Source: Acidimicrobiales bacterium (GTDB lineage Bacteria; Actinomycetota; Acidimicrobiia; Acidimicrobiales; MedAcidi-G1). From it: DNA of 64,000 bases. The notes beneath the pieces are model-generated. The model had not been told where the DNA came from, searched no databases, and saw only the letters and a program-made list of their open reading frames with translations. Position 1 is the first letter of the stretch; each line of letters begins with the position of its first letter. The translations under genes and the position numbers were made by a program. Location: the NCBI GenBank assembly GCA_030747595.1, contig JASLKK010000005.1, positions 124,001-188,000 of the forward strand, in the 5' to 3' direction. Below are positions 1 to 64,000 of the stretch, piece by piece.

Positions 1-77
1 AACGCCCGGGCACCACCTTCAACCGTCGGCCACTGTCCGCTCCCACTTCCTGAACAGCAACCGGGTAGGAGCTTTCC

Positions 78-1373
78 TCAGCGGGACTCCAACAGATCCG
101 GGCCCAGTTGGTCGACCGTGGAGGCCCCCACGAGGGCCATGGTGCGTTCGGTGCCCGAGCGGAGCAACTCCAGAACATGGTCCACGCCCTGCTCGCCGGC
201 CGCCGCCAACGCATAGAGGAAGAGGCGCCCACCCATCGTGGCGTCGGCGCCGGCAGCCACCGCCTTGACGATGTCGGACCCCCGACGGATACCTCCGTCG
301 CAGATCACCTCGATCCGACCAGTTCCCGCTTCAGCTACCGCGGTGGCCACTGCACTGGCCACCGATGGCACCAGATCAAAGGGTGCTGGGGCCGTGTCGA
401 GCTGGCGTCCACCATGGTTCGACAGGATGATCCCCTCCACCCCGTGTTCGACGGCCAGCACGGCGTCGACCACCGACTGGATGCCCTTCACGAGGATCGG
501 CCCGTCCCAGACGGTGCGCAGCCACGCCACGTCGTCCCAAGACAGGCCATGGTCGAACTGGGCGTTCATGTACCCGGCCAGGTCCACCGCCCTCTCGCCG
601 GCTCCCGGGGCACCCCCCGTTTCGGTAATCTCGCCGGGCCGAGCGCCGGCCCCATCGTTGGCCAGCCCCTCCACGTTGGCGAACCGGATCGGATCGGATC
701 GGAGGAAACGCCACGTCCAACCCGGACGGCGTATCCCGTCCAGAAAGGTCCCGGGCCCGATCTCCGGTGGCAAGGTCAGGCCCCGCCGGACATCACGCTC
801 CCGTCGACCCAGCATGGCCGTGTCGACTGTCAGGCAGATGGCCTCGAAGCCGGCCGCCGCGGCGCGGTCCAACAGGGCCCGGATGAGGTTGCGGTCGCGC
901 CAGGCGTACACCTGAAACCACAACCGGGCACCCGGTCCGGCCACCGCCGCACACTCGTCAATTGATCGGGTCCCCATGGTCGAGAGGGTGAACGGAATGC
1001 CGGCCCGCCCGGCAGCCCGGACCACGGCCAGCTCGCCAGCCGGATCGGCGATGCGGGTGAATCCGGTGGGCGCCAACACCAGCGGGAAGGCCAGCGGGCG
1101 CCCCAACAACGTGGTCGAGGTATCCAACTCGTCGAGACCCTGCAGTACCCGCGGCCGAAACGTCATCTCCTGGAAGGCCTGGACGTTGCGGTCCAGCGTC
1201 AGCTCGTCCTCGGCCCCGCCGTCGATGTAGTCGAATACACCGGCCGGGAGACGACGGCGGGCCATCTCCCGTAGGTCGTCGACATTGGCGGCACCCCGCA
1301 GGCGTCGGGCCGTCCGATCGCCCACCGGGCGACGCAAGCGCACCACGGCTCGCAACGTTCGGATCATGCCCAT
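78..1373 (-). CDS. FMN-dependent alpha-hydroxy-acid dehydrogenase/oxidase (LldD family)
   Basis: Oxidises an L-2-hydroxy acid (lactate, glycolate or similar) to the 2-oxo acid with FMN. Seen: FDYIDGGAEDE near the N-terminus, the active-site stretch SNHGGRQLD about residue 320 with the His base and substrate Arg, then CDGGIRRGSD and a late GGRLF typical of the TIM-barrel phosphate site. The frame stays open upstream to 1445, but that would run into the DUF3039 gene, so the ATG at 1373 (431 aa) or the one two codons later is preferred. The family cannot be split into lactate dehydrogenase, lactate oxidase or glycolate oxidase by eye. Confidence 0.88.
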   Translation of the reverse strand: MGMIRTLRAVVRLRRPVGDRTARRLRGAANVDDLREMARRRLPAGVFDYIDGGAEDELTLDRNVQAFQEMTFRPRVLQGLDELDTSTTLLGRPLAFPLVLAPTGFTRIADPAGELAVVRAAGRAGIPFTLSTMGTRSIDECAAVAGPGARLWFQVYAWRDRNLIRALLDRAAAAGFEAICLTVDTAMLGRRERDVRRGLTLPPEIGPGTFLDGIRRPGWTWRFLRSDPIRFANVEGLANDGAGARPGEITETGGAPGAGERAVDLAGYMNAQFDHGLSWDDVAWLRTVWDGPILVKGIQSVVDAVLAVEHGVEGIILSNHGGRQLDTAPAPFDLVPSVASAVATAVAEAGTGRIEVICDGGIRRGSDIVKAVAAGADATMGGRLFLYALAAAGEQGVDHVLELLRSGTERTMALVGASTVDQLGPDLLESR

Positions 1374-1396
1374 GGGAGGAACTGTCGAGAGGGGCG

Positions 1397-1672
1397 TCAG
1401 CCGCCCATCTCGTCGGCCTTTCGCTTCTCGTAGATCTCCCGGCACGTTGGACAGACCGAAAAGCGGTCCGGATCACGGCCTGGCACCCAGACCTTTCCGC
1501 ACAGGGCCACCACCGGCTTACCGGTCACCGCCGACTCGACGATGTCGGACTTGCGGGCGTAGTGCGAGAACCGGTCGTGGTCGCCGTCGTCGAGGATCGG
1601 ATCGTCTAGGAGGGGATCGACCGGGGTGATCGTCTCGAGATCCGAGAGGACCGCGAACTGCAAGGTGTGCAT
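1397..1672 (-). CDS. DUF3039 family protein
   Basis: Small 91-residue protein matching the actinobacterial DUF3039 pattern: an acidic N-terminal part, a central FSHYARK segment, then ALCGKVWVPGRDP and a CPTCREIYEK tail. The spaced cysteines (C..CPTC) suggest a zinc-ribbon-like metal site, which is inference. No function is established for the family. It lies 12 nt after rpiB and 23 nt before the hydroxy-acid dehydrogenase start, so it is probably read through from rpiB. Confidence 0.8.
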   Translation of the reverse strand: MHTLQFAVLSDLETITPVDPLLDDPILDDGDHDRFSHYARKSDIVESAVTGKPVVALCGKVWVPGRDPDRFSVCPTCREIYEKRKADEMGG

Positions 1673-1684
1673 CGAGGTCGCCGA

Positions 1685-2149
1685 TCAGTCCGCGGCGTGC
1701 CGGTCGAGCGAACCGTCGAGGTCGGACAGCTTGTCGATACGCCCAGTGTGGCGACCGCCCTCGAATTCGGCATCCAGCCAGGCCCGGAGGGTTTCGGATG
1801 CCACCTCGGGCTCGATCAGGCGTTCGCCGAGGCAAATCACGTTGGCATCATTGTGCTGACGTGTCAGGCGAGCCGACGTGACGTCATGCACGGTCGCGGC
1901 CCGAACCCCGGGAACCTTGTTGGCCGCCATGGCAATGCCGATGCCAGACCCACACACGCATAGGCCTAGTTCGGCGTCGCCGCCGACCACCGCCCGGCCC
2001 ACCGCTGCACCGAAGTCCGGGTAATCGACCCGCTCGGACGAGTGGGCGCCCAGGTCGAGCACCTCGTGGCCGAGATCTCGTAACTCCCCGGCCAACTGCT
2101 CCTTGAGCGCGTATCCGGCGTGATCGGAACCGACGGCAATGGTGGCCAT
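1685..2149 (-). CDS. rpiB: Ribose-5-phosphate isomerase B
   Basis: Interconverts ribose 5-phosphate and ribulose 5-phosphate in the pentose phosphate pathway. The N-terminus MATIAVGSDHAGYALK carries the DHAG substrate motif. LCVCGSGIGIAMAANK holds the active-site Cys and anion-hole glycines, and ARLTRQHNDANVICLGER is the family's C-terminal signature. The length of 154 aa is normal. It begins 9 nt after the tsaC stop and has its own -10 hexamer, so it can be transcribed independently as a leaderless message. Confidence 0.95.
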   Translation of the reverse strand: MATIAVGSDHAGYALKEQLAGELRDLGHEVLDLGAHSSERVDYPDFGAAVGRAVVGGDAELGLCVCGSGIGIAMAANKVPGVRAATVHDVTSARLTRQHNDANVICLGERLIEPEVASETLRAWLDAEFEGGRHTGRIDKLSDLDGSLDRHAAD

Positions 2150-2155
2150 GAGTCG

Positions 2156-2161
2156 AGGCTA
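2156..2161 (-). promoter_or_regulatory. -10 hexamer of rpiB (leaderless)
   Basis: TAGCCT ends 6 nt before the rpiB ATG, which leaves no room for a ribosome binding site, so the transcript is predicted to begin at or next to the ATG. Its first three bases are also the TAG stop codon of tsaC. Confidence 0.6.
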
Positions 2162-2788
2162 GCGGTCGTCTCCGGGGCCGGCCGATCCCGGCTCTACCCG
2201 GATTCCGGCCGCCTCCAGATCAGCAACGGTGACCGTGCCCTCCCGGAGGATGACCGCCGGATCGACGGTCAGGTCGACCACCGTGGAGGGCATCCCGGTG
2301 CACCGGCCACCGTCCAGCACTAGCAGGTCCCCGCCCAGAGATGCGGCCGCCGATGCGGCATCGGCAGGTGTGGGGTCGCCCGACCGGTTGGCCGATGTGG
2401 TGGCGATCGGCCCGACGGACGTCGCGACGGCCTGCACCAGGGCATGGTCGGGACAACGCACCCCCACCGTGGCCTCGTCGGATCCCGGAACTGTCGGGAG
2501 CACCATGGTCAACGGGCCCGGCCATGCCACCTCAGCCAGCGCGATCGTACGCTCATCGACAACGGCCAGCGACCGGGCCTGATCCAGGTCGGCGACCAGC
2601 ACTGCCACCCGTCGATCGGTCGGTCGACCCTTTCGCACGAATAGTTCCGCGACGGCCGAGGAATCATCGGCTAGGGCCGCCACGCCATAGACGGTCTCAG
2701 TGGGCAGCACCACCACCCCACCCGCCCGCAGACACGCCACCGCGGCGTCCACCGCCCCGGCCGGATCCGTCGATACATCCAGTATCAC
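2159..2788 (-). CDS. tsaC: L-threonylcarbamoyladenylate synthase (Sua5/YciO/YrdC family)
   Basis: Makes threonylcarbamoyl-AMP from Thr, bicarbonate and ATP, the first step of t6A modification of ANN-decoding tRNAs. Seen: GGVVVLPTETVYGVAAL near residue 25, then FVRKGRPTDRRVAVLV, the KR.P..P-like substrate loop, and TSANRSGDPTP around residue 130. At 209 aa it is the short form, without the C-terminal Sua5 domain. GTG start. It follows prmC by 30 nt, the common bacterial prfA-prmC-tsaC order. A related YciO-like role cannot be excluded, but no other copy is in view. Confidence 0.9.
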   Translation of the reverse strand: MILDVSTDPAGAVDAAVACLRAGGVVVLPTETVYGVAALADDSSAVAELFVRKGRPTDRRVAVLVADLDQARSLAVVDERTIALAEVAWPGPLTMVLPTVPGSDEATVGVRCPDHALVQAVATSVGPIATTSANRSGDPTPADAASAAASLGGDLLVLDGGRCTGMPSTVVDLTVDPAVILREGTVTVADLEAAGIRVEPGSAGPGDDR

Positions 2789-2818
2789 GGCGCGCTCAGC
2801 ATCACTGCGTGTCCAGCA

Positions 2819-3730
2819 TCACGGTCGGCGGGCCACCAGGGCCCGGTCCCGGTCCGCCAGGTCCCGATAGACGACCACGTCGACAAACCCGCTGGACCGG
2901 GCTAGGTCGGCCATTACACCGATCTGGTCGGGCGCCATCTCCAGGACCAGCGAGCCACCGGGAGCCAACCAGCCTGGAGCCCCCTCGATTAGGACTCGTA
3001 CGTCGGCCGTTCCCTGATCGTCTGCGTACAGGGCGGCATCGGGTTCCCAATCGGCCACCTCCGACGGCAGCCCGTCGTCTCTGGCCACGTAAGGCGGATT
3101 GGATGCGATCACGTCGAACCGGCCCCACAGGTCAACAGGCAGGGCGTCGAACCACGAGCCCTCGGCCAGAGTCACCCGCTGGGCCGGACGTCCCAGCCCC
3201 ACGCAGTTGGCTCGAGCCACGGCCAACGCATCGGACGAGGCATCGGTGCACCACACCCGGGCACCCACCCGTTCGACAGCCACCGATAGGCCAATTGCGC
3301 CCGAGCCGGTGCCCAGATCGGCAACCAGCACCGGTTCGGATGACAGGTCACGCCCCACGGCGAACCGGTCCACCTCGTCGAGTACCAGCCCGGCCACCAC
3401 TTCGGTCTCGGGTCGGGGGATCAGCACCCGCTTGTCCACCATCAAGTCGAGCGTGCGAAACGGCCAACGCCCTAGAACGTATTGCAACGGCTCACCAGCC
3501 AGACGACGCTCCACCATGGCGTCGTGGTGGGCCATGCCCCGCACGGTGACCAACGCCTCCATCTCCGCTGGGGACATCGCTCGCGAAACGCCCAGGACAC
3601 CGAAAGCCTCCTCGACAATCCATCGGGACTCCCGAACAGCCGATCCGGCATCATGGCCCGCCGCGAGCAACCGGCCCTCGGTCTCGGCCAACACCTCACG
3701 CCACGAGATGGTTCCCTCGTCAGGCGGCAC
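2819..3730 (-). CDS. prmC: Peptide chain release factor N5-glutamine methyltransferase
   Basis: Methylates the Gln of the GGQ motif in release factors RF1 and RF2, using S-adenosylmethionine. Seen: a helical N-terminal domain (LVTVRGMAHHDA.., GEPLQYVLGRWPF), the SAM-binding VADLGTGSGAIGLSVA about residue 135, and the catalytic NPPY in IASNPPYVARDD. It is 303 aa with a GTG start. The start overlaps the prfA stop by 11 nt, so the enzyme is translationally coupled to its substrate. Confidence 0.94.
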   Translation of the reverse strand: MPPDEGTISWREVLAETEGRLLAAGHDAGSAVRESRWIVEEAFGVLGVSRAMSPAEMEALVTVRGMAHHDAMVERRLAGEPLQYVLGRWPFRTLDLMVDKRVLIPRPETEVVAGLVLDEVDRFAVGRDLSSEPVLVADLGTGSGAIGLSVAVERVGARVWCTDASSDALAVARANCVGLGRPAQRVTLAEGSWFDALPVDLWGRFDVIASNPPYVARDDGLPSEVADWEPDAALYADDQGTADVRVLIEGAPGWLAPGGSLVLEMAPDQIGVMADLARSSGFVDVVVYRDLADRDRALVARRP

Positions 3731-4808
3731 CAGCCGGCCCGTCCTCGAGGCCGGCGGCCAACTGTCGGGTGCGTTCGTCGGCCAACAGCCCGTCGGTCAC
3801 ATCGTCCAGTTCGCCCGCCAAGATCCGATCCAGCTTGTGGAGGGTCAGGCCGATGCGGTGATCGGTGACCCGGTTCTCCTTGAAGTTGTACGTCCGGACC
3901 TTCTCGGACCGACCGCCACTGCCGATCTGACCCCGCCGGGCTTCGGACGCCTCCGACATCTGGCGCTCCTGCTCGATCTGGAGGAGCCGGGACCGAAGCA
4001 CCCGCAAGGCCTTGGTCTTGTTCTGGAGCTGGCTCTTCTCATCCTGCATCGACACGACCAGCCCCGTCGGCTTGTGGGTTAGCCGGACCGCCGAGTCGGT
4101 GGTGTTGACCGACTGGCCGCCCGGGCCCGACGCCCGATACACGTCGACCTGCAGGTCGTTCTCGTCGAGCTCCACCTCTACCTCGTCGGCCTCCGGAAGC
4201 ACGCTGACCGTGGCCGACGATGTGTGGATCCGCCCCTGGGATTCGGTCACCGGCACCCGCTGGACCCGGTGCACCCCGCCCTCGTACTTGAGACGGGTCC
4301 AGGCATCGTCACCCTTGACCAGGACCATCACCTCGCTGAAGCCGCCCATGTCGGACTCTCGAGCCTCCAATAGCTCGATCTTCCAGCCGTGGATGGTGGC
4401 GAAGGCCAAATACATCTCGTGGAGGTCGCGGGCGAACAGGTTGGCCTCCTCACCACCCTCAGCACCCCGAATCTCCAAGATGACCGGACGGCCGTCATTG
4501 GGATCCCGAGGTAGCAGGAGGGTCCGAAGCTCGCCCTCCAAGCGGTCGATCTCGCGTTCAAGCTCGGCAATCTCGACCCTGAGTTGGTCGCGGTCGTCTC
4601 CATCGGCCATGTCGGCCAGCTCGCGAGCCGTCTCGAGGTCGCCGTGGGCGATCGCCAACGGACGGCCCACGGCCAGCACCTCGTCGAGTTCCTTGAAACG
4701 CCGACCAGCAGCCTGCAGGCGGTCCGAGTCACTGATCACCTCAGGGTCGGCGAGTCGCGACTCCACCTCGGAGTACTCGGCTTCGAGGGCCTCGACCTGA
4801 TCCAGCAT
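3720..4808 (-). CDS. prfA: Peptide chain release factor 1
   Basis: Releases the peptide at UAA and UAG. Seen: coiled-coil N-terminal domain, RGAEGGEEANLFA, the stop-codon-reading tripeptide in RVPVTESQGRIH (PVT, the RF1 type; RF2 has SPF), and RASGPGGQSVNTTDSAVR with the catalytic GGQ about residue 235. The start is placed at the ATG at 4808 (362 aa), matching the usual RF1 N-terminus; the frame is open for 22 more codons upstream but that would enter the neighbouring gene. Followed by prmC with overlap. Confidence 0.96.
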   Translation of the reverse strand: MLDQVEALEAEYSEVESRLADPEVISDSDRLQAAGRRFKELDEVLAVGRPLAIAHGDLETARELADMADGDDRDQLRVEIAELEREIDRLEGELRTLLLPRDPNDGRPVILEIRGAEGGEEANLFARDLHEMYLAFATIHGWKIELLEARESDMGGFSEVMVLVKGDDAWTRLKYEGGVHRVQRVPVTESQGRIHTSSATVSVLPEADEVEVELDENDLQVDVYRASGPGGQSVNTTDSAVRLTHKPTGLVVSMQDEKSQLQNKTKALRVLRSRLLQIEQERQMSEASEARRGQIGSGGRSEKVRTYNFKENRVTDHRIGLTLHKLDRILAGELDDVTDGLLADERTRQLAAGLEDGPAGAA

Positions 4809-4815
4809 CAGGTCA

Positions 4816-4821
4816 AGGCTA
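4816..4821 (-). promoter_or_regulatory. -10 hexamer of prfA (leaderless)
   Basis: TAGCCT with 7 nt to the chosen prfA ATG at 4808 and no Shine-Dalgarno upstream. This also supports choosing this ATG rather than a longer reading frame. Confidence 0.55.
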
Positions 4822-4861
4822 GCGAGGGGCCCCGAGCGGACCCCGGAGGCCGGCCTGTTGG

Positions 4862-5911
4862 TCAGGCATCCCAACTACAGGCCACACCTACCACCGTGGT
4901 CGGGACCCGGAGGCGGGCCATCACCCGCTTGACCGGGGTCATCACATCACGGGTTGGAAGGGCCACCACGACCCGATCGGGCACCTCGCGGAGCACCAGT
5001 TCGGCGGCCGCCGAAACAAGGTGGGGGTCGACCCCCACCGAACAGATAACCAGGACCCGGCCTCGGTCGGCGTCGCTACCCACCGCCGGGGCGGGTGCGG
5101 GGTCACGGAGGTTCAGACGCTCAATGGCCGGATCCACCGGCACCAAGTTGACGAGGTCTAGTAGTTCGGGGTGGGCACACAAGTCTCTCCGCATCCACCG
5201 TTCCCGAGCCAGGGTGGCCAATGGATGGGCACCGGCACCAGGTCGGCGCTGGGCTCGCACCAGGTCGGCCGCCGCGGCGAGGGCTTCGGCATCGGAACGT
5301 CCGGCACGCATCAGCACGCCGGCCTCCCGGTCAAACCGGCCCACGCCCACCTCGATCATCGGACGAGCATCGGAAAGGCCATCTGAACGGCCCCCCTCAA
5401 GCTCACCGGCCATCGGGTCGATCCCGTCAACCGCTCGCACGACCTCTAGGCCCAGCACCTCGCCACGCCACGTGCCGTGTTCCAGGATCGGCTCCACCCC
5501 GACGCCGCGGCAGAGATCGTCGAACTCGACCGCGAAGCCTTCGGGCGACCTGTCCGTTGTTGGATTGGGTTCATCAGCCGGCGCCACCGTGACCAGCAAC
5601 CGGCCGTCGACGTGACGCACCTCTGGTGTCGGTTCCAGTGCGGCCACCCAACGGGCCGCCAGGGCGGCCTCGAAGGCATCGTCGAAACAGACGGTGAGCG
5701 GCGTGGCATCGCCATGGCGGCCGGCCCGTAGCAGCCCCACACCGAGCGCAGAGCCGGGCTCGTCCTCAGACGCAAGGGTCCAGAGCCGTGTGCCGTCGAA
5801 GAGGTGGTCGCCGTCAGGTTCCGGGACCGACGCCCCATCGGTCGCTTCAGCGACCAGGGCGCGCAACTTGGCCCCACGAAGGGCGGTGCGACGCTCGGGA
5901 TCGAGGGCCAC
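4862..5911 (-). CDS. Hypothetical protein between rpmE and prfA
   Basis: 349 residues, GTG start, not recognised. Cytosolic by appearance: no signal peptide or membrane segment. The sequence is Ala/Val/Asp/Arg-rich, with several short segments that look like beta strands (LLVTVAPADEP, RVLVICSVGVDPHLVSAAAELV, DRVVVALPTRDVMTP). The C-terminal part has the strand-loop-helix feel of a nucleotide- or sugar-phosphate-binding fold, but no motif is clear. Its tail overlaps the upstream open extension of prfA, not the chosen prfA start, and the prfA -10 lies just downstream of its stop. Position between rpmE and prfA suggests cotranscription with translation genes. Confidence 0.7.
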   Translation of the reverse strand: MALDPERRTALRGAKLRALVAEATDGASVPEPDGDHLFDGTRLWTLASEDEPGSALGVGLLRAGRHGDATPLTVCFDDAFEAALAARWVAALEPTPEVRHVDGRLLVTVAPADEPNPTTDRSPEGFAVEFDDLCRGVGVEPILEHGTWRGEVLGLEVVRAVDGIDPMAGELEGGRSDGLSDARPMIEVGVGRFDREAGVLMRAGRSDAEALAAAADLVRAQRRPGAGAHPLATLARERWMRRDLCAHPELLDLVNLVPVDPAIERLNLRDPAPAPAVGSDADRGRVLVICSVGVDPHLVSAAAELVLREVPDRVVVALPTRDVMTPVKRVMARLRVPTTVVGVACSWDA

Positions 5912-5977
5912 GGGTATCCGGTCAGGAGTGGGCCCGGTCCACTTCAGCCTGCTCGGCCGAAGCGAACCGTATGGGGC

Positions 5978-6232
5978 TCAGCCCTTGCGGCGCTGGCCGT
6001 ACCGGCGCTCGAAGCGCTCGACGCGGCCGGCGGTGTCCACGATCTTCATCGTGCCGGTGAAGAACGGGTGGCTGGCCGACGAGATCTCAACCTTGACCAG
6101 CGGGTACTCCACGCCGTCGTCCAGGGTGATCACGTCGTCGGTCTCAACCGTCGAACGGATCACGAAGTTGGTGCCCTCGGAAAGGTCCTGAAAGACCACG
6201 GGGCGATAGTTCGGGTGGATGTCCTGCTTCAT
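5978..6232 (-). CDS. rpmE: 50S ribosomal protein L31, type B (zinc-free)
   Basis: Large-subunit protein at the subunit interface. The 84 residues from MKQDIHPNYRPVVF to YGQRRKG match bL31 and contain no cysteine at all, so this is the C- (type B, YkgM-like) form without the zinc-binding CXXC pairs. The start was chosen by homology to L31; the frame is open about 80 codons upstream through the rho stop region but that part looks non-coding. It lies 95 nt after rho, the usual neighbourhood of the primary rpmE. Confidence 0.94.
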   Translation of the reverse strand: MKQDIHPNYRPVVFQDLSEGTNFVIRSTVETDDVITLDDGVEYPLVKVEISSASHPFFTGTMKIVDTAGRVERFERRYGQRRKG

Positions 6233-6327
6233 AACTCGTCCAGTCTGCGGTGCGGTCGGGGGTTCGGCAACCCGCGTGACGGGTCGCCTTTGGGTATCAG
6301 GTTCGGGTGTCGGATCCGGATACCCGT

Positions 6328-8061
6328 TCAGTCGCCCATGCTCGGTCCCTTGGCGATCTCGACCAGGAACTCTTCGTTGTTGTTGAAGGTCTTGAGTCGG
6401 TCGATGAGAAGTTCTAGACCGGCCGCCGCACCGCTGCCGTCGTTGGCCAGGCCGTTGAGCACCCGCCGCAGCTTCCACACCTGGTTCAGCTGCTGGCGTT
6501 CGAACAGGAGTTCTTCGTGCCGGGTCGACGAGGCGTCCACGTCAATGGCCGGATAGATCCGGCGTTCGGCAATCCGACGATCCAGACGGAGCTCCATATT
6601 GCCGGTGCCCTTGAACTCCTCGAAGATCACCTCGTCCATCTTGGAGCCCGTGTCGACCAGCGCCGTGGCCAGGACGGTCAGCGAACCGCCCTCCTCTAGG
6701 TTCCGAGCCGCACCGAAGAACCGCTTGGGCGGATAGAGCGCACCGCTGTCCACGCCACCGGACATGATCCGACCGGTAGCCGGGGCAGCCAGGTTGTAGG
6801 CCCTGGACAGTCGGGTGATCCCGTCCAAGACGATCACCACGTCGTCGCCGTACTCCACCATGCGCTTGGCCCGCTCGATGGTGACCTCGGCCAACTGGGT
6901 GTGCTCATCGCTGGGACGATCGAACGTGGATCCAACCACCTCGCCGCGCTGCAACCAGCGCTTCATATCGGTGACCTCCTCGGGACGCTCGTCGACCAGC
7001 AGGACGATGAGCTTCACCTCGGGATGGTTGGTCTCTATGGACCGCACGATCGACTTCATGATCGTGGTCTTTCCCGCCTTGGGGGGAGACACGATCATGC
7101 CGCGCTGGCCCTTGCCGATCGGCGAGAGCAGGTCGATGATGCGGGCCGTCATGTTGGTCGGATCGCCGTCGACCTCCATGCGGAGCTTCTCGTCGGGGAA
7201 CAGCGGGGTGAGATCCTCGAACTTGGGTCGGCTCTTGGCCAACTCGGGATCTCGTCCGTTGACTTTGTCGATACGCAACAGAGCCGGGTTCTTCTCGCTG
7301 CGGTTGGCCGGTCGGGATGCACCGACCAGGTGGTCTCCCCGGCGCAGGCTGAACTGGCGGACCTGCTTGACCGAGATGTAGGCGTCTTTCTTGGACGGCT
7401 TGTAGCCGCCGGTCCGGAGGAAGCCGTAGCCCTCGTCACGGAGGTCAATGTGACCCTCGACCTCGACGGGCTCACCGTCCCAGACCTCTTCGGGGCCACT
7501 CGACTGGTCACGCTCGCGACCCCGGCGGCGGCGGCGGCGGTTACCCGGGTCGGCGGTGTCCCCTTGTCCGTCGCGGTTGTGACCACCCTGACGGTCACGA
7601 TTCTGGCCACCCTGACGGTCGCGGTTATGACCACCCTGACGGTCACGATTCTGGCCACCCTGACCACGACCACCGTCACGATCCGACTTCTGGTCGCCAG
7701 AGCGGTCAGTGTCGGCTTCCGTGCTGGTTTCTGCGTTGGCTTCTGCGCTGGCATCCGAGTCGGCGGACTGATCACCATCGGTGCCAACTGCCTCCTCGGC
7801 CTCGGCAGCCACCTCCCACTCGGCCAGCGGCTCCTCCGCAGACTCCTCAGCAGGTGCCACAGGCTCGGTGGCAACGGTAGGAGGCCGTCCACCGTTGGAG
7901 GACGAACCGTTGCCTCCGCCGGACAGATCCAGGATCAGGTCGACGATCTCAGCCTTGCGGGCACGCGAACCGGGCTTGCCGCCCAGCGCAGTGGCGATCG
8001 TCGTCAGTTCGTCGCGGTCCTTGCTTTCCAGCGTTCCGCGTTCCAGTTGGGTGGAGTCCAT
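6328..8061 (-). CDS. rho: Transcription termination factor Rho with low-complexity insertion
   Basis: Hexameric RNA-dependent ATPase that ends transcription. Residues 1-45 are a Rho_N domain. About 45-190 is an acidic then Arg/Asp/Asn/Gly-rich insertion containing four copies of NRDRQGG(Q/H). Then comes the RNA-binding domain ([20 protein letters not shown]), Walker [13 protein letters not shown], Walker [25 protein letters not shown], and a C-terminal NNEEFL. The total of 577 aa is much longer than the 419 of E. coli, as in other actinobacteria. The ATG at 8061 gives the standard start MDSTQLERG; the frame is open for 71 codons upstream, but that stretch forms hairpins and looks like leader. 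Confidence 0.95.
7562..7665 (-). repeat. 24-nt tandem repeats inside rho
   Basis: About four 24-nt units, visible also as a 48-nt higher-order repeat in which units alternate between two variants. They encode NRDRQGGQ / NRDRQGGH in the Rho insertion. Imperfect third positions indicate an old expansion under protein-level selection. Confidence 0.85.
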
Positions 8062-8415
8062 GCTCACAACACCTGTTTCTCGAGGGCCGATGGCCCTTCG
8101 GTTTTTCGAGGGCCAGAAGCCCTGCGGGTCTTCCAAGGACCAGAGGCCCATCGGATGGATGCGAACCGGGTTCGGTTCCCATCGGAATCCACCGTCCACC
8201 ACCGAAGATCGGGATGGAGGGTGTGTCGTGGACGGCATCTCCGGAACCTGTCCATCCCCCACGATTGGGGCCACGAAGTGGAGTCCATGAGGAGGAAACG
8301 AGGTTTCCGGAGAACACGTCGCCCGCCCGACGACCGTCCCACTCTACCGAATCGCCGCGAACGACAGCAACATGCCCCTGGTCGGAATCCCCGGATCCGT
8401 TACAGGGCAAGGAAA
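8062..8415 (-). promoter_or_regulatory. Rho leader / intergenic region with short inverted repeats
   Basis: 354 nt between the apgM-like stop and rho. No convincing gene. Close to the rho start there is a hairpin at 8083-8097 (AGGGCC, loop GAT, GGCCCT), and related GGGCC(T/A)TCTGG-like segments recur around 8108-8155, so alternative pairings are possible. rho is autoregulated by premature termination in its leader in E. coli; a similar role here is inference. Neither a TANNNT hexamer nor a strong ribosome binding site is next to the start. Confidence 0.4.
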
Positions 8416-9564
8416 TCAGCCGGCTAGGAGCCTTCCCATCAGGGTATGTCCGGGAACCGGAGACCGGTCGGCCACCCCGACCTCGGTGAACGTGCCACCC
8501 GGTCCGTCGACAGTCGAATCCACCAGCAGGTACGGCACGGGATCCGGGGTGTGGGTCCGGGTGGTCAACGGTGTGGCGTGGTCCGGGAGCATCAGCAGGC
8601 GCCACGGGCCCATGGCTTCCAACGCCGGAACCAGGTCGGCCAGGATCCGCCGGTCCCAGTGTTCGAGGGCTTCCACCTTGGCAGCCACGTCGCCAGCGTG
8701 ACCGGCCTCGTCGGTGGCCTCCACGTGGATCACGAACAGGTCGAGACCTGCTTCCAACTCGGCGAGGGCGATGTCCCTCTTGCCCTCGTAGTCGGTGTCG
8801 TACCACCCGGTGGCGCCGGGGATGTCGCAGATCTTCATGCCGGAGAGCACGCCGATGCCACGTACCAGGTCGACCGCGGTGACCAGCCCGGCCTCGACGC
8901 CGTGGGTCTCGCGGAACGAGGGCACCTGCGGCTGGAAGCCCTGGCCCCAGAGCCATGTCTGGTCGGCCTCCATGTCGAAATGCTCCATCACCTCCCGGGA
9001 GGCCTCCATGACCTCGATGAGCCGTCCGGCCGCCGGGCCCTTGGGCAACACGATGGGATCACCGGAGAGATCGTGCGGGGGCGTGCAGTCGGCATCTATC
9101 CACTCCTTGGGAGCGATCATGGCGTTGCGGAACCCCACACCAGCCAGGAACTCGACCCCTTCGTAGCGCGGTGCGACCTCGTCCTGCAGGGCGGCCACTA
9201 CTGCGGCACCCTCCGCGCTGGACGGGTTGGCGCCTGCGTAGTCGACCATCACGCCGTCGCGGACCACCACCAGATTGCACCGGAAGGCCGTCTGGTCGGG
9301 GCGCAGCGTACGGCCCATGGCTGCCACCTCGATGGGGGCCCGACCGGTGTGGAACTGGGCCGGATCGAATCCCATGATCGACATGTTGCCGACGTCGCTC
9401 CCCGGTGGCATCCCCTCGGGAATCACTGCGGCACGACCCACGACGGCCCGGGCAGCCAGAGTGTCCAGCATCGGCATGTGAGCGACCTCAAGCGGAGTAC
9501 GCCCGTCGAGTTCGGGCACCGGCAGGTCGGCGCAACCGTCGGGAACACAGATGACGTACTTCAT
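8416..9564 (-). CDS. Cofactor-independent phosphoglycerate mutase-like protein; candidate homoserine kinase
   Basis: Member of the archaeal-type phosphoglycerate mutase (ApgM, COG3635) group of the alkaline phosphatase superfamily. Seen: VICVPDGCADLP at residues 4-15 (nucleophile region), PPGSDVGNMSIMGFDP with the metal-binding Ser, FVIHVEATDEAGHAGD and LMLPDHATPLTTRTHT as metal ligands. It is 382 aa. It lies 60 nt after thrC and hom, and no thrB gene is present. Proteins of this family in such operons have been proposed (TIGR02535) to act as homoserine kinase. Canonical mutase activity remains the alternative. Confidence 0.82.
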   Translation of the reverse strand: MKYVICVPDGCADLPVPELDGRTPLEVAHMPMLDTLAARAVVGRAAVIPEGMPPGSDVGNMSIMGFDPAQFHTGRAPIEVAAMGRTLRPDQTAFRCNLVVVRDGVMVDYAGANPSSAEGAAVVAALQDEVAPRYEGVEFLAGVGFRNAMIAPKEWIDADCTPPHDLSGDPIVLPKGPAAGRLIEVMEASREVMEHFDMEADQTWLWGQGFQPQVPSFRETHGVEAGLVTAVDLVRGIGVLSGMKICDIPGATGWYDTDYEGKRDIALAELEAGLDLFVIHVEATDEAGHAGDVAAKVEALEHWDRRILADLVPALEAMGPWRLLMLPDHATPLTTRTHTPDPVPYLLVDSTVDGPGGTFTEVGVADRSPVPGHTLMGRLLAG

Positions 9565-9624
9565 GACGGATACTTCACGCTGCTCTCCATGGAGGGATCA
9601 TTCCAGACCATCGGTTCAGACTGG

Positions 9625-11001
9625 TCACCGCTTATGCGACCGCACGAAGTCCTCGATGACCGCCAGGTCGGCGGGCAGGGCCGTCAGGCGTTCGGGCCGA
9701 TCGTGGAGGTCGGCCAGATGACCTGGTAAACCCGGCCGGAAGCCGGTGGCCGCCTCAACCGCATCGGGGAACTTGGCTGGGTGAGCCGTGGCCAGGGCCA
9801 CCATGGGGATCGACGGATCACGGCGGCAGGCCCGGGCGGCCAGCACACCGACCGCCGTGTGCGGGTCGAGCACCAGTCCAGAGCGATCAGCCTCATCGGC
9901 AATGCAGGCCCGAACAGCGTCGTCATTGAAGCGGGCGCCGGCCCAACCGCTGGCTAGGGAGGCGTGCTGATCCGGATCCAGCCGAAAGGTACCGGTGGCC
10001 CGGAAGTCGTCCAGTTGGGCACCCACCGCGGCACCATCACGGCCGTTGATCTCGAACAACAGACGCTCGAGGTTGGACGACACCTGTATATCCATGCTGG
10101 GCGACGTGGTGGGCACCACCTCGGTGATGCCCATCGTCCCCTCGGTGAAGAACCGGGTCAGGACGTCGTTGGTATTGCTGCCAACCACCAGTTGGGGCAC
10201 AGTCAAACCGGACAGACGGGCCACGTGCCCGGCGAAGACGTTGCCGAAATTCCCGGTAGGCACCGAGAAGGCCACCGGAGCTCGGCGTCCTCCGAGGCGC
10301 TCGGCGGCCACCACGTAGTAGACGACCTGAGCCATAACCCGGGCCCAGTTGATGGAGTTGACCGCCGAGAGGCGAACCTCGTCGCGGAAGGCCACGTCGG
10401 CGAACATGGCCTTGACCAGGTCCTGGCAATCGTCGAACGTGCCGTCCACGGCCACGTTGTGCACGTTGGCCGACTGCACGGTTGTCATCTGTCGGCGTTG
10501 GACGTCCGAGATCCGACCCGCCGGGTGGAGAATCACGATGTCGACTGCGTCGCGGTCCCGGCAGGCCTCGATGGCCGCCGAACCGGTGTCGCCCGAGGTA
10601 GCGCCCACGATGGTCACCCGTTCGCCGCGTCGGGAGAGTTCATGATCGAACAAGCGACCTACCAGCTGCAGGGCCACGTCCTTGAAGGCCAGCGTCGGCC
10701 CGTGGAACAACTCCAACAGGTGGATGCCGTCGGACAACTCGACCAGCGGCGTCACGTCCGGGACGTTGAAAGCCGCGTAGGCCTCGCTCACCATGGCGGC
10801 GAAGTCGTCCTCGTGGATAGATCCGGCAACGAACGGTGCCATCACCTCTACCGCCGTCTCGACGTAGTCGCCCTGTCCTCCGTCGGCTAGTAGAGGCCAA
10901 GACTCGGGCACGTACAGCCCACCGTCGTCGGCCAGGCCGGCCAGCAGGGTGTCGCCAAAGTCCAGAACGGGGGCCGATCCCCGGGTACTCACGTAACGCA
11001 T
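9625..11001 (-). CDS. thrC: Threonine synthase
   Basis: PLP enzyme turning O-phosphohomoserine into threonine. Seen: the N-terminal YVSTRG, LLELFHGPTLAFKDVALQL with the PLP-binding Lys about residue 110, GATSGDTGSAAIEA for the phosphate cup, and VPTGNFGNVFAGHVA. The 458 aa length fits the bacterial long form. It starts 33 nt after hom and lies in the argS-lysA-hom-thrC series on one strand. Confidence 0.95.
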   Translation of the reverse strand: MRYVSTRGSAPVLDFGDTLLAGLADDGGLYVPESWPLLADGGQGDYVETAVEVMAPFVAGSIHEDDFAAMVSEAYAAFNVPDVTPLVELSDGIHLLELFHGPTLAFKDVALQLVGRLFDHELSRRGERVTIVGATSGDTGSAAIEACRDRDAVDIVILHPAGRISDVQRRQMTTVQSANVHNVAVDGTFDDCQDLVKAMFADVAFRDEVRLSAVNSINWARVMAQVVYYVVAAERLGGRRAPVAFSVPTGNFGNVFAGHVARLSGLTVPQLVVGSNTNDVLTRFFTEGTMGITEVVPTTSPSMDIQVSSNLERLLFEINGRDGAAVGAQLDDFRATGTFRLDPDQHASLASGWAGARFNDDAVRACIADEADRSGLVLDPHTAVGVLAARACRRDPSIPMVALATAHPAKFPDAVEAATGFRPGLPGHLADLHDRPERLTALPADLAVIEDFVRSHKR

Positions 11002-11034
11002 GATGTCGTCCGGTGATCCGTGGGAGACGGCCGG

Positions 11035-12351
11035 TCAGCCGCCGATGACCCGCAGGACACTGCCTACGGCCCGGACGGCGTCCAACGAACGAAGATCGGT
11101 CAACGTGGCTCGTAGATCGCGTTCACGCGCTCCGTGGGTGATGAACACCAGGCGGGCTTCGTCACCCAGGCCTTCCTGTTCCATGGAGCGGATCGACACG
11201 CCGTGTTCGCCGAACACGGCGGCCACCGCGGCCAACACGCCGGGACGGTCGTCGACCTCGAGGTTGAGGTAGTAGGCAGACGTGACGTCGTCGATCGGGG
11301 CGATGAGCGCGCGTTCGAGCACGCCGATGCCCGGGGCGCTCCCCCGCCGCAAGTTGGCCGCCGCGTCGATCAGGTCACCCAGCACGGCCGACGCGGTGGG
11401 CCGACCACCGGCGCCCCGGCCGTAGAGCATGAGGTCACCGGCTGCCCCGCCCTCGATGAACACGGCGTTGAAGCTGCCGTTCACCGAGGCCAGCGGATGG
11501 TCCAGCGGAACCAGCGTGGGATGCACCCGCACGCCCACCTGTGGTTGGCCGTCGTCGGCCATTGTCTGCTCGGCCACGGCCAACAGCTTGATGCAGTGCT
11601 TCAGATTGGCGGCAAACTCGATGTCGGCCACCGAGATGTCCGAGATGCCCTCGTGGTAGACGTCGCCGGCCACCACCCGGGCCCCGAAGGCAACGGTGGC
11701 CATGATGGCCGCCTTGGCCCCGGCGTCGTAGCCCTCGACATCGGCCGTCGGGTCACGCTCGGCGTACCCCAGGCTCTGGGCCTCAGCTAACGCGTCGGCG
11801 TAGCTGGCTCCGTCGTCGGTCATCCGCGACAGGATGAAGTTGGTCGTGCCGTTCACGATGCCCATGACCCGTTCGATGGGCTCACCGGCCAACGACTCGC
11901 GCAGCGGTCGCATGATCGGGATGGCCCCCGCCACCGCCGCCTCGAACAGCAGATCGACGCCGTTGTCGGCCGCCAGGGCGTACAACTCGGCGCCGTGATT
12001 AGCCAGGAGTTCCTTGTTGGCGGTCACCACCGGTTTGCCCGCGGACAGGGCGGCCATCACCAGTTCCCGGGCCGGCTCGATGCCACCCATGACCTCGACG
12101 ACCACGTCGACCTCGGGATCGGCGACCACCGACGCTGCATCGGTGGTGAAGGCTCCGTCGTCAACCGGCACGTCCCGGTCGATGGCCGTGTTGCGGACAG
12201 CAATCCGCGTCACCTCGAGATCGAGGCTATGACGGCGAGCCACCTCGGCACGCCGGTCGGCCACCAGTGAAGCGAGGGCTGCGCCCACGTGGCCGCAGCC
12301 GAGCAGGCCAATGCGGACGTGGTCCCGGGATCCCAAAGAAACATCGTTCAT
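11035..12351 (-). CDS. hom: Homoserine dehydrogenase
   Basis: NAD(P)H-dependent reduction of aspartate semialdehyde to homoserine. Seen: IGLLGCGHVGAAL (Rossmann), PVVTANKELLANHG, the catalytic-domain signature MGIVNGTTNFILSRM, and a C-terminal ACT domain (YYLNLEVDDRPGVLAAVAA) that usually binds threonine for feedback control. The start at ATG 12351 (438 aa) gives MNDVSLGSRD. The open frame upstream overlaps the lysA end and was discarded. It has its own -10 element. Confidence 0.95.
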   Translation of the reverse strand: MNDVSLGSRDHVRIGLLGCGHVGAALASLVADRRAEVARRHSLDLEVTRIAVRNTAIDRDVPVDDGAFTTDAASVVADPEVDVVVEVMGGIEPARELVMAALSAGKPVVTANKELLANHGAELYALAADNGVDLLFEAAVAGAIPIMRPLRESLAGEPIERVMGIVNGTTNFILSRMTDDGASYADALAEAQSLGYAERDPTADVEGYDAGAKAAIMATVAFGARVVAGDVYHEGISDISVADIEFAANLKHCIKLLAVAEQTMADDGQPQVGVRVHPTLVPLDHPLASVNGSFNAVFIEGGAAGDLMLYGRGAGGRPTASAVLGDLIDAAANLRRGSAPGIGVLERALIAPIDDVTSAYYLNLEVDDRPGVLAAVAAVFGEHGVSIRSMEQEGLGDEARLVFITHGARERDLRATLTDLRSLDAVRAVGSVLRVIGG

Positions 12352-12358
12352 GGCCACG

Positions 12359-12364
12359 ACGGTA
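12359..12364 (-). promoter_or_regulatory. -10 hexamer of hom (leaderless)
   Basis: TACCGT with 7 nt to the hom ATG, in the short gap after the lysA stop. It suggests an internal promoter that lets hom-thrC be made apart from argS-lysA. Confidence 0.5.
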
Positions 12365-12382
12365 CCGGGCACAACGGGCCCG

Positions 12383-13696
12383 TCAGGACCCGGATTCGAC
12401 GGCTTCATCCCCAAGCCCCGGGGCCGGGGCATCACGGGCCACCAGATCGTCGAACGTCTCGCGCCGGACGACCTCACGGGCCTCGCCGCCGGCAACGAAC
12501 ACCACGGCGGGACGCAGGACGTGGTTGTAGTTGGAGCCCATGGAGTGGCCGTAGGCGCCGGTGACCGGCGTGGCCAGCACGTCGCCCACCATCAGATCCT
12601 CGGGCACCCAGCCCTCGCGCACCAGAAGGTCACCCGACTCGCAGTGCTTGCCCACCACTCGAACGGCTCGGGGACGCTCGGCGGCGGCGGCGCGGGGCAG
12701 CATGGTCTCGTAGCCCGAGCCGTAGAGGACCGGGCGGGGGTTGTCACTCATTCCGCCGTCAACGGCAACATATGTGCGGATGCCGGGAAGGTCCTTGACG
12801 GTGCCCACCCGGTAGAGGGTGACCGCCGCAGCGGCCACGATGGCCCGCCCCGGTTCGGCCGAAACGTGGGCTGTCACGCCTGCCGCGTCGCACACGGCAC
12901 GGATGCCGGCGGCCCATTCGGTCAGCGTGGGTGCCGACTCCCCTTCCACGTAGGGGACACCGAGGCCGCCACCCACCGAGAGCTCCGGCAGGCCGAACGG
13001 CGCGGCGAAGTCGGTCAGCACCTCGACGGCCCGGGCGAAAGCCCCGACCTCGAAGACCTGGCTGCCGATGTGGGCGTGCAGTCCGACCAGTTCTACCGAT
13101 TCGGCCGTGACGGCCCGCTCCACGGCCGCCAGGGCCAGGCCGCTGGACACGGTGAAGCCGAACTTGGAATCGTCCTGACCGGTGGTCACAAACTCGTGGG
13201 TGTGGGCCTCCACGCCGGGTGTGACGCGTAGCAGTACCCGGGGTCGGGCGCCGGTGGCGACCGCAAGGGCATCGAGGCGGTCCAGTTCGTCGAACGAGTC
13301 GACGACGATGCGACCCACCCCCTCCTCGACCGCCATGGCCAGCTCACGGTCACTCTTGTTGTTGCCATGCATTACGAGACGTTCGCCGGGCACCCCTGCG
13401 TGGCGGGCGACGAAGAGTTCGCCACCTGTGGCCACGTCGAGGTGCATGCCCTCCTCGTAGGCCAAGCGGGCCATGGCCCCACAAAGGAAAGCCTTGGCGG
13501 CGTAGGCCACACCATCGCCGAATGCGACCACGGCCTCGCGACAGCGGGCCCGCAAGTGGTCCTCGTCGTAGACGAACAGAGGCGTGCCGAACTGGTCGGC
13601 CAGGTCCACGAGGTCGCAGCCGCCGATGGACAGCCTCCCGTCATCGGCAACGTCCGCCGTGTCGGGCAGGAGGTGGGCGGAGATGGGACCGGCCAT
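12383..13696 (-). CDS. lysA: Diaminopimelate decarboxylase
   Basis: PLP enzyme for the last step of lysine synthesis. Seen: VAYAAKAFLC with the PLP Lys about residue 60, HGNNKSDREL, GLHAHIGSQV, SVGGGLGVPY (phosphate-binding glycines), HVSAEPGRAIVA, GKHCESGDLL with the active-site Cys from the partner subunit, and MGSNYNH. It is 437 aa. The ATG at 13696 begins 2 nt after the argS stop, hence tight coupling. The reading frame continues upstream only as non-coding overlap with argS. Confidence 0.95.
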   Translation of the reverse strand: MAGPISAHLLPDTADVADDGRLSIGGCDLVDLADQFGTPLFVYDEDHLRARCREAVVAFGDGVAYAAKAFLCGAMARLAYEEGMHLDVATGGELFVARHAGVPGERLVMHGNNKSDRELAMAVEEGVGRIVVDSFDELDRLDALAVATGARPRVLLRVTPGVEAHTHEFVTTGQDDSKFGFTVSSGLALAAVERAVTAESVELVGLHAHIGSQVFEVGAFARAVEVLTDFAAPFGLPELSVGGGLGVPYVEGESAPTLTEWAAGIRAVCDAAGVTAHVSAEPGRAIVAAAAVTLYRVGTVKDLPGIRTYVAVDGGMSDNPRPVLYGSGYETMLPRAAAAERPRAVRVVGKHCESGDLLVREGWVPEDLMVGDVLATPVTGAYGHSMGSNYNHVLRPAVVFVAGGEAREVVRRETFDDLVARDAPAPGLGDEAVESGS

Positions 13697-13698
13697 GA

Positions 13699-15351
13699 TC
13701 AGACCCGTTCCCCTACGCGTTGCTCGTCGCGCCACATCTCGGTGGGGGCACCCACGCCCAGCAGGTCTAGCGCCACAGCCAGGCCGATCCGAGCGCCCTC
13801 GGCCAGCCACAGACGGGCCACGGTAAGCGTCAGATCGATGCCATCACCAAGCACCCGACAGTCGTGGTAGAAGCCGTGGAATGATGACGACAGGTCTCGC
13901 ACCCAGGTAGTGACCTGGTGGGGCGCCCGCTCACGACGGGCCCGTGCCACCACGTCGGGAAGCTCATGGAGGGAGCGGAGCACCTCGAGTTCGCGGGGGT
14001 GGACCAGCAGCGTCAGGTCGGCTTCGTCCAGTGACCCGCGGTCGATTCCCGCGCCGGTGGCCCGCTGCATGATCTGGTGGATCCGGGCGTGCGCGTACTG
14101 CACGTAGAAGACCGGATTTTCATTGACCTGGCGGGACACCAGGTCCATGTCGAAGGTCTGGCTCGAGTCGACCGACAACAGGAGGTAGGTGAAGCGAGCC
14201 GCGTCAGCTCCCACCTCCTCGACCACCTCGGCCAACTCGACCATCTCACCGGTGCGCTTGGACAGGCGGACCTCTCGACCGTCGCGCTGCAGGTTGACAA
14301 GCTGCGTGATGGCGATCTCCAACTCGGCGGGATCATGACCGAGGAGCGCCATGGCCGCATGCATTCGTGCCACGTAACCGTGGTGGTCCGCACCAAACAC
14401 GTTTACCAGGCGGTCGGCTCGACCGAACTTGTCCCGGTGGTATGCCACGTCCGGCATCAGGTAGGTGGGCTCACCATCACTCTTGATGAGTACCCGATCC
14501 TTGTCATCTCCATGCTCGGTGCTGCGCAGCCACACCGCTCCGCCATCTTCAAACACCGCGCCAGCGGCCCGCAGGTCCGAGAGGGTGGCGTCGATGGCCC
14601 CCGAGGCGATCATCGAGCGTTCGCTGAACCACGAATCGAAGTGAATAGACAGGGATTCGAGCACGTCCTGATGGGCGGCCAGCGCCCGGGCGTAACCCCA
14701 CTCCATCGGGTCCGCAGCATCGCCGGATTCGGCGTGCATCTCGGCCGCCCAGTCGATGATGTACTGCCCGTGGTAACCATCCTCGGGCACGTCATGACCA
14801 GCCGCACGGGCCGCCAACGATGCGGCGAAGTTCTGCATCTGCAGCCCACGGTCGTTGATGTAGAACTCGCGCACCACCTCGTACCCGCACCGTTCGTAGA
14901 GGCGGGCCACCGAATCCCCGTAGCAGGCGCCCCGGCCATGGCCTGCGTGCAGGGGCCCGGTCGGGTTGGCGCTCACGAACTCGACAATCACCCGGGTGCC
15001 GTCACCCTCGTCGACCCGGGCCCAACCGTCGGTCCCGGCGGTGACCACATCGGCCAAGACGTCGTGCAGCCACGAATCGGCAAGGTGAAAGTTAACGAAA
15101 CCCGGACCGGCCACTTCGACGCCCACCACATGGTTCGGCGGCGAGGCCTCCAGGCGTTCCGCCAGTTGGGCACCCAACTCACGGGGGTTGCGGCCAACAG
15201 CCTTAGCTGAGGCGAGCGCCACGTTGGTCGACCACTCGCCATGGTCCGGATTGGCCGGACGCTCCAACTGGACGACCCTCGGCACAGGGTCGACGCCCAA
15301 GTCGCCCAGCGCGGCGCGTACCGCATCGATGATGGTGTCGCGCACGTCCAT
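13699..15351 (-). CDS. argS: Arginyl-tRNA synthetase
   Basis: Class I synthetase charging tRNA-Arg. Seen: the N-terminal Add-1 domain (ERPANPDHGEWSTNVAL), the HIGH-like ANPTGPLHAGHGRGACYGD about residue 128, YINDRGLQMQNFA, VRLSKRTGEMV in place of KMSKS, and a C-terminal DALR anticodon-binding domain. It is 550 aa with an ATG start. It heads the argS-lysA-hom-thrC series, an arrangement common in Actinobacteria. No convincing promoter was recognised immediately upstream. Confidence 0.95.
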   Translation of the reverse strand: MDVRDTIIDAVRAALGDLGVDPVPRVVQLERPANPDHGEWSTNVALASAKAVGRNPRELGAQLAERLEASPPNHVVGVEVAGPGFVNFHLADSWLHDVLADVVTAGTDGWARVDEGDGTRVIVEFVSANPTGPLHAGHGRGACYGDSVARLYERCGYEVVREFYINDRGLQMQNFAASLAARAAGHDVPEDGYHGQYIIDWAAEMHAESGDAADPMEWGYARALAAHQDVLESLSIHFDSWFSERSMIASGAIDATLSDLRAAGAVFEDGGAVWLRSTEHGDDKDRVLIKSDGEPTYLMPDVAYHRDKFGRADRLVNVFGADHHGYVARMHAAMALLGHDPAELEIAITQLVNLQRDGREVRLSKRTGEMVELAEVVEEVGADAARFTYLLLSVDSSQTFDMDLVSRQVNENPVFYVQYAHARIHQIMQRATGAGIDRGSLDEADLTLLVHPRELEVLRSLHELPDVVARARRERAPHQVTTWVRDLSSSFHGFYHDCRVLGDGIDLTLTVARLWLAEGARIGLAVALDLLGVGAPTEMWRDEQRVGERV

Positions 15352-15436
15352 GGGGTCTGTCCTGATCAGGATCGGGGCGGCCCCGGTCGGGGCAGTCTTC
15401 CGATGTTACCGGGGCCACCGGAGGCGGCCCGGCTCC

Positions 15437-15442
15437 TATTGT
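15437..15442 (+). promoter_or_regulatory. -10 hexamer of the M24-family gene (leaderless)
   Basis: TATTGT with 7 nt to the ATG at 15450. It favours this ATG over the in-frame GTG at 15441, which overlaps the hexamer. Confidence 0.5.
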
Positions 15443-15449
15443 GCGCGTC

Positions 15450-16655
15450 ATGGCCAACACGGCATCGGGCTCCCCGAGCATCGACCATGAGGCACTAATC
15501 CACTTCCGGCGGGACCGCCTCCGCTCGCAAATGGTCCAGCGCGGCGTCGACGCCTGCCTGCTGTTCGACCCGGTCAATGTTCGCTACGCCACGGGGGCCC
15601 GCAACATGCAGGTGTTCCACCAGAGAAATCCGTCGCGGTACCTGTTCCTCCCTGTCGAAGGCCCGGTGGTGCTGTTCGAGTTCGCCGGAGCCCACCATCT
15701 CGCCACCGGCCTGTCGACCATCGATGAGATTCGGCCGGCCACCACGGCTAGTTACGTGGCCGCCGGCCCGGCCATCTCCGCCGTGGAACGCCGGTGGGCC
15801 GACGAGGTCGGAACACTGCTGCGCGAGGTGGTGGGAGACGGCACCACCGTCGGCCTCGAACGGATCAACCACGGAGCATCCACCGCGTTGGCCGGCGCAG
15901 GCTTCCGAATCGTCGACGCACAAGAACCGGTCGAGCGGGCCCGGGCCATCAAGGGACCCGACGAGCTGACCTGTATCCGCCAGAGCCTCCGGGCCACCGA
16001 ACGAGCGGTGCACGCCGTGCGCGATGCCATCCGGCCTGGGATCACCGAGAACGAACTGTGGGCCGAACTACACCGGGTGGTCATTGCCGAGGGCGGCGAC
16101 TACGTCGAGACCCGCCTAATGACCGCCGGAACCAACACCAACCCGTGGTTCCAGGAAGCCGGCGACTCCCCCATCCCGGCGAACGCACTGGTGGCGCTGG
16201 ACACCGACGTAGTGGGGTGCCACGGCTACTACTCGGACTTCTCTCGTACGTTCCATGTCGGTCCCGATGCCCCGACGGCTGAACAGAAGCGTCTGTACGG
16301 CCTGGCCCACGAGCAGGTCCACCACAACATGGGGATCATCGGCCCCGGAGTGTCGTTCCGGGAGTACGCCGAACGGGCATGGGACATCCCTGACGAATTC
16401 GCCGCTCAGCGGTACTACCTGTCGTCGCACGGTGTCGGAATGACTGGCGAATATCCCTACCTGTACCACCGCCACGACTTCGCGGCCTCCGGCTACGACG
16501 GGATGATCGAGCCCGACATGACTATCTGCGTGGAGTCCTACATCGGTGCCAAGGGGGGTTCCGAGGGGGTCAAGCTCGAGGAACATCTCCTGATCACGGA
16601 GACCGGCATCGAACTGCTCAGCGACTTTCCGTTCGAGCCCACGCTGCTCGGCTGA
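15450..16655 (+). CDS. M24-family metallo-protein, DddP-like
   Basis: Creatinase/prolidase-fold protein: an N-terminal creatinase_N-like domain (FDPVNVRYATGARN) then a pita-bread catalytic domain. Metal ligands can be read as D251, D253, D263, H327, E362 and E377 in this 401-residue form. Their spacing (2, 10, 64, 35, 15) equals that of the DMSP lyase DddP as I remember it (D295, D297, D307, H371, E406, E421), not that of ordinary Xaa-Pro peptidases. The DddP Tyr366 position is Tyr, but the proposed catalytic base Asp377 is Gly here (HGVGMTGEYP). It could be a DMSP-related enzyme, another C-S or C-N lyase, or a peptidase. Confidence 0.85.
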   Translation: MANTASGSPSIDHEALIHFRRDRLRSQMVQRGVDACLLFDPVNVRYATGARNMQVFHQRNPSRYLFLPVEGPVVLFEFAGAHHLATGLSTIDEIRPATTASYVAAGPAISAVERRWADEVGTLLREVVGDGTTVGLERINHGASTALAGAGFRIVDAQEPVERARAIKGPDELTCIRQSLRATERAVHAVRDAIRPGITENELWAELHRVVIAEGGDYVETRLMTAGTNTNPWFQEAGDSPIPANALVALDTDVVGCHGYYSDFSRTFHVGPDAPTAEQKRLYGLAHEQVHHNMGIIGPGVSFREYAERAWDIPDEFAAQRYYLSSHGVGMTGEYPYLYHRHDFAASGYDGMIEPDMTICVESYIGAKGGSEGVKLEEHLLITETGIELLSDFPFEPTLLG

Positions 16656-16718
16656 CCCGGGTCGTAGTGGACCGAGTCGCCGGGGACCGCCCGACCGCCA
16701 CCGTCGTCGACGGCCTGG

Positions 16719-17624
16719 TCAGGTCTCGTCTGGCGTGGCGTGGAGCCGGGCATCGTGCCGAACCACGAAGACGAGGCTGACCACGACCACCGTCATCCCC
16801 ACCACCTGGACGAGTGACAGTCCCTGGTCCAACGCCAGCCACGCACCGAAGGCCGACAGCGCTGGTATGGCCAGGGTCAACATGCCGGCGAGGCTCAGGC
16901 TCACGTGGAGATGCGCCCAGTTCATGAGTAAGTGGCCCGTCCCCGGCACGGCCAGGAGCAGGCACAGCCATGCCCACTGGGAGCCCGATGGCCATCCGGG
17001 CAAGATCCGGCCGGCGTCAAACGCCGCCATGGGTAGGAGTACGACGGCGCCGATGGACATGGTGAGGGTCTGCAACGTGAACGTGTCGATCCGGGCTCGG
17101 ACGTCCTTGGCCAGGACAAAGTACGCCGAGAACAGGACCATGGCTCCCAGTGCCATCAGGTCACCCCGTAGGTGAAGGCCGGCATTACCGCCCCCGCCGA
17201 ACATGACCACGGCCACCCCGACGATGGCCACCAAGGCCACGCCGGCCAGCCAAGCCCCAATACGCTCACCAAACCGCCGGGAAGCCACAACCATTAGGAC
17301 AATGGTCTGCAGCGAGCCGATAGTGGTGGCGTTGGCCACCGAGGTGTGGTGCAGGGAGGCGAAGAACACACCCAGTTCCAAGCCGAACACGACCGACACC
17401 GGAAAGGCCAGACGAACCTGGGACCACGTGATACGGCGGCCCGCGAGGTGGAGCCCGATCCCGTAGACCAGCGCACCGAGGGCCAGGCGCCAGAAGGCAA
17501 TGGCCAGGCCCCCCATGTCGACCGGGGCCACGACCAGTTTCCCCCCCCACCACAAAAACCCCGCCCCGAGCGCCGCCCGGCGCCCGGCCGTAGAACGGTC
17601 GCCATTCGTGGGAATGCCCTGCAT
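16719..17624 (-). CDS. EamA/DMT-family transporter
   Basis: Integral membrane protein of 301 aa with about ten hydrophobic segments in two repeated halves (GDLMALGAMVLFSAYFVLAK opens the second), as in drug/metabolite transporters. Substrate unknown. HTSVANATTIGSLQTIVLMV and WAHLHVSLSLAGMLTLAIPAL match the inner helices of EamA proteins. The start ATG has a leaderless-type -10. A run of eight G on the coding strand (17541-17548) falls near codon 26, in the first helix. Convergent with the M24 gene. Confidence 0.85.
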   Translation of the reverse strand: MQGIPTNGDRSTAGRRAALGAGFLWWGGKLVVAPVDMGGLAIAFWRLALGALVYGIGLHLAGRRITWSQVRLAFPVSVVFGLELGVFFASLHHTSVANATTIGSLQTIVLMVVASRRFGERIGAWLAGVALVAIVGVAVVMFGGGGNAGLHLRGDLMALGAMVLFSAYFVLAKDVRARIDTFTLQTLTMSIGAVVLLPMAAFDAGRILPGWPSGSQWAWLCLLLAVPGTGHLLMNWAHLHVSLSLAGMLTLAIPALSAFGAWLALDQGLSLVQVVGMTVVVVSLVFVVRHDARLHATPDET

Positions 17625-17630
17625 CGCCGC

Positions 17631-17636
17631 ACCCTA
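17631..17636 (-). promoter_or_regulatory. -10 hexamer of the EamA transporter (leaderless)
   Basis: TAGGGT with 6 nt to the ATG at 17624. Confidence 0.5.
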
Positions 17637-17780
17637 GGACGGGCACACGACGGCGTAGTTCCGGCACCCGATTTTCGATACCCGATTACCGGCACCCGTC
17701 GGCGTCCACATGGAGAGGCCGGATTGGCTACGGTCGCGCCTAAGGCGGACCGCTGGGGACGCCACTCGACAGGAGGACCC

Positions 17781-18851
17781 ATGAAGATCCGATCTCTGCT
17801 CACCATTCTGCTGGCCCTGGTGCTCGTCGCCTCGGCCTGTGGAAGCGACGATGCCGGCACGGCAACCGGCGACGGCACATGGCCCGACAAGATCACCTTC
17901 GGGTTCGTCCCGAGTACGGAACAGGAGTCCCTTGCCGACGACATCCAGCCCTTCATGGACGTGCTTACCGAGGCCCTGGGCATCGAGGTCGAGGGCATAG
18001 TCACCACCGACTACACCGGCCTGGTCACCGCCATGGGCACCGGCAAGGCCGACCTGGGCGCCTTCGGGCCCTTTGGCTACGTCCTGGCCCAGCAGCAGTT
18101 CGGCAACATGGAGGTACTGATTCAGGCCATTCGCTACGGCTCGCCGACCTACCACGGCCAGTGGATGACCAACGATCCCTCAATGTGCGACACCGCACCC
18201 GAGTCGGCCACCGCTCTCGAGAACACCGCTGACGGCTTGGCACAGGTCGGTGCACTGGACGCGGTCGCCCTTCAGGTCGGCGTGTACTTCGGGGACTCCG
18301 GCAAGGCCCTCGGTGAATCCGTGGATGCCGGCGACGTTTCGCCCGGAACCTCGTGCATGGCTGACCTTTCTAAGGTTGCCGGCAAGCGGGTGGCCTTCAC
18401 CTCGGAGTCATCGACCTCGGGCTACCTGTTCCCGGCGCTGCAGCTCATCGAAGCGGGCATCGACCCGGTGAACGACATCACCCCGATCTTCACCGGAGGC
18501 CACGACGCCGCGGTGGTAGCCGTCTACAACGGCGATGCCGACGTCGGCCTGTCCTACGACGACGCCCGCCGTACCCTCCGCAAGGAAAAAGTGGACGTGG
18601 GCGACAAGGTGATGGTGTTCAACATCACCGACGAGGTACCCAACGACGTGGTGGCCGCCAGTTCGCTGCTGCCCGACTCGTTGCAGACGGCCGTATACGA
18701 CGCCATCAGTTCCTACCTCGCGACCGAGGAAGGTGAGGCCGTGTTCGACGAGGCCTACGGGTGGACGGATATCCGCCGAGCCGTCGACTCCGACTTCGAC
18801 GTGGTACGCGCTGCCGCCGAAGCCCTGGGCATCACCGAGCCGCTGGGCTGA
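17781..18851 (+). CDS. phnD: Phosphonate/phosphite-type ABC transporter substrate-binding lipoprotein
   Basis: Periplasmic-face binding protein of the PhnD family. The lipoprotein signal peptide MKIRSLLTILLALVLVASAC ends in a lipobox with the Cys at residue 20. The mature protein has FGFVPSTEQESLADD, DYTGLVTAMGTGKADLGAFG and YDDARRTLRKE, as in PhnD. It is 356 aa. The start at ATG 17781 follows a perfect AGGAGG; a longer open frame upstream lacks coding character. It heads an operon with phnC, two phnE and a ROK gene. No C-P lyase or phosphite dehydrogenase is nearby, so the ligand is uncertain. Confidence 0.9.
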   Translation: MKIRSLLTILLALVLVASACGSDDAGTATGDGTWPDKITFGFVPSTEQESLADDIQPFMDVLTEALGIEVEGIVTTDYTGLVTAMGTGKADLGAFGPFGYVLAQQQFGNMEVLIQAIRYGSPTYHGQWMTNDPSMCDTAPESATALENTADGLAQVGALDAVALQVGVYFGDSGKALGESVDAGDVSPGTSCMADLSKVAGKRVAFTSESSTSGYLFPALQLIEAGIDPVNDITPIFTGGHDAAVVAVYNGDADVGLSYDDARRTLRKEKVDVGDKVMVFNITDEVPNDVVAASSLLPDSLQTAVYDAISSYLATEEGEAVFDEAYGWTDIRRAVDSDFDVVRAAAEALGITEPLG

Positions 18852-18907
18852 CGCTGACCCGTCGCCCCGAAGCACGAGGGTAAGACCTGACGCGGGGCCC
18901 TGACCCG

Positions 18908-19678
18908 ATGATCGAATTCAAGAACGTCTCGGTGACCTACCGGGGCGGGGTCAGGGCACTGCGCCACGTCGACCTGACGATCGACGACGGCGAGTTCGTC
19001 GTCGTGGTCGGGCTTTCGGGCGCGGGCAAGAGCACGTTGCTCCGGGCCATGAACGGCCTCGTACCAACCACCGAAGGGTCGATCACCGTCGGCGGCACCG
19101 AGGTGGTGGGTGCCCGCAGCGCCGAGTTGCGCGACATTCGGTCGCGCATCGGAATGATCTTCCAGACGTTCAACCTCGTGCACCGCACGTCGGTGGTGAA
19201 CAACGTCCTGATGGGACGCCTAGCAGAGGTCCCGGCCTGGCGATCCACGCTCGGGCTCTGGCCAGCCGACGACCGGGAGGCCGCCATGGTGGCCCTCGAG
19301 CGGGTAGGCATCGTGGAGAAGGCTTATGTCCGGGCCGCTGACCTGTCCGGTGGCCAGCAACAGCGCGTGGGTATCGCCCGGGCGCTCGCCCAGGAGCCGT
19401 CGGTGATGCTGGCCGACGAACCGGTGGCCGCCCTGGATCCGGTAACCAGCCGCCAGGTGATGGGCGACCTCCAGCGCATCAACCGGGATCTCGGCATCAC
19501 CACGCTGATCAACCTCCACTTCCTGGACCTGGCTCGCGAGTACGGGCGGCGCCTGGTCGGCCTTCGGGAGGGCGAGATCGTTTTCGACGGCGACATCGAC
19601 GACGTGACCGACGAGACCTTCCTCGAGATCTACGGCCGGGCCATCACCGACGACGATCTGAAGGCGTCCGGCGGGTGA
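18908..19678 (+). CDS. phnC: Phosphonate-type ABC transporter ATP-binding protein
   Basis: ATPase of the uptake system. Walker A GLSGAGKSTLLRAMNG (residues 37-52), Q-loop FQTFNLVHR, signature LSGGQQQRVGIARAL, Walker B VMLADEPVAALDP, switch His in NLHFLDLA. It is 256 aa, as expected for PhnC. Its stop overlaps the next gene's GTG start (GTGA). The 56-nt gap after phnD contains GCCCCG and CGGGGC segments that could pair. Confidence 0.93.
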   Translation: MIEFKNVSVTYRGGVRALRHVDLTIDDGEFVVVVGLSGAGKSTLLRAMNGLVPTTEGSITVGGTEVVGARSAELRDIRSRIGMIFQTFNLVHRTSVVNNVLMGRLAEVPAWRSTLGLWPADDREAAMVALERVGIVEKAYVRAADLSGGQQQRVGIARALAQEPSVMLADEPVAALDPVTSRQVMGDLQRINRDLGITTLINLHFLDLAREYGRRLVGLREGEIVFDGDIDDVTDETFLEIYGRAITDDDLKASGG

Positions 19679-20514
19679 GCCCGCCACCGGAAACCGGGCG
19701 AGTCGACAACAGGGTCGCCAGTCGCAAAACGACTTCCTCCCGACCCACCCCGCCACGAGTCCGACCACGGACCTGGGTCATGGCCGCCGCGGTGGCGGCC
19801 TACACCGTGGCGGCCGGACGCACGGTCGGATTCAACCCGTCCACCTTCTGGCAGGTCTGGTCCAATCCGCTGTGGGAGAAGTTCTGGCCCATCCCTTGGG
19901 ACTGGGTCCTGGACCGACACAACGTGATCGAACCGCTGATCGAGACGTTCCAGATCGCCATCGTGTCGACAATCCTGGGTTGCGGACTGGCTCTCCCAGT
20001 AGCGCTCGCCATGTCGCCACTGACCTCGCCCAACCGAGTGGTGCTCGTGGTAACCCGGTCGATCATGAACGTGGTGCGGGCCGTACCGGACCTGTTCTGG
20101 GCCAAGTTGTTGGTCACCGCAGTGGGTATCGGGGCCTTCGCCGGGTCCTGGGCCCTATCGGTGTTCTCACTGGCCGTCATGGTGAAGCTTTTCAGCGAAA
20201 CCGTCGATGGGGCCGATCCCCGGCCATTGGAGGCCGCCCGGGCCGCTGGCGGTCGCCACATGCCGGTGGTACGAACCGGCGTGCTACCCACCGTGCTTCC
20301 GGAGTACGTGGCCTACGGGCTCTACGTGTTCGAACTGAACATCCGAGCCTCCCTGGTCCTCGGGCTGGTTGGGGCCGGCGGTATCGGACGAGTGGTGGAG
20401 GCTCAACGGCAGTACTTCAGGTTCGACCGTGTGCTGGGCGTGTTGGTCATCGTGTTCGTGGTGGTGTTCGTGATCGAGCAGGTCAGTGTGGCCATCAGAA
20501 AGCGACTGGTCTGA
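19675..20514 (+). CDS. phnE: Phosphonate-type ABC transporter permease (first PhnE)
   Basis: Inner-membrane permease of 279 aa with a GTG start overlapping the phnC stop. Hydrophobic segments are separated by the EAA-like loop DGADPRPLEAARAAGGRHMPVVRTG, followed by LNIRASLVLGLVGAGGIG, both typical of PhnE. A basic, Pro-rich N-terminal tail of about 25 residues precedes the first helix. It probably forms a heterodimer with the next gene product. Confidence 0.9.
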   Translation: MSPPPETGRVDNRVASRKTTSSRPTPPRVRPRTWVMAAAVAAYTVAAGRTVGFNPSTFWQVWSNPLWEKFWPIPWDWVLDRHNVIEPLIETFQIAIVSTILGCGLALPVALAMSPLTSPNRVVLVVTRSIMNVVRAVPDLFWAKLLVTAVGIGAFAGSWALSVFSLAVMVKLFSETVDGADPRPLEAARAAGGRHMPVVRTGVLPTVLPEYVAYGLYVFELNIRASLVLGLVGAGGIGRVVEAQRQYFRFDRVLGVLVIVFVVVFVIEQVSVAIRKRLV

Positions 20515-20578
20515 GGTGGCCTCCAACCCGCCTCCCGCCGATGGCGGCTCCCCACCACTGGCGGAGGGTTCCTCGTTG

Positions 20579-21463
20579 ATGGAGGCCTACCCGTCCGACG
20601 GCGGTAGGCCGGTGGCACCGCGGCGAGCAGGCCGTCGGTGGGGGCTGGCCGCTCTGGTAGTCGTTGCCGTGGTCTGGTCGATCTCCGGCCTCGAGGTCAC
20701 CATGGACCGCCTCCTCAGTGCCCCAGGCAACGCGTGGGATGTGTTCCGTCGGATGGCGCCGCCCGCGTTCGGTGAGGCCATCGACCGGGGTGTACCCGGC
20801 AAGGTCCTCGAGTCGGTGCACATCGCCTGGATCGGCACGATGATCGGAGCGGTCTTCTCGCTGCCCTTGGCCTTCCTGGCCGCCGGGAACGTCTCCCCCG
20901 CGTGGATCCGAACCCCGGTCCGACAGCTCTTTAACGTCATCCGGGCCGTTCCCGAACTGATTCTGGCCGTCATACTCATCCCGATCACAGGCCTTGGCCC
21001 GTGGGCCGGGGCCCTAGCCATCGGCATTCACTCCGTAGGGACGCTTGGTAAGTGGGCTACCGAGGCCATCGAGGGCGTGGATCCCGGACCACTGGAGGCC
21101 GTGGCCGCTACCGGGGGGCGGTGGGTGTCAGGCATGCGGTGGGGGGTACTCCCCCAGATACTTCCGGTGGTCACGTCGCAGTGGTTATTCCGCTTCGAGA
21201 TCAATGTCCGGGCTTCCGCGGTGCTGGGCATGATCGGCGCTGGTGGGGTGGGCTCGGAACTGGTGTCCCAACTGGTGTTTCGGAACTTCCCGGCGGTAGG
21301 CGCCGTGCTGGCCATGACCATCGTCGTGGTGCTGGCAATCGACACCGCCTCGGCCGCCGTCCGGCGACGGATCATCCGGGGAGCGGTCCCAGGGGCCGAC
21401 GACGGCGAGGCTGACCGCAACGCTGCGGTGTTGACCGACCTGACCGGGATACGTACCCCTTGA
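20579..21463 (+). CDS. phnE: Phosphonate-type ABC transporter permease (second PhnE)
   Basis: Second permease, 294 aa from the ATG at 20579, which has GGAGGG 11 nt upstream. A GTG at 20516, just after the previous stop, would add 21 residues and cannot be excluded. Seen: FNVIRAVPELILAVILIPI, EAIEGVDPGPLEAVAATGGR (EAA loop) and EINVRASAVLGMIGAGGVG. Two PhnE genes after one PhnC is a known arrangement. The stop overlaps the next start. Confidence 0.88.
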   Translation: MEAYPSDGGRPVAPRRAGRRWGLAALVVVAVVWSISGLEVTMDRLLSAPGNAWDVFRRMAPPAFGEAIDRGVPGKVLESVHIAWIGTMIGAVFSLPLAFLAAGNVSPAWIRTPVRQLFNVIRAVPELILAVILIPITGLGPWAGALAIGIHSVGTLGKWATEAIEGVDPGPLEAVAATGGRWVSGMRWGVLPQILPVVTSQWLFRFEINVRASAVLGMIGAGGVGSELVSQLVFRNFPAVGAVLAMTIVVVLAIDTASAAVRRRIIRGAVPGADDGEADRNAAVLTDLTGIRTP

Positions 21464-22389
21464 CCGCCGCTGGACGGGCCACCATTGGGCTAGACGTTGG
21501 CGGCACCAAGGCCGCTGCGGTGCTCGTCGACCCATTGACGGGCACGGTCCTAGATCGAGAACGGGCGTCCAGTGCCGGATCGGCCGAGAATCTCGTGACC
21601 ACCCTGACCGATCTCGTCGACACCCTCCGGGAGCGCTCGACCGGTCTTCACGTGGAGGTCGGCGCCGTAGGTCTGGGCATCGCCGGCCTGGTGGACCGTG
21701 ACGGCATGGTCCGGTGGTCGCCCAACCTGCCGTCAGCCGTAGGCCATCCGGTGGCCGCCGATCTGGCAGGCGGTAGCGGGCTCCCGGTGGCCGCCACCAA
21801 CGACGCTACGGCAGCCACCCTGGCCGAGTCCCGCCTCGGTGCCGGCCGGGACTGCGACGACGTCGCTCTGGTCACCCTCGGCACCGGCATCGGCGCCGGG
21901 TTCGTGGTCGATGGACGACTATTGCGGGGTGCCCACGGGTTCGCTGGCGAACCGGGCCATATGGTGGTGGATCCGGGCGGCCCCGAGCATACGACTGGTC
22001 AGCGGGGCCCATGGGAGGCCTTAGCGTCAGGCAACGCCCTGGGTCGGATGGCCGCCGAGGCCGGCTTCGACTCGGGGACCGCGGTGGTGGCCGCCATGGC
22101 CGCTGAAGACTCCAGAGCGGCCGAGGTGTTTGACCGGTGGTGCCGGGAGGTGGCACAGGGGCTGGCCAACCTGGTGGTCGTGCTGGATAGTCGACGGATC
22201 GTGCTGGGCGGTGGTCTCGTCGAGGTCGGCGAGCCGCTGCGGCTCGGTGTGGCGTCGTGGCTGGAACAGTTGACCCCGGGTGCCGACTCGCGACCTCCCG
22301 TCGAGGTGGTGCTAGCCGAGCTGGGGTCCGACGCCGGTGCACTGGGTGCCGGCCTACTTGCCGGCGACCTCCTGGCGGGCGACGACTGA
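21460..22389 (+). CDS. ROK-family protein (sugar kinase-like) without the zinc cysteines
   Basis: 309-residue actin-fold protein. ATP-site residues IGLDVGGTKAAAVLVD at the N-terminus, VAATNDATAATLAE with the catalytic Asp, LGTGIGAGFVVDG, and EPGHMVVDPGG carrying the ROK ExGH. The usual CxCGxxGCxE zinc motif is replaced by HTTGQRGPWE, with all three Cys gone. TTG start overlapping the phnE stop, so it is cotranslated with the transporter. Possible roles: glucokinase-like kinase, or a kinase for the imported substrate. Confidence 0.82.
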   Translation: MTAAGRATIGLDVGGTKAAAVLVDPLTGTVLDRERASSAGSAENLVTTLTDLVDTLRERSTGLHVEVGAVGLGIAGLVDRDGMVRWSPNLPSAVGHPVAADLAGGSGLPVAATNDATAATLAESRLGAGRDCDDVALVTLGTGIGAGFVVDGRLLRGAHGFAGEPGHMVVDPGGPEHTTGQRGPWEALASGNALGRMAAEAGFDSGTAVVAAMAAEDSRAAEVFDRWCREVAQGLANLVVVLDSRRIVLGGGLVEVGEPLRLGVASWLEQLTPGADSRPPVEVVLAELGSDAGALGAGLLAGDLLAGDD

Positions 22390-22421
22390 CAACGGCCCCG
22401 ATACCCGGTGGACGCTCCCGA

Positions 22422-23147
22422 CTACAGGTGGGCGTCTAGCAGGGCGAGGGTGCGGGTCCAAGCGAGGGCGGCCGCGTCGGCGTCGTAGGTGCCGAACGGG
22501 TCCTCCTCGTTGGCGAACGGATGCCCCGTTCCGTCGTAGACGTGGAAGGTCACGTCCCGACCCATGGTCCGGAGATCGTCACCCAGGGCCATCACGTCTT
22601 CGATCGGGAAGAAGTCGTCGTGTTCGGCCATGTGGCCCTCGACCACGGCCGTCAACCCGGACCAGTCGGGTGCATCGTCTCCCAGCGGGGCGCCGTAGTA
22701 CGGGGCGGCACAGGCCACCCGGTCGCCCTCGAGGGCGGCGATCAGCAGGGTGAGCATTCCGCCCATGCAGAAGCCGACCACCCCGACGGCGTCGCCGTTG
22801 GTTGCGTCGTGGTCCAGCAGGAAGTCGATAGCCGCCGACATGTCCCGAGCGGCCCGGTCCGGCGGTAGCGAGGTCATCAGCTCCCCGGCCTTGTCCATCT
22901 CCGTGTGCTCGGCAAACTCGCCGTGATAGAGGTCGGGGGCGAGAGCCACGAAGCCCTCACCGGCGAGGCGATCACAGACCCCCCGGATCTGGGGCACCAG
23001 GCCCCACCATTCCTGGATCACAAGCACCCCGGGCCCCGAGCCCGACGCTGGAACGGCCAGGTAGCCCCCAGCCGTCGGCCCGTTCGCCACGAACTCCACT
23101 GGCTCGCCGGCACGCTCCGGGTCCCGGTCACTCTGAGTATCGATCAT
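22422..23147 (-). CDS. Dienelactone hydrolase-family protein
   Basis: Alpha/beta hydrolase of 241 aa. Nucleophile Cys in GFCMGG about residue 122, Asp in the EGHMAEHDDFFP region, His in YDGTGHPFANE: the Cys-His-Asp triad of the dienelactone hydrolase family. QEWWGLVPQIRGVCDRLA is also typical. The start at 23147 is supported by AGAAGGAG upstream. It lies 5 nt after the NrtR-like gene, so the two form an operon. The natural substrate is unknown; many relatives hydrolyse esters or lactones. Confidence 0.88.
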   Translation of the reverse strand: MIDTQSDRDPERAGEPVEFVANGPTAGGYLAVPASGSGPGVLVIQEWWGLVPQIRGVCDRLAGEGFVALAPDLYHGEFAEHTEMDKAGELMTSLPPDRAARDMSAAIDFLLDHDATNGDAVGVVGFCMGGMLTLLIAALEGDRVACAAPYYGAPLGDDAPDWSGLTAVVEGHMAEHDDFFPIEDVMALGDDLRTMGRDVTFHVYDGTGHPFANEEDPFGTYDADAAALAWTRTLALLDAHL

Positions 23148-23152
23148 CGGTC

Positions 23153-24028
23153 CTACTCCTTCTCGCCCGCCTGCTCGTCCGGTTCCTGATTTTCGGATTC
23201 GACCAGCCACGACGGATAGTCATCACTGGGTCGGCTTCGGGGGGGCGGCATTGCCCTCGACTCCGATCTCATGGCCAGGAACGGCTGCTCGAGCCTTGAG
23301 ACTTCACCAGCCGAGAAGAGGGCCGCCGGCCGTCCTCTGGAGCCACTCGGGTCGGTGGTCCGCCCAAGGTCCCGCACGAAGTCCGGCTCGGACCGCACCT
23401 TTCGCTGGAAGTTGCCCTGATCGAACTCGGTCCCCCACACCGCCTCGTACACCCGCCGTAGTTGCCTGATGGTGAACTCGGGAGGACAGAAGCGGCTGGC
23501 CTCCGTCGAGTACTCCAACCTCGACCTGGCCCGGTCGACAGCATCCAGGACGATGGTCCGGTGGTCGAAGGCCAGCTTCCGCTCCTCCCGCTCGATCTCG
23601 ACCACGGGAACGAGAGCGGCCTCAGCCGCATCGCCACCACCGGCCAGGTCCCCGACGTCGGCCTGGATCGTCCAGTAGGCGACGGTCACCACCCGCATCC
23701 TCGGATCCCGATCCGGCTCCCCGTAGGTCCGGAGTTGCTCGAGCTTGTCGGGTTTCAGGCCGAGCTTCGTCTCCTCCGCCAACTCCCGACGCGCAGCTTC
23801 CCTAGGAGCCTCATCTTCACGGACGAACCCACCGGGTAGCGCCCAGCGATCCTTGAACGGCGGCTCGCCCCGCCGCACCAGAACCACCTGGAGCACGTCG
23901 TCGACGATGGTGAACACCACCACATCAACCGTGACCGCGAACGGAGGGTACGCGGAAGGGTCGTAATCGCTCAGTGACGAATCACCTGAGCCATCACCGT
24001 CCGAGATATTTATGTCAGAGGTTGACAT
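23153..24028 (-). CDS. NrtR-like Nudix transcriptional regulator
   Basis: 291 aa: an acidic N-terminal tail of about 25 residues, a Nudix domain (residues 30-170), then a winged helix (FTIRQLRRVYEAVWGTEFDQ, NFQRKV, GRPAALF) as in NrtR. NrtR proteins sense ADP-ribose and repress NAD synthesis or sugar genes. The Nudix box GFVREDEAPREAARRELAEE keeps all catalytic Glu residues, with Lys for the late Gly, so some hydrolysis is possible. A tail of about 60 residues beyond the winged helix is unusual. It is divergent from the vWA/ARPP-1 pair, which it may control. AGGAG precedes the start at 11 nt. Confidence 0.85.
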   Translation of the reverse strand: MSTSDINISDGDGSGDSSLSDYDPSAYPPFAVTVDVVVFTIVDDVLQVVLVRRGEPPFKDRWALPGGFVREDEAPREAARRELAEETKLGLKPDKLEQLRTYGEPDRDPRMRVVTVAYWTIQADVGDLAGGGDAAEAALVPVVEIEREERKLAFDHRTIVLDAVDRARSRLEYSTEASRFCPPEFTIRQLRRVYEAVWGTEFDQGNFQRKVRSEPDFVRDLGRTTDPSGSRGRPAALFSAGEVSRLEQPFLAMRSESRAMPPPRSRPSDDYPSWLVESENQEPDEQAGEKE

Positions 24029-24050
24029 TATTGTCTATTCTCCTATATAG
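24022..24050 (+). promoter_or_regulatory. Consensus promoter with palindrome, driving the vWA/ARPP-1 pair
   Basis: TTGACA at 24022-24027 and TATATA at 24044-24049 with a 16-nt spacer: an almost ideal sigma-A promoter, and the most A+T-rich spot noticed in the window. CTATATAG at 24043-24050 is a perfect 8-bp palindrome over the -10. The -35 overlaps the NrtR-like start codon, so a regulator bound here would affect both directions. Operator identity is inference. Confidence 0.6.
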
Positions 24051-24187
24051 TGATACTGACACAATATAGAGCATCAACACACACAGCATCAACATGGACT
24101 GTCACAGGGGCTCGGTAAACAGGTGTCAGAAACGGGAACCCGGACCGGGGCCCGTCCAGGAACAGGGAAGAGAGACAGGACACACAC

Positions 24188-24997
24188 ATGACGACGAATG
24201 AAACCTACATCGCACGGCTCCGCAAGTTGATCGCCGAGGCACCCGACGGCCTCGACGTCGGCCCACTGGAGGTCGCCCTGGCATCAGCCGAGGCCGCCCT
24301 CGCCAGTTCGGACTCCACCGGTGACCGCACCAAGATCTGGTTCCTACTGGACCGCTCCGGTTCCATGGGCTACCTGACCGACGACGTGATCGGTGGGTTC
24401 AACGAGTTCCTGAAGCAGCAGAAGGCCCAGCCGGGGAAGGCCCGGATGTCGGTCGTCCTGTTCGACGGCCAGAATCCCTACGAGGTGGTGGTCGACGGCC
24501 GCCGCATCGCCGAGGTTCCGGCGTTGACGCCCGCCATCTACCAGGCCCGAAGCTCCACGCCCCTGTTCGACGCCCTGGGCACCCTCCTGGGAAAAGCCGA
24601 CCAGAGGATCGCCCAGCGTGCCGAGACCGGCCGGAAGGCAGAGGACCAGCTGGTCCTCATCTTCACCGACGGCCACGAGAACGCCTCGAGACGGTACGAC
24701 CGGGCCCGGATCTTCGAAATGATCAAGGACCGTCAGGACACCGGCAACTGGACCTTCGTATTCATGGGCGCCAACCAGGACTCCTACGCGGCGGGCGGTG
24801 GCGTCGGTTTCGGCGACGGCAACATCCAGGACTTCGCCGCCACCCCGGCCAGCGTGCGCGACTCCTTCTCGGAGTTCACACGTAGCACGGTTGCTTACCG
24901 GGGCAAGCCCAGGCGCCAGCGGATGCACGACCGGCACGACTTCTTCGAGGGTCAGAAGCTCGCCGAACAGGCTCTCAGGGAGCAAGACCGGAACTGA
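24188..24997 (+). CDS. von Willebrand factor A domain protein
   Basis: 269-residue cytosolic protein. After a helical N-terminus of about 50 residues comes a vWA fold: the MIDAS motif WFLLDRSGSMG about residues 52-62, the second-loop Thr in SSTPLFDALG, and LIFTDGHENAS. It should bind a divalent metal and a protein partner. There is no signal peptide. It is followed by the ARPP-1-like gene, with a hairpin between them, and is divergent from an NrtR-like regulator. Known vWA relatives in NAD/ADP-ribose-linked gene clusters suggest a scaffolding role; the partner is unknown. Confidence 0.88.
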   Translation: MTTNETYIARLRKLIAEAPDGLDVGPLEVALASAEAALASSDSTGDRTKIWFLLDRSGSMGYLTDDVIGGFNEFLKQQKAQPGKARMSVVLFDGQNPYEVVVDGRRIAEVPALTPAIYQARSSTPLFDALGTLLGKADQRIAQRAETGRKAEDQLVLIFTDGHENASRRYDRARIFEMIKDRQDTGNWTFVFMGANQDSYAAGGGVGFGDGNIQDFAATPASVRDSFSEFTRSTVAYRGKPRRQRMHDRHDFFEGQKLAEQALREQDRN

Positions 24998-25017
24998 TCG
25001 GGCCTCCCCGAGGGCAG

Positions 25018-25045
25018 GCCGGTCGGGTCGACGGACCCGGCCGGC
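25018..25045 (+). terminator. GC-rich hairpin between vWA and ARPP-1 genes
   Basis: 12-bp stem (one G-U pair) with a 4-nt GACG loop and no U tract. It could reduce read-through or process the message so the two genes are made in unequal amounts. Confidence 0.5.
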
Positions 25046-25112
25046 GGCCTTCCCTCTCCCATCACATCACTAGCCAAACAACAGACCAGCACAACCGACA
25101 AGAGGAGACACC

Positions 25113-26012
25113 TTGACCATCACCCCGCTCGACTCCGCCCCCATCGGGCCGCCCATCACCCGCGGTGGGATCTCGATCTACCCCGTCTACCTACCCGGCA
25201 ACGCCCTGCCCCCCATCGGCACCGGACGGGAATCCGGCCTGACCATCGACGAGCTACCCGACGCCCAGGTCCCCCACCTGGTGGTCCACAACCCCACCGA
25301 CCGACCCATCCTGATCGTCGAGGGCGAGCAGTTCGTGGGCGGACGCCAGAACCGCACCGCCAACGCCAGCGTGCTGGTGCCAGCCGGCGAAACGCGAGAG
25401 ATCCCCGTCTCGTGCCTCGAGGTAGGACGCTGGGGTGAGCATCGGGCCTTCGAGCACGCCCCGACCTTCACCCCCCGCCGGGTGCGCCGAACCAAGCAGC
25501 GCGAGGTGGCCCGGAGCATGGCCGAGGCCGGCGTGCGGTCCGGTGACCAGCAGCAAGTCTGGCAAGCCATCCAGGTCGAAATGAACAGCATGGCTGCGCC
25601 GTCGAGCACCGGAGCGGTGGCAGATGCCGACCAGGTCTTCGCACGAGACGGACACCGCCAAGCTGCCGTAGACGAGTTGGTGACCCGTGGACCGCTCACC
25701 GGTCAGTGCGGCATCATCGTGGCCCACGGCTGGCGGGCCATAGCTGCCGAGGTGTTCGGCTCTCCTGAACTGCTGGCCGCCCACTGGGCTCCGTTGGTGC
25801 GTTCGCACCTTCTGGAGCACCCCACAGCCACCGGTCAACGGTCGGCCACCGGCGCCATGAAGCTGCTTCGGCGCTTCGCCGAAGCCAAGTCAGTGGACTC
25901 CCCTGGCCTCGGCCTAGGCACCGAACACCACGTGAACGCCGAGCGGGTCACGGGACAGGCCCTGACCTTGGACGGAGCGTTAGTTCACGCAGGGGTCTTC
26001 CGGCGGGGCTGA
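25113..26012 (+). CDS. ARPP-1-like domain protein
   Basis: 299 aa, TTG start with AGGAGA upstream. It fits the family I know as ARPP-1 (ARG and rhodanese/phosphatase-associated protein): GGISIYPVYLPG at the N-terminus, LVVHNPTDRPILIVEGEQFVGGRQNRT about residues 63-90, VPAGETREIPVSCLEVGRW, and a later GPLTGQCGIIVAH. The family is predicted to take part in ADP-ribose/NAD-linked conflict or repair systems; no biochemical role is established as far as I know. It sits with a vWA gene and an NrtR-like regulator, which fits that theme, and is followed by a strong terminator. Confidence 0.72.
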   Translation: MTITPLDSAPIGPPITRGGISIYPVYLPGNALPPIGTGRESGLTIDELPDAQVPHLVVHNPTDRPILIVEGEQFVGGRQNRTANASVLVPAGETREIPVSCLEVGRWGEHRAFEHAPTFTPRRVRRTKQREVARSMAEAGVRSGDQQQVWQAIQVEMNSMAAPSSTGAVADADQVFARDGHRQAAVDELVTRGPLTGQCGIIVAHGWRAIAAEVFGSPELLAAHWAPLVRSHLLEHPTATGQRSATGAMKLLRRFAEAKSVDSPGLGLGTEHHVNAERVTGQALTLDGALVHAGVFRRG

Positions 26013-26020
26013 CTCCATCA

Positions 26021-26048
26021 GGCCCCACCGGTATCGGCCGGTGGGGCC
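26021..26048 (+). terminator. Terminator hairpin after the ARPP-1 gene
   Basis: Perfect 11-bp stem (GGCCCCACCGG / CCGGTGGGGCC) with a 6-nt loop, 9 nt after the stop. No U tract follows, as is common in actinobacteria. Confidence 0.7.
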
Positions 26049-26062
26049 ATGGAGCGGTCCGG

Positions 26063-26068
26063 TAACCT
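26063..26068 (+). promoter_or_regulatory. -10 hexamer of the tRNA-Arg gene
   Basis: TAACCT, 11 nt before the first base of the tRNA. Confidence 0.45.
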
Positions 26069-26079
26069 GACCCGTTCCA

Positions 26080-26154
26080 GCCCCTGTAGCTCAGCGGATA
26101 GAGCATCGGCTTCCGGAGCCGTGTGCACAGGTTCGAGTCCTGTCAGGGGCGCCA
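26080..26154 (+). tRNA. tRNA-Arg (anticodon CCG)
   Basis: Acceptor stem GCCCCTG pairs with CAGGGGC. D arm GCTC..GAGC. Anticodon loop TTCCGGA holds CCG, which reads CGG. T arm CAGG-TTCGAGT-CCTG. The discriminator is G and CCA is encoded (26152-26154). The anticodon stem has one T-T mismatch at its outer pair. Confidence 0.95.
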
Positions 26155-26197
26155 GACGCCACGAAGAGCCAGACACGGTGACGACCGGATTCACCCC

Positions 26198-26497
26198 ATG
26201 CCTGATGCAACACGCGACGAACTCACGGCCACCTTTTCCGAGTTCGCCCGGAGTGCCGACATGATCGCCTTCCCCGTCCACTGGCACCTGGTCAACGAAC
26301 GTCGGGGCACGGTGGTCGCCCAGTCCGGTAACCGTCTGCGAGACCCCGGCAAAGGCCATATCCACGAACCCTGGAACCTGACTGTGCTTACGTACGGGGG
26401 CAACGGCCGCTGAGCAGGCCAGCGGGACATCTACGACGTGACCCATTTCGGCAACGAGGTCATGGCCTGGGTGGCCGCACGCGACGTCTATTCCTGA
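26198..26497 (+). pseudogene. SnoaL-like/NTF2-fold gene remnant with an in-frame TGA
   Basis: 100 codons from the ATG at 26198 to TGA at 26495 read like the C-terminal part of a SnoaL-like protein, but codon 72 (26411-26413) is TGA. Relatives have Trp at this point (GDGxW followed by EDIYN; here GNGR-stop-AGQRDIYD), so TGG to TGA is the likely change. The N-terminal helix and first strands of the fold are missing, so the gene is also truncated at the 5' side, next to the tRNA. A sequencing error is possible for the stop, but not for the truncation. Confidence 0.65.
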
Positions 26498-26529
26498 ACC
26501 TAACCCCCAAGCCCAGAAGAGACCGTGGG

Positions 26530-26535
26530 TAGGGT
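26530..26535 (+). promoter_or_regulatory. -10 hexamer of the FrhB-like gene (leaderless)
   Basis: TAGGGT with 8 nt to the ATG at 26544. Confidence 0.5.
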
Positions 26536-26543
26536 GACCGGCG

Positions 26544-27698
26544 ATGGCCACACCCCGCAAGAAGTGGACCTTCCAGTGGAAGGAGCTCTACGACGAGGTC
26601 ATCACCTCCGGCCTCTGCACGGGCTGCGCCGGTTGTGTCATCGCCTGCCCGCATGACGTCATCGGCTACGAGCACGCACCGGGGCAGTACAAGCCGTTCC
26701 ATCTGGAGGACGATCTGGGCCTCGATGACTGCGGCCACGGCCAAAAGGGCTGCACGTCGTGCACCCGGGCATGCCCACGTTTTCGAGACTGGGAAACCGA
26801 AGCCGATCAGCACCTCTTCGCCCGAGCCCGCAAGCCCGATGAGATGTCCGGTGTCTACAAGGACGTCCTGCTCACCCGGGCGAGTGACGCCGGCGTCCAC
26901 CAGATGGGCCAAGACGGCGGCCTGGTGTCAGCCATCCTCATCTGGTGCCTAGACAACGGCATCATCGACGGCGCGCTGACCAGCCACCTCGAACCCGAGG
27001 GTCCTGACGGATCCAGCAGTTGGAAGGCCGTCCCCGCGGTGGCCACCGACCGTGCCTCGGTGCTGGCCGGGGCGGGCAGCCGCTACACCTACTCGGCCAA
27101 CACATTGGCCATGCCCGAAGCTCTGGATCGTGGCCTCTCCTCGCTCGCGCTGGTCGGCATGAGCTGCCAGACATCCATCGGGCCGGTGATGTGGCACCGC
27201 AAGGTGGGCAAGGCCGGCAAGCCGATCAAGCTCAATATCGGTCTGCTGTGCTCCAAGTCGTTCGACGACGCCATCTTCGAGGAGCTCTTCTGGGCCAAGT
27301 ACCGCCTCCGGAAGGAGGACATGGTCAAGATGAACATCAAGGGTGTCTTCCAGATCTGGATGCGGAACGGCGACTACCACGAGATCAACCTCAAGGAGTG
27401 CCACGCCTGGACCCGTGAGGGCTGCACCCATTGTCCGGACTTCGCCGCCGAACACGCCGACATCTCCACCGGCGGGATCGGCGAGAACAACGACTGGACG
27501 CTGACCATCGTGCGGACCGAACTGGGCCGTCAGGTCATCATGGGGATGCTGGCCGACGGCGTCATCGAGGGACGGCCGGGCGACAGCGACCCCGGGGCCA
27601 TCGCCCTCATGCACAAGTTGGCGGCCAAGAGCCGAGACCGGTGGCCGGATTGGGCCAATCCAACGGCCCGGGTCGGACTACCCGTCCGGGCAGTCTGA
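26544..27698 (+). CDS. Coenzyme F420 hydrogenase/dehydrogenase beta-subunit (FrhB) family protein
   Basis: 384 aa. N-terminal ferredoxin-like part with GLCTGCAGCVIACPHDVIG about residues 23-41 and a second cluster GCTSCTRACPRF, i.e. Cys for two Fe-S clusters. Then an FrhB_FdhB N and C domain with QDGGLVSAILIWCL, NIGLLCSKSF (flavin-site region) and EGCTHCPDFAAEHADISTGGIG, typical of the family's C-terminus. Such proteins move electrons between Fe-S clusters, FAD and F420 or another donor. It stands alone here, with no hydrogenase or formate dehydrogenase subunit nearby, so its partner is unknown. Confidence 0.88.
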   Translation: MATPRKKWTFQWKELYDEVITSGLCTGCAGCVIACPHDVIGYEHAPGQYKPFHLEDDLGLDDCGHGQKGCTSCTRACPRFRDWETEADQHLFARARKPDEMSGVYKDVLLTRASDAGVHQMGQDGGLVSAILIWCLDNGIIDGALTSHLEPEGPDGSSSWKAVPAVATDRASVLAGAGSRYTYSANTLAMPEALDRGLSSLALVGMSCQTSIGPVMWHRKVGKAGKPIKLNIGLLCSKSFDDAIFEELFWAKYRLRKEDMVKMNIKGVFQIWMRNGDYHEINLKECHAWTREGCTHCPDFAAEHADISTGGIGENNDWTLTIVRTELGRQVIMGMLADGVIEGRPGDSDPGAIALMHKLAAKSRDRWPDWANPTARVGLPVRAV

Positions 27699-27721
27699 AA
27701 CGAACCGGCTAAGCCTGAGCG

Positions 27722-27744
27722 GGGCCCGACGGATCGACGGGCCC
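27722..27744. terminator. Bidirectional terminator hairpin
   Basis: GGGCCCG / CGGGCCC 7-bp stem with a 9-nt loop, between the convergent FrhB-like gene and the small lipoprotein gene. Confidence 0.55.
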
Positions 27745-27756
27745 GCGGGGGTCGGG

Positions 27757-28116
27757 TCAGGCGCCGCAGTCGTCGGAGATGTCGACGAACCAGCCGTAGT
27801 GCTCAACCAGCATGTCCCGGGTCACGGTGTCCCGCTGGTCGTCGATGAAGGCATCCAACTCACGGAACTTCTCGAAGGACACCTCGGACTGGATGCCGTC
27901 CAGCACGCAGCCACAGAACGCCTTGGCCTTGACCGAACCCAGGTCGTCGTTGGCCTCCACGCAGGCGGCCACGCCCTCACGCTCCCCTAGACCGTCGCCG
28001 GAAGCGTCGGCCTGATCCTCCCAGGACACCGGCTCACCGGAGGCCACGCACGCCGTGGCCACCAGGACGACGGCCACCAGGGGCAGGAGGCGACGGATTC
28101 GAGAGGAGCTCTTCAC
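27757..28116 (-). CDS. Small secreted lipoprotein, unknown function
   Basis: 119 aa from the GTG at 28116. Signal peptide with RR near the N-terminus and lipobox VATAC. The mature part has four Cys (AACVEAND, KAFCGCVLDGI, DDCGA), likely forming two disulfides, and is otherwise helical and acidic. The CGC..DGI pattern resembles small periplasmic proteins of unknown role in related bacteria. A -10 hexamer overlaps the stop of the upstream uracil-DNA glycosylase gene. Confidence 0.75.
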   Translation of the reverse strand: MKSSSRIRRLLPLVAVVLVATACVASGEPVSWEDQADASGDGLGEREGVAACVEANDDLGSVKAKAFCGCVLDGIQSEVSFEKFRELDAFIDDQRDTVTRDMLVEHYGWFVDISDDCGA

Positions 28117-28123
28117 GGCCCAG

Positions 28124-28129
28124 AGGCTA
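28124..28129 (-). promoter_or_regulatory. -10 hexamer of the small lipoprotein (leaderless)
   Basis: TAGCCT with 7 nt to the GTG at 28116. Its TAG is also the stop codon of the glycosylase gene. Confidence 0.5.
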
Positions 28130-28852
28130 CCGGCGGTCGCCGGTTGACGACCCCGGTCCACCGGCGCCGGCCAACTCGATCGCCCGGACCAGCACAGCGT
28201 CGAACATGGGCTCGGTGAGCCGACCGGTGAACGTGTTCTGTTGGCTCACGTGGTACGAGCACAAGATCGTGCGCCCATCGTCGAGCGGTGCCTCCACCCC
28301 GTGCCCGAATGTCGGCCGGGGTCGTAGGCCAAACTCGGACGCCGCGGCCACGTACCCAATCTGACCGAGGACCACCACGACCTTCACCGCCGCCAAGGCG
28401 GTCACCTCACGCTCGAAGAACGACCGACACGCCGCCTTCTCGTCGGGAGTGGGCTTGTTGGCCGGCGGCGCGCACTTCACCGGCGCCGTGATGAACACGT
28501 CGGTCAACGCCAAACCGTCGTCGATGCCCACCGCTTCGGCCTGATTGGCCAAACCCACCCGATGCAGGGCGGCGAACAGGAAGTCCCCCGACCGGTCACC
28601 GGTGAACACTCGGCCGGTCCGGTTGGCACCGTGGGCCGCCGGCGCCAGACCCACGATCAAGATCCGGGCCTCCGGGTCCCCGAACCCGGGCACACCACGA
28701 CCCCAGTACTCCTGATCCCGGTAGGCGGCACGCTTTTCGGCAGCCACCTGCTCGCGCCACGAGACCAGACGTGGGCAGGCTCGACAGGACACCACCTCAT
28801 CGTGGACGGCCCGGAGGGTCGACGCGCCTTGGTCGGAAACAGGTCGGGTCAC
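28127..28852 (-). CDS. Uracil-DNA glycosylase, family 5 (UdgB type)
   Basis: Removes uracil and other deaminated bases from DNA. 241 aa from the GTG at 28852. Seen: CRACPRLVSWRE near the N-terminus with the first Fe-S Cys pair, active-site motif GLAPAAHGANRTGRVFTGD about residue 67, VKCAPPANKPTPDE, and CSYHVSQQNTFTGRLT, all characteristic of family 5, in which the usual catalytic polar residue is absent from motif 1. The start is set by a -10 element that overlaps the divergent phosphatase promoter. Confidence 0.92.
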   Translation of the reverse strand: MTRPVSDQGASTLRAVHDEVVSCRACPRLVSWREQVAAEKRAAYRDQEYWGRGVPGFGDPEARILIVGLAPAAHGANRTGRVFTGDRSGDFLFAALHRVGLANQAEAVGIDDGLALTDVFITAPVKCAPPANKPTPDEKAACRSFFEREVTALAAVKVVVVLGQIGYVAAASEFGLRPRPTFGHGVEAPLDDGRTILCSYHVSQQNTFTGRLTEPMFDAVLVRAIELAGAGGPGSSTGDRR

Positions 28853-28858
28853 AGGGTC

Positions 28859-28868
28859 AGAGTAGGTT
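28859..28868. promoter_or_regulatory. Overlapping divergent -10 hexamers
   Basis: Minus strand TACTCT (28859-28864) lies 6 nt from the glycosylase GTG. Plus strand TAGGTT (28863-28868) lies 9 nt from the phosphatase ATG. They share two bases, so only one polymerase can melt the site at a time. The two start codons are only 25 bp apart. Confidence 0.55.
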
Positions 28869-28877
28869 CGGCGACCG

Positions 28878-29513
28878 ATGCCCCCCACCCTCGTGCTCTA
28901 CGTTCGACACGGACGCACGCCAACCACCGGCGCCCGCCTTCCCGGCCGCGCCCCCGGTCTGCACCTGTCCGACGAAGGCCATGCCCAGGCCGAGGCCGTG
29001 GCGGCCGCCATCGCCGGGCGCGACGGAACCGGACAGCAGGTGGCCGCCGTGTACGCCTCGCCCATGGAACGGACCCGGGAGACCGCGGCACCCATCGCCC
29101 GGGCCCTCGGCCTACGGGTCCGCACGGCACCAGGCCTCAACGAGTGCGACTTCGGCCGCTGGACCGGTCGACGCCTCAAAGAACTCATGAAACTCAAGGC
29201 GTGGGCCACCGTCCAACGCCAGCCGTCGGCCTTCCGTTTTCCGAGCGGCGAGTCGTTCGCCGAGATGCAGGCCCGTATCACCGGCCAGGTGGCCGACCTG
29301 GTGGCCCGCCATCCCGGCGAGACCATCGTCTGCGTCTCGCACGCTGATCCCATCAAGGCGGCCCTCGCCCAAGCCGTGGGCACCCCACTGGACCTCTTCC
29401 AGCGGCTGGTCGTTGGACCGTGCTCGGTGAGCGCCGTGCTACACACCAAGGAGCGACCCGTCGTTTTGACCATCAACACCACCGGCGACTTGAAAGGCCT
29501 GACGCCATCATGA
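28878..29513 (+). CDS. Histidine phosphatase family protein (MSMEG_4193-like)
   Basis: 211 aa phosphoglycerate-mutase-fold phosphatase: YVRHGRTPTT at residues 8-17 with the phosphohistidine, SPMERTRETA, NECDFGRWTG, and VCVSHADPIK with the second His. It matches the actinobacterial family TIGR03848. In this phylum the family is found with DUF3090 and SCO1664-family genes, as here. The substrate is unknown. The stop overlaps a 40-codon ORF (ATGA). Confidence 0.9.
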   Translation: MPPTLVLYVRHGRTPTTGARLPGRAPGLHLSDEGHAQAEAVAAAIAGRDGTGQQVAAVYASPMERTRETAAPIARALGLRVRTAPGLNECDFGRWTGRRLKELMKLKAWATVQRQPSAFRFPSGESFAEMQARITGQVADLVARHPGETIVCVSHADPIKAALAQAVGTPLDLFQRLVVGPCSVSAVLHTKERPVVLTINTTGDLKGLTPS

Positions 29514-29632
29514 GCGACTCGGTGAGGAACGTCTCTCGCGCTGCCCCCGGGCTCGATGTAGCCGAGTGCACCGACACCCGGATCCCGACCAGCGCCTTCC
29601 AACTGCGCGCCGACGACCCCACCGACTCGTAG
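29510..29632 (+). CDS. Possible 40-residue peptide
   Basis: Starts in an ATGA overlap with the phosphatase stop and ends at the TAG that opens the -10 of the DUF3090 gene. No similarity recognised. The only support is the coupled start, so it may be chance. Confidence 0.25.
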   Translation: MSDSVRNVSRAAPGLDVAECTDTRIPTSAFQLRADDPTDS

Positions 29633-29635
29633 GTT
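29630..29635 (+). promoter_or_regulatory. -10 hexamer of the DUF3090 gene (leaderless)
   Basis: TAGGTT with 6 nt to the ATG at 29642. Confidence 0.55.
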
Positions 29636-29641
29636 CGAACG

Positions 29642-30142
29642 ATGGGACGACCAGAGATCGACTGGGACGACACCGACGGGTTCACCGCCGGCGTCGTCGG
29701 GCCCCAGGGGCGTCGGGTGTTCTTCCTGCAGGCCCGACGTTCCGGTCAGGTCGTGTCGCTCAAGGTCGAGAAGCAGCAGATGGCCGGTCTGGCCGAATTT
29801 CTCGACGGGCTGATGGGCGACCTCCCTCCGACCGACGAGCGGACCCTCGAAGTGATCGACGCCAACGTCCGCTTCGAGGATCCCGGCGAGGCCGACTGGG
29901 TGGTAGGCAGTCTGGGCATCACCTACCAACAGTCCACCGACCGTCTGGTGCTGATCGCCGAAGAGTTGCTGCGCGACGAGGACGAACCCCCCGCTCAGGC
30001 CCGGTTCCCCATGCGTCGCGAAATGGTGGCCTGCTTCATCGACCGGGCCCGTGTACTGGTGGCCGCCGGCCGACCCCCGTGCGACTGGTGCGGCGCCCCG
30101 CTGGAGCCCTCGGCCGCCGGCTGGTGCCCCTGTGTCAACTAA
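29642..30142 (+). CDS. DUF3090 family protein
   Basis: 166 aa matching TIGR03847/DUF3090: GVVGPQGRRVFFLQAR, LKVEKQQMAGLAEFLDGLM, FRVG-type strand replaced here by WVVGSLGITYQ, FPMRREMVACFIDRARVLV, and a C-terminal zinc-ribbon-like CDWCGAPL....WCPCVN with four Cys. Function unknown. Its stop overlaps the next gene start by 11 nt, so phosphatase, DUF3090 and kinase-like protein form one cassette. Confidence 0.9.
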   Translation: MGRPEIDWDDTDGFTAGVVGPQGRRVFFLQARRSGQVVSLKVEKQQMAGLAEFLDGLMGDLPPTDERTLEVIDANVRFEDPGEADWVVGSLGITYQQSTDRLVLIAEELLRDEDEPPAQARFPMRREMVACFIDRARVLVAAGRPPCDWCGAPLEPSAAGWCPCVN

Positions 30143-30950
30143 GTCGCCGGCAGAGAGTTCCGCCACCTCGCCAACCAGCCCGGGAACTCCCGATACTCCG
30201 GCAGACCCGGTCGACCCGTTCCGTCGGCGAGGCCCGCTCGACGACCAGGTGGCCGTCGAGGTGCTGAGCAACGGCGGCATCGAGATCCTGGGGCGGATGC
30301 CGTGGACGTCCAACGCCACCTTTCTGGTCGACGTGACCCATCCGGCGACCGGTACGGACCCGTTCCTGCAGGGTGTCTACAAGCCGGGGCGGGGCGAACA
30401 GCCACTCCACGACTTCCCCCCAGGGCTCTACCGGCGGGAGGCCGCAGCGTGGGAACTGACCGCCCAGTTGGGCTGGGGGCTCATCCCGCCCACCGTGGTT
30501 CGTGAAGGACCACATGGTGAAGGCTCAGTCCAGTTGTACGTGCCGTGCGACTACGAACAGCACTACTTCACCGTGCGCGATGACCCTGCCCATGCCGACG
30601 CCCTCATGCGCCTCGCAGCCTGGGATCTGGTGGCCAACAACACCGACCGTAAAGGCGGCCACGTACTGGCTGGCGACGACGGGAAGTTGTGGGCCATCGA
30701 CAACGCCCTGTGCTTCCACCACCAGTTCAAGGTCCGGACGGTGATCTGGGACTTCGCCGGACACGCACTGGCCGACGACCTGGTGGCCGACCTTCGACGC
30801 CTTACAGAGGACGGGCTCTCGACCGCACTGGCCGACCTCCTAGACCCGCTCGAACGTGACGCCGTGCTGACCCGGGCCGACGCTGTTGCCGCTGGTGGCG
30901 AGCTTCCCTCGGATCCAAGCGGACGCCGGGTTCCCTGGCCACTGGTCTGA
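30132..30950 (+). CDS. SCO1664 family protein (PI3K/PI4K-like kinase fold)
   Basis: 272 aa from the GTG at 30132. After a Ser/Pro-rich tail of about 35 residues: SNATFLVDV, GVYKPGRGEQPLHDFPPGLYRREAAAWE with the Lys expected to bind ATP, LYVPCDYEQHYF, LAAWDLVANNTDRKGGHVL with a catalytic-loop-like D..NN.DR, and LWAIDNALCFH with the DxG-like metal Asp. This is the SCO1664/TIGR03843 pattern, similar to phosphatidylinositol kinases. The target is unknown. Confidence 0.87.
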   Translation: MSTKSPAESSATSPTSPGTPDTPADPVDPFRRRGPLDDQVAVEVLSNGGIEILGRMPWTSNATFLVDVTHPATGTDPFLQGVYKPGRGEQPLHDFPPGLYRREAAAWELTAQLGWGLIPPTVVREGPHGEGSVQLYVPCDYEQHYFTVRDDPAHADALMRLAAWDLVANNTDRKGGHVLAGDDGKLWAIDNALCFHHQFKVRTVIWDFAGHALADDLVADLRRLTEDGLSTALADLLDPLERDAVLTRADAVAAGGELPSDPSGRRVPWPLV

Positions 30951-30973
30951 CCGATCGCCAGTTACCCAGCGAT

Positions 30974-31993
30974 ATGACCGACCTCGATCGACTGCTCCTC
31001 GAGGGCGACCTCGATGGCCTGCTCCGACTCGTCGACGATGCCTGCGACGACGGTGACTGGGACACCCTCGAACAGATCGCCACCCGATCCCGCCCTGCCG
31101 TGGAACGAGGCCATCAACTGTGGCCGGCCGCCGACCATGCCGAACACCGGCTAGCGCTACAGGCCCCGGGGCCGTTCGCAGCAGCGGCCGTGGTCCGAGA
31201 CGCCACCACCTTCGGAGTGGCGCCGCTCGCCGAAGTAGCCGCTTCGTCACATACTTGGGCCGACCTGGAACCCCATCTGGCCAACGCCGGGACACGCCGC
31301 GCCGTGGTGGCCCACGAGCGGGTGGCCCGCGGCGAGGACCTCCGTGGCCTCCAACTCGACGACGACCCGGTGGGGCTTCCGCTGCAGCTGGCCTGCTGGG
31401 AACCGGCCACCGACGGGCCGACCATTGGCCCCTACGGCGTCGACGACCCGGTGCCGCCTACCGGGCTGCTCGCTTCGGTCGCCCAGGTTCCCAATCCCAA
31501 GGTCAACGAATCCATTGCGGGCCCCGAGGCCGACTCGGCCCGCGCCGCCCTCCGGGACCTCGTCTCAACATGGACCGAACAGTCGCGGGGCACAGCGACG
31601 GCCGTCGCGGTGTGTGGAACCGGGCCAGAGGCGGCGGCCAGTGCCGGTCGGTCCATCGATGCTGGCCACATCAGCCTCCGAGAACTGGCCTCCGACGAGG
31701 CCATCGGGTTGCTGGCCTGGGCCGGCGCCTCAGGCGGTGCCCATGGGCGACGCAGAGGGGCGGCCCGGGGTCGATTCGAAGCTTGGTGGTGCACCGCTGC
31801 CCTCGTCGGACTAGACGGACCCCAGGATGATTGGCCACCGCATCCCGACGCCCTCGGCAACGCGTTAGCCGACCTGAGATGGTGGCGTTGGGACAGCGTG
31901 CTACGTCCTGCCGGTTGGTTCCTGGGGATCGCCGTCGACGACCCGTTAGATGGACTGGCCTGGGCGCTCGCCGCGAGCGACCGCCCGTCCTGA
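30974..31993 (+). CDS. Hypothetical protein downstream of the SCO1664 cassette
   Basis: 339 aa, 23 nt after the kinase-like gene and on the same strand, so probably cotranscribed. Not recognised. No signal peptide; Ala-rich helical sequence with an acidic N-terminus (LLLEGDLDGLLRLVDDACDDGDW) and a C-terminal Trp-rich part (DLRWWRWDSVLRPAGWFLGIAVDD). A Gly/Arg-rich loop GASGGAHGRRRGAARGR lies about residue 255. No catalytic motif seen. Convergent with etfA. Confidence 0.7.
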   Translation: MTDLDRLLLEGDLDGLLRLVDDACDDGDWDTLEQIATRSRPAVERGHQLWPAADHAEHRLALQAPGPFAAAAVVRDATTFGVAPLAEVAASSHTWADLEPHLANAGTRRAVVAHERVARGEDLRGLQLDDDPVGLPLQLACWEPATDGPTIGPYGVDDPVPPTGLLASVAQVPNPKVNESIAGPEADSARAALRDLVSTWTEQSRGTATAVAVCGTGPEAAASAGRSIDAGHISLRELASDEAIGLLAWAGASGGAHGRRRGAARGRFEAWWCTAALVGLDGPQDDWPPHPDALGNALADLRWWRWDSVLRPAGWFLGIAVDDPLDGLAWALAASDRPS

Positions 31994-31996
31994 GAT

Positions 31997-32012
31997 CTGG
32001 GCCAGAGCCCAG
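31997..32012. terminator. Small hairpin between convergent genes
   Basis: CTGGGC / GCCCAG 6-bp stem with a 4-nt loop in the 23-nt gap before the etfA stop; it may act in both directions. Confidence 0.4.
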
Positions 32013-32016
32013 CGGG

Positions 32017-32985
32017 TCAACCTCGGGCCTGCAGGGCCTCGATCAGCTTGGGCAGCACCTTGTGCACATCGCCCACGATGCCGAGGTCGGCGACGCCGAA
32101 GATCGGCGCCTCCTCGTCCTTGTTGATGGCGATGATGTTCGCTGAGCCCTTCATGCCGACCAGGTGCTGCGTGGCTCCGGAGATTCCACACGCCACGTAG
32201 ACCGTCGGCTTCACGACCTTGCCGGTCTGACCGACCTGGTACGAATACGGGACCCACCCGGCATCCACCACGGCACGTGATGCACCCGGGGCACCCTTTA
32301 CCAGCTTGGCCAGAGTCTCGATCATCTCGTACTTCTCGGCCTCGCCCAGCCCACGGCCACCGGAGACCACCACGGCCGCCTCGTCCAGCTTCGGACCCGA
32401 TGTCTCCTCTACAAAGCGCTCCTTGACGACGGCGGCACCGGTGCCACCGAGTTCGCCGACTGCGAGGTCCGACACCGCGGCGGGCGCGCCGCCGGACTCC
32501 TCAGCGACGAACGACTTGGGTCGCACCAGGAATATGGCCAGTCCGGTGTCGGTGAAACCGGTCAGTACGTCGGTGGTGCCGCCGAACACGGGCTCGCTAC
32601 CCACCAGACGGTCACCGTTGGCGATCAGGTCGACAACGTTGGTCAGCACCGGGCGGTCCACCTTGGCCGACAGGCGGCCGGCCACGTCACGGCCGTCGTA
32701 GGAGGTGGTGGCCAGTAGCACGTCGGGGCCGTTCCCGGCCTCCAGCGCACCGGCGATGGCCGAGGCGACACGTGCACCTGGCAGCGCACCGTCGGCATCA
32801 TCCACGGTGTGGACAGCGGTGGCGCCGTGCGCACCGAGCTGGCCAGCCACTGTCGAACCGTCGCCCGCCAAAACCACCTCGACGGAGTCGGCCAGCGTGC
32901 GGGCCTTGGTCAGCAGTTCCAACGTCGATGCGGTGGCTCCAGCCTCCGTGGCCTCACCGAATACCCAGATCTTTGAGATTCCCAT
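32017..32985 (-). CDS. etfA: Electron transfer flavoprotein alpha subunit
   Basis: Carries electrons from acyl-CoA and other flavin dehydrogenases to the quinone pool. 322 aa. C-terminal FAD domain: [54 protein letters not shown] and [20 protein letters not shown] 6 nt upstream of the ATG. It follows etfB by 9 nt. Confidence 0.96.
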
Positions 32986-32994
32986 GATCGCCTC

Positions 32995-33774
32995 CTACAG
33001 AACTTTGAGGTCATCCAGGAACGCCAGGATGCGTTCGTGGGCGTCACCCTCGTCGACGATGACCTCGCCGGCCTCCCGCGCGGGAGCTTCGGTGATGGTC
33101 GTGATCTCCTGGCGGGCCCCAGCCCAGCCCACGGTGGCCGGGTCAATGCCCAGGCCAGCCAAATCGAGCTCGTCGACCGGCTTATTTTTGGCTGCCATGA
33201 TCCCCTTGAACGAGGGGTAGCGGGGCTCAACGACACCGGCGGTAACCGAAACCACGGCGGGAAGCGGGCACTCAACCTGATCGAAACCGGCCTCGGTCTG
33301 ACGCTTCACAGTGGCCACACCGTCGGCGACCTCAATCTCCTTGCCAAAGGTGACCGACGGAAGGCCCATCAACTCGGCGATCTGCACGGGCACGGTGCCT
33401 GTGTAGCCGTCGCTGGACTCGGTGGCCGTCAGGATCAGGTCGGGCTCACAGCGGGCAATCGCCGCAGCCAGCACCTTGGCCGTCGAGAGCGCATCGGAAC
33501 CCGCTAGGGCCTCGTCGCTGACCAGCACGGCGCTCTCGGCGCCCATAGCCAGGGCGGTCCGCAGACCGCTTACCTCATTGTTGGGGGCCATGGAGACGAG
33601 CCTCACCTCGCCGCCGCCCGCGGCGTCCACCAACTGCAGGCCCATCTCGACGCCATAGGAGTCCGACTCATCCAGGATGAGTTTGACGTCTCGCTTCAGG
33701 GTTCTGGTTTCAGGATCCAGCACACCTGGGTCTGCCGGATCGGGGATCTGCTTGACACATACGACGACGATCAT
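32995..33774 (-). CDS. etfB: Electron transfer flavoprotein beta subunit
   Basis: Partner of EtfA, binding AMP. 259 aa: IVVVCVKQIPDPADPG, LDESDSYGVEMGLQLVDA, ALAMGAESAVLVSDE, LTATESSDGYTGTVPVQIAELMG and VVEPRYPSFKGIMAAKNKP, the last being the EtfB signature region. It is first in the etfBA operon. Confidence 0.96.
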   Translation of the reverse strand: MIVVVCVKQIPDPADPGVLDPETRTLKRDVKLILDESDSYGVEMGLQLVDAAGGGEVRLVSMAPNNEVSGLRTALAMGAESAVLVSDEALAGSDALSTAKVLAAAIARCEPDLILTATESSDGYTGTVPVQIAELMGLPSVTFGKEIEVADGVATVKRQTEAGFDQVECPLPAVVSVTAGVVEPRYPSFKGIMAAKNKPVDELDLAGLGIDPATVGWAGARQEITTITEAPAREAGEVIVDEGDAHERILAFLDDLKVL

Positions 33775-33885
33775 GGGCCCGAGTCTGCCTTACGACGAAG
33801 GAAACGGGACCAACCGCGGCTGGGGATTTCGCAACGGTCGTCGGTCACCAGCGGACCCACCTCCGAGCGGGTCTCGGAGGCGCCG

Positions 33886-33891
33886 TAGGGT
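33886..33891 (+). promoter_or_regulatory. -10 hexamer of a small ORF (leaderless)
   Basis: TAGGGT with 7 nt to the GTG at 33899. Confidence 0.45.
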
Positions 33892-33898
33892 CATCACC

Positions 33899-34066
33899 GT
33901 GAGCGACAACGAACCATCAGCATCCAGCCCTCCCCAACCGCTCTCCAACCAATGGAGGCATGGTTTCCGCCACGCCTCGACCGTTGACCTGGCAGCCCCT
34001 CTCTCGAGCCTCATCGATCTCGTTTTCCTGCCCCTCATGGGCACCAACGCCGCGACGGTCTCGTGA
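33899..34066 (+). CDS. Small protein of 55 residues, unknown
   Basis: GTG start with a well-placed -10 hexamer and no Shine-Dalgarno, like confirmed genes in this window. The N-terminal half is Ser/Pro-rich and polar (MSDNEPSASSPPQP). The C-terminal half contains LSSLIDLVFLPLMG, which is hydrophobic enough for a short amphipathic or membrane-associated helix. No family recognised. It fills most of the gap between etfB and the lipid kinase gene; the rest of 33775-34133 shows nothing. Confidence 0.45.
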   Translation: MSDNEPSASSPPQPLSNQWRHGFRHASTVDLAAPLSSLIDLVFLPLMGTNAATVS

Positions 34067-34133
34067 TGCGATACCCCATCACCCATCTTCTCGAGACATG
34101 CCGCTTCCCGACGAGCGGAGTCGGGTGCCGACC

Positions 34134-35129
34134 ATGAAGTTGCTGCTCATCGTCAACCCGTCGGCGTCGTCGGTCACGGCTCGGACCCGGATCGTCATCC
34201 AAAAGGCGCTGTCAGCCGACCACCGACTGGAGGTGGCCGCCACCACCCGTCGAGGCCACGCCACCCGCTTAGCCCAGAGTGCGGCCAACGACGGCATCGA
34301 CGTCGTCGTCGTGCTGGGCGGTGATGGCACCCTCAACGAAGCAGCCAACGGACTAGTCGGGACCGAGACTGCGTTGGCCGCGCTGCCCGGCGGTTCCACC
34401 AACGTGTTCGCCCGAACACTCGGCCTGCCCGACGATCCTGTGGAGGCCACCGGCGCGCTGCTGGACGCCATCGATGCGGCGGCCATCCGTCGGGTGGGTC
34501 TTGGTTCGGTGAACGACCGCCACTTCCTGTTCCACGCCGGGATCGGGTTCGACGCCGCAGTGGTCGAACAGGTGGAACGCCGGGGAGGCCTGCTGAAGCG
34601 GTTCGCCGGCCATCCCCTCTACATCGCCGCCACCATCGATACTTGGATCCGCCACTACGACCACCGGCGGCCCGCCTTCCGGGTGACCTTTCCCACCGAC
34701 GTTGACCCAACGACGGGTCAATCAACCGGCGGGACGTCCGATGGGGGGCCGGGGATCCCCGGCGTGTTCGCTGCCTGCCTCAACACCGACCCCTACACGT
34801 ATCTGGGTACCCGGGGGCTCTCACTGGCACCGGCCGCCACCCTGGACAGCCCCCTCTCGGTGGCCACCTTCCGGAACCTCTCAGCGGTCACGCTGGCCAC
34901 CACCTTGGCCGCCGCCCTCGGCCTCCAATCGGCCAGGCGCCCCCGGTCGGACGGCAGGGCCGGCCTTGAGGTGCGTGACGGCGTCGAGTTGGCCGAGGTG
35001 ATCGCGTCGCGTCCCCTTCCTTGGCAGGTAGACGGCGACCACGTCGGCGAAGCCGAGAGATTGGTGGTTCGCCACCACCCGGACGTCATGGACCTGGTAG
35101 TCCCGCTGGCCTCGCCCGCCTTTTCCTAG
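34134..35129 (+). CDS. Diacylglycerol kinase-like lipid kinase
   Basis: 331 aa of the DAGK_cat family: KLLLIVNPSAS at the start, VVVLGGDGTLNEAANGL about residues 58-75 with the GGDGT nucleotide loop, ALPGGSTNVFART, FHAGIGFDAAVV, and a C-terminal beta-sandwich part ending WQVDGDHVGEAE. Phosphorylates diacylglycerol or a related lipid or sphingoid; the substrate cannot be told. The ATG at 34134 has GGAGTCGGG upstream; a GTG three codons earlier is the alternative start. Confidence 0.88.
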   Translation: MKLLLIVNPSASSVTARTRIVIQKALSADHRLEVAATTRRGHATRLAQSAANDGIDVVVVLGGDGTLNEAANGLVGTETALAALPGGSTNVFARTLGLPDDPVEATGALLDAIDAAAIRRVGLGSVNDRHFLFHAGIGFDAAVVEQVERRGGLLKRFAGHPLYIAATIDTWIRHYDHRRPAFRVTFPTDVDPTTGQSTGGTSDGGPGIPGVFAACLNTDPYTYLGTRGLSLAPAATLDSPLSVATFRNLSAVTLATTLAAALGLQSARRPRSDGRAGLEVRDGVELAEVIASRPLPWQVDGDHVGEAERLVVRHHPDVMDLVVPLASPAFS

Positions 35130-35168
35130 GGCGACCGCATGGCAACGGGCGTGGAACAAGGGGCCCGA

Positions 35169-35903
35169 TCAGCCGTCGACCCAGGTGCCGTCTCGCCGAC
35201 CGTCGATGACCGCCCGGGCCAACCCGGGGCGGTTGGTCACAATGCCGTCGACCCCCCAGTCGATCAGTTCAGCCATCCGTCCCGGATCGTCGACCGTCCA
35301 CACCAGCACGGCCAGACCACGATCTTGGGAGGCCGACACCAGATGCTCGTCGACCAGTTCGTCCCACGGATTCACCGACCCGTGCCCGTGGGACGCCGTG
35401 CGGTCCAGCATCAGGTCGGTCCCGTGACGCTCGGCCACGATCCACGCGGTGGGCAGTGACGGATCGGTGGCCCGGATCCGGTCCACCGCCGTGATATCGA
35501 ACGACGACACCAGCAACTGCTTGGGCGACCGATAGGCGACAGCCAGACCGGCCACCGCCTCGCACACCATGGCTGATGCATCATGGTCTGGGTCGCCGGG
35601 AAGGTTCTTCACCTCGACGTTGACGCCCATCCCGTCGCAGGCCTCAAAGGCCTCTGCCAGGTTGGGGATGTGGTCCGGTGCATCGGCGGCCCGCACCTCG
35701 CGCACTAGGCGGCCGTCGGCTAAATGGGCGTCGTGGTGGACCATCAACACGTCGTCGGCTGAGAGTCGCACGTCGAGTTCGACCCAGTCGGCACCCTGTA
35801 CCCGGGCCTCGACGAAGGCCTCCACCGTGTTCTCGGTCCGGTCGTATGACGCACCGCGGTGGGCCACCACCAGCGGTCGCCCATCGGGCCGTTCGGGTCT
35901 CAC
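35169..35903 (-). CDS. Glycerophosphodiester phosphodiesterase
   Basis: Hydrolyses glycerophosphodiesters to glycerol 3-phosphate and an alcohol. 244 aa: VAHRGASYDRTENTVEAF with the catalytic His and Arg, WVELDVRLSADDVLMVHHD with metal Glu/Asp and the second His, NVEVKN, and a closing VDGIVTNRPG. No signal peptide, so cytosolic. The GTG at 35903 was chosen because a -10 lies 8 nt upstream; a TTG two codons earlier is possible. Confidence 0.92.
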   Translation of the reverse strand: MRPERPDGRPLVVAHRGASYDRTENTVEAFVEARVQGADWVELDVRLSADDVLMVHHDAHLADGRLVREVRAADAPDHIPNLAEAFEACDGMGVNVEVKNLPGDPDHDASAMVCEAVAGLAVAYRSPKQLLVSSFDITAVDRIRATDPSLPTAWIVAERHGTDLMLDRTASHGHGSVNPWDELVDEHLVSASQDRGLAVLVWTVDDPGRMAELIDWGVDGIVTNRPGLARAVIDGRRDGTWVDG

Positions 35904-35911
35904 GGGCAACG

Positions 35912-35917
35912 ACCCTA
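35912..35917 (-). promoter_or_regulatory. -10 hexamer of the glycerophosphodiesterase (leaderless)
   Basis: TAGGGT with 8 nt to the GTG at 35903. Confidence 0.45.
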
Positions 35918-35944
35918 GGTCGCCACTTCACCCAGGCGGTCCCA

Positions 35945-37474
35945 TCACCCCGGATCTCGTGAATCCCCCCACGGTCCGACAAGCCGGTTGTTCGGGACCC
36001 ACACCTCAGCCACCGTGCCGCGGCCCCGCTCGACCGGCACCAGGCGGATACGCCCCCCCAACTCGCCTTCCACGAAGGTCCGCACGATGGTCAGGCCGAG
36101 CCCGGTGGCGTCGGCCACATCGAACCCCTCGGGGATTCCCACGCCGTCGTCGACCACCCGCACGACCAAGCCGTCAGCACGACGATCCAATTGGATGCGA
36201 ACCCAGCCCGGCGCTGAATCTCCATCGGTACCGCCAGCCTCCTGATCGGCCAATTGGGCGGCTGGGAAAGCGTGGTCGACGGCGTTCTGTAACAACTCGG
36301 TGAGGACGACGGCCATGGTCGTGGCAACCTGGCCGGGCACCACACCGGCATCACCCTCGACGGTGATCGACACTGGGCGGAGCGGCGAGGACACGCTCTC
36401 TTCCACCACCCGGACCAGCGGTCGCACGATCTCGGCGAACCCGACCTCGTCGTCCGCGCTCTGGGCCAGCGTCTCGTGCACCAGCGAGATGGCGCCGATG
36501 CGTCGCACCGACTCCCCGAGGGCCTCCCGGGCCTCTTCGCCCTCCAGGCGCCGGGCCTGGAGGCGCAACAGCGACGAGATGGTCTGCAGGTTGTTCTTCA
36601 CCCGGTGGTGGATCTCGCGAATGGTGGCGTCCTTGGATACCAGCTGGCGGTCGCGACGCCGCAGCTCGGTAACGTCACGCACCAGGACAATGGCCCCGGT
36701 CGGCGTACCAGCATCCAGCAGGGGGAAGCAATGGCTGACCACCGCCACCTCGTCGGGCCGTTCCATCTCGTCAATCACTGCAGTGCGACGGGCGAATGCC
36801 GACCGCAGCATCGACGAACCCAGCCCGGTGTCGTCGAACCGGGCGCCGGTGACCCCCCGGGTCACTCCCATGCGGTGCAGGGTGGAGACCGCGTTGGGTG
36901 AAGCGAACTCGATTCGACCGTCGGCGTCGACGAGTAGCAGACCATCGCCCACCCGGGGCGTCCGATGTCGAAGCCGTTCCTCGTCCTGGTACGGAAACTC
37001 CCCTCGCTCGAGCATCCGGGCGAAGCGGTCGAACACCGTCAGGTAGGTGCGTTCCTGCTCGCTGCCCGGTCGGTCCTCAGGTCGTAGCCGTTCGCGAGCA
37101 AGCACGGCGATGGTCTCGCCATCGCGGCGTACCGGCACGGCCGTGAGGTGCACCGTTCGCTCCGAACCAACCTCGACCGCGCCGTCCACCGTGCACTCGG
37201 CCTCGAATGCTTTGACGATCAGAGGCCTGCGTCGGGGCTCGAATACCTGGCCGACGAGATCGGCCCGATACAGGGTGGTCCCGGTGGTGGGTCGCATGTG
37301 TCCCAACAGGACCAACGACCCGTCCGCTCGACGCGAGTCCCGGGCATAGAGGATGAGGTCGGCGAACGACAGGTCGGCTAGGAGGCCCCAGACGCTGACC
37401 AGATTCTGAAGATGGGTGATTCGGACCTCGTCGAGGTCCGAATGGGCCCGGGCCAACTCGGGGAGGGTCGCCAC
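35945..37474 (-). CDS. PdtaS-like sensor histidine kinase (HisKA_2 type)
   Basis: 509 aa, cytosolic. N-terminal GAF-like H_kinase_N domain (to about 150), a PAS domain (VGDGLLLVDADGRIEFASPN, 175-280), then EIHHRVKNNLQTISSLL about residue 292 with the phosphorylated His of HisKA_2 kinases, and an HATPase domain with LLQNAVDHAF and DDGVGIPEGF. PdtaS of mycobacteria pairs with PdtaR, an RNA-binding antiterminator of ANTAR type; no such partner is in this window. GTG start. Confidence 0.9.
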   Translation of the reverse strand: MATLPELARAHSDLDEVRITHLQNLVSVWGLLADLSFADLILYARDSRRADGSLVLLGHMRPTTGTTLYRADLVGQVFEPRRRPLIVKAFEAECTVDGAVEVGSERTVHLTAVPVRRDGETIAVLARERLRPEDRPGSEQERTYLTVFDRFARMLERGEFPYQDEERLRHRTPRVGDGLLLVDADGRIEFASPNAVSTLHRMGVTRGVTGARFDDTGLGSSMLRSAFARRTAVIDEMERPDEVAVVSHCFPLLDAGTPTGAIVLVRDVTELRRRDRQLVSKDATIREIHHRVKNNLQTISSLLRLQARRLEGEEAREALGESVRRIGAISLVHETLAQSADDEVGFAEIVRPLVRVVEESVSSPLRPVSITVEGDAGVVPGQVATTMAVVLTELLQNAVDHAFPAAQLADQEAGGTDGDSAPGWVRIQLDRRADGLVVRVVDDGVGIPEGFDVADATGLGLTIVRTFVEGELGGRIRLVPVERGRGTVAEVWVPNNRLVGPWGDSRDPG

Positions 37475-37521
37475 CGGCCCGCTGCTCCCCGACCCCTACG
37501 TGTCGTCTCTCCGGCTGTTAA

Positions 37522-37752
37522 TCAGCCGAAGCCGACGGGGTTGTGCCCGCCGTCGGCACCGATGTCTACGTAGGCGATCCGCTCGGCAGGTACCCCCACC
37601 CGGCGGCCTCGCACGTCGGTCAGCCACAGCACAGCACCGTCGCCGCCCACCGCCGACTCGACGTCGGCCACCAGGGCGTCCACGTCAGTGTCGTCGGCCA
37701 GTTCGACGGTGATCTCCTTGGGGGTGTTGGTGACCCCGATGCGTACGTCCAC
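37522..37752 (-). CDS. DUF3107 family protein
   Basis: 76 aa matching the actinobacterial DUF3107: MDVRIGVTNTPKEITVEL, a middle helix, GAVLWLTDVRGRRVGVPAERIAYVDIG. Function unknown. GTG start with GGGAGCGG upstream. It lies between mrp and the PdtaS-like kinase gene on the same strand. Confidence 0.88.
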   Translation of the reverse strand: MDVRIGVTNTPKEITVELADDTDVDALVADVESAVGGDGAVLWLTDVRGRRVGVPAERIAYVDIGADGGHNPVGFG

Positions 37753-37783
37753 GTTCCGCTCCCGTTCCTTCGTTCCCTGACCG

Positions 37784-38923
37784 TCAGAGAACCTTGAGTT
37801 CTCTGTGCCGACGCTTCGTCGGCTTCATCTCCACGTCCAGCACCCGGGCCAGTTCCGCGAATACCGCGCCCACCTCAGTCGAGGGGTCGATGGCGACCGG
37901 TTGCCCTCGATCGGCACCGTCGCGCATGGCCGGCACCAGGGGTACCTGGCCGAGCAGCGGCACGCCGACCCGGTCAGCCAGCACCTGTCCGCCTCCGGCA
38001 CCGAACAGTTCGTAGCGAGTGCCATCGTCGCCGGTGAACCACGACATGTTCTCGATGACCCCGTGGACCTTCAGGTTGACCTTGTCGGCCATGAAAGCCG
38101 CTCGCTGGGCCACTGTCTGGGCAACGGGTTGCGGAGTGGTCACCACGTACATCTCCGCAGTCGGCAGGAAGCCAGCCAACGAGATGGAGATGTCTCCGGT
38201 TCCCGGGGGGAGGTCAACCAGCAGGTAGTCGGGCTCATCCCAGTAGACGTCGGTCAGGAACTGCTCAAGCGCCTTGTGGAGCATCGGGCCCCGCCAAATG
38301 ACCGGCTGGTCCTCCTCGGCAAAGAATCCCATGGAGATACAACGCACCCCGTGACCCTCCGGCGGGATAAGCATGTCGTCGATAACCGTCGGGGGCTGGT
38401 TGACGCCCAGCATCCGGGGAATGGAGAACCCCCACACGTCAGCATCCACGACGGCTACGTCACGGCCCCGACCTGCGAGGGCCACAGCCAGATTGGTGGT
38501 GACCGAGGACTTGCCCACGCCGCCCTTGCCCGAGGCGATGAGCAGCACCCTGGTCGACGAGTTGGCCTCGGCGAACGGCACGGCCCGTCCCTCGGAATGG
38601 CCGTAGGTCGAGTTCGTGCCGGCGGTCGCCGCCGGATCGCCGTGGAGTCGCTCACGCAGCTCAGCCAGTTCGGTCTCGGTCATCACGGTGAACTCGACCT
38701 CGGTGGCGCCCACGCCATCCAACGCTGTGACCGCATCACCGACCGACTGCTGAATCTCGGCCTTCATCGGACATCCGGGCACAGTCAGGGCTACCTGGAC
38801 GGTGACCTGGGCGCCGGAGATACCGATCTCACGAACCATGCCGAGATCGACGATGCTGCGGCGGAGTTCAGGGTCCTGAACGGGCCGGAGGGCATCAACC
38901 ACCTGGGGTTCGGTGACCGGCAC
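37784..38923 (-). CDS. mrp: Fe-S cluster carrier protein Mrp/ApbC
   Basis: P-loop ATPase that transfers Fe-S clusters to apoproteins. 379 aa from the GTG at 38923. Residues 1-85 are a MIP18/DUF59 domain (VVDALRPVQDPELRRSIVDLGMV). Then come ASGKGGVGKSSVTTNLAVAL about residue 125 (deviant Walker A), DADVWGFSIPRMLG, DYLLVDLPPGTGDISIS and VIENMSWF. The usual CxxC is not seen (ENMSWFTGDDGTRYELFG), as in several actinobacterial members. It is divergent from a SufR-like regulator. Confidence 0.93.
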   Translation of the reverse strand: MPVTEPQVVDALRPVQDPELRRSIVDLGMVREIGISGAQVTVQVALTVPGCPMKAEIQQSVGDAVTALDGVGATEVEFTVMTETELAELRERLHGDPAATAGTNSTYGHSEGRAVPFAEANSSTRVLLIASGKGGVGKSSVTTNLAVALAGRGRDVAVVDADVWGFSIPRMLGVNQPPTVIDDMLIPPEGHGVRCISMGFFAEEDQPVIWRGPMLHKALEQFLTDVYWDEPDYLLVDLPPGTGDISISLAGFLPTAEMYVVTTPQPVAQTVAQRAAFMADKVNLKVHGVIENMSWFTGDDGTRYELFGAGGGQVLADRVGVPLLGQVPLVPAMRDGADRGQPVAIDPSTEVGAVFAELARVLDVEMKPTKRRHRELKVL

Positions 38924-39025
38924 GGGGCTCCTGTTCGAGGATCTGTCGAGGGACCGAACGCTGGTCGAGCGCACGGCCGACAAGTCCAAACGACCGCTGG
39001 CGGCCGTCTGGAGTGCCGGGATCGG

Positions 39026-39031
39026 TAGAAT
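39026..39031 (+). promoter_or_regulatory. -10 hexamer of the SufR-like gene (leaderless)
   Basis: TAGAAT with 6 nt to the GTG at 39038. Confidence 0.55.
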
Positions 39032-39037
39032 AACCGG

Positions 39038-39766
39038 GTGGACGGGCCCCCCCTCACGGCTACCGAGTTCTCTTCGGCGGTCACGGCGATCACCGGAGCA
39101 TTCGGTGACCCGACTCGACGGGACATCTACCTGCACGTCCGTGAACGTGTCGACGAGGACGCGGGCGTCACTGCAACGGATACCGCTGCGGCCTTCAACC
39201 TCCATCCCAACGTGGCCCGCCACCACCTAGACAAGCTGGCCGCCGGCGGCTATCTGGAAATCGCCGTGGAACGCCCCGAGGGCGCATCGGCCGGCCGGCC
39301 CTCCAAGCACTACCGGGTGGCCGACGCCAGCTCCCCCCTTGAACTCCCGGTCCGTCAGGACGCCGTGCTGGTCAGCCTGCTGGGCCGTGCTCTGGCTCTC
39401 CTGCCCAGCGACCAGGCCGAGGAGATGGCCGAGGAGGTGGGCGCCGAGGTCGGTCGGAGCATGGCGGGCTCCCTCGGATCCGACGAGGCCCACCGGTCGT
39501 TGCGATCGGCCATGCAGGTGGTGGCCGAGGCCCTCACCGCCCACGGTTTCGCCGCTCGAGCTGAACGGTCGGGTGACAATCGTCTGAGGATCGTCTCCGA
39601 ACACTGTCCGTTCGGCGGCGTACCGATCGACCATCCCGTGATCTGCGCGGTCGACCGGGGCCTGGTACGCGGAATGCTGGGCGCCCTGTATGGCGAGACG
39701 ACTGCTGAGACGCGGTCGTCGCTGCCCATGGGTGATGCAGTGTGCGTCACCGACGTCTTAGCCTGA
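39038..39766 (+). CDS. SufR-like Fe-S-sensing transcriptional regulator
   Basis: 242 aa. Winged helix-turn-helix at residues 10-95 (AFGDPTRRDIYLHV, NLHPNVARHHLDKLAAGGYL). The C-terminal domain has Cys at about 190, 203 and 236 (SEHCPFG, HPVICAVD, GDAVCVTD), the arrangement known from SufR, which holds a 4Fe-4S cluster and represses Fe-S assembly genes. It is divergent from mrp, an Fe-S carrier, with 114 nt between start codons, and is followed by a cysteine desulfurase fragment, all consistent with Fe-S control. Confidence 0.85.
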   Translation: MDGPPLTATEFSSAVTAITGAFGDPTRRDIYLHVRERVDEDAGVTATDTAAAFNLHPNVARHHLDKLAAGGYLEIAVERPEGASAGRPSKHYRVADASSPLELPVRQDAVLVSLLGRALALLPSDQAEEMAEEVGAEVGRSMAGSLGSDEAHRSLRSAMQVVAEALTAHGFAARAERSGDNRLRIVSEHCPFGGVPIDHPVICAVDRGLVRGMLGALYGETTAETRSSLPMGDAVCVTDVLA

Positions 39767-39801
39767 CCCGCACCCTTCTTCAGGCCTCCGTGCGCACGCC
39801 C

Positions 39802-40179
39802 GTGACCCACCACTATCTAGATCGCGCGTCTACCTCGCCGGGCCGCCAGGAGGCCGTGGACCCAAAGAGAGCCACCCTGAGCAACGGCATCGGCGATCTC
39901 GGTCGCATTCACCACGAAGAGATGGTGGCCCGTCACGCTGCGGAGGAGACCCGAGAGCCCCTGGCCGCCATAGTCGGAGCCTGGAACCGGGAGGTCGTCT
40001 TCACCTCGAATGCCACCGGGGCCATGGACGTCGATGCCTACCGGTCGTTACGCCTGTCAGTCGGCTGGTGTTCCACACAGGCCGATTTGGAAGCGGCGAC
40101 CGCGGCGGTGTCAGGCATCATTCGGGACCTCGGGGCACTCCGTCAGGATCCTCACGACCAGCCACACGACAAGCCATGA
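39802..40179 (+). CDS. Internally deleted cysteine desulfurase (NifS/IscS-like) mini-protein
   Basis: 125 aa. The first 75 residues follow the start of class V cysteine desulfurases: HHYLDRASTSPGRQEAV (YLDxAATxPxxPxxV), IHHEEMVARHA, REVVFTSNATGAMD. The text then jumps to what is normally the C-terminal end, YRSLRLSVGWCSTQADLEAA. About 270 residues, with the PLP-binding Lys, its His partner and the catalytic Cys, are missing, so it cannot be a desulfurase. Yet the frame is open and its stop overlaps the next start (ATGA). It could be a recent deletion or a retained small regulator or scaffold. GTG start. Confidence 0.7.
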   Translation: MTHHYLDRASTSPGRQEAVDPKRATLSNGIGDLGRIHHEEMVARHAAEETREPLAAIVGAWNREVVFTSNATGAMDVDAYRSLRLSVGWCSTQADLEAATAAVSGIIRDLGALRQDPHDQPHDKP

Positions 40180-40655
40180 CCATCCTCCTCATCCGTCACG
40201 GTTCGGCCGGCGATCCCTACCGCTGGTCGGGTGACGACGTCGACCGACCGCTGGATGCCGCCGGTACCGACCAGGCCACCCGTCTAGCCGACCATGTAGA
40301 CGGGCTGCTGGCCGGTCGGCCGCTGACCGAAATCCGCAGCAGCCGGGCCGTCCGGTGCCTTCAGACCGTCGGGCCGACCGCAGGCCGCCACGGCCTACTC
40401 CCGGAGACCGACCCTTCCCTGTTCGAGGGCGCTTCGTCCGCCATGACCGAACTGGTCCGGGGACACGCCAGAGCCGAGGACGCCGACCGACGGGTCGTGG
40501 TGCTTTGTAGCCACTCCGACGTCATCCCCGACGTGATCCGTGACGTGGTCTCCGACGGCGTCGGACTGAGCGGCGGAAGGGGCTGCGCGTACGCCTCGAT
40601 CTGGGAACTGACGGTGGCCGACGGCGCCGTCGTGCACGCCCATTACCACGAGTAG
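40176..40655 (+). CDS. SixA-like histidine phosphatase
   Basis: 159 aa, short phosphoglycerate-mutase-fold phosphatase. ILLIRHGSAGDPY at the N-terminus, SSRAVRCLQTV, and VVLCSHSDVIPDV with the second catalytic His. It is the length of SixA, which dephosphorylates phosphohistidine proteins; other small substrates are possible. Start overlaps the preceding stop by 4 nt. Confidence 0.87.
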   Translation: MTILLIRHGSAGDPYRWSGDDVDRPLDAAGTDQATRLADHVDGLLAGRPLTEIRSSRAVRCLQTVGPTAGRHGLLPETDPSLFEGASSAMTELVRGHARAEDADRRVVVLCSHSDVIPDVIRDVVSDGVGLSGGRGCAYASIWELTVADGAVVHAHYHE

Positions 40656-40700
40656 CGGACCGGCTTATCTCGGGCCGGCAAAAGGCGCCAGGCCAACGGC

Positions 40701-42008
40701 TCAGCCGTCGAGCAGGCCCAACGAGATGAGGGAAGCAGTGAGATCGGCCGGGGGATCTTCCAGGGCGGCGAAGGCCCGGACATCTGCAGCCACCTGATCG
40801 GCGCGGGCAGGCACCGACATGCCCACTACGGCCCGGTAGGCCAACGCGTACGGGTCGGTCGGCCCGACGACTACCGCCTCGTCGAGACCAGCCAGACCCC
40901 GTTCGACCAACTCGGGCACCCGGGTCGAGGCCAGCAACCATCCCCGCTCGGCCAGTAGGGCAGCCCGCTCCGGTTGGCGACCCGCACCCGCCCGCTCGGC
41001 GGCATCTAGACCCGAATCCAGGAGCTCAAGGGCGGCCAACAACTCGCCCTCGGAAGCCAACGCACCGGCGATCCGCTGGCGGAGCCGGCTGGCGGCCAGC
41101 AGGTCTCCCACTATGGGCGGTGCTTCTAGGTCGTCGAGCACCGTCAGGTCGACCGCGGCCCCGACGTGGTCACCCTCGGCGTGACGGGCCGACGCCCGGA
41201 ACACCCGCACGTCAGCAAAGGCGCCATCGGAGGCCACGGCATCGTCCAGGTCAACCAGAGCGGCGACCCGGTCGCCGGTTCGCCAGCGAGACCAACCCCG
41301 GTAGGCCAGTGCCTCCACGTTGGACGGCTGGATCTCCAGGACCTGGGTGTAGAGCGCATCAGCGTCAGCCGGCGCTGCCACCCCCGCCTCGGCCAGCAGC
41401 GTGCGCGTTGACGACCTGATGTCGCCGGTGAGGGCACTGCCGGCCGTACGGTCCCCCGCTGTGCGAGCCACTAGAACGCCGGCCAGCACGGCGACCACCG
41501 CCACCCCGACCAGCGCCAGATTTCGATTCGACGTGTTGCCCGAGGTTCCGACACCGTCCGATCCCGCAGCGGAACCCGCCTGAGTTCTGGGCCAACCCGA
41601 TGTCCAGCGGGCGACGGCCAGGCTCACACCGGTGAGGGCCGCCGCTGCGGCCAGCACGGGCAGCACCCAGACCAAGCCGGTCAGGCCCCGACCGGTCGGC
41701 GTGTAGTCGATGTCCTCGCCGAAGCGGTCCACCAGCATGGTCCGGACCTCGGCATCGGTTCGACCCTCATCGACCATCGTGCGGATGGTCGTCCGGATGG
41801 TTCGGGCAATGGGCACATCGGACTCACCCAGGGACTGGCCCTGACAGACCGGACAGGCGAAGTCCCCGGCCAGGGCGTGGACCCGATCGGCATTGGTGCG
41901 CGGCGCCTGATCGGCTACTTCGGACACCACAAGGCTGCCCACCACCACAACGAGCACCAGCAGCCAGATAGCCCGGCCCCAGCCGGTACGAGCGGGCCGA
42001 CCGTTCAC
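40701..42008 (-). CDS. ccmH: Cytochrome c maturation protein CcmH with TPR domain (CcmH/CcmI-like)
   Basis: 435 aa. A first membrane helix, then DFACPVCQGQSLGESD about residue 45 with the CxxC that reduces apocytochrome c, two further helices near 110 and 160, then a TPR-like helical domain (DALYTQVLEIQPSNVEALAYRGWSRW) to the end, corresponding to CcmI. One gene therefore carries both roles. GTG start overlapping the ccmG stop by 4 nt. Last gene of the ccm operon. Confidence 0.9.
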   Translation of the reverse strand: MNGRPARTGWGRAIWLLVLVVVVGSLVVSEVADQAPRTNADRVHALAGDFACPVCQGQSLGESDVPIARTIRTTIRTMVDEGRTDAEVRTMLVDRFGEDIDYTPTGRGLTGLVWVLPVLAAAAALTGVSLAVARWTSGWPRTQAGSAAGSDGVGTSGNTSNRNLALVGVAVVAVLAGVLVARTAGDRTAGSALTGDIRSSTRTLLAEAGVAAPADADALYTQVLEIQPSNVEALAYRGWSRWRTGDRVAALVDLDDAVASDGAFADVRVFRASARHAEGDHVGAAVDLTVLDDLEAPPIVGDLLAASRLRQRIAGALASEGELLAALELLDSGLDAAERAGAGRQPERAALLAERGWLLASTRVPELVERGLAGLDEAVVVGPTDPYALAYRAVVGMSVPARADQVAADVRAFAALEDPPADLTASLISLGLLDG

Positions 42009-42568
42009 GATCCGGTCCGATCTCCGGCCACGGCAGCCAGGCCTCGATTCAGAAGGCCTTCCAGGTCCTCGCGGACTACGCCACCGACCACCTTGGCGGC
42101 TACGTGACCCGACGGGGTCACGAGGTATGACTCGGGAACCGCAACCACGCCCCAGTCCACGGCGATCCGACCGGTGTCGGCGGGAAGGACCGGCCACCCG
42201 CCGCCGTGTTCGGCGAAGAAGCGGGAGATGGCCGACGAGCGGTCGTCGAAGGCCACGCTGACCACCCGGACCTCAGGCACCGCCGGATCGGACCCGTCGT
42301 GGACCTCGGCGAAAGCCACCAACTCTGGGTGTTCCTCGATGCATGGGACGCAGGTGGTGGAGAAGAAGTTGACCAGCACCCAGCGGCCCCGTTGATCATC
42401 AATGTCCCAGACGGTGCCGTCGAGCGTGATGCCCGCCACCGGTGGTGCCACGGCACCCACCAGGTGGGTGGTCATCCGGTCCCGCACGGCCTCACGGGTA
42501 GCGAACACCATGACAAGCACGGCGAGCACCAGGCCCACAACCAACGCGGCGCGACGTACCGGATTCAT
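42005..42568 (-). CDS. ccmG: Thiol:disulfide oxidoreductase CcmG (DsbE/ResA-like)
   Basis: Membrane-anchored thioredoxin of 187 aa. N-terminal helix (VVGLVLAVLVMVF), then GRWVLVNFFSTTCVPCIEEHPEL with the CxxC active site about residue 74, and VVAVPESYLVTPSG holding the cis-Pro. Keeps apocytochrome c cysteines reduced for heme attachment. Overlaps ccmF and ccmH by 4 nt at each end. Confidence 0.92.
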   Translation of the reverse strand: MNPVRRAALVVGLVLAVLVMVFATREAVRDRMTTHLVGAVAPPVAGITLDGTVWDIDDQRGRWVLVNFFSTTCVPCIEEHPELVAFAEVHDGSDPAVPEVRVVSVAFDDRSSAISRFFAEHGGGWPVLPADTGRIAVDWGVVAVPESYLVTPSGHVAAKVVGGVVREDLEGLLNRGLAAVAGDRTGS

Positions 42569-44559
42569 GTGGACTGCTCACTGCTCTCGTCGGCAAGCAG
42601 GCCCCTACGCCGGGCACGACCGGTCGGGCTGCCAGCACCGGGGACGGAGGCCAACGCAGTGCCGATGGCCATCACTGCCCCCCCGATCCACAACCAGGCC
42701 ACCAGAGGTTGCACGGTCACCCGGACCACCGTGTTGTCGGACCCGTCACCGGACGCGTCGCCGAGCCCCTCATCGGGGTCGGGTACCGCCAGCACCGCCA
42801 ACTGCACGTCATCGCGGACCGTGGACCGGGTGGCTGGCGTGCCGATGGTCTGCCCGCCGAACGGGAACACGCTGATGGCCGGCTCGAACCGCTCGCCGTC
42901 GACCATCACGGCGACCCGGGTCTCGGTCTTCTCCGGCAGTTTCACGGTCGACAGGCCGTCGAAGACCAACTGGTGGCCGGCGAACGTGGCCCGGTCACCC
43001 ACCGCGTTGAACCGGAACTCGGCCTGGCGGACGAACGACGACGAGCAGGCAAAGGCCACGGCGACCACGGCCACCCCGATGTGGACAACCATCCCGCCGC
43101 TGGACCGTCCCACCAGGCCGCGCAGTCCGCGGGCCCGGACGGCCAGTATCAGGTGCCGCATCGCCCCTCCGGCAGCGAAGCCCCCCAGGCCCACGGCCAG
43201 AGTCGGGGACCAACCGCGGCCCCCTAGGACCACCGCCAGGACCATGGCCGCCGCGCCGGCCATCGCCGGCCAACGCAGCCGGACCGACAGGACCTCTACG
43301 GTTCCCCGGCCCCACGGCAGGGCGGGCGCCACGGCCATGAGGAACAGCAGGGCGAAGCCCACCGGCATGGTCATCCGCTCGAAGTACGGGTTGCCCACGG
43401 CGATCCGATCGCCCTGGGCCGCTTCGACCAGCAGCGGGAACACGGTGCCCAGTAACACCACGAAGGCGAAAGCCCCGAACAGCAGGTTGTTGCCCAAGAA
43501 CGCCCCGGTGCGCGACAACGGCGACTCGATGGACCCCGGCGCCCTGAGGGCGTCACCCCGCCAGGCAATGAGCCCTACCGTGGTGGCCACCACGAGGGCG
43601 AAGAAACCCAACAGCAACGGGCCGATGCCCGACTCGGTGAAGGCGTGGACCGACTCCAGCACGCCGGACCGGGTGATGAACGTACCCAGGATGGTGAGGG
43701 CGAACGTGGCGCACAGCAGCGACAGGTTCCAAACCCGCAGCATCCCCCTTCGTTCCTGGACCATGACCGAGTGGAGGTAGGCGGTGCCGGTCAACCACGG
43801 TAGGAACGAGGCGTTCTCGACCGGATCCCACGCCCAGTAGCCGCCCCAGCCCAGCACCTCATAGGACCACCAGGCACCGAGAATGATCCCCAGGGTTAGG
43901 CATCCCCAAGCCGTCAAGGTCCAACGCCGGGCCTCGAGCAGCCACCCCTCGCCCAGCCGGCCGGTGGCCAGGGCGGCCACCGCCAGGGCAAAGGGCACGG
44001 TGAATCCGACATAGCCGAGGTACAGCACCGGCGGATGGAAGGCCATCAGTACGTGGTTCTGGAGCAGCGGGTTGGGGCCTGGCCCGTCGTAGCCGGCCCA
44101 CGGTTCGAACCGGCCAAAGGGCTGGGCAGGGCCGGCCAGCAAAAGGAAGAAGAAGGCGCAGACGGCGAACATCACCAACAGGGTCCAGCCGACCATCGGG
44201 TCGTCGAGGCGATCCCGGAACCGGCGGACCACTAGCACCAGGTACCCCACGAGGATCAGGACCCACAAGAGAATCGAACCTTCGAGGGCCGACCACAGAG
44301 TGGCCACGTTGAACAGCGCCGGGGTGCGGTGGCTACCGTGCTCGGCCACGAAGGCCACGGTGAAGTCCCGTGTAATCAGCGCCCGTTCCATAACCGCCAC
44401 CTGGCCGACGGCTGCCACGGCCAGCAGCACTGCCCAGGTCCGTGACCGGCCGACCAGCGACGGCGTGCGGGTGGCCAGTCCGACGGCCACGGTGACTATC
44501 CCGGCAACCGAGGCAGCCAGCCCGAGGGCTACAAAGAGCGTTCCGAGGGTGGCGTTCAC
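42565..44559 (-). CDS. ccmF: Heme lyase CcmF
   Basis: Polytopic membrane protein of 664 aa joining heme to apocytochrome c. The WWD motif reads GWGGYWAWDPVENASFLPW about residue 240. Also seen: ALEGSILLWVLIL, NPLLQNHVLMAFHPPVLYLGYVG with a heme-ligand His, and FITRSGVLESVHAF with another. GTG start overlapping the ccmE stop by 4 nt. A longer open frame upstream would run into ccmE. Confidence 0.95.
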   Translation of the reverse strand: MNATLGTLFVALGLAASVAGIVTVAVGLATRTPSLVGRSRTWAVLLAVAAVGQVAVMERALITRDFTVAFVAEHGSHRTPALFNVATLWSALEGSILLWVLILVGYLVLVVRRFRDRLDDPMVGWTLLVMFAVCAFFFLLLAGPAQPFGRFEPWAGYDGPGPNPLLQNHVLMAFHPPVLYLGYVGFTVPFALAVAALATGRLGEGWLLEARRWTLTAWGCLTLGIILGAWWSYEVLGWGGYWAWDPVENASFLPWLTGTAYLHSVMVQERRGMLRVWNLSLLCATFALTILGTFITRSGVLESVHAFTESGIGPLLLGFFALVVATTVGLIAWRGDALRAPGSIESPLSRTGAFLGNNLLFGAFAFVVLLGTVFPLLVEAAQGDRIAVGNPYFERMTMPVGFALLFLMAVAPALPWGRGTVEVLSVRLRWPAMAGAAAMVLAVVLGGRGWSPTLAVGLGGFAAGGAMRHLILAVRARGLRGLVGRSSGGMVVHIGVAVVAVAFACSSSFVRQAEFRFNAVGDRATFAGHQLVFDGLSTVKLPEKTETRVAVMVDGERFEPAISVFPFGGQTIGTPATRSTVRDDVQLAVLAVPDPDEGLGDASGDGSDNTVVRVTVQPLVAWLWIGGAVMAIGTALASVPGAGSPTGRARRRGLLADESSEQST

Positions 44560-45125
44560 CCGCTCGCCGAGGCGTTGCCGTCCGGGAGGCCACAAGCCTT
44601 GAGCTCGGCACCCTCGCCCCGGTAGTCGTTGTCGTGCTTGACCACCATGTGGTCGGTCCGGAGGTGCCAACCGTCAGCGGCCGGTGCAACGAGACCGGGA
44701 GGCACCGGACCACGAACCCACAAGCCCTGCAGGACCACCGGAACCCCAGGTTGGAACAGCTCGGCCGGGTCCCCGAGGTGCACTACGTCGGCCAGGACGT
44801 CACCGGCACACAGGGTGAAGACCACTGCCGACTCGCCGTCCACCTCAACCTCGAGGATTCCTGGCTGGGGCGTGCCAACCACCCGGAACCGGTCGCCGTC
44901 GAGTTCGGAACGCAGCTCCACGGCCCGGTCCGCCTCGTAGAAGAAGAGCGACGCGTCACCCAGGGTCTGGAAAAGGACGGCCACCACGGCCGCCACTAGC
45001 ACCACGAGCACCACGACCGCGCCGGGTCGTCGTTGGACCAAGCCTGATTCGGGACGGGTGGGTACCGGTGTCAGGTCGTCGATCAGGTCGCCTTCTGGCC
45101 CCATCTTGTCGCCGGGATCAGGCAT
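44556..45125 (-). CDS. ccmE: Heme chaperone CcmE
   Basis: 189 aa: a cytosolic tail of about 35 residues, one membrane helix (AVVVLVVLVAAVVAVLF), then the OB-fold domain facing outside. The heme-binding His is in VVKHDNDYRG, the HxNxY-type form (HDENY in E. coli). The unusual early insertion around VVFTLCAGDVLAD is tolerated. The ATG at 45125 overlaps the ccmD stop; a second ATG at 45104 is possible. Confidence 0.9.
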   Translation of the reverse strand: MPDPGDKMGPEGDLIDDLTPVPTRPESGLVQRRPGAVVVLVVLVAAVVAVLFQTLGDASLFFYEADRAVELRSELDGDRFRVVGTPQPGILEVEVDGESAVVFTLCAGDVLADVVHLGDPAELFQPGVPVVLQGLWVRGPVPPGLVAPAADGWHLRTDHMVVKHDNDYRGEGAELKACGLPDGNASASG

Positions 45126-45276
45126 CGCCGGACCCCTGGTCCTCCAACCAACGCCGGTGGGCGTCGGGCACCTGTGCGCTGAGATCCCGTCCGCGTCGGA
45201 TGAGGCGTAGCGCGTAGATCGCCAGCGTGCCCAAGGTGATGCCCCAGCCGGCAATCAGGTAGCCCACATGGGTCAT
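45118..45276 (-). CDS. ccmD: CcmD-like small membrane protein
   Basis: 52 residues, read directly from the sequence: MTHVGYLIAGWGITLGTLAI followed by YALRLIRRGRDL and an acidic C-terminal end. One membrane helix then a basic stretch, as in CcmD, which helps release holo-CcmE from the CcmABC complex. ATG overlaps the ccmC stop (ATGA) and its stop overlaps the ccmE start, exactly where ccmD is expected. Easily missed because of its length. Confidence 0.88.
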   Translation of the reverse strand: MTHVGYLIAGWGITLGTLAIYALRLIRRGRDLSAQVPDAHRRWLEDQGSGDA

Positions 45277-46115
45277 GACGATTCCCCGGGAGACGGGTCG
45301 CCGACTGCCCTACGGAGCTCATCGTCGGGCGTCTCACCGCGACGCTCGACAATGGCGGCTGCCACCGAGTGGTCCAGGGCCGCCCGCTCCAGCCACCCCA
45401 CCCGGAACCGATGCAGTAGCAACCAGGCTAAAACCATGCCCAGCACGAGAAAGCCCAGCATCAGGGTGAACAGGGTGAGGTCCTCGATCTTGAGGTCGCC
45501 GAGGGTGGACTGCTGATGCAGGGTCCGGTTCTCCCACCATTCAACCGACCGGTTGACCAGCGGGAGGTCCAGTACGGCGACAAGCGCCACCACGGCGGCC
45601 CGACGGGAGACCGCCCGGGGGTCTCCGGTGGTGCGTCGCAGGGCTAGGTACCCGGCGAACATCAGGAAGAGGACGAGCGTGGTCATGAGTCTGACGTCGC
45701 CCCACTCCCACCAGGTGTTCCACACCGGTCGACCCCAGATGGAGCCGGTGACCAGCACTAATCCGCAGAACACCGTTCCCACCTCGGCCGCCGCGTGGGC
45801 CGTGACGTCCCACCACGGAGTGCGCCGAATCAGGACCCCGAGGCTGGCCACCGCACAGAGCCCGTAGGCCAGATAGGTCATGACGGCCAGAGGCACGTGC
45901 ACGTAGAGCATCCGCACGGCATCGAACTGTCCGAACTCGGCTCCCGTAGAAGGGTGGATCCGGACGTCGGGATCGGTGAGGACGAAGGCCAGCACTCCGA
46001 GTACAGCCAGGCCGACGAGGGCGAGCACACCTAGCAGGCGCGAACCGCGCGACCCAGTGGTATCGCTTGCCGTGCCTTCCGGCAGGGGTGCTGGGCTCAT
46101 GGGTTCTTCGGCCAT
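45273..46115 (-). CDS. ccmC: Heme handling protein CcmC
   Basis: 280 aa with six membrane helices. The tryptophan-rich WWD motif is present as WGRPVWNTWWEWGDVRLM about residue 127, and VRMLYVHVPLAVM carries the first heme-ligand His. Passes heme to CcmE. A second Met five codons on (MSPAPLPEG) is an alternative start. 12 nt after ccmB. Confidence 0.93.
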   Translation of the reverse strand: MAEEPMSPAPLPEGTASDTTGSRGSRLLGVLALVGLAVLGVLAFVLTDPDVRIHPSTGAEFGQFDAVRMLYVHVPLAVMTYLAYGLCAVASLGVLIRRTPWWDVTAHAAAEVGTVFCGLVLVTGSIWGRPVWNTWWEWGDVRLMTTLVLFLMFAGYLALRRTTGDPRAVSRRAAVVALVAVLDLPLVNRSVEWWENRTLHQQSTLGDLKIEDLTLFTLMLGFLVLGMVLAWLLLHRFRVGWLERAALDHSVAAAIVERRGETPDDELRRAVGDPSPGESS

Positions 46116-46127
46116 CGGGGCTCCCGG

Positions 46128-46811
46128 TCAGTCCTCGACCAATGCGCCGTGAGCTGACGCACCGACCACGGTGAGGACCAGGGCGGCCACAGCCAACAGA
46201 CCGGTCCATGCCCAGCCGTCGACCGCCGCGACACCGAGGGCATCGTCGAACGCCCGGGTGGCCCCGATCAGCACCGGCGCTAGCACCGGAAGCACGAGGA
46301 TCGGCAGGAGGGTCTCCCGCGCCCTCAGCCCCGAGGCCAGCGCGCCATAGAGGGTACCGGCGGCCGCCACGGCGACCCCGGCTGCCACACCGGCCACCAC
46401 CAGCAGGAACCATTCCTCCACGCTCACGCCGTAGAGCACCACGAGTCCGCCGACCAGCAACGCCTCGAGCACCAGCAACTGGACGAATACAGCAGTCGTC
46501 CGTCCCAGGTAGCGGGCCACCGGTGAGAGACCTGACATGCGAAGGGAGGTGCCCGTACCGTCGGCAGAATCCAGCGAGGCCGACCGCTGGATGGCCAGCA
46601 GGGCACTCAACAGCACGGTCACCCAGAACAGCCCAGGGGCGAAGGTTCGAAGGGTCGAATGGTCTGCATCTAGAGCAAAGCCGAACAGCACCAGAACGAG
46701 CACCGCGAACGGCAGAACCTGGTCGACTACGACCCGTGACCGGGCCTCGATACGAAGGTCACGTCCCGCGACTAGTCGGGCGTCGCGCAGAACGGTCCGC
46801 AGCGTGCTCAT
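46128..46811 (-). CDS. ccmB: Heme exporter permease subunit CcmB
   Basis: 227 aa, six hydrophobic segments. ARLVAGRDLRIEARSR at the N-terminus, FWVTVLLSALLAIQRSASLDSADGT and LLPILVLPVLAPVLIGAT are characteristic. With CcmA and CcmC it forms the ABC-type complex that charges or releases CcmE. Starts inside the ccmA stop (4-nt overlap). Confidence 0.92.
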   Translation of the reverse strand: MSTLRTVLRDARLVAGRDLRIEARSRVVVDQVLPFAVLVLVLFGFALDADHSTLRTFAPGLFWVTVLLSALLAIQRSASLDSADGTGTSLRMSGLSPVARYLGRTTAVFVQLLVLEALLVGGLVVLYGVSVEEWFLLVVAGVAAGVAVAAAGTLYGALASGLRARETLLPILVLPVLAPVLIGATRAFDDALGVAAVDGWAWTGLLAVAALVLTVVGASAHGALVED

Positions 46812-47491
46812 CGGATTCCCCCGTCGTCGGTCGCCGACGCGTCGACCACCGCACCCCCGGCCAGTGTCACCGTCCGTGGGGAGAGGGCCGCCACCCGGTC
46901 CAGTTCATGGGACGACACGACCACGGTGCCACCGGCCGCCACCGCATCACCGATCAACGCATCGACGAGATCACGGCCCGCCTGGTCGAGGCCGGCGTGC
47001 GGCTCGTCCAACAGCCACAGTTCAGGCCGGCGGACCACCAGGGAGGCCAACGACGTCCGGCGACGCTGGCCGGCCGAGAGCGTGTGGACCGGCTGATCGA
47101 GCAGACGGTCGGGTACCTCGAGGCGGGACCGAGCCTCGTCGGTCCGACGATCGGCGTCGGCAGCCGACAGGCCGGCGGCCCGAGCCCAGAAACGTAGGTT
47201 CTCCCCCACGGTGAGATCGTCGTACAGCCCGGTCGCGTGGCCTAGGAGCGCCACCCGACGCCGAACCGATCGACGGCCAACCACTTCGGTGAGATCGTGG
47301 TCCAGTACCCGCACCTCGCCGGACTCGGGACGTAGCAGACCAGCGCACAGATGCAGCAGGGTCGTCTTACCGGCCCCGTTGGGGCCCCGCAGGAGGACCG
47401 TCTCACCGGCGTGGATCGTCAGGTCCACGCCGGACAGGGCGGGAAAGCGCCCCAGCAGCGCGACCGCGGCGCGCAACTCGACCACCGACAC
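46808..47491 (-). CDS. ccmA: Heme exporter ATP-binding subunit CcmA
   Basis: 227 aa ABC ATPase. Walker A RGPNGAGKTTLLHL about residue 36, signature LSAGQRRRTSLASL, Walker B LWLLDEPHAGLD, switch His in VVVSSHELDR. First gene of the operon ccmABCDEFGH. The GTG start is fixed by a -10 hexamer 6 nt upstream, predicting a leaderless operon transcript. Confidence 0.93.
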   Translation of the reverse strand: MSVVELRAAVALLGRFPALSGVDLTIHAGETVLLRGPNGAGKTTLLHLCAGLLRPESGEVRVLDHDLTEVVGRRSVRRRVALLGHATGLYDDLTVGENLRFWARAAGLSAADADRRTDEARSRLEVPDRLLDQPVHTLSAGQRRRTSLASLVVRRPELWLLDEPHAGLDQAGRDLVDALIGDAVAAGGTVVVSSHELDRVAALSPRTVTLAGGAVVDASATDDGGIR

Positions 47492-47497
47492 CCCGTC

Positions 47498-47503
47498 ACG
47501 GTA
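47498..47503 (-). promoter_or_regulatory. -10 hexamer of the ccm operon (leaderless)
   Basis: TACCGT with 6 nt to the ccmA GTG. A divergent -10 lies 12 nt away on the other strand. Confidence 0.55.
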
Positions 47504-47514
47504 CCGGCCGGTCG

Positions 47515-47520
47515 TACCCT
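47515..47520 (+). promoter_or_regulatory. -10 hexamer of the septum-formation-like lipoprotein (leaderless)
   Basis: TACCCT with 6 nt to the ATG at 47527. Confidence 0.55.
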
Positions 47521-47526
47521 GACCCC

Positions 47527-48141
47527 ATGTCCGACGCCTTCCGACGCTGTTTCGCTGGTTGGTGGGCGCCAGTGCTCTCGGGCCTGATGCTGCTAGCCGC
47601 AGCCTGTGGGGGCGGCGACGACTCCACCCTGACCGGTTCGCGTGGTGGCGGTCCGGCCGACGAAGCGGGCAACGGTCGGACCGCCACCACCTCGATCGTG
47701 GAGGTTCGACCCACGCAGCCCGATGCCGGGATCCCCGACTGGGTGGGCGAGGTGGTCAACCTCCACGACTTGGAAGCCGGGACTTGCTTCAACAGTTATT
47801 CGTGGGTTCAGGACGACCGAGAGATCGCCATCGATACCCGGGTGCCCTGCCCCGGTCCCCACCAGCACGAGATCTACCTGCGGACCGCCCATCCGGCCCG
47901 GCCCGGCGCACCGTGGCCGGGGGACCGGGAGATGGAGGCCTATGCCCGTGCCGAGTGCTACGCGGCCTTCGCTGGATTCGTGGGACTCATCTTCGAACTC
48001 TCGGAACTCGAGTTGGGCTACCTGACCCCGTCACGGACTGACTTCGAACACGACCGGGCGGTCTTCCGCAACATCCACTGCTTCGTCCACCGCTCCGACG
48101 GGACCGAGTTGGTGGGTACGGCTGCGGGATCCCGCCTCTAG
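47527..48141 (+). CDS. Lipoprotein with septum-formation-like domain
   Basis: 204 aa. Signal peptide ending in the lipobox LLAAAC (Cys about 27), a disordered Gly/Thr linker, then a domain with DLEAGTCFNSYSW, VPCPGPHQHEIYL, ARAECYAAFAGFVG and IHCFVHRSD: four Cys in the pattern of the actinobacterial Septum_form family. The molecular role is not established. The last 4 nt overlap the convergent GH63-like gene. Confidence 0.8.
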   Translation: MSDAFRRCFAGWWAPVLSGLMLLAAACGGGDDSTLTGSRGGGPADEAGNGRTATTSIVEVRPTQPDAGIPDWVGEVVNLHDLEAGTCFNSYSWVQDDREIAIDTRVPCPGPHQHEIYLRTAHPARPGAPWPGDREMEAYARAECYAAFAGFVGLIFELSELELGYLTPSRTDFEHDRAVFRNIHCFVHRSDGTELVGTAAGSRL

Positions 48142-49352
48142 CCAAGATCCACTGGCTGGTCCCCCACCGCGCCTCCCCTCGGCCGGCGGGCCAGCACCAG
48201 GGCCAGGCCGGTCCACGACTGGGGGACGGCTCCCAGGCCGGCGCCGGTGTCGGGGTTCCAGTACTCGGCCATGCCCGAGGCCCATGCCCCTGCCACCGTC
48301 GTCCGAACCAGCAACTCAGCAGCCCCTGGCGAATGGGGAGCCACGGCCCGCACCATCAGGTAGGCCAGCTGCGGCCAGACCGGTCCCCGCCAGTAGGCGT
48401 TGGGATCGAAAACGGGCTCAGCCCGGTGCACGCCGGTCGGACCGGCCGGTCCGCCGTGGGCCAATGGATCCAGGAGCTGAGCTACCACCCGGTCGGTCCG
48501 TCGCTCATCGTCCTCGACCAGCAGTGGCAGCAGGGCGTCCAGCGTTCGGACCCGGCCCGCTCCGTTGGCTGTGGAGCCGGCGTCCACCCAGGTGCCTCGG
48601 TCGTCGTCCCACTGTTCGGCTAGGGCGTCGACCAGCTCGTCGGCGGCCGCCGCAAGGTCATCGTCGCCGGTCACCGTGACCAACTCCCGGGCGTTGAACG
48701 CGATCAGGGCATTGAAGCCCGCGGGCGCCACCGCGAACACCGGGTTGGCTACCGCCTCGCCATCGGAACCGGTCTCAATGGTCGAGGCCAGCCGGTTCTT
48801 CACCGACCGCCACCGATCACGGTCAAAACCGCCGGGGCAGTGGTCGTCCCAGCGGGGTGAGTCGTCAGCCCCCGTCTCCCACGGATGACAGGCCCGGACG
48901 AGGCCTGAGGGATCACGACGGCGACCCCGCAGCAGGAACCACAAGCCAGCGGTGGCCCGCTCGACCACCTCGCCGTCGACCGGTTCGCCGGCCCGCACCA
49001 GTTCGGCCACCGCATGGCCGTACATGGGCGGCTGGGTGATCGACGAGTCGCCCGGTCTCCCCCACAGGTCCTCGTGGAACCCGGGCTGGCGGATGTAATG
49101 CATGTGGGGCACGAACCCCGACGGCGTCTGGGCGGCCAACGCCACCGCCAACTCGCGGCGGGCCCGGTCACTGTCACCGAGGGCCAGCCACACCAGGACG
49201 TGGAAGCACGAGTCCCACAACCACTGCCACGGGTAGACCGTCGAGTTGGGGGCTGCATACCCTTCCGATACCCAGTGGTCGTCCAACATCGTGCGTACGA
49301 CGGCCTCCATCGCATCGCTGTCCGGATCCGGGAGACCCATGGCTCGCTGCAC
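48138..49352 (-). CDS. GH63-like glycoside hydrolase (mannosylglycerate hydrolase type)
   Basis: 404 aa alpha/alpha-barrel hydrolase. PNSTVYPWQWLWDSCFHVLVW near residue 30 with the catalytic-type Asp, TPSGFVPHMHYI, FNALIAFNAREL, AEPVFDPNAYWRGPVWPQLAYL and a C-terminal FAEYW-like MAEYWNPDTGAGLG: the pattern of GH63/mannosylglycerate hydrolases. Cytosolic, no signal peptide. The start is uncertain: GTG 49352 has AGGAG 6 nt upstream, with ATG at 49355 and 49340 as alternatives. The 5' end overlaps the divergent glycosyltransferase. Confidence 0.8.
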   Translation of the reverse strand: MQRAMGLPDPDSDAMEAVVRTMLDDHWVSEGYAAPNSTVYPWQWLWDSCFHVLVWLALGDSDRARRELAVALAAQTPSGFVPHMHYIRQPGFHEDLWGRPGDSSITQPPMYGHAVAELVRAGEPVDGEVVERATAGLWFLLRGRRRDPSGLVRACHPWETGADDSPRWDDHCPGGFDRDRWRSVKNRLASTIETGSDGEAVANPVFAVAPAGFNALIAFNARELVTVTGDDDLAAAADELVDALAEQWDDDRGTWVDAGSTANGAGRVRTLDALLPLLVEDDERRTDRVVAQLLDPLAHGGPAGPTGVHRAEPVFDPNAYWRGPVWPQLAYLMVRAVAPHSPGAAELLVRTTVAGAWASGMAEYWNPDTGAGLGAVPQSWTGLALVLARRPRGGAVGDQPVDLG

Positions 49353-50451
49353 CATCGTCTCCTTTCGTTTCGGCCCCACCGACGGCGTTTCGGTAGTAGC
49401 TCGGATGTGGGCCGACGCCCTGAGCGGGATCGGCTTCGACGTGGACTGGTTGGCCGGCGAGATCGAACCCGGCTGGGACGATCCTCGACCGGTCCGGATC
49501 GTAAACGGCCTCGGCATCGGTAACCCGGAACCCCCGGTCCTCGGCTCCCCCGATGTCAGTTCACTGGTCGACGATGTGGGCGATGCCCTGACTGGCGCCG
49601 ATCTGGTGGTGGTGGAGAACCTCTGCACCATTCCACTGAATCCGACGGCCGCCCGTGTGATGGCAGGCGTGCTGCGAGGCCGGCCAGCCATCCTCCACCA
49701 CCACGATCCACCGTGGCAGCGAGAGCGGTTCGCCCACATGACCGACCTCCCCCCTGACGACGCCGCCTGGCGCCATGTCACGATCAACGACCTCACCCGG
49801 AGGCAGATGGCCGACCGGGGTTTGACTGCGTGGACCATCCGCAACGGATTCGATCCTGACCCGCCAATCGGTGACCGGGACGGCACTCGCGGTCGCCTCG
49901 GCCTCCATCCCGATGACCTCCTGGTGGTGCATCCCGTCCGGGCGATTCCCCGTAAAGCGGTCGATCGGGCGATCGTCCTCACCGAGGCGCTCGGCGGGAG
50001 TCGGCCTTCCGGTGGTCGCCCAGCCACCTACTGGCTACCCGGGCCGGCCGAGGACGGCTACGGCCCCGAGTTGGCCCACCTACTGGCCGCTGCCCGGTGC
50101 CCGGTGATCCGCCAACCGGCCGCCTCACGGGCAGACCTGTACGCGGCGGCCGACGTGGTGGCCTTCCCCTCGACCTGGGAGGGCTTCGGCAACCCACCGG
50201 TGGAAGCCGCCCTGGCCCGCCGACCAGCCACCATCGGGACCTATCCGGTGGCTGACGAGTTGCGGGCCCTCGGCTTCCGCTGGTTCGACGCTGCTGAGCC
50301 CGGCCCGCTCGTCGCGTGGCTGACCGCACCGGCTGACCAACAGGTCGAACTACTGGACCACAACCAGCGAGTGGCGGCCACCGAGTTGTCCACGGATCGC
50401 ATGGCGGCCGAACTGGAAACGCTCATTAACGAGGCAGGCTGGACGCCGTGA
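49339..50451 (+). CDS. GT4-like glycosyltransferase
   Basis: 370 aa GT-B protein. N-terminal MARCTIVSFRFGPTDGVSVV holds the Gly-rich acceptor loop. C-terminal half: VVHPVRAIPRKAVDRAIVL, PVIRQPAASRADLYAAADVVAFPSTWEGFGNPPVEAAL, with the E-x7-E donor motif (EGFGNPPVE). Adjacent GH63-like hydrolase suggests both act on the same glycoside, perhaps a compatible solute or a glycolipid; this is inference. Its stop overlaps the next start (GTGA). Confidence 0.85.
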   Translation: MARCTIVSFRFGPTDGVSVVARMWADALSGIGFDVDWLAGEIEPGWDDPRPVRIVNGLGIGNPEPPVLGSPDVSSLVDDVGDALTGADLVVVENLCTIPLNPTAARVMAGVLRGRPAILHHHDPPWQRERFAHMTDLPPDDAAWRHVTINDLTRRQMADRGLTAWTIRNGFDPDPPIGDRDGTRGRLGLHPDDLLVVHPVRAIPRKAVDRAIVLTEALGGSRPSGGRPATYWLPGPAEDGYGPELAHLLAAARCPVIRQPAASRADLYAAADVVAFPSTWEGFGNPPVEAALARRPATIGTYPVADELRALGFRWFDAAEPGPLVAWLTAPADQQVELLDHNQRVAATELSTDRMAAELETLINEAGWTP

Positions 50452-50726
50452 ACGATCCGATCCTCGTGCGACGGGCCCGGCTGGCCCGAGTGGCCAGTGT
50501 CGGTCAGCGATTGGGCTACCTCGCCTACCTAGTGGCCATTGTCGTGTTCGCCGTGGGCCTGACTACCGGCTTCACCGATGCCTTCGCCACCACTCTGGTG
50601 GTGCTACTGGTGGCCGGATCCTTCGTGCTGGCCCCGGCCATCGTGCTCCACTACGCCGTGCGCGCCGCTGCCGAAGAGGAACGAGCCGAGGAGCAGGCTG
50701 GAGAACAGACCACTCCCAACCCCTAG
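50448..50726 (+). CDS. Small membrane protein, unknown function
   Basis: 92 aa, GTG start overlapping the glycosyltransferase stop. Basic N-terminal 20 residues, two membrane helices (LGYLAYLVAIVVFAVGLTTG and TTLVVLLVAGSFVLAPAIVL), then an acidic Glu/Ala tail. A helical hairpin with both ends inside is likely. Probably cotranscribed with the glycosyltransferase. Confidence 0.75.
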   Translation: MNDPILVRRARLARVASVGQRLGYLAYLVAIVVFAVGLTTGFTDAFATTLVVLLVAGSFVLAPAIVLHYAVRAAAEEERAEEQAGEQTTPNP

Positions 50727-50813
50727 TCGGCAACCGCTAGTCGGTACCCGAAATCCGGGTCCGCCCGGAGGAGGAATCCCCGTCCGGTTGGTCGCCGGGT
50801 ACCGACCTGTGCC

Positions 50814-50819
50814 TACCGT
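50814..50819 (+). promoter_or_regulatory. -10 hexamer of the TetR gene (leaderless)
   Basis: TACCGT with 6 nt to the ATG at 50826. Confidence 0.55.
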
Positions 50820-50825
50820 CACACT

Positions 50826-51500
50826 ATGGCGAACGAGACACTGACCGCCGAGGTGCTGGCGAACACGGTCCCCGACGACAAAGTCCGGGATGAGAAGGAG
50901 AAAACTCCCCGGACTCGTCCACATTCGACGGCAACCCGTATGCCCGCCGCGGAACGGCGTCGCCAGATCCTCGACGTGGCCATCGAGACGTTCGCCCGAT
51001 CTGGCTACCACGACACCTCGATGAACGCCATTGCCCGCGAGGCCGGCGTCACCAAGCCCGTCCTGTACCAGCACTTCGCCTCCAAGCACGAGTTGTTCGA
51101 GCTCCTGCTGGCCGAGACGGGCGACCATCTGATGCGGGCCATCGAAACCGCATCACACGAGGAGACGCCCCGCGAGCGGGTCGAAGCCGGCTTCCGGGCC
51201 TTCTTCCACTTCTTTGAGGATCAACCGTCGGCGTTCACCGTCCTCTACGGCTCGGGCCTGGCCACCGAACCCGAGTTTCGTCGTGTCGTCCGCCGGGTCC
51301 GCGACACGTTCGCCGAACACCTAACCGGTCTGGTGGGTAACCGGAACCACGACGAGGCCCTCGCTCTGGCGGCCGGCATCAACGGCCTGTCCGAGGGGAT
51401 GATTCGCCACTGGATGCACGAGGGGCAAACCCGTCCGGCTGACGAAATGGCCGCCCTGGCCGCCCGTCTGGCGTGGGGCGGCGTCGAGTCGCTGATCTGA
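50826..51500 (+). CDS. TetR/AcrR family transcriptional regulator
   Basis: 224 aa. Charged N-terminal extension of about 35 residues, then a helix-turn-helix: RRRQILDVAIETFARSGYHD and NAIAREAGVTKPVLYQHFASKHELF (residues 42-92). The ligand domain is helical, with AAGINGLSEGMIRHWMHEG near the end, as in several lipid- or acyl-CoA-responsive members. The effector is unknown. Neighbours do not name a target; the acetoacetyl-CoA synthetase 1.7 kb away is one candidate. Confidence 0.92.
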   Translation: MANETLTAEVLANTVPDDKVRDEKEKTPRTRPHSTATRMPAAERRRQILDVAIETFARSGYHDTSMNAIAREAGVTKPVLYQHFASKHELFELLLAETGDHLMRAIETASHEETPRERVEAGFRAFFHFFEDQPSAFTVLYGSGLATEPEFRRVVRRVRDTFAEHLTGLVGNRNHDEALALAAGINGLSEGMIRHWMHEGQTRPADEMAALAARLAWGGVESLI

Positions 51501-51587
51501 TCCGTTCCTGAAGATCCAGTGGTCCAGGAATCCGTCGCTCAGGATCCGGCAGCGCAAGACCCCGACAAATTTGCGCGGGACAACGGT

Positions 51588-52079
51588 TCAGTCCAGAGGA
51601 ACCGGCGAGATGTCGATCGGTTCGTCCGGTAGGTCACCGGCCACGATCGGGCTGAGGTGTTCTCGCAACAGGGCGGGTAGCAGCGGTTCGTCGGACGCCA
51701 GCAGGTCCTCGAGGGCCCACCATCGGGCGCCCATGAACGCCGCGGCCTCCAGCGCCTCGAGGTGTCGGGGCTGGTAGTCGCCCCCGTCGCACCAGGCCAC
51801 GTGAATCTTTTCGTGGCTGTCGAAAAAGTACCCGCCGAACGTGAACTGAACGTGCTGGGTCCAGATGACCGGACCCATCTCCACGTTCTCGATGCCCGTC
51901 TCCTCGTAGAGCTCACGGGCCGCCGCGGTAGCGCTGTCCTCACCCCGATCGATGCCGCCACCGGGAATTTCCCACCAGGCCGGCTTATAAGGGTCCAGCG
52001 GATCCTCGGCATTGACGAGGAAGATCTGACCCTCGCGGTCCAACAGGACTACCCGGGCCGCCGGCCTCTTCAGGAACAC
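51588..52079 (-). CDS. Nudix hydrolase
   Basis: 163 aa from the GTG at 52079. Complete Nudix box: [24 protein letters not shown] (read as G-x5-E-x7-REL-x-EE-x-GI). Also [13 protein letters not shown], the first strand, and [11 protein letters not shown]. Substrate unclear; the length and WWEIPGGG fit (d)NTP- or NDP-sugar-cleaving members. Lies just after the fur-like gene on the same strand; an ATG at 52154 inside fur is a less likely start. Confidence 0.88.
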
Positions 52080-52107
52080 GACGACGAGACCCCGTAGGAA
52101 GACACGG

Positions 52108-52593
52108 TCAGCGGCAATCGGTGCATCGGCCGACCAGGTCGAAGCGGTGAGCATCCACGCGGAAGCCCCGTTCGGCCGCCACGGCGGCCAACTCGGTCAC
52201 CCGCCGCTCGAACTCGTCGGGCACCTCAAAGTCGTCGATGCGGCCACAACCGTCACACACCAGATGGTGGTGGTGACTGGTGAGGGACTCGTGTAGCTCG
52301 AACCGTGCGTAGTCGTCGCCCGAATCAACCCGGCGAACCACCGCGGCGTCTACCAACTCTCCGAGGTTCCGGTAGGCCGAGCTCTGGGCGAGGACCCTCC
52401 CTACATCGTGCTCACCGTCGAGGATCTCCGGCAGCGTGAGGGGGCGACCAGCGGCGGCCAGGATCTGGACCACCGCGTGACGCGACCGGCTGTACCGCAT
52501 TCCTCCGGCCCGGAGTCGACGCCCAATGACCACGTGCAGGTCATCGGCTACGTGGCGGTGGTCATCGGTAGAGCCGGGCCTGGAATCTGACAC
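52108..52593 (-). CDS. Fur-family metalloregulator
   Basis: 161 aa. Winged helix ([42 protein letters not shown]), then a metal domain with [25 protein letters not shown] and a final CTDC: the two CxxC pairs give the structural zinc site. The HHHH cluster is the regulatory-site region. Fur, Zur and PerR types cannot be told apart by eye. GTG start with its own -10. Confidence 0.92.
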
Positions 52594-52600
52594 GTTGGCG

Positions 52601-52606
52601 ATCCTA
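52601..52606 (-). promoter_or_regulatory. -10 hexamer of the fur-like gene (leaderless)
   Basis: TAGGAT with 7 nt to the GTG at 52593. Confidence 0.55.
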
Positions 52607-52678
52607 GGGCCATCGACCGTTGCCGGGAATCAGTGGGAACGTGGATACACAGTGGAAACGCCCCACCGGTGGGAGGTG

Positions 52679-53167
52679 TCAGGCGGGGTGCTTTCGCATG
52701 AGGGCGTTCCGACGAGCACGACACACCATCTCGTCCCTCGTGTTGTGGGCCCGATGCTCAAAGGTCACGATCCCAGCGTCGGGACGAGAGCCCGAGGCCC
52801 GGGCCGCCACTACCTCGGTCTCGAACCGGAGCGTGTCGCCGATCAGTACAGGCACCGGGAAGGTCGTCTCCTCGAAGCCCAGGTTGGCCACCGTGGTGCC
52901 CAGCGTCGTGTCACCCACGCTTACCCCGACCACCAACCCCAGGGTCAGCAAGCTATTCACCAAGCGTTCGCCGAACTCGGTGCCGGACGCGAACTCGGCA
53001 TCGAGGTGCAGGGGCTGCGGGTTGTGGGTCATAAGGCAGAACTGGAGGTTGTCGGCCTCGGTGATGGTGCGGGTCAGGGCATGGCGCACCACGAGGCCTA
53101 CCGGGAGTTCCTCGAACCATCGGCCCGAGACACCGTGCTCCACCTGTCGTTCATCGCCGTCGCCCAT
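52679..53167 (-). CDS. MaoC-family hot-dog dehydratase
   Basis: 162 aa. [28 protein letters not shown], then [15 protein letters not shown] with the catalytic Asp/His hydratase motif, [19 protein letters not shown] and [14 protein letters not shown]. It fits (R)-specific enoyl-CoA or mesaconyl-type hydratases. Divergent from acetoacetyl-CoA synthetase (75 nt between starts), suggesting fatty acid or ketone body metabolism. Confidence 0.88.
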
Positions 53168-53228
53168 GCCCCGCAGTCTGACCCGTCGGACAGTCGCCGG
53201 TTGCAGCGGCCTGCACCGGGCGACTGGC

Positions 53229-53234
53229 TAGTTT
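53229..53234 (+). promoter_or_regulatory. -10 hexamer of acetoacetyl-CoA synthetase (leaderless)
   Basis: TAGTTT with 8 nt to the GTG at 53243. It fixes the start within a reading frame that is open far upstream. Confidence 0.5.
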
Positions 53235-53242
53235 CAGCAGTC

Positions 53243-55201
53243 GTGAGCAACCCCCTGTGGATCCCCGACAATGCCCGGGTGGCGGGGACCCAGGTCGACG
53301 GGTTCCGACGGTCCATGGGGGTCGACGGCGGCTACCACGAACTCCACCGGTGGTCGGTCGACCATCCGGCGGATTTCTGGCAGGCCGTGTGGAGCCAGTT
53401 GGGCGTGGTCGGTGATCCCGGAGCCGCCGTGCTGACTCATGACGGGTCCGGCCACCTCACCGGCACCCGCTTCTTTCCCGACGGGCGCCTGAACTTCGCC
53501 GAAAACCTTCTGGGTGTCGCGGACAACCGTCCTGCTCTGGTGTTCCGTGGTGAGGACCCCGAGGTGGCTGGCGCACGACATACCCTGACCCGCCGGGACC
53601 TCCATCATCTGGTGTCACGCCTCCAGCAGGCCATGCTGGGGCTCGGGGTAGCGCCCGGCGACCGGGTGGCTGCATGGATGCCCAACGTGCCCGAAACCTG
53701 CGCCGTGATGTTGGCCGCCGCGTCCATCGGTGCAACCTTCTCGTCGACGTCGCCTGACTTCGGGGCCTCTGGGGTTATCGACCGATTCGGGCAGATCCGG
53801 CCTGTGGTCCTCTTCGCCTCCGACGGCTATCGCTACGGCGGGCGCCGCTACAACGTCACCGGGCGCCTGGCTGAAGTGGCCGATGCCCTGCCCTCCCTGA
53901 AGCGCCTCGTCGTGGTTCCCGAAGATCCGCTGGCCGGGCCGGTTGGCCTGCTGCCCGACGGGGCCATCACGTTGGACGAGTTCCTAGCGCCGCACCAGGT
54001 CGACGTGGTCCGGTACGTGGACCTCCCCTTTGACCACCCGTTGTACGTCTTGTACTCGTCGGGCACCACTGGACGCCCCAAATGCATCGTCCACCGGGCG
54101 GGCGGCATCCTCCTCAAGCACTTGGTCGAACATCGTTTGCAGTGCGACGTCCGGGCTGGTGATCGGGTCTTCTACTTCACGACGGCCGGTTGGATGATGT
54201 GGAACTGGTTGGTCTCCGGACTGGCCGCCGACGCCACTGTGGTCCTCTACGACGGCTCACCCTTCCAACCCAACGGCAGTCGACTCTTCGACCTGGCCGA
54301 CGAGTGCGACCTCACGTTCTTGGGGGTTTCGGCCAAGTTCATCGACTCGGTGGCCGCTGCCGGACTCCGTCCCGTCGAGACCCATGCACTGGAGAACCTC
54401 CGGACGGTCTGCTCCACCGGCAGCCCCCTCAGCCACGAGGGATTCGCCCACGTGTACGCCGACTGGTCGCCCGAAGTCCATTTGGCGTCGATCTCCGGAG
54501 GCACAGACCTCTGCGGCTGCCTAGTGGCCGGACACCCCGCCGGGCCGGTCCACGCCGGGCAAATCCAGGGGCCGGTCCTAGGGATGGGCATGGACGTGGT
54601 GGACGAAGACGGCGCTACGACTGGTCCCGGGGTTCGCGGCGAGCTGGTGTGTCGGACAGCGTTCCCGTCCATGCCGTTGGGCTTCTGGGACGACCCCGGT
54701 GACAAGCGTTACCGCGCCGCCTACTTCGACCGGTTCGAAGGGCTCTGGCACCAGGGCGACTTCGCTGAACGCACCCCTGAGGGTGGCTTCGTCATCCACG
54801 GGCGGTCCGATGCCACCCTCAACCCGGGCGGGGTACGGATCGGCACCGCGGAGATCTACCGACGGGTCGAGCATCTCGACGAGATCGTCGAGGCACTCGT
54901 CATCGGTCAGCCGTGGCAGGGCGACGTCCGGGTAGTCCTGTTCGTGGTGACCGCCGACGGCGTCGTGCTCGACGACGACCTCCGGGACCGGATCCGCGCC
55001 GACGTGCGGATGGGCGCATCACCGCGCCACGTGCCGGCGGTGATCCTCGAGGTGCCCGAGCTGCCCCGCACCCGATCGGGCAAGCTCGTGGAGCTGGCCG
55101 TGCGTGCCGTGGTGGAGGGCCGGCCGATCACCAACGTCGAGGCGCTGGCCAATCCCGAGACCCTCGACCACTTCCGGGACCTTCCGGAACTGGTGCCGTG
55201 A
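53243..55201 (+). CDS. Acetoacetyl-CoA synthetase
   Basis: ATP-dependent ligase of the acyl-CoA synthetase superfamily, 652 aa. N-terminal ACAS_N (HRWSVDHPADFWQAVWSQLG), ARFFP-like TRFFPDGRLNFAENLL, P-loop LYSSGTTGRPKCIVH about residue 272, TTAGWMMWNWLVSGL, SISGGTDLCGC, and the C-terminal HGRSDATLNPGGVRIGTAEIY and LPRTRSGKLVELAV with the acetylatable Lys. The length and FAENLL plus NPGGVRIGTAEIYR fit acetoacetate rather than acetate as substrate. The open frame upstream of 53243 overlaps other genes. Confidence 0.92.
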   Translation: MSNPLWIPDNARVAGTQVDGFRRSMGVDGGYHELHRWSVDHPADFWQAVWSQLGVVGDPGAAVLTHDGSGHLTGTRFFPDGRLNFAENLLGVADNRPALVFRGEDPEVAGARHTLTRRDLHHLVSRLQQAMLGLGVAPGDRVAAWMPNVPETCAVMLAAASIGATFSSTSPDFGASGVIDRFGQIRPVVLFASDGYRYGGRRYNVTGRLAEVADALPSLKRLVVVPEDPLAGPVGLLPDGAITLDEFLAPHQVDVVRYVDLPFDHPLYVLYSSGTTGRPKCIVHRAGGILLKHLVEHRLQCDVRAGDRVFYFTTAGWMMWNWLVSGLAADATVVLYDGSPFQPNGSRLFDLADECDLTFLGVSAKFIDSVAAAGLRPVETHALENLRTVCSTGSPLSHEGFAHVYADWSPEVHLASISGGTDLCGCLVAGHPAGPVHAGQIQGPVLGMGMDVVDEDGATTGPGVRGELVCRTAFPSMPLGFWDDPGDKRYRAAYFDRFEGLWHQGDFAERTPEGGFVIHGRSDATLNPGGVRIGTAEIYRRVEHLDEIVEALVIGQPWQGDVRVVLFVVTADGVVLDDDLRDRIRADVRMGASPRHVPAVILEVPELPRTRSGKLVELAVRAVVEGRPITNVEALANPETLDHFRDLPELVP

Positions 55202-55265
55202 CCCGGGGCCTCTGAGGGGGGGGTCGGTCAACAACTGACTCCCTGCAGGCTGACCATTAAGCCGG

Positions 55266-55886
55266 TCAAATGTCGCTGAGGGACACTCCAGCCACCTGTA
55301 GATGGCCCAGTTCGTTCATGGAACGCACCGACCGGTGCCCGGCTGATGACGCGGCCACCCGCGCCACCGACGTGTAGTGGGCCTCATAGAACATCACTCG
55401 CCCGATGCCCAGCAGGTGAGACAGGTAGGCCGACACCACTCCGCCGTGACAACCCACGGCCACGGTCCGCCCCGGGTTGGCGGCGATGATCCGGCCCATT
55501 CCCTCGACCACCTGGGCCTGAAAGGCCTCGGGGTCGGGCAGGTCGTCGCCGGCCATCATCGCCTCCCAGCGGGGGTCACCGCTGGCCTTTAGGTGCTCAA
55601 TGGGGATGTACTCCGGCTCACCCTGGTCGTACTCGTTGACCATCGGCTCGATGACCAGTTCGAGGCCCAGGCGGGCGGCCAAGGGTGCCACAGTCTGCTG
55701 CGCCCGGGCCTTGGGACTGGCGTACACGGCGTCGATCCGCTGCGCGGTCGGCGGGTTCACGAACCAGTCGGCCAGCGCCTCGGCCTGCCGGCAGCCCAGC
55801 TCAGACAGCACCGGGTCGGCCTCGGCCCCGGTGTCACGGTTGTCGACGGTGACCGGGAGGCCGTGGCGGATCAGTAGGAGCTCCAT
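55266..55886 (-). CDS. Histidine phosphatase family protein
   Basis: 206 aa. LLLIRHGLPVTV with the phosphohistidine, ASPKARAQQTV, NEYDQGEPEYIP and VAVGCHGGVVSAYL with the second His. The third such phosphatase in the window; substrate unknown. The ATG at 55886 is preceded by its own -10. Divergent from the LLM-class oxidoreductase, 48 nt apart. Confidence 0.88.
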   Translation of the reverse strand: MELLLIRHGLPVTVDNRDTGAEADPVLSELGCRQAEALADWFVNPPTAQRIDAVYASPKARAQQTVAPLAARLGLELVIEPMVNEYDQGEPEYIPIEHLKASGDPRWEAMMAGDDLPDPEAFQAQVVEGMGRIIAANPGRTVAVGCHGGVVSAYLSHLLGIGRVMFYEAHYTSVARVAASSAGHRSVRSMNELGHLQVAGVSLSDI

Positions 55887-55895
55887 GACCGGCGG

Positions 55896-55901
55896 ACAGT
55901 A
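55896..55901 (-). promoter_or_regulatory. -10 hexamer of the phosphatase at 55886
   Basis: TACTGT with 9 nt to the ATG. Confidence 0.4.
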
Positions 55902-55921
55902 GCGGCGCGACCGGCCCCCGC

Positions 55922-55927
55922 TACCTT
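55922..55927 (+). promoter_or_regulatory. -10 hexamer of the LLM oxidoreductase (leaderless)
   Basis: TACCTT with 7 nt to the ATG at 55935. Confidence 0.5.
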
Positions 55928-55934
55928 CGGCGCC

Positions 55935-56972
55935 ATGAAGATCGACGGAGGACTCACCGGACTCACCACGCCCGCCGACAAGAGCGGCATCGGCGCCATC
56001 GGCGAGGCGGCCCGCCGCCTGGAGGAGGCCGGCTACTCCGGGGCCTGGACGGCCGAAACCAGCCACGACCCGTTTCTGCCCCACATGGTGGCCGCTGAAC
56101 ACACTGAGCGCATCGAGTTGGGCACGTCGATCGCCGTGGCGTTCGCCCGTAATCCGATGCTGCTGGCCAATCTGGGCCATGACCTGCAGCGTTACAGCGA
56201 CGGTCGGTTCATCATGGGTCTGGGTACTCAGATCAAGCCCCACATCACCAAGCGCTTCTCGATGGAATGGTCCAGGCCGGCAGCCCGCATGCGCGAGATG
56301 ATCAGCGCCATGCGGGCCATCTGGTCCACCTGGAACGACGGCGAGAAGCTGGCCTTCCGTGGCGACTTCTACTCGCACACCTTGATGACCCCGTTCTTCG
56401 ATCCCGGCCCCAACGAGTGCGGACCTCCCAAGGTGTTCATCGCCGCGGTCGGTCCGCTCATGTCCGAGGTGGCAGGCGAGGTATGCGACGGACTCATCTG
56501 CCATGCCTTCAGCACTGAGCAGTATCTCCGGGAGGTCACCATTCCGGCCATCGAGCGGGGCCTTGAGAAGTCGGGCCGCACCATGAACGACTTTGAGATC
56601 GTCGGACCGGGCTTCGTGGTGACCGGCAGCACCGAGGAGGCCATGGCGAAGGCAGCCACCGGGGTCCGTCAGCAGATCGCCTTCTACGGCTCCACGCCGG
56701 CCTACCGGCCCGTTCTGGAGACCCACGGTTGGGGTGACCTCCAGGACGACCTGAACCGCATGTCCAAGCTGGGCCAGTGGCAGGAGATGGGCGAACTCAT
56801 CGACGACGAGGTGTTGGACGCCTTCGCGGTGGTCGGCGAACAGGGCGCGGTGGCCACCGGCTTCCGGGACCGCTACGGCGACTGTGTGGACCGGCTGAGC
56901 TTTTACACCCAGGGCGGTGAGGGTGGTGCAGCGTTCTGGGAGCCAATCATCGCCGACCTATCGACCACCTGA
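55935..56972 (+). CDS. LLM-class (luciferase-like) oxidoreductase, F420-type
   Basis: 345 aa TIM-barrel. GEAARRLEEAGYSGAWTAETSHDPFL, ELGTSIAVAFARNPMLLANLGHDLQRYSDGRFIMGLGTQIK, and PKVFIAAVGPLMSEVAGEVCDGLI: the pattern of actinobacterial F420-dependent LLM proteins (TIGR03617-like). F420 rather than FMN use is inferred from the family. Substrate unknown. Good candidate partner of the F420 system hinted at by the FrhB-like gene. Confidence 0.87.
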   Translation: MKIDGGLTGLTTPADKSGIGAIGEAARRLEEAGYSGAWTAETSHDPFLPHMVAAEHTERIELGTSIAVAFARNPMLLANLGHDLQRYSDGRFIMGLGTQIKPHITKRFSMEWSRPAARMREMISAMRAIWSTWNDGEKLAFRGDFYSHTLMTPFFDPGPNECGPPKVFIAAVGPLMSEVAGEVCDGLICHAFSTEQYLREVTIPAIERGLEKSGRTMNDFEIVGPGFVVTGSTEEAMAKAATGVRQQIAFYGSTPAYRPVLETHGWGDLQDDLNRMSKLGQWQEMGELIDDEVLDAFAVVGEQGAVATGFRDRYGDCVDRLSFYTQGGEGGAAFWEPIIADLSTT

Positions 56973-57086
56973 CGCCCATTAGTAGATTTGAAGCCGTGGG
57001 AGCCAGCGTGACGCCGTAACCGGCGGCGCCAAGGCCGTCCTGCGGACCGGCAGCGTGTTCGACCTGTCCCTGCGGTAAACGGCGAA

Positions 57087-57125
57087 AGAGCGCCACCCGA
57101 AGGTGACGCTCTCTGGCGTTTTCGT
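57087..57125 (+). terminator. Intrinsic terminator after the LLM gene
   Basis: AGAGCGCCACC / GGTGACGCTCT stem with one mismatch and a CGAA tetraloop, followed by CTGGCGTTTTCGTT: a hairpin plus T-rich tail, about 115 nt after the stop. The rest of 56973-57207 shows no convincing gene. Confidence 0.65.
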
Positions 57126-57207
57126 TCGTCTGGCCAGATGGTGATGACGGTCCGCTCCCCTGCCCTGATTCCGTACCGTCCATCTGCCTGTTGCCGGGCC
57201 CGGTGGA

Positions 57208-57558
57208 TCAGCTGTTGATGACGTCTGTCACCGTTCCGGCTTCTTCGCCGCCGACCACGATGAGGCGCAGCCGGTCCAGGCGGAGGTCCGCTGTCATGGG
57301 GGTCGGTTCGCCCTCCACGGTGAAGATCACCTGGGTGTCCCAGCCGGCGTCGTGTGCCATCTTCTGGGCTTCGCGCCACGGCAGGCCGATCAGCAGGTCG
57401 GTGCGGATCCACGCTTCCCGTTCGGCGCCGGACTTGGGCTCGTCGAGGGCCCAGGAGTTGTACCACCTGGGCTGGCTGCGCAGGCCGGAGTCCGAACCAC
57501 ACCCGACCAGGAGACCGATGGCGAGGGTTACTGCTGCAAGGAGTTTGATGGTACGCAT
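57208..57558 (-). CDS. Small lipoprotein, protease-inhibitor-like, copy 2
   Basis: 116 aa. Signal peptide MRTIKLLAAVTLAIGLLVGC with the lipobox Cys at 20. The mature part is about 55% identical by eye to the gene just upstream: REAWIRTDLLIGLPWREA, AHDAGW, then MTADLRLDRLRLIVVGG and a final VTDV. The order GLPWxEA..A..AGW..T.D.R.DRLR..V resembles the potato inhibitor I / I78 family of serine protease inhibitors. This is inference from pattern only. It begins 7 nt after its paralogue. Confidence 0.75.
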   Translation of the reverse strand: MRTIKLLAAVTLAIGLLVGCGSDSGLRSQPRWYNSWALDEPKSGAEREAWIRTDLLIGLPWREAQKMAHDAGWDTQVIFTVEGEPTPMTADLRLDRLRLIVVGGEEAGTVTDVINS

Positions 57559-57565
57559 GGTGTGA

Positions 57566-57934
57566 TCAGCCTTCGGAGACGTTGCTGACCGTCCCGGCTT
57601 CTTCGCCACCTGTCACGACGATGCGTAGCCGATCCCATTGCGAGTCGAGGGTCCAGGCCATGGACTCTTGGTCCTCTGCGGGGAAGTACATCTCGGTGTG
57701 CCAGCCGGCGTCGTCTGCCATCTGTCGGGCTTCGCGCCACGGCAGGCCGATCAGTAGGTCGGTGCGGATCCATGCTTCGCGTTCGATGCCGGTCTTGATC
57801 TCTTCGAGGGCCCCGTAGTCGGGGCTGCGCAGGCCGGAGTCTGAACCGCAGCCGGCTAGGAGGCTGGCGGTGATGGCTGCTGTTGCGAGGATTCCGCTGA
57901 AAGGCATGGTATGGAAAACCGTCCTGGCTGTCAT
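57566..57934 (-). CDS. Small lipoprotein, protease-inhibitor-like, copy 1
   Basis: 122 aa from the ATG at 57934 (57949 and 57907 are alternatives; 57907 would lack a basic signal peptide start). Lipobox SLLAGC. The mature part begins CGSDSGLRS, exactly as in the downstream copy, then REAWIRTDLLIGLPWREARQ, MADDAGWHTEM, WTLDSQWDRLRIVVTGG and VSNV. A tandem duplication with the next gene. The loop between AGW and DRLR, where an inhibitor would hold its reactive bond, differs between copies. Confidence 0.75.
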   Translation of the reverse strand: MTARTVFHTMPFSGILATAAITASLLAGCGSDSGLRSPDYGALEEIKTGIEREAWIRTDLLIGLPWREARQMADDAGWHTEMYFPAEDQESMAWTLDSQWDRLRIVVTGGEEAGTVSNVSEG

Positions 57935-57960
57935 GGGGCGTGTCCGCATTTCTTGTGTGC

Positions 57961-59619
57961 CTAGTGACAGATCGCCCCGTCCGGGCGGTCGACAGTGGTC
58001 ACCGTGATGACGAGGTCGTCTGCGTTGTGGTACGCCGGGTCGGATAGTTCGTCTACGACGGTCACGCGGATCTCGGTGATCTGGTCGCCGTCGGCGATTC
58101 CGTCGCCGGCGCCTGACGTGGCGAACGTGAGCATGCCCGCCGGCATCGAGGCCCCCCAGTCCCCCAGTGGCCAGTCGTCGGGTTCGATGGTGACCTGGAG
58201 GGTCTCGGACGTTTCGGTCTGGCTGGTGTCGGCGCAACCGCCAGCTGCGGCTCCGAGGTTGACTTCGGTCGGGTCCCAGGTGATGTCGAGGACCACTGGG
58301 GTGGTCGGCTCGGACGTCAGCCAGAACATCAGGCCGATGTCGCGGCCTGATGCCTCCCAGTATTCGACCTCTTTGCCGCACGTCGAGTAGCCGGCGCATT
58401 CCGGACCCAGGAGGCCGAAGTCGACCTCCCAGCCGGTCTGCCAGACCAGTTGGCCGGGCGTGGCGCCCTCTATGAAGTGCGGCGTGGGCGGCCGAAGGGG
58501 CGGTGACCAATCGACCAGGGCGCAGTTGTCCATCCCCAGGGCTGCTTCGAGGTTCCAGTCGTACCGCACTCGGCCGACGTCGAAGATGAAGACCTCGCCG
58601 TCGACCTCCACGGCTCGTGCCCTGTAGTCGTAGACCGTGTCGCCGTACCTGTCCCGCATCGGCTCGAGGGCCCACTCCTCGTACTGTTCGAGGCCGTACT
58701 CCGGCGGGTGGTAGTAGTCGTTGGCGACGAAAACCCCGTCGACCACGTACCACACCTCGCCCAGGCCGAACGGTCCGCAGTCGAAGCCGATCTCGAGTAG
58801 ATGCCGGTCCCTCTTGGAGTCCCTGACTGTCGCCCGGCGTAGATGGTCGAAGTCCACGGTGCAGGTGTCCAGGTCGACGTCCAAACCCCTATCTATGGCG
58901 TCCTGCCGAATGCCCGGATGAAGGTAGGGGCACGCGATGTCACGGAGATCGAGCTGGCCCCAGAGGACCTCGGTGACCTCGATCGACCCGCCGTCGAGGT
59001 AGTCGTCCCAGGTGTTCGGCTCGACCGTGACGGTGTCCAGCTCATACGGTTCACACGAGCCGTCTACCGGGTCCTCGGCCCACCAGCCGCCGTCGAACAG
59101 GTAGTCGACGCCTTCACCGTCCACGGCAGCCACCACCCGGTGGTAGGTCTTCCCGAGGGCTGTCATCGCCACTCCAGCCGTTTCGGGTTCGACGGGCTCG
59201 CCATCGATCCAGTGTTCGGCGCTCAGCCCGTCCGGGCCACAGTAGACGCTCGTCTCCAGGGTGACGTCGCCGACCTCCTGGGTGAATGCATCCATCACCA
59301 GGATGGTCGGCGTCGGGGGGTCGACAACCGTCGGACCGGGCAACGTCGGCAGCGTGGACGTCGTCGTGGTCGTAGACGTCGTGGACGTGGTGGTCGTGGA
59401 CGTGGTCGTGTTAGTGGCTGCCATGGGGCCGACCGTCGTTGTCGGAGCTGACGTCGTGGTCGGAGCCACCGTCGTAGACGTGGTCGGAGCCACCGTCGTG
59501 GACATGGTGCTGGACGTCGCAGCAGCCGGCTCGGCTACCGGCTCAGGGCCTGCAGATCCACAGGCCAATCCGATGCATGCCAGTACGGAGACCGCCGTAG
59601 AAATCATAAGTACACGCAC
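57961..59619 (-). CDS. Large lipoprotein with Thr-rich linker, unknown function
   Basis: 552 aa from the GTG at 59619, which has TAGGAGA upstream. Signal peptide MRVLMISTAVSVLACIGLAC with the lipobox Cys about 20, then a linker of about 75 residues almost wholly Thr, Ser, Pro, Val, Ala, then a large acidic domain with paired cysteines (VYCGPDG, DIACPYLHP, GFDCGPFG, ECAGYSTCG, GGCADTS) and many beta-type segments. CGPDG and CGPFG segments recur, hinting at internal duplication. No enzyme motif. Precedes the two small lipoprotein genes by 26 nt, so one operon is likely. Confidence 0.8.
   Translation of the reverse strand: MRVLMISTAVSVLACIGLACGSAGPEPVAEPAAATSSTMSTTVAPTTSTTVAPTTTSAPTTTVGPMAATNTTTSTTTTSTTSTTTTTSTLPTLPGPTVVDPPTPTILVMDAFTQEVGDVTLETSVYCGPDGLSAEHWIDGEPVEPETAGVAMTALGKTYHRVVAAVDGEGVDYLFDGGWWAEDPVDGSCEPYELDTVTVEPNTWDDYLDGGSIEVTEVLWGQLDLRDIACPYLHPGIRQDAIDRGLDVDLDTCTVDFDHLRRATVRDSKRDRHLLEIGFDCGPFGLGEVWYVVDGVFVANDYYHPPEYGLEQYEEWALEPMRDRYGDTVYDYRARAVEVDGEVFIFDVGRVRYDWNLEAALGMDNCALVDWSPPLRPPTPHFIEGATPGQLVWQTGWEVDFGLLGPECAGYSTCGKEVEYWEASGRDIGLMFWLTSEPTTPVVLDITWDPTEVNLGAAAGGCADTSQTETSETLQVTIEPDDWPLGDWGASMPAGMLTFATSGAGDGIADGDQITEIRVTVVDELSDPAYHNADDLVITVTTVDRPDGAICH
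59349..59519 (-). repeat. Low-complexity repeat encoding a Thr/Ser linker
   Basis: Repeats of GTCGT/GGTCG-type units, including two near-identical copies of a segment reading GTCGGAGCCACCGTCGT on the plus strand about 59457-59500. They encode the TTV/APTT-rich linker of the large lipoprotein. Confidence 0.7.
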
Positions 59620-60043
59620 TTTGCGAACTCTCCTACATGTCTGGAGGAACCGGACCTGTTGGATTGGCTCAGGTATCTGAATGGACAAAGTTTCCGCACC
59701 GGAGGTCCCAGTGGCTCCCGCACATTCGAGCGTATGTCGCCCCCTCGTATGAAGGGGTGCGGGTGCCGGCCCCCTGCCAGGCAGGTCCGAACCGCATCTG
59801 GTCAGGAAGGCACAAGGAAGGCGGCGATGACCATGCGCAAGGGAAACATCAGCCAAAACCAAAGTTGCGGACTAGAAGATTCCTACGTGGCCCAACTGAC
59901 TTTCTAGACCTACGACAGTCCGGGTAGCCCTGTGGGCTAGGAATCGGTCGTCTCCAATTTGTCGACCACCTAGCGACCCCTCCAAACGCTCCCACGAAGA
60001 ACCCCCGCAGGCCGTCGCGGGCTCGACCGGTAGGTTGGAGGCC
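59620..60043. other. Intergenic region of 424 nt between lipoprotein operon and fumarase
   Basis: Less GC-rich than its surroundings. Contains a TAGCCC/GGGCTA hairpin with a 3-nt loop at 59925-59939 and a possible 26-codon ORF at 59827-59907 preceded by AAGGAAGG (begins MTMRKGNISQNQ). Neither has independent support. It must hold the promoter of the lipoprotein operon, which was not recognised. Confidence 0.4.
60031..60036 (+). promoter_or_regulatory. -10 hexamer of fumarase (leaderless)
   Basis: TAGGTT with 7 nt to the ATG at 60044. It supports this start over the in-frame TTG at 60035. Confidence 0.55.
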
Positions 60044-61675
60044 ATGGCCGACGCCCTCCTCCCCCTCACCGAGGACCCGCACGCCACCACCACATACCGG
60101 CACCTGACCGCCGACGGCGTCTCCACCGTCGAAGGTCCCGCCGGACGGACCTTCCTGGAGGTCGAGCCGGAGGCCATCCGGCTACTGGCGGCGACGGGCA
60201 TGCGTGACATTGCCCATCTGCTTCGCCCCGCTCACCTAGCTCAGGTGGCGGCCATCCTCGACGACCCTGAGGCATCCCCCAACGACCGCTTCGTGGCCAC
60301 CGAACTCCTCCAAAACGCCTGCATCGCAGCCGGCGGAGTGCTCCCTTCCTGTCAGGACACTGGCACCGCCATCGTGTCGGCAAAGAAAGGCGAACTCGTC
60401 CTCACTGGCGGCGACGACCGGGAGGCCATCTCGCTCGGCGTACAGGACACCTACCTCACGTCGAATCTGCGTTACTCACAGCTCGCTCCGGTGGACATGT
60501 TCACCGAGCGCAACACCGGGACGAACCTGCCGGCACAGATCGAGATCGAGTCCGTTCCCGGTAGCGCCTACAAGTTTCTCTTCATGGCCAAGGGTGGCGG
60601 TTCGGCCAACAAGAGCTTTCTCTTTCAGGAGACCAAGGCGCTCCTCAACCCGGAGAGCCTGACCCGCTTCCTCGAGGAGAATCTCCGCAGCCTGGGAACA
60701 GCCGCCTGTCCGCCGTACCACCTGGCCGTGGTCATCGGCGGCACGTCGGCCGAACACACGATGCGGACCGCCAAGTACGCCTCGGCCCACTACCTAGACA
60801 ACCTGCCCACCGAGGGCAGCGAATCGGGCCACGGCTTTCGCGACCTCGACTGGGAGCAGCGGATCTTGGACATGACCCGCCAGTTCGGGATCGGCGCCCA
60901 GTTCGGCGGCAAGTACTTTTGCCATGACGTCCGGGTGGTTCGGCTGCCGCGCCACGGAGCGTCCAACCCGGTAGGGATCGCCGTGTCCTGTTCGGCCGAC
61001 CGTCAGGCCCTCGGAATGATCACCGCCGACGGCCTGTTCCTCGAGCAACTGGAGGAGGACCCCGCCCGGTACCTCCCCGAGGTGACCGACGACGACCTGT
61101 CGACCGATGTCGTGCCAATCGACCTCGGCCAGCCCATGGACGCCATACGGTCCGAACTATCGAAGCACCCGATCAAGACCCGGCTGGCACTCACCGGCAC
61201 CCTCGTGGTGGCCCGCGACATCGCCCACGCCAAGATCGCCGAGCTGCTTGACGCTGGCCAGCCCATGCCGGACTACCTGCGGGATCATCCCGTCTACTAC
61301 GCCGGTCCGGCTAAGACCCCGGAGGGCTACGCATCGGGCTCGTTCGGCCCCACCACGGCCGGCCGCATGGACGGCTACGTCGACCGTTTCCAGGAGGCCG
61401 GCGGGAGCCTCGTCATGTTGGCAAAGGGCAACCGCTCCCGTCAGGTCACCGAGGCGTGTGCCCGACACGGGGGCTTCTACCTCGGGTCCATCGGCGGTCC
61501 TGCAGCCCGGCTGGCACTGGACTCCATCCGCAAGGTCGAGGTGCTGGAGTACCCCGAACTGGGCATGGAGGCCGTGTGGCGCATAGAGGTCGAAGACTTC
61601 CCGGCCTTCGTGGTGGTCGACGACAAGGGCGGCGACTTCTTTGACGAAGTGTCGACCCCGGTCGCTCTTTCCTGA
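60044..61675 (+). CDS. Fumarate hydratase, class I (Fe-S)
   Basis: Fumarate to malate in the citric acid cycle, with an oxygen-sensitive 4Fe-4S cluster. 543 aa, the single-chain form as in E. coli FumA. N-terminal alpha domain with [16 protein letters not shown] (cluster Cys about 105), [16 protein letters not shown] and [22 protein letters not shown]-terminal beta domain with [32 protein letters not shown] and LGSIGGPAA. The non-Fe-S class II form is usual in actinobacteria, so this is worth noting. Confidence 0.94.
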
Positions 61676-61693
61676 AACCCGGTGAGGCGTCGA

Positions 61694-62587
61694 TCAGACG
61701 CAGTGGTTGACCATGTGGCCCACGCCCACGATGTGCGAATCGATCCGCTGGCCCACTCCGAGGCACCGCCCCTGAGCGTCGCCCACACCGGACGGCGTAC
61801 CCGTAAACACCAGGTCACCGGCCTCGAGCGTGCACACGGCCGACAGGTAGGCCACCAACTGCTTGACGCCTACGATCATGCGACTTGTCCGACTGTCCTG
61901 ACGGACCTCGCCATCCACCGCACAGGTCAAAGGCAGGTCGTCCTGCTCGTTGAGCAGGTCCGATGAGACCACGGCCGGCCCGATGGGCCCGAAGGTGTCG
62001 TAGCTCTTTCCGAGACTGAACTGGGCTGGGGCCGACGCGTTCTGCAAAGTCCGCTCCGAAATGTCCTGACCGACGGTCACCCCGGCCAGGGCATCCCATA
62101 CCTCGGACTCGTCGAGGTCCCGACAGGTCCGACCGACTACCGCCACCAGCTCTACCTCGTAGTCGGTGCGGTCACCCACGATCCGGACATCTGCCGAAGG
62201 GCCGACCAGACACGACGGGAACTTGGTGAAGATCACCGGTGCGCTGGATGGCGCCCGACCCATCTCGTCGATATGGGCCAGATAGTTCATGCCGATGCCG
62301 AACACCTTCTGTGGTCGGGGTACTGGTGGGCCGAGATCGTCCAGGCCGACCATCCCGTCGGGATCCCCAGCGGGGATACCCCGATCATCGGTCAGCGCAT
62401 CGAGCGCACTGCTGGCCGACACCGCGGCCATGGGGTCGGCCAGACGGCCGTCGGTGAGCCGACCAAGGTCCCACCACCTCGCGGTGGCCCCATCCGTCGA
62501 TGTCCCGCCGCCACCCGGCGGGTCCACCAGCCCAACGTCCAGAAGGACGGCGCGTCCGTCGTTGAGTGCGGCCAGTCGGAATGCCAT
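61694..62587 (-). CDS. Fumarylacetoacetate hydrolase (FAH) family protein
   Basis: 297 aa. After an N-terminal domain of about 85 residues: KVFGIGMNYLAHIDEMG, PVIFTKFPSCLVGP, DYEVELVAVVGRTCRDL with metal Glu residues, VGQDISERTLQ, KSYDTFGPIGPAVV and VFTGTPSGVGDAQG. Members are acylpyruvases, 2-keto-acid hydrolases, isomerases or oxaloacetate decarboxylases; the exact reaction is not clear. Convergent with fumarase; the ATG at 62587 gives the standard start. Confidence 0.88.
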   Translation of the reverse strand: MAFRLAALNDGRAVLLDVGLVDPPGGGGTSTDGATARWWDLGRLTDGRLADPMAAVSASSALDALTDDRGIPAGDPDGMVGLDDLGPPVPRPQKVFGIGMNYLAHIDEMGRAPSSAPVIFTKFPSCLVGPSADVRIVGDRTDYEVELVAVVGRTCRDLDESEVWDALAGVTVGQDISERTLQNASAPAQFSLGKSYDTFGPIGPAVVSSDLLNEQDDLPLTCAVDGEVRQDSRTSRMIVGVKQLVAYLSAVCTLEAGDLVFTGTPSGVGDAQGRCLGVGQRIDSHIVGVGHMVNHCV

Positions 62588-62735
62588 GACCAGAGTCTCG
62601 CCCCCGCAGCGCGGATCCGTCGCCGAACCGGACCTGACAGGCGGGCCGCGACGCGCCATGATGGACATACGCACACCGTCGATCCGTCAACCATCACAAT
62701 GGGGCGGTCCGACCCCGACAACCGGAGGTTCGAGC

Positions 62736-63503
62736 TTGACCAAGCCACATGCCGTCTGCGAGGTGGAGTTGCTCACGAAGGGACCGGTGCGGCCAGCTGA
62801 CCGGACTCTGGCTTCAGCCAAGATCCAGGCCATGTGCGAGGTCGGACACGAACCGGTGCTTTCCGCGGTGGTCAAGCTGCGCATACGGGACCATTCGATG
62901 GACTCGCTGGCCGCCATTGCCGAGGCCACGCTTGACCTCAACGGTGTACCGGTCCGGGCGCACTCCTCGGCCAACACCATGACCGAGGCCATCGACGAAC
63001 TCGACGATCGTCTCACGCGTCGACTCCGGCGCCATCGCAAGCGCCTGGAAGACCGCCGCCACGATTCCGAGCCGGATGCCAGTCGAGCCCACCCCGGCTA
63101 CGCCGAGGTTCCGGCCGACGACCGCGAGGTGGTCCGCCACAAGACCCTGGCCATGGCATCTATGACCGCCGAGGAAGCCGTCGACGAGATGGACCTGCTG
63201 GACCACGGCTTCTACCTCTACGTTGACGCAGACCACGACATCGACCGGGTCGTGTACCACAACGGTGACGGGCTCATCTACGTCGTCCCGTCGGTGGACG
63301 GCGAGGAGCTTCCTGGCGACACCCGGCCCCCTATCCACCCAGCCTCGCTCGTGCTGAACCACCTCCCGGTGGAGGAGGCGGCCATGCTGCTCGACGAGGG
63401 AGACGAGCCGTTCGTGTTCTTCGCTGAACCCGAAACGAACCGTGGTCAGGTGCTCTACCGGCGCTTCGACGGCCACTACGGCCTCATAACCCCCGCCGTC
63501 TGA
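62736..63503 (+). CDS. hpf: Ribosome hibernation factor with duplicated C-terminal domain (RafH/HPF-like)
   Basis: 255 aa. Residues 1-110 are a diverged S30AE domain (CEVGHEPVLSAVVKLRIRDH, RAHSSANTMTEAIDELDDRL). Then comes a first C-terminal dimerisation domain (REVVRHKTLAMASMTAEEAV, DLLDHGFYLYVDADHD) and a second, LVLNHLPVEEAAMLLDEGDEPFVFF with YRRFDGHYGLITPA, the classic ending. Two tandem copies of this domain recall the hypoxia factor RafH of mycobacteria. TTG start at 62736 with GGAGG 7 nt upstream; the frame is open much further but lacks coding character. Confidence 0.85.
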   Translation: MTKPHAVCEVELLTKGPVRPADRTLASAKIQAMCEVGHEPVLSAVVKLRIRDHSMDSLAAIAEATLDLNGVPVRAHSSANTMTEAIDELDDRLTRRLRRHRKRLEDRRHDSEPDASRAHPGYAEVPADDREVVRHKTLAMASMTAEEAVDEMDLLDHGFYLYVDADHDIDRVVYHNGDGLIYVVPSVDGEELPGDTRPPIHPASLVLNHLPVEEAAMLLDEGDEPFVFFAEPETNRGQVLYRRFDGHYGLITPAV

Positions 63504-63531
63504 TCAGCATCTGCCTCTTTCGGTCCCTCTG

Positions 63532-64000
63532 GTGACCCACAGGATCCGGGTCGTTGGCCTCTGTGGAGGCATCGGCGCCGGTAAGTCCACGGTGGCCACC
63601 CTGCTGGCCGAACGGGGCGCCACGGTGATTGACGTGGATGCCCTCGGCCGCCAAGTCCTTACCGACGATGATGTGCATGCCGCCGTGGTGGCCGAGTTCG
63701 GCGATGGCGTGCTGGACGCCGATGGCGCCGTCGACCGAAAGGCCCTGGCCGCCGAGGTGTTCGCATCTAAGGGACGCCTCACCGACCTGGAAGCCATCAG
63801 TCACCCGGCCATCAACCGGGAGCTGGACCGCCGCCTCACCCAGTTAGCCGGCCCGACGGAGTCAGCCGGCAACATGCTGGTGATCCTGGACATGGCGGTC
63901 CTAGTGGAGAGCGACCTCGGTCGTCTCCCCAATGGTCGGGGTTACCGCGAGGTAGTTGTCGTCGAGGCCGACCTTGAGATTCGCCTGGCTCGGCTGGTGG
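63532..64000 (+). CDS. coaE: Dephospho-CoA kinase (5' part, cut by the window end)
   Basis: Last step of CoA synthesis. Reading from the GTG at 63532 gives VVGLCGGIGAGKSTVATLLA (P-loop, residues 6-25), TVIDVDALGRQVL, FGDGVLDADGAVDRKALAAEVF, LEAISHPAINREL and LVILDMAVLVESD, the order of CoaE. No stop before 64000. It follows the hibernation factor gene by 28 nt. No TANNNT or clear ribosome binding site was seen at the start. Confidence 0.9.
   Translation, partial: MTHRIRVVGLCGGIGAGKSTVATLLAERGATVIDVDALGRQVLTDDDVHAAVVAEFGDGVLDADGAVDRKALAAEVFASKGRLTDLEAISHPAINRELDRRLTQLAGPTESAGNMLVILDMAVLVESDLGRLPNGRGYREVVVVEADLEIRLARLV

Follow-up and report, generated by a model that had tools for sequence, protein, structure and literature searches.

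A compact NrtR, vWA and ARPP-1 cassette without a detectable ARG gene at a tRNA-Arg site of an Acidimicrobiales genome

Which process is served by a gene set that joins an NrtR-type regulator, a vWA protein and an ARPP-1 protein, and how could it operate without ADP-ribosylglycohydrolase (ARG, PF03747)? This question is raised by a locus within a 64,000-nucleotide stretch of an Acidimicrobiales genome, which as a whole is called the window in this study. A sequence-only reading of the locus had proposed a NAD/ADP-ribose-linked system made up of these three genes and a hydrolase gene. We analyzed the locus by profile searches, structure modeling and comparison to related genomes.

Gene content and exchange at the tRNA-Arg site

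Pfam profile searches, including those for NUDIX, VWA and ARPP-1, confirmed the families that had been assigned to the four protein-coding genes. The ARPP-1 match is full-length, covering positions 4-297 of 297. The genes and the boundary of the site are as follows.

22422-23147 (open reading frame as listed 22422-23210), minus strand: dienelactone-hydrolase-like gene (DLH; Pfam DLH 7e-48), backbone flank
23153-24028, minus strand: NrtR-type regulator of 291 aa with a Nudix domain, a winged helix and a C-terminal tail of ~50 aa (NUDIX 2e-19, NrtR_WHD 6e-13)
24188-24997, plus strand: vWA protein of 269 aa with complete MIDAS and without an ARG domain (VWA 7e-8)
25113-26012, plus strand: ARPP-1 (PF20208, DUF6569) protein of 299 aa (ARPP-1 5e-63, 213.6 bits)
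26080-26154, plus strand: tRNA-Arg(ccg), right-hand boundary of the insertion site

The hydrolase gene does not belong to the system as had been proposed. DLH was rejected as a part of the cassette and regarded as a backbone gene because it is retained at the empty sites of the genus; it also had no counterpart in those ARPP-1 loci that were fetched from outside the family. Its start is probably the ATG at 23147, 5 nt beyond the NrtR stop codon, and both genes may be co-transcribed. DLH (and ROK) flank the site to one side, whereas tRNA-Arg(ccg) and an FrhB-like gene flank it to the other. Ahead of the ROK kinase gene the window contains an ABC transporter set at 18908-21463 (one ATPase, two permeases; of the phosphonate type judging by eye), and G504 and G510 have similar genes next to this site as well. 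Beyond FrhB the window encodes a histidine phosphatase (28878-29513), a separate gene that G507, G508 and G510 also have. The window's cassette itself contains no coupled phosphatase, no ADP-ribosyltransferase domain was found by Pfam among the flanking genes scanned (21460-29513), and no NAD-synthesis gene was detected among the neighboring genes. PADLOC reported only a weak, uninformative Nudix match (PDC-S07) for the locus.

The window's assembly is MAG-like (2.46 Mb, 84 contigs, 96% complete), its nearest named relatives are the Acidimicrobiales MAGs bin95s and BH16, and nearly all relatives compared are draft genomes. A genome-wide search identified a single ARPP-1 copy. Within the genus ARPP-1 was found in 5 out of 17 genomes, in all five, the window included, as NrtR divergent from vWA-ARPP-1. 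In these species all three reading frames are uninterrupted and well conserved (53-98% identity to the window). Four of the species (window, G507, G508, G510) carry the compact cassette at the DLH/tRNA-Arg site; in G511 it is located on a different contig, next to a gene for a phosphatase. This site is empty in five genomes of the genus (G503, G512, G513, G516 and G511). Two further genomes, G504 and G514, have a cassette in inverted orientation between DLH and tRNA-Arg. Its NrtR gene adjoins the tRNA and is accompanied by genes for an ARG-vWA fusion and a phosphatase-ARG fusion; ARPP-1 is lacking. The contig of G515 is shorter and includes the tRNA side only; it has NrtR and ARG-vWA in the same inverted order, together with a second ARG gene. 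NrtR, vWA and ARPP-1 form an accessory, swappable cassette at one site.

The regulator and the shared promoter region

Both the Nudix domain and the NrtR winged helix are present in the regulator according to Pfam, and its best solved relatives include the Nudix and winged-helix protein 3gz5 and AraR (5bs6). Control of NAD-biosynthesis genes, another hallmark of the family, is not apparent from its neighbors, which are not NAD genes. Classification as a canonical NAD-regulating NrtR was rejected on this ground, on the score of 114 bits versus the NCBIfam NtrR cut-off of 400 bits, and on the position of the only other genomic copy of its putative operator (see below). As the sequence-only reading had noted, the Nudix box, judged by its sequence, retains its catalytic Glu residues. 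Both the window's NrtR and those of close relatives have the pattern GX5EX7REUXEE (K for the last G), which three distant members (L059, L061 and L067) have lost. The extra C-terminal tail, noted as well, is common mainly to NrtR proteins of compact cassettes.

The region between the divergent genes contains two promoter-like sites, with 0.3 expected from shuffling, and two putative operators.

24022-24051, plus strand: promoter-like site for vWA-ARPP-1, TTGACA(18)TATAGT, 11/12 matches
24092-24063, minus strand: opposing promoter-like site, TTGATG(18)TATATT
24013-24027: putative operator 1, TGTCA-N5-TGACA, TGTCAGAGGTTGACA, overlapping the -35 box of the vWA promoter and the NrtR start codon
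approximately 24043-24069: putative operator 2, CTATATAGTGATACTGACACAATATAG, an imperfect inverted repeat of 27 nt that extends across the -10 boxes of the two divergent sites

The near-consensus promoter that had been suggested for this region is represented by a promoter-like site with 11 of 12 matching positions, and promoter-like hexamers are similarly placed in most related intergenic regions. The dyad of operator 1 is retained in G507. In the whole genome the TGTCA-N5-TGACA dyad has only one further perfect copy, which lies within a ribosomal-protein gene. As this is a coding region, any NrtR regulon is probably local.

Putative operator 2 occupies the same position as TTATTG-N9-CAATAA dyads of the relatives, with a degenerate sequence in the window; its best match to the relatives' consensus is 12/16 (shuffle P 0.005). 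Among 39 intergenic regions of relatives the ATTG-N9-CAAT dyad occurred in 20 (shuffle maximum 4) and the TTATTG-N9-CAATAA dyad in 11 (shuffle maximum 1), both counts being inflated by relatedness. These dyads typically are located near the -10 box, and another site, half or full, lies close to the -35 box. An exact 19-mer of the relatives' dyad gave only 2 matches across all loci; the motif is a loose one. At the other end of the cassette, a perfect 11-bp terminator had been described at 26021-26048. The perfect 11-bp stem could be confirmed, but it lacks a T-run and was not called by the terminator scan. This hairpin is not retained in the relative G508.

Recurrence of the gene set and the absence of ARG

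NrtR_WHD gave 20 matches in a set of 46 genomes, of which 45 contain ARPP-1, and 9 of these matches were located within ~4 kb of ARPP-1, with well under 1 expected at random. NrtR was directly divergent from ARPP-1 within ~420 nt, measured between the edges of the profile matches, in 28 of 80 loci from named genomes. Members of the Actinomycetota, Acidobacteriota, Pseudomonadota and Rhodothermota share this arrangement. Hence, the gene set recurs in other genomes, and this recurrence supports the proposal of a NAD/ADP-ribose-linked set of ARPP-1, vWA protein and NrtR-like regulator. Of the grounds on which the sequence-only reading could have been refuted, neither a missing ARPP-1 match nor a lack of recurrence was borne out. 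The ARPP-1 tree mixes phyla; on its supported branches the Acidobacteriota require at least 7 changes. This mixing is compatible with transfer, for which it is weak evidence owing to MAG binning errors. Four loci titled Bifidobacterium breve (L225, L228, L229 and L232) are probably mislabelled metagenome bins, and those placed in the tree group with further actinobacterial MAGs.

Profile searches detected no ARG gene in the window's locus or in its genome, and none in G507 and G511. The three-gene form without ARG was also found in the more distant Acidimicrobiia L175, L219 and L227, with the ARPP-1 match of L219 in two pieces. G508, G510 and the genome of L174 carry ARG elsewhere. Thus, 6 out of 9 genomes with the three-gene form had no detectable ARG, each absence being provisional because these are draft genomes; in the window's case ARG could lie in the ~4% that is unassembled. 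In compact cassettes ARPP-1 is evidently maintained even where ARG is missing. A macro domain as a stand-in for ARG was rejected, since it is absent from the window's genome and occurs in only 2 of 13 genomes of the genus.

In the sister genera represented by G181 and G128, NrtR, ARG-vWA and ARPP-1 are found together. Moreover, L182 contains a natural ARPP-1-ARG fusion of 669 aa (6001-8010) behind a divergent NrtR, and in L192 ARPP-1 is fused to a truncated ARG (6001-7362), again behind a divergent NrtR. The co-occurrence in the sister genera and the L182 fusion suggest that ARPP-1 and ARG probably act in one process. The usual metal-binding motifs of ARG are GDALG and DDTQ. In the alignment the ARG domain of the ARG-vWA fusions shows GEALG and SDTQ, and because of this departure it may bind rather than cleave ADP-ribose.

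Across 59 ARPP-1 homologues the residues G71, G76, Q79, R81, N84, C101, E103, G105-R106-W107, R125, Q146, W150 and G200 are invariant. The structure model is confident (pLDDT 93.6, pTM 0.92) and gave no Foldseek match to PDB or viral models at E <= 0.001; a search of the ARPP-1 profile against PDB sequences yielded nothing significant. Our literature search yielded neither an experimental paper on ARPP-1/DUF6569 nor data on ligand binding or catalysis by an ARPP-1 protein. No ARPP-1 was found in phage records, and plasmids gave three weak matches only, of which the one examined (Pimelobacter) is located near ARG and a RecB-like nuclease.

In four actinobacterial loci a small NYN-like protein, a possible nuclease, is encoded beside or near ARPP-1 (L049:7448-8011, L054:2529-3128, L068:3606-4178 and L066:11757-12278); this neighbor is not named in the section of PMC9503650 on systems centered on ARG. 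In the actinobacterial loci L198, L201, L202 and L209 a sigma-factor-like gene (~190 aa, by eye) lies between NrtR and ARPP-1.

The MIDAS-containing vWA gene of the sequence-only reading was likewise verified, the residues D55, S57, S59, T124 and D161 being invariant in the vWA alignment. In the full cassettes of relatives, the vWA protein is fused to an ARG domain, which the window's protein lacks. Relatives of the vWA protein were found in 215 of 50,697 phage records, with 31-37% identity among the best, mostly in Streptomyces, Microbacterium and Pseudomonas phages (PHROG 7371, function unassigned). Neither ARPP-1 nor ARG is annotated near them in the two phages examined.

Proposed role and relation to known systems

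We propose, with a probability of about 0.5, that the locus is an accessory, exchangeable, ADP-ribose-responsive cassette that acts on ADP-ribosylated targets. Judged from the anatomy of the region and the motif, NrtR bound to dyads over the overlapping divergent promoters would repress both itself and vWA-ARPP-1. ADP-ribose or a derivative, rising upon phage-driven ADP-ribosylation or NAD breakdown, would bind the Nudix domain and free the DNA, as in characterized NrtR proteins. With its intact Nudix glutamates NrtR may slowly degrade its own inducer. The vWA protein may grip ADP-ribosylated or damaged client proteins via its Mg-dependent MIDAS site in a chaperone-like manner, and ARPP-1 may act on the ADP-ribose or ribose moiety via its cluster of Cys, Gln, Arg and Trp residues. 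In the compact form, ARPP-1 without ARG would cover part of the work done by ARG and phosphatase in full systems. That ARPP-1 is a new-fold enzyme which removes or captures ADP-ribose alone, and so replaces ARG, is a tentative and rather doubtful extension of this proposal. The genes, their recurrence, the exchange at the site, the absence of ARG, the dyads of relatives and the ARPP-1-ARG fusion were observed directly; ligand, repression, chaperone role, chemistry and any antiphage role or benefit of the cassette are inferred. Against the proposal, the window's operator is degenerate compared to the consensus of the relatives, and without ARG and an adjacent phosphatase (G511 excepted) the published substrate-release step is missing.

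The cassette might instead serve housekeeping NAD/ADP-ribose homeostasis or a stress response without any phage role, with NrtR reading NAD turnover and vWA-ARPP-1 detoxifying free ADP-ribose or reactive ribose sugars. Known NrtR proteins control NAD genes (PMC6800001), the Nudix catalytic residues are intact, and sugar chemistry is common to the ARPP contexts in the text of PMC9503650. Nevertheless, this explanation is unlikely in view of the lack of an adjoining NAD-synthesis gene, the location of the other dyad copy in a coding region, and the patchy distribution in the genus with replacement by a different cassette at a tRNA-flanked site, the pattern of an accessory locus.

The absence of ARG, also as the domain fused to vWA in sister genera, would be expected of a partly functional or dying remnant of an ARG-type system that has lost ARG and phosphatase. 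Open and well conserved genes in five species, and the same form without ARG in L175, L219 and L227, indicate stable forms rather than decay and render such a remnant improbable. Slightly less probable again is abortive defence, in which a rise of ADP-ribose during infection would make NrtR release ARPP-1 as a toxic effector. Predicted repressor control and an accessory, swappable nature at one site would fit this role. However, the ARPP-1 model has no structural match to solved toxins, and the L182 fusion to ARG, a deconjugating enzyme, suggests processing rather than killing.

If ARPP-1 indeed is a new-fold enzyme that replaces ARG, compact NrtR-vWA-ARPP-1 cassettes would be self-contained systems for reversal of ADP-ribosylation and rivals of ARG cassettes for one chromosomal slot. 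ARPP-1/DUF6569 is widespread, and in the form without ARG its only company is a predicted ligand-sensing repressor and a single chaperone-like protein, a minimal natural setting for finding its function. Cassettes with ARG and with ARPP-1 replace one another naturally at a single site and lend themselves to genetic comparison, and a reporter for the inducing metabolite could be built on the operator-like dyad.

The regulator resembles NrtR regulators of NAD metabolism (MsNrtR, PMC6800001; 3gz5) in its Nudix domain and NrtR winged helix, divergent layout and dyad operator. Characterized NrtR proteins regulate NAD genes (PMC6800001), whereas the window's regulator has no NAD-biosynthesis target. 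In MsNrtR the Nudix box is degenerate (RQUXEKXDU) and hydrolysis is lost with ADP-ribose sensing kept (PMC6800001); in the window's NrtR it is near-canonical. The mycobacterial operator is GTTTTCGA-N7-TCGAAAAC (PMC6800001), from which the window's dyads differ.

Section 3.8 of Iyer et al. 2022 (PMC9503650) describes host systems centered on ARG, proposed to reverse phage ADP-ribosylation, which also include regulators of the Nudix or WYL type, chaperones such as vWA proteins, phosphatases and ARPP. According to this text over 42% of the systems have a Nudix- or WYL-type one-component regulator and about 55% have a coupled phosphatase (rhodanese-phosphatase/DSP or other), the peptide-binding chaperone is a vWA, SseB or TY-Chap protein, and sugar chemistry unifies the ARPP contexts. 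Each component of the window's cassette has already been assigned there to predicted anti-ADP-ribosylation systems. Thus, the ADP-ribose link proposed from the sequence was right in kind, but the idea, considered uncharacterized, is already on record as a prediction. New are the exchange of cassettes at one site, the absence of ARG, and the recurrent divergent NrtR and ARPP-1 with a conserved operator-like dyad; the two-gene ARPP contexts in the text of PMC9503650 (HIRAN, WYL, PF01522) do not include this pair. A three-gene example without ARG may nevertheless be drawn in the figures or supplements of that paper.

Like the systems described in that text, the window's cassette has a Nudix-HTH regulator, a vWA protein with a predicted chaperone role and an ARPP protein, has no ADP-ribosyltransferase nearby, and is patchy and modular. 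Unlike them, it has neither ARG, at the locus or elsewhere in the genome, nor an adjacent phosphatase, which leaves ARPP-1 as the only candidate enzyme. In the full cassettes of relatives (G181 = L054, G128 = L057, G514 = L157, G515 = L161, G504 = L158) NrtR is divergent from vWA as in the window. There, vWA is fused to ARG, and a second ARG gene is present except at the G128 locus, phosphatase-fused in G181, G504 and G514. The alleles of the genus (G504, G514 and G515) lack ARPP-1 and are oriented opposite to the compact cassette; for G504 and G514 both flanking genes are those of the window's site. The window's cassette looks like a stripped-down relative of the predicted anti-ADP-ribosylation systems, minus their defining enzyme.
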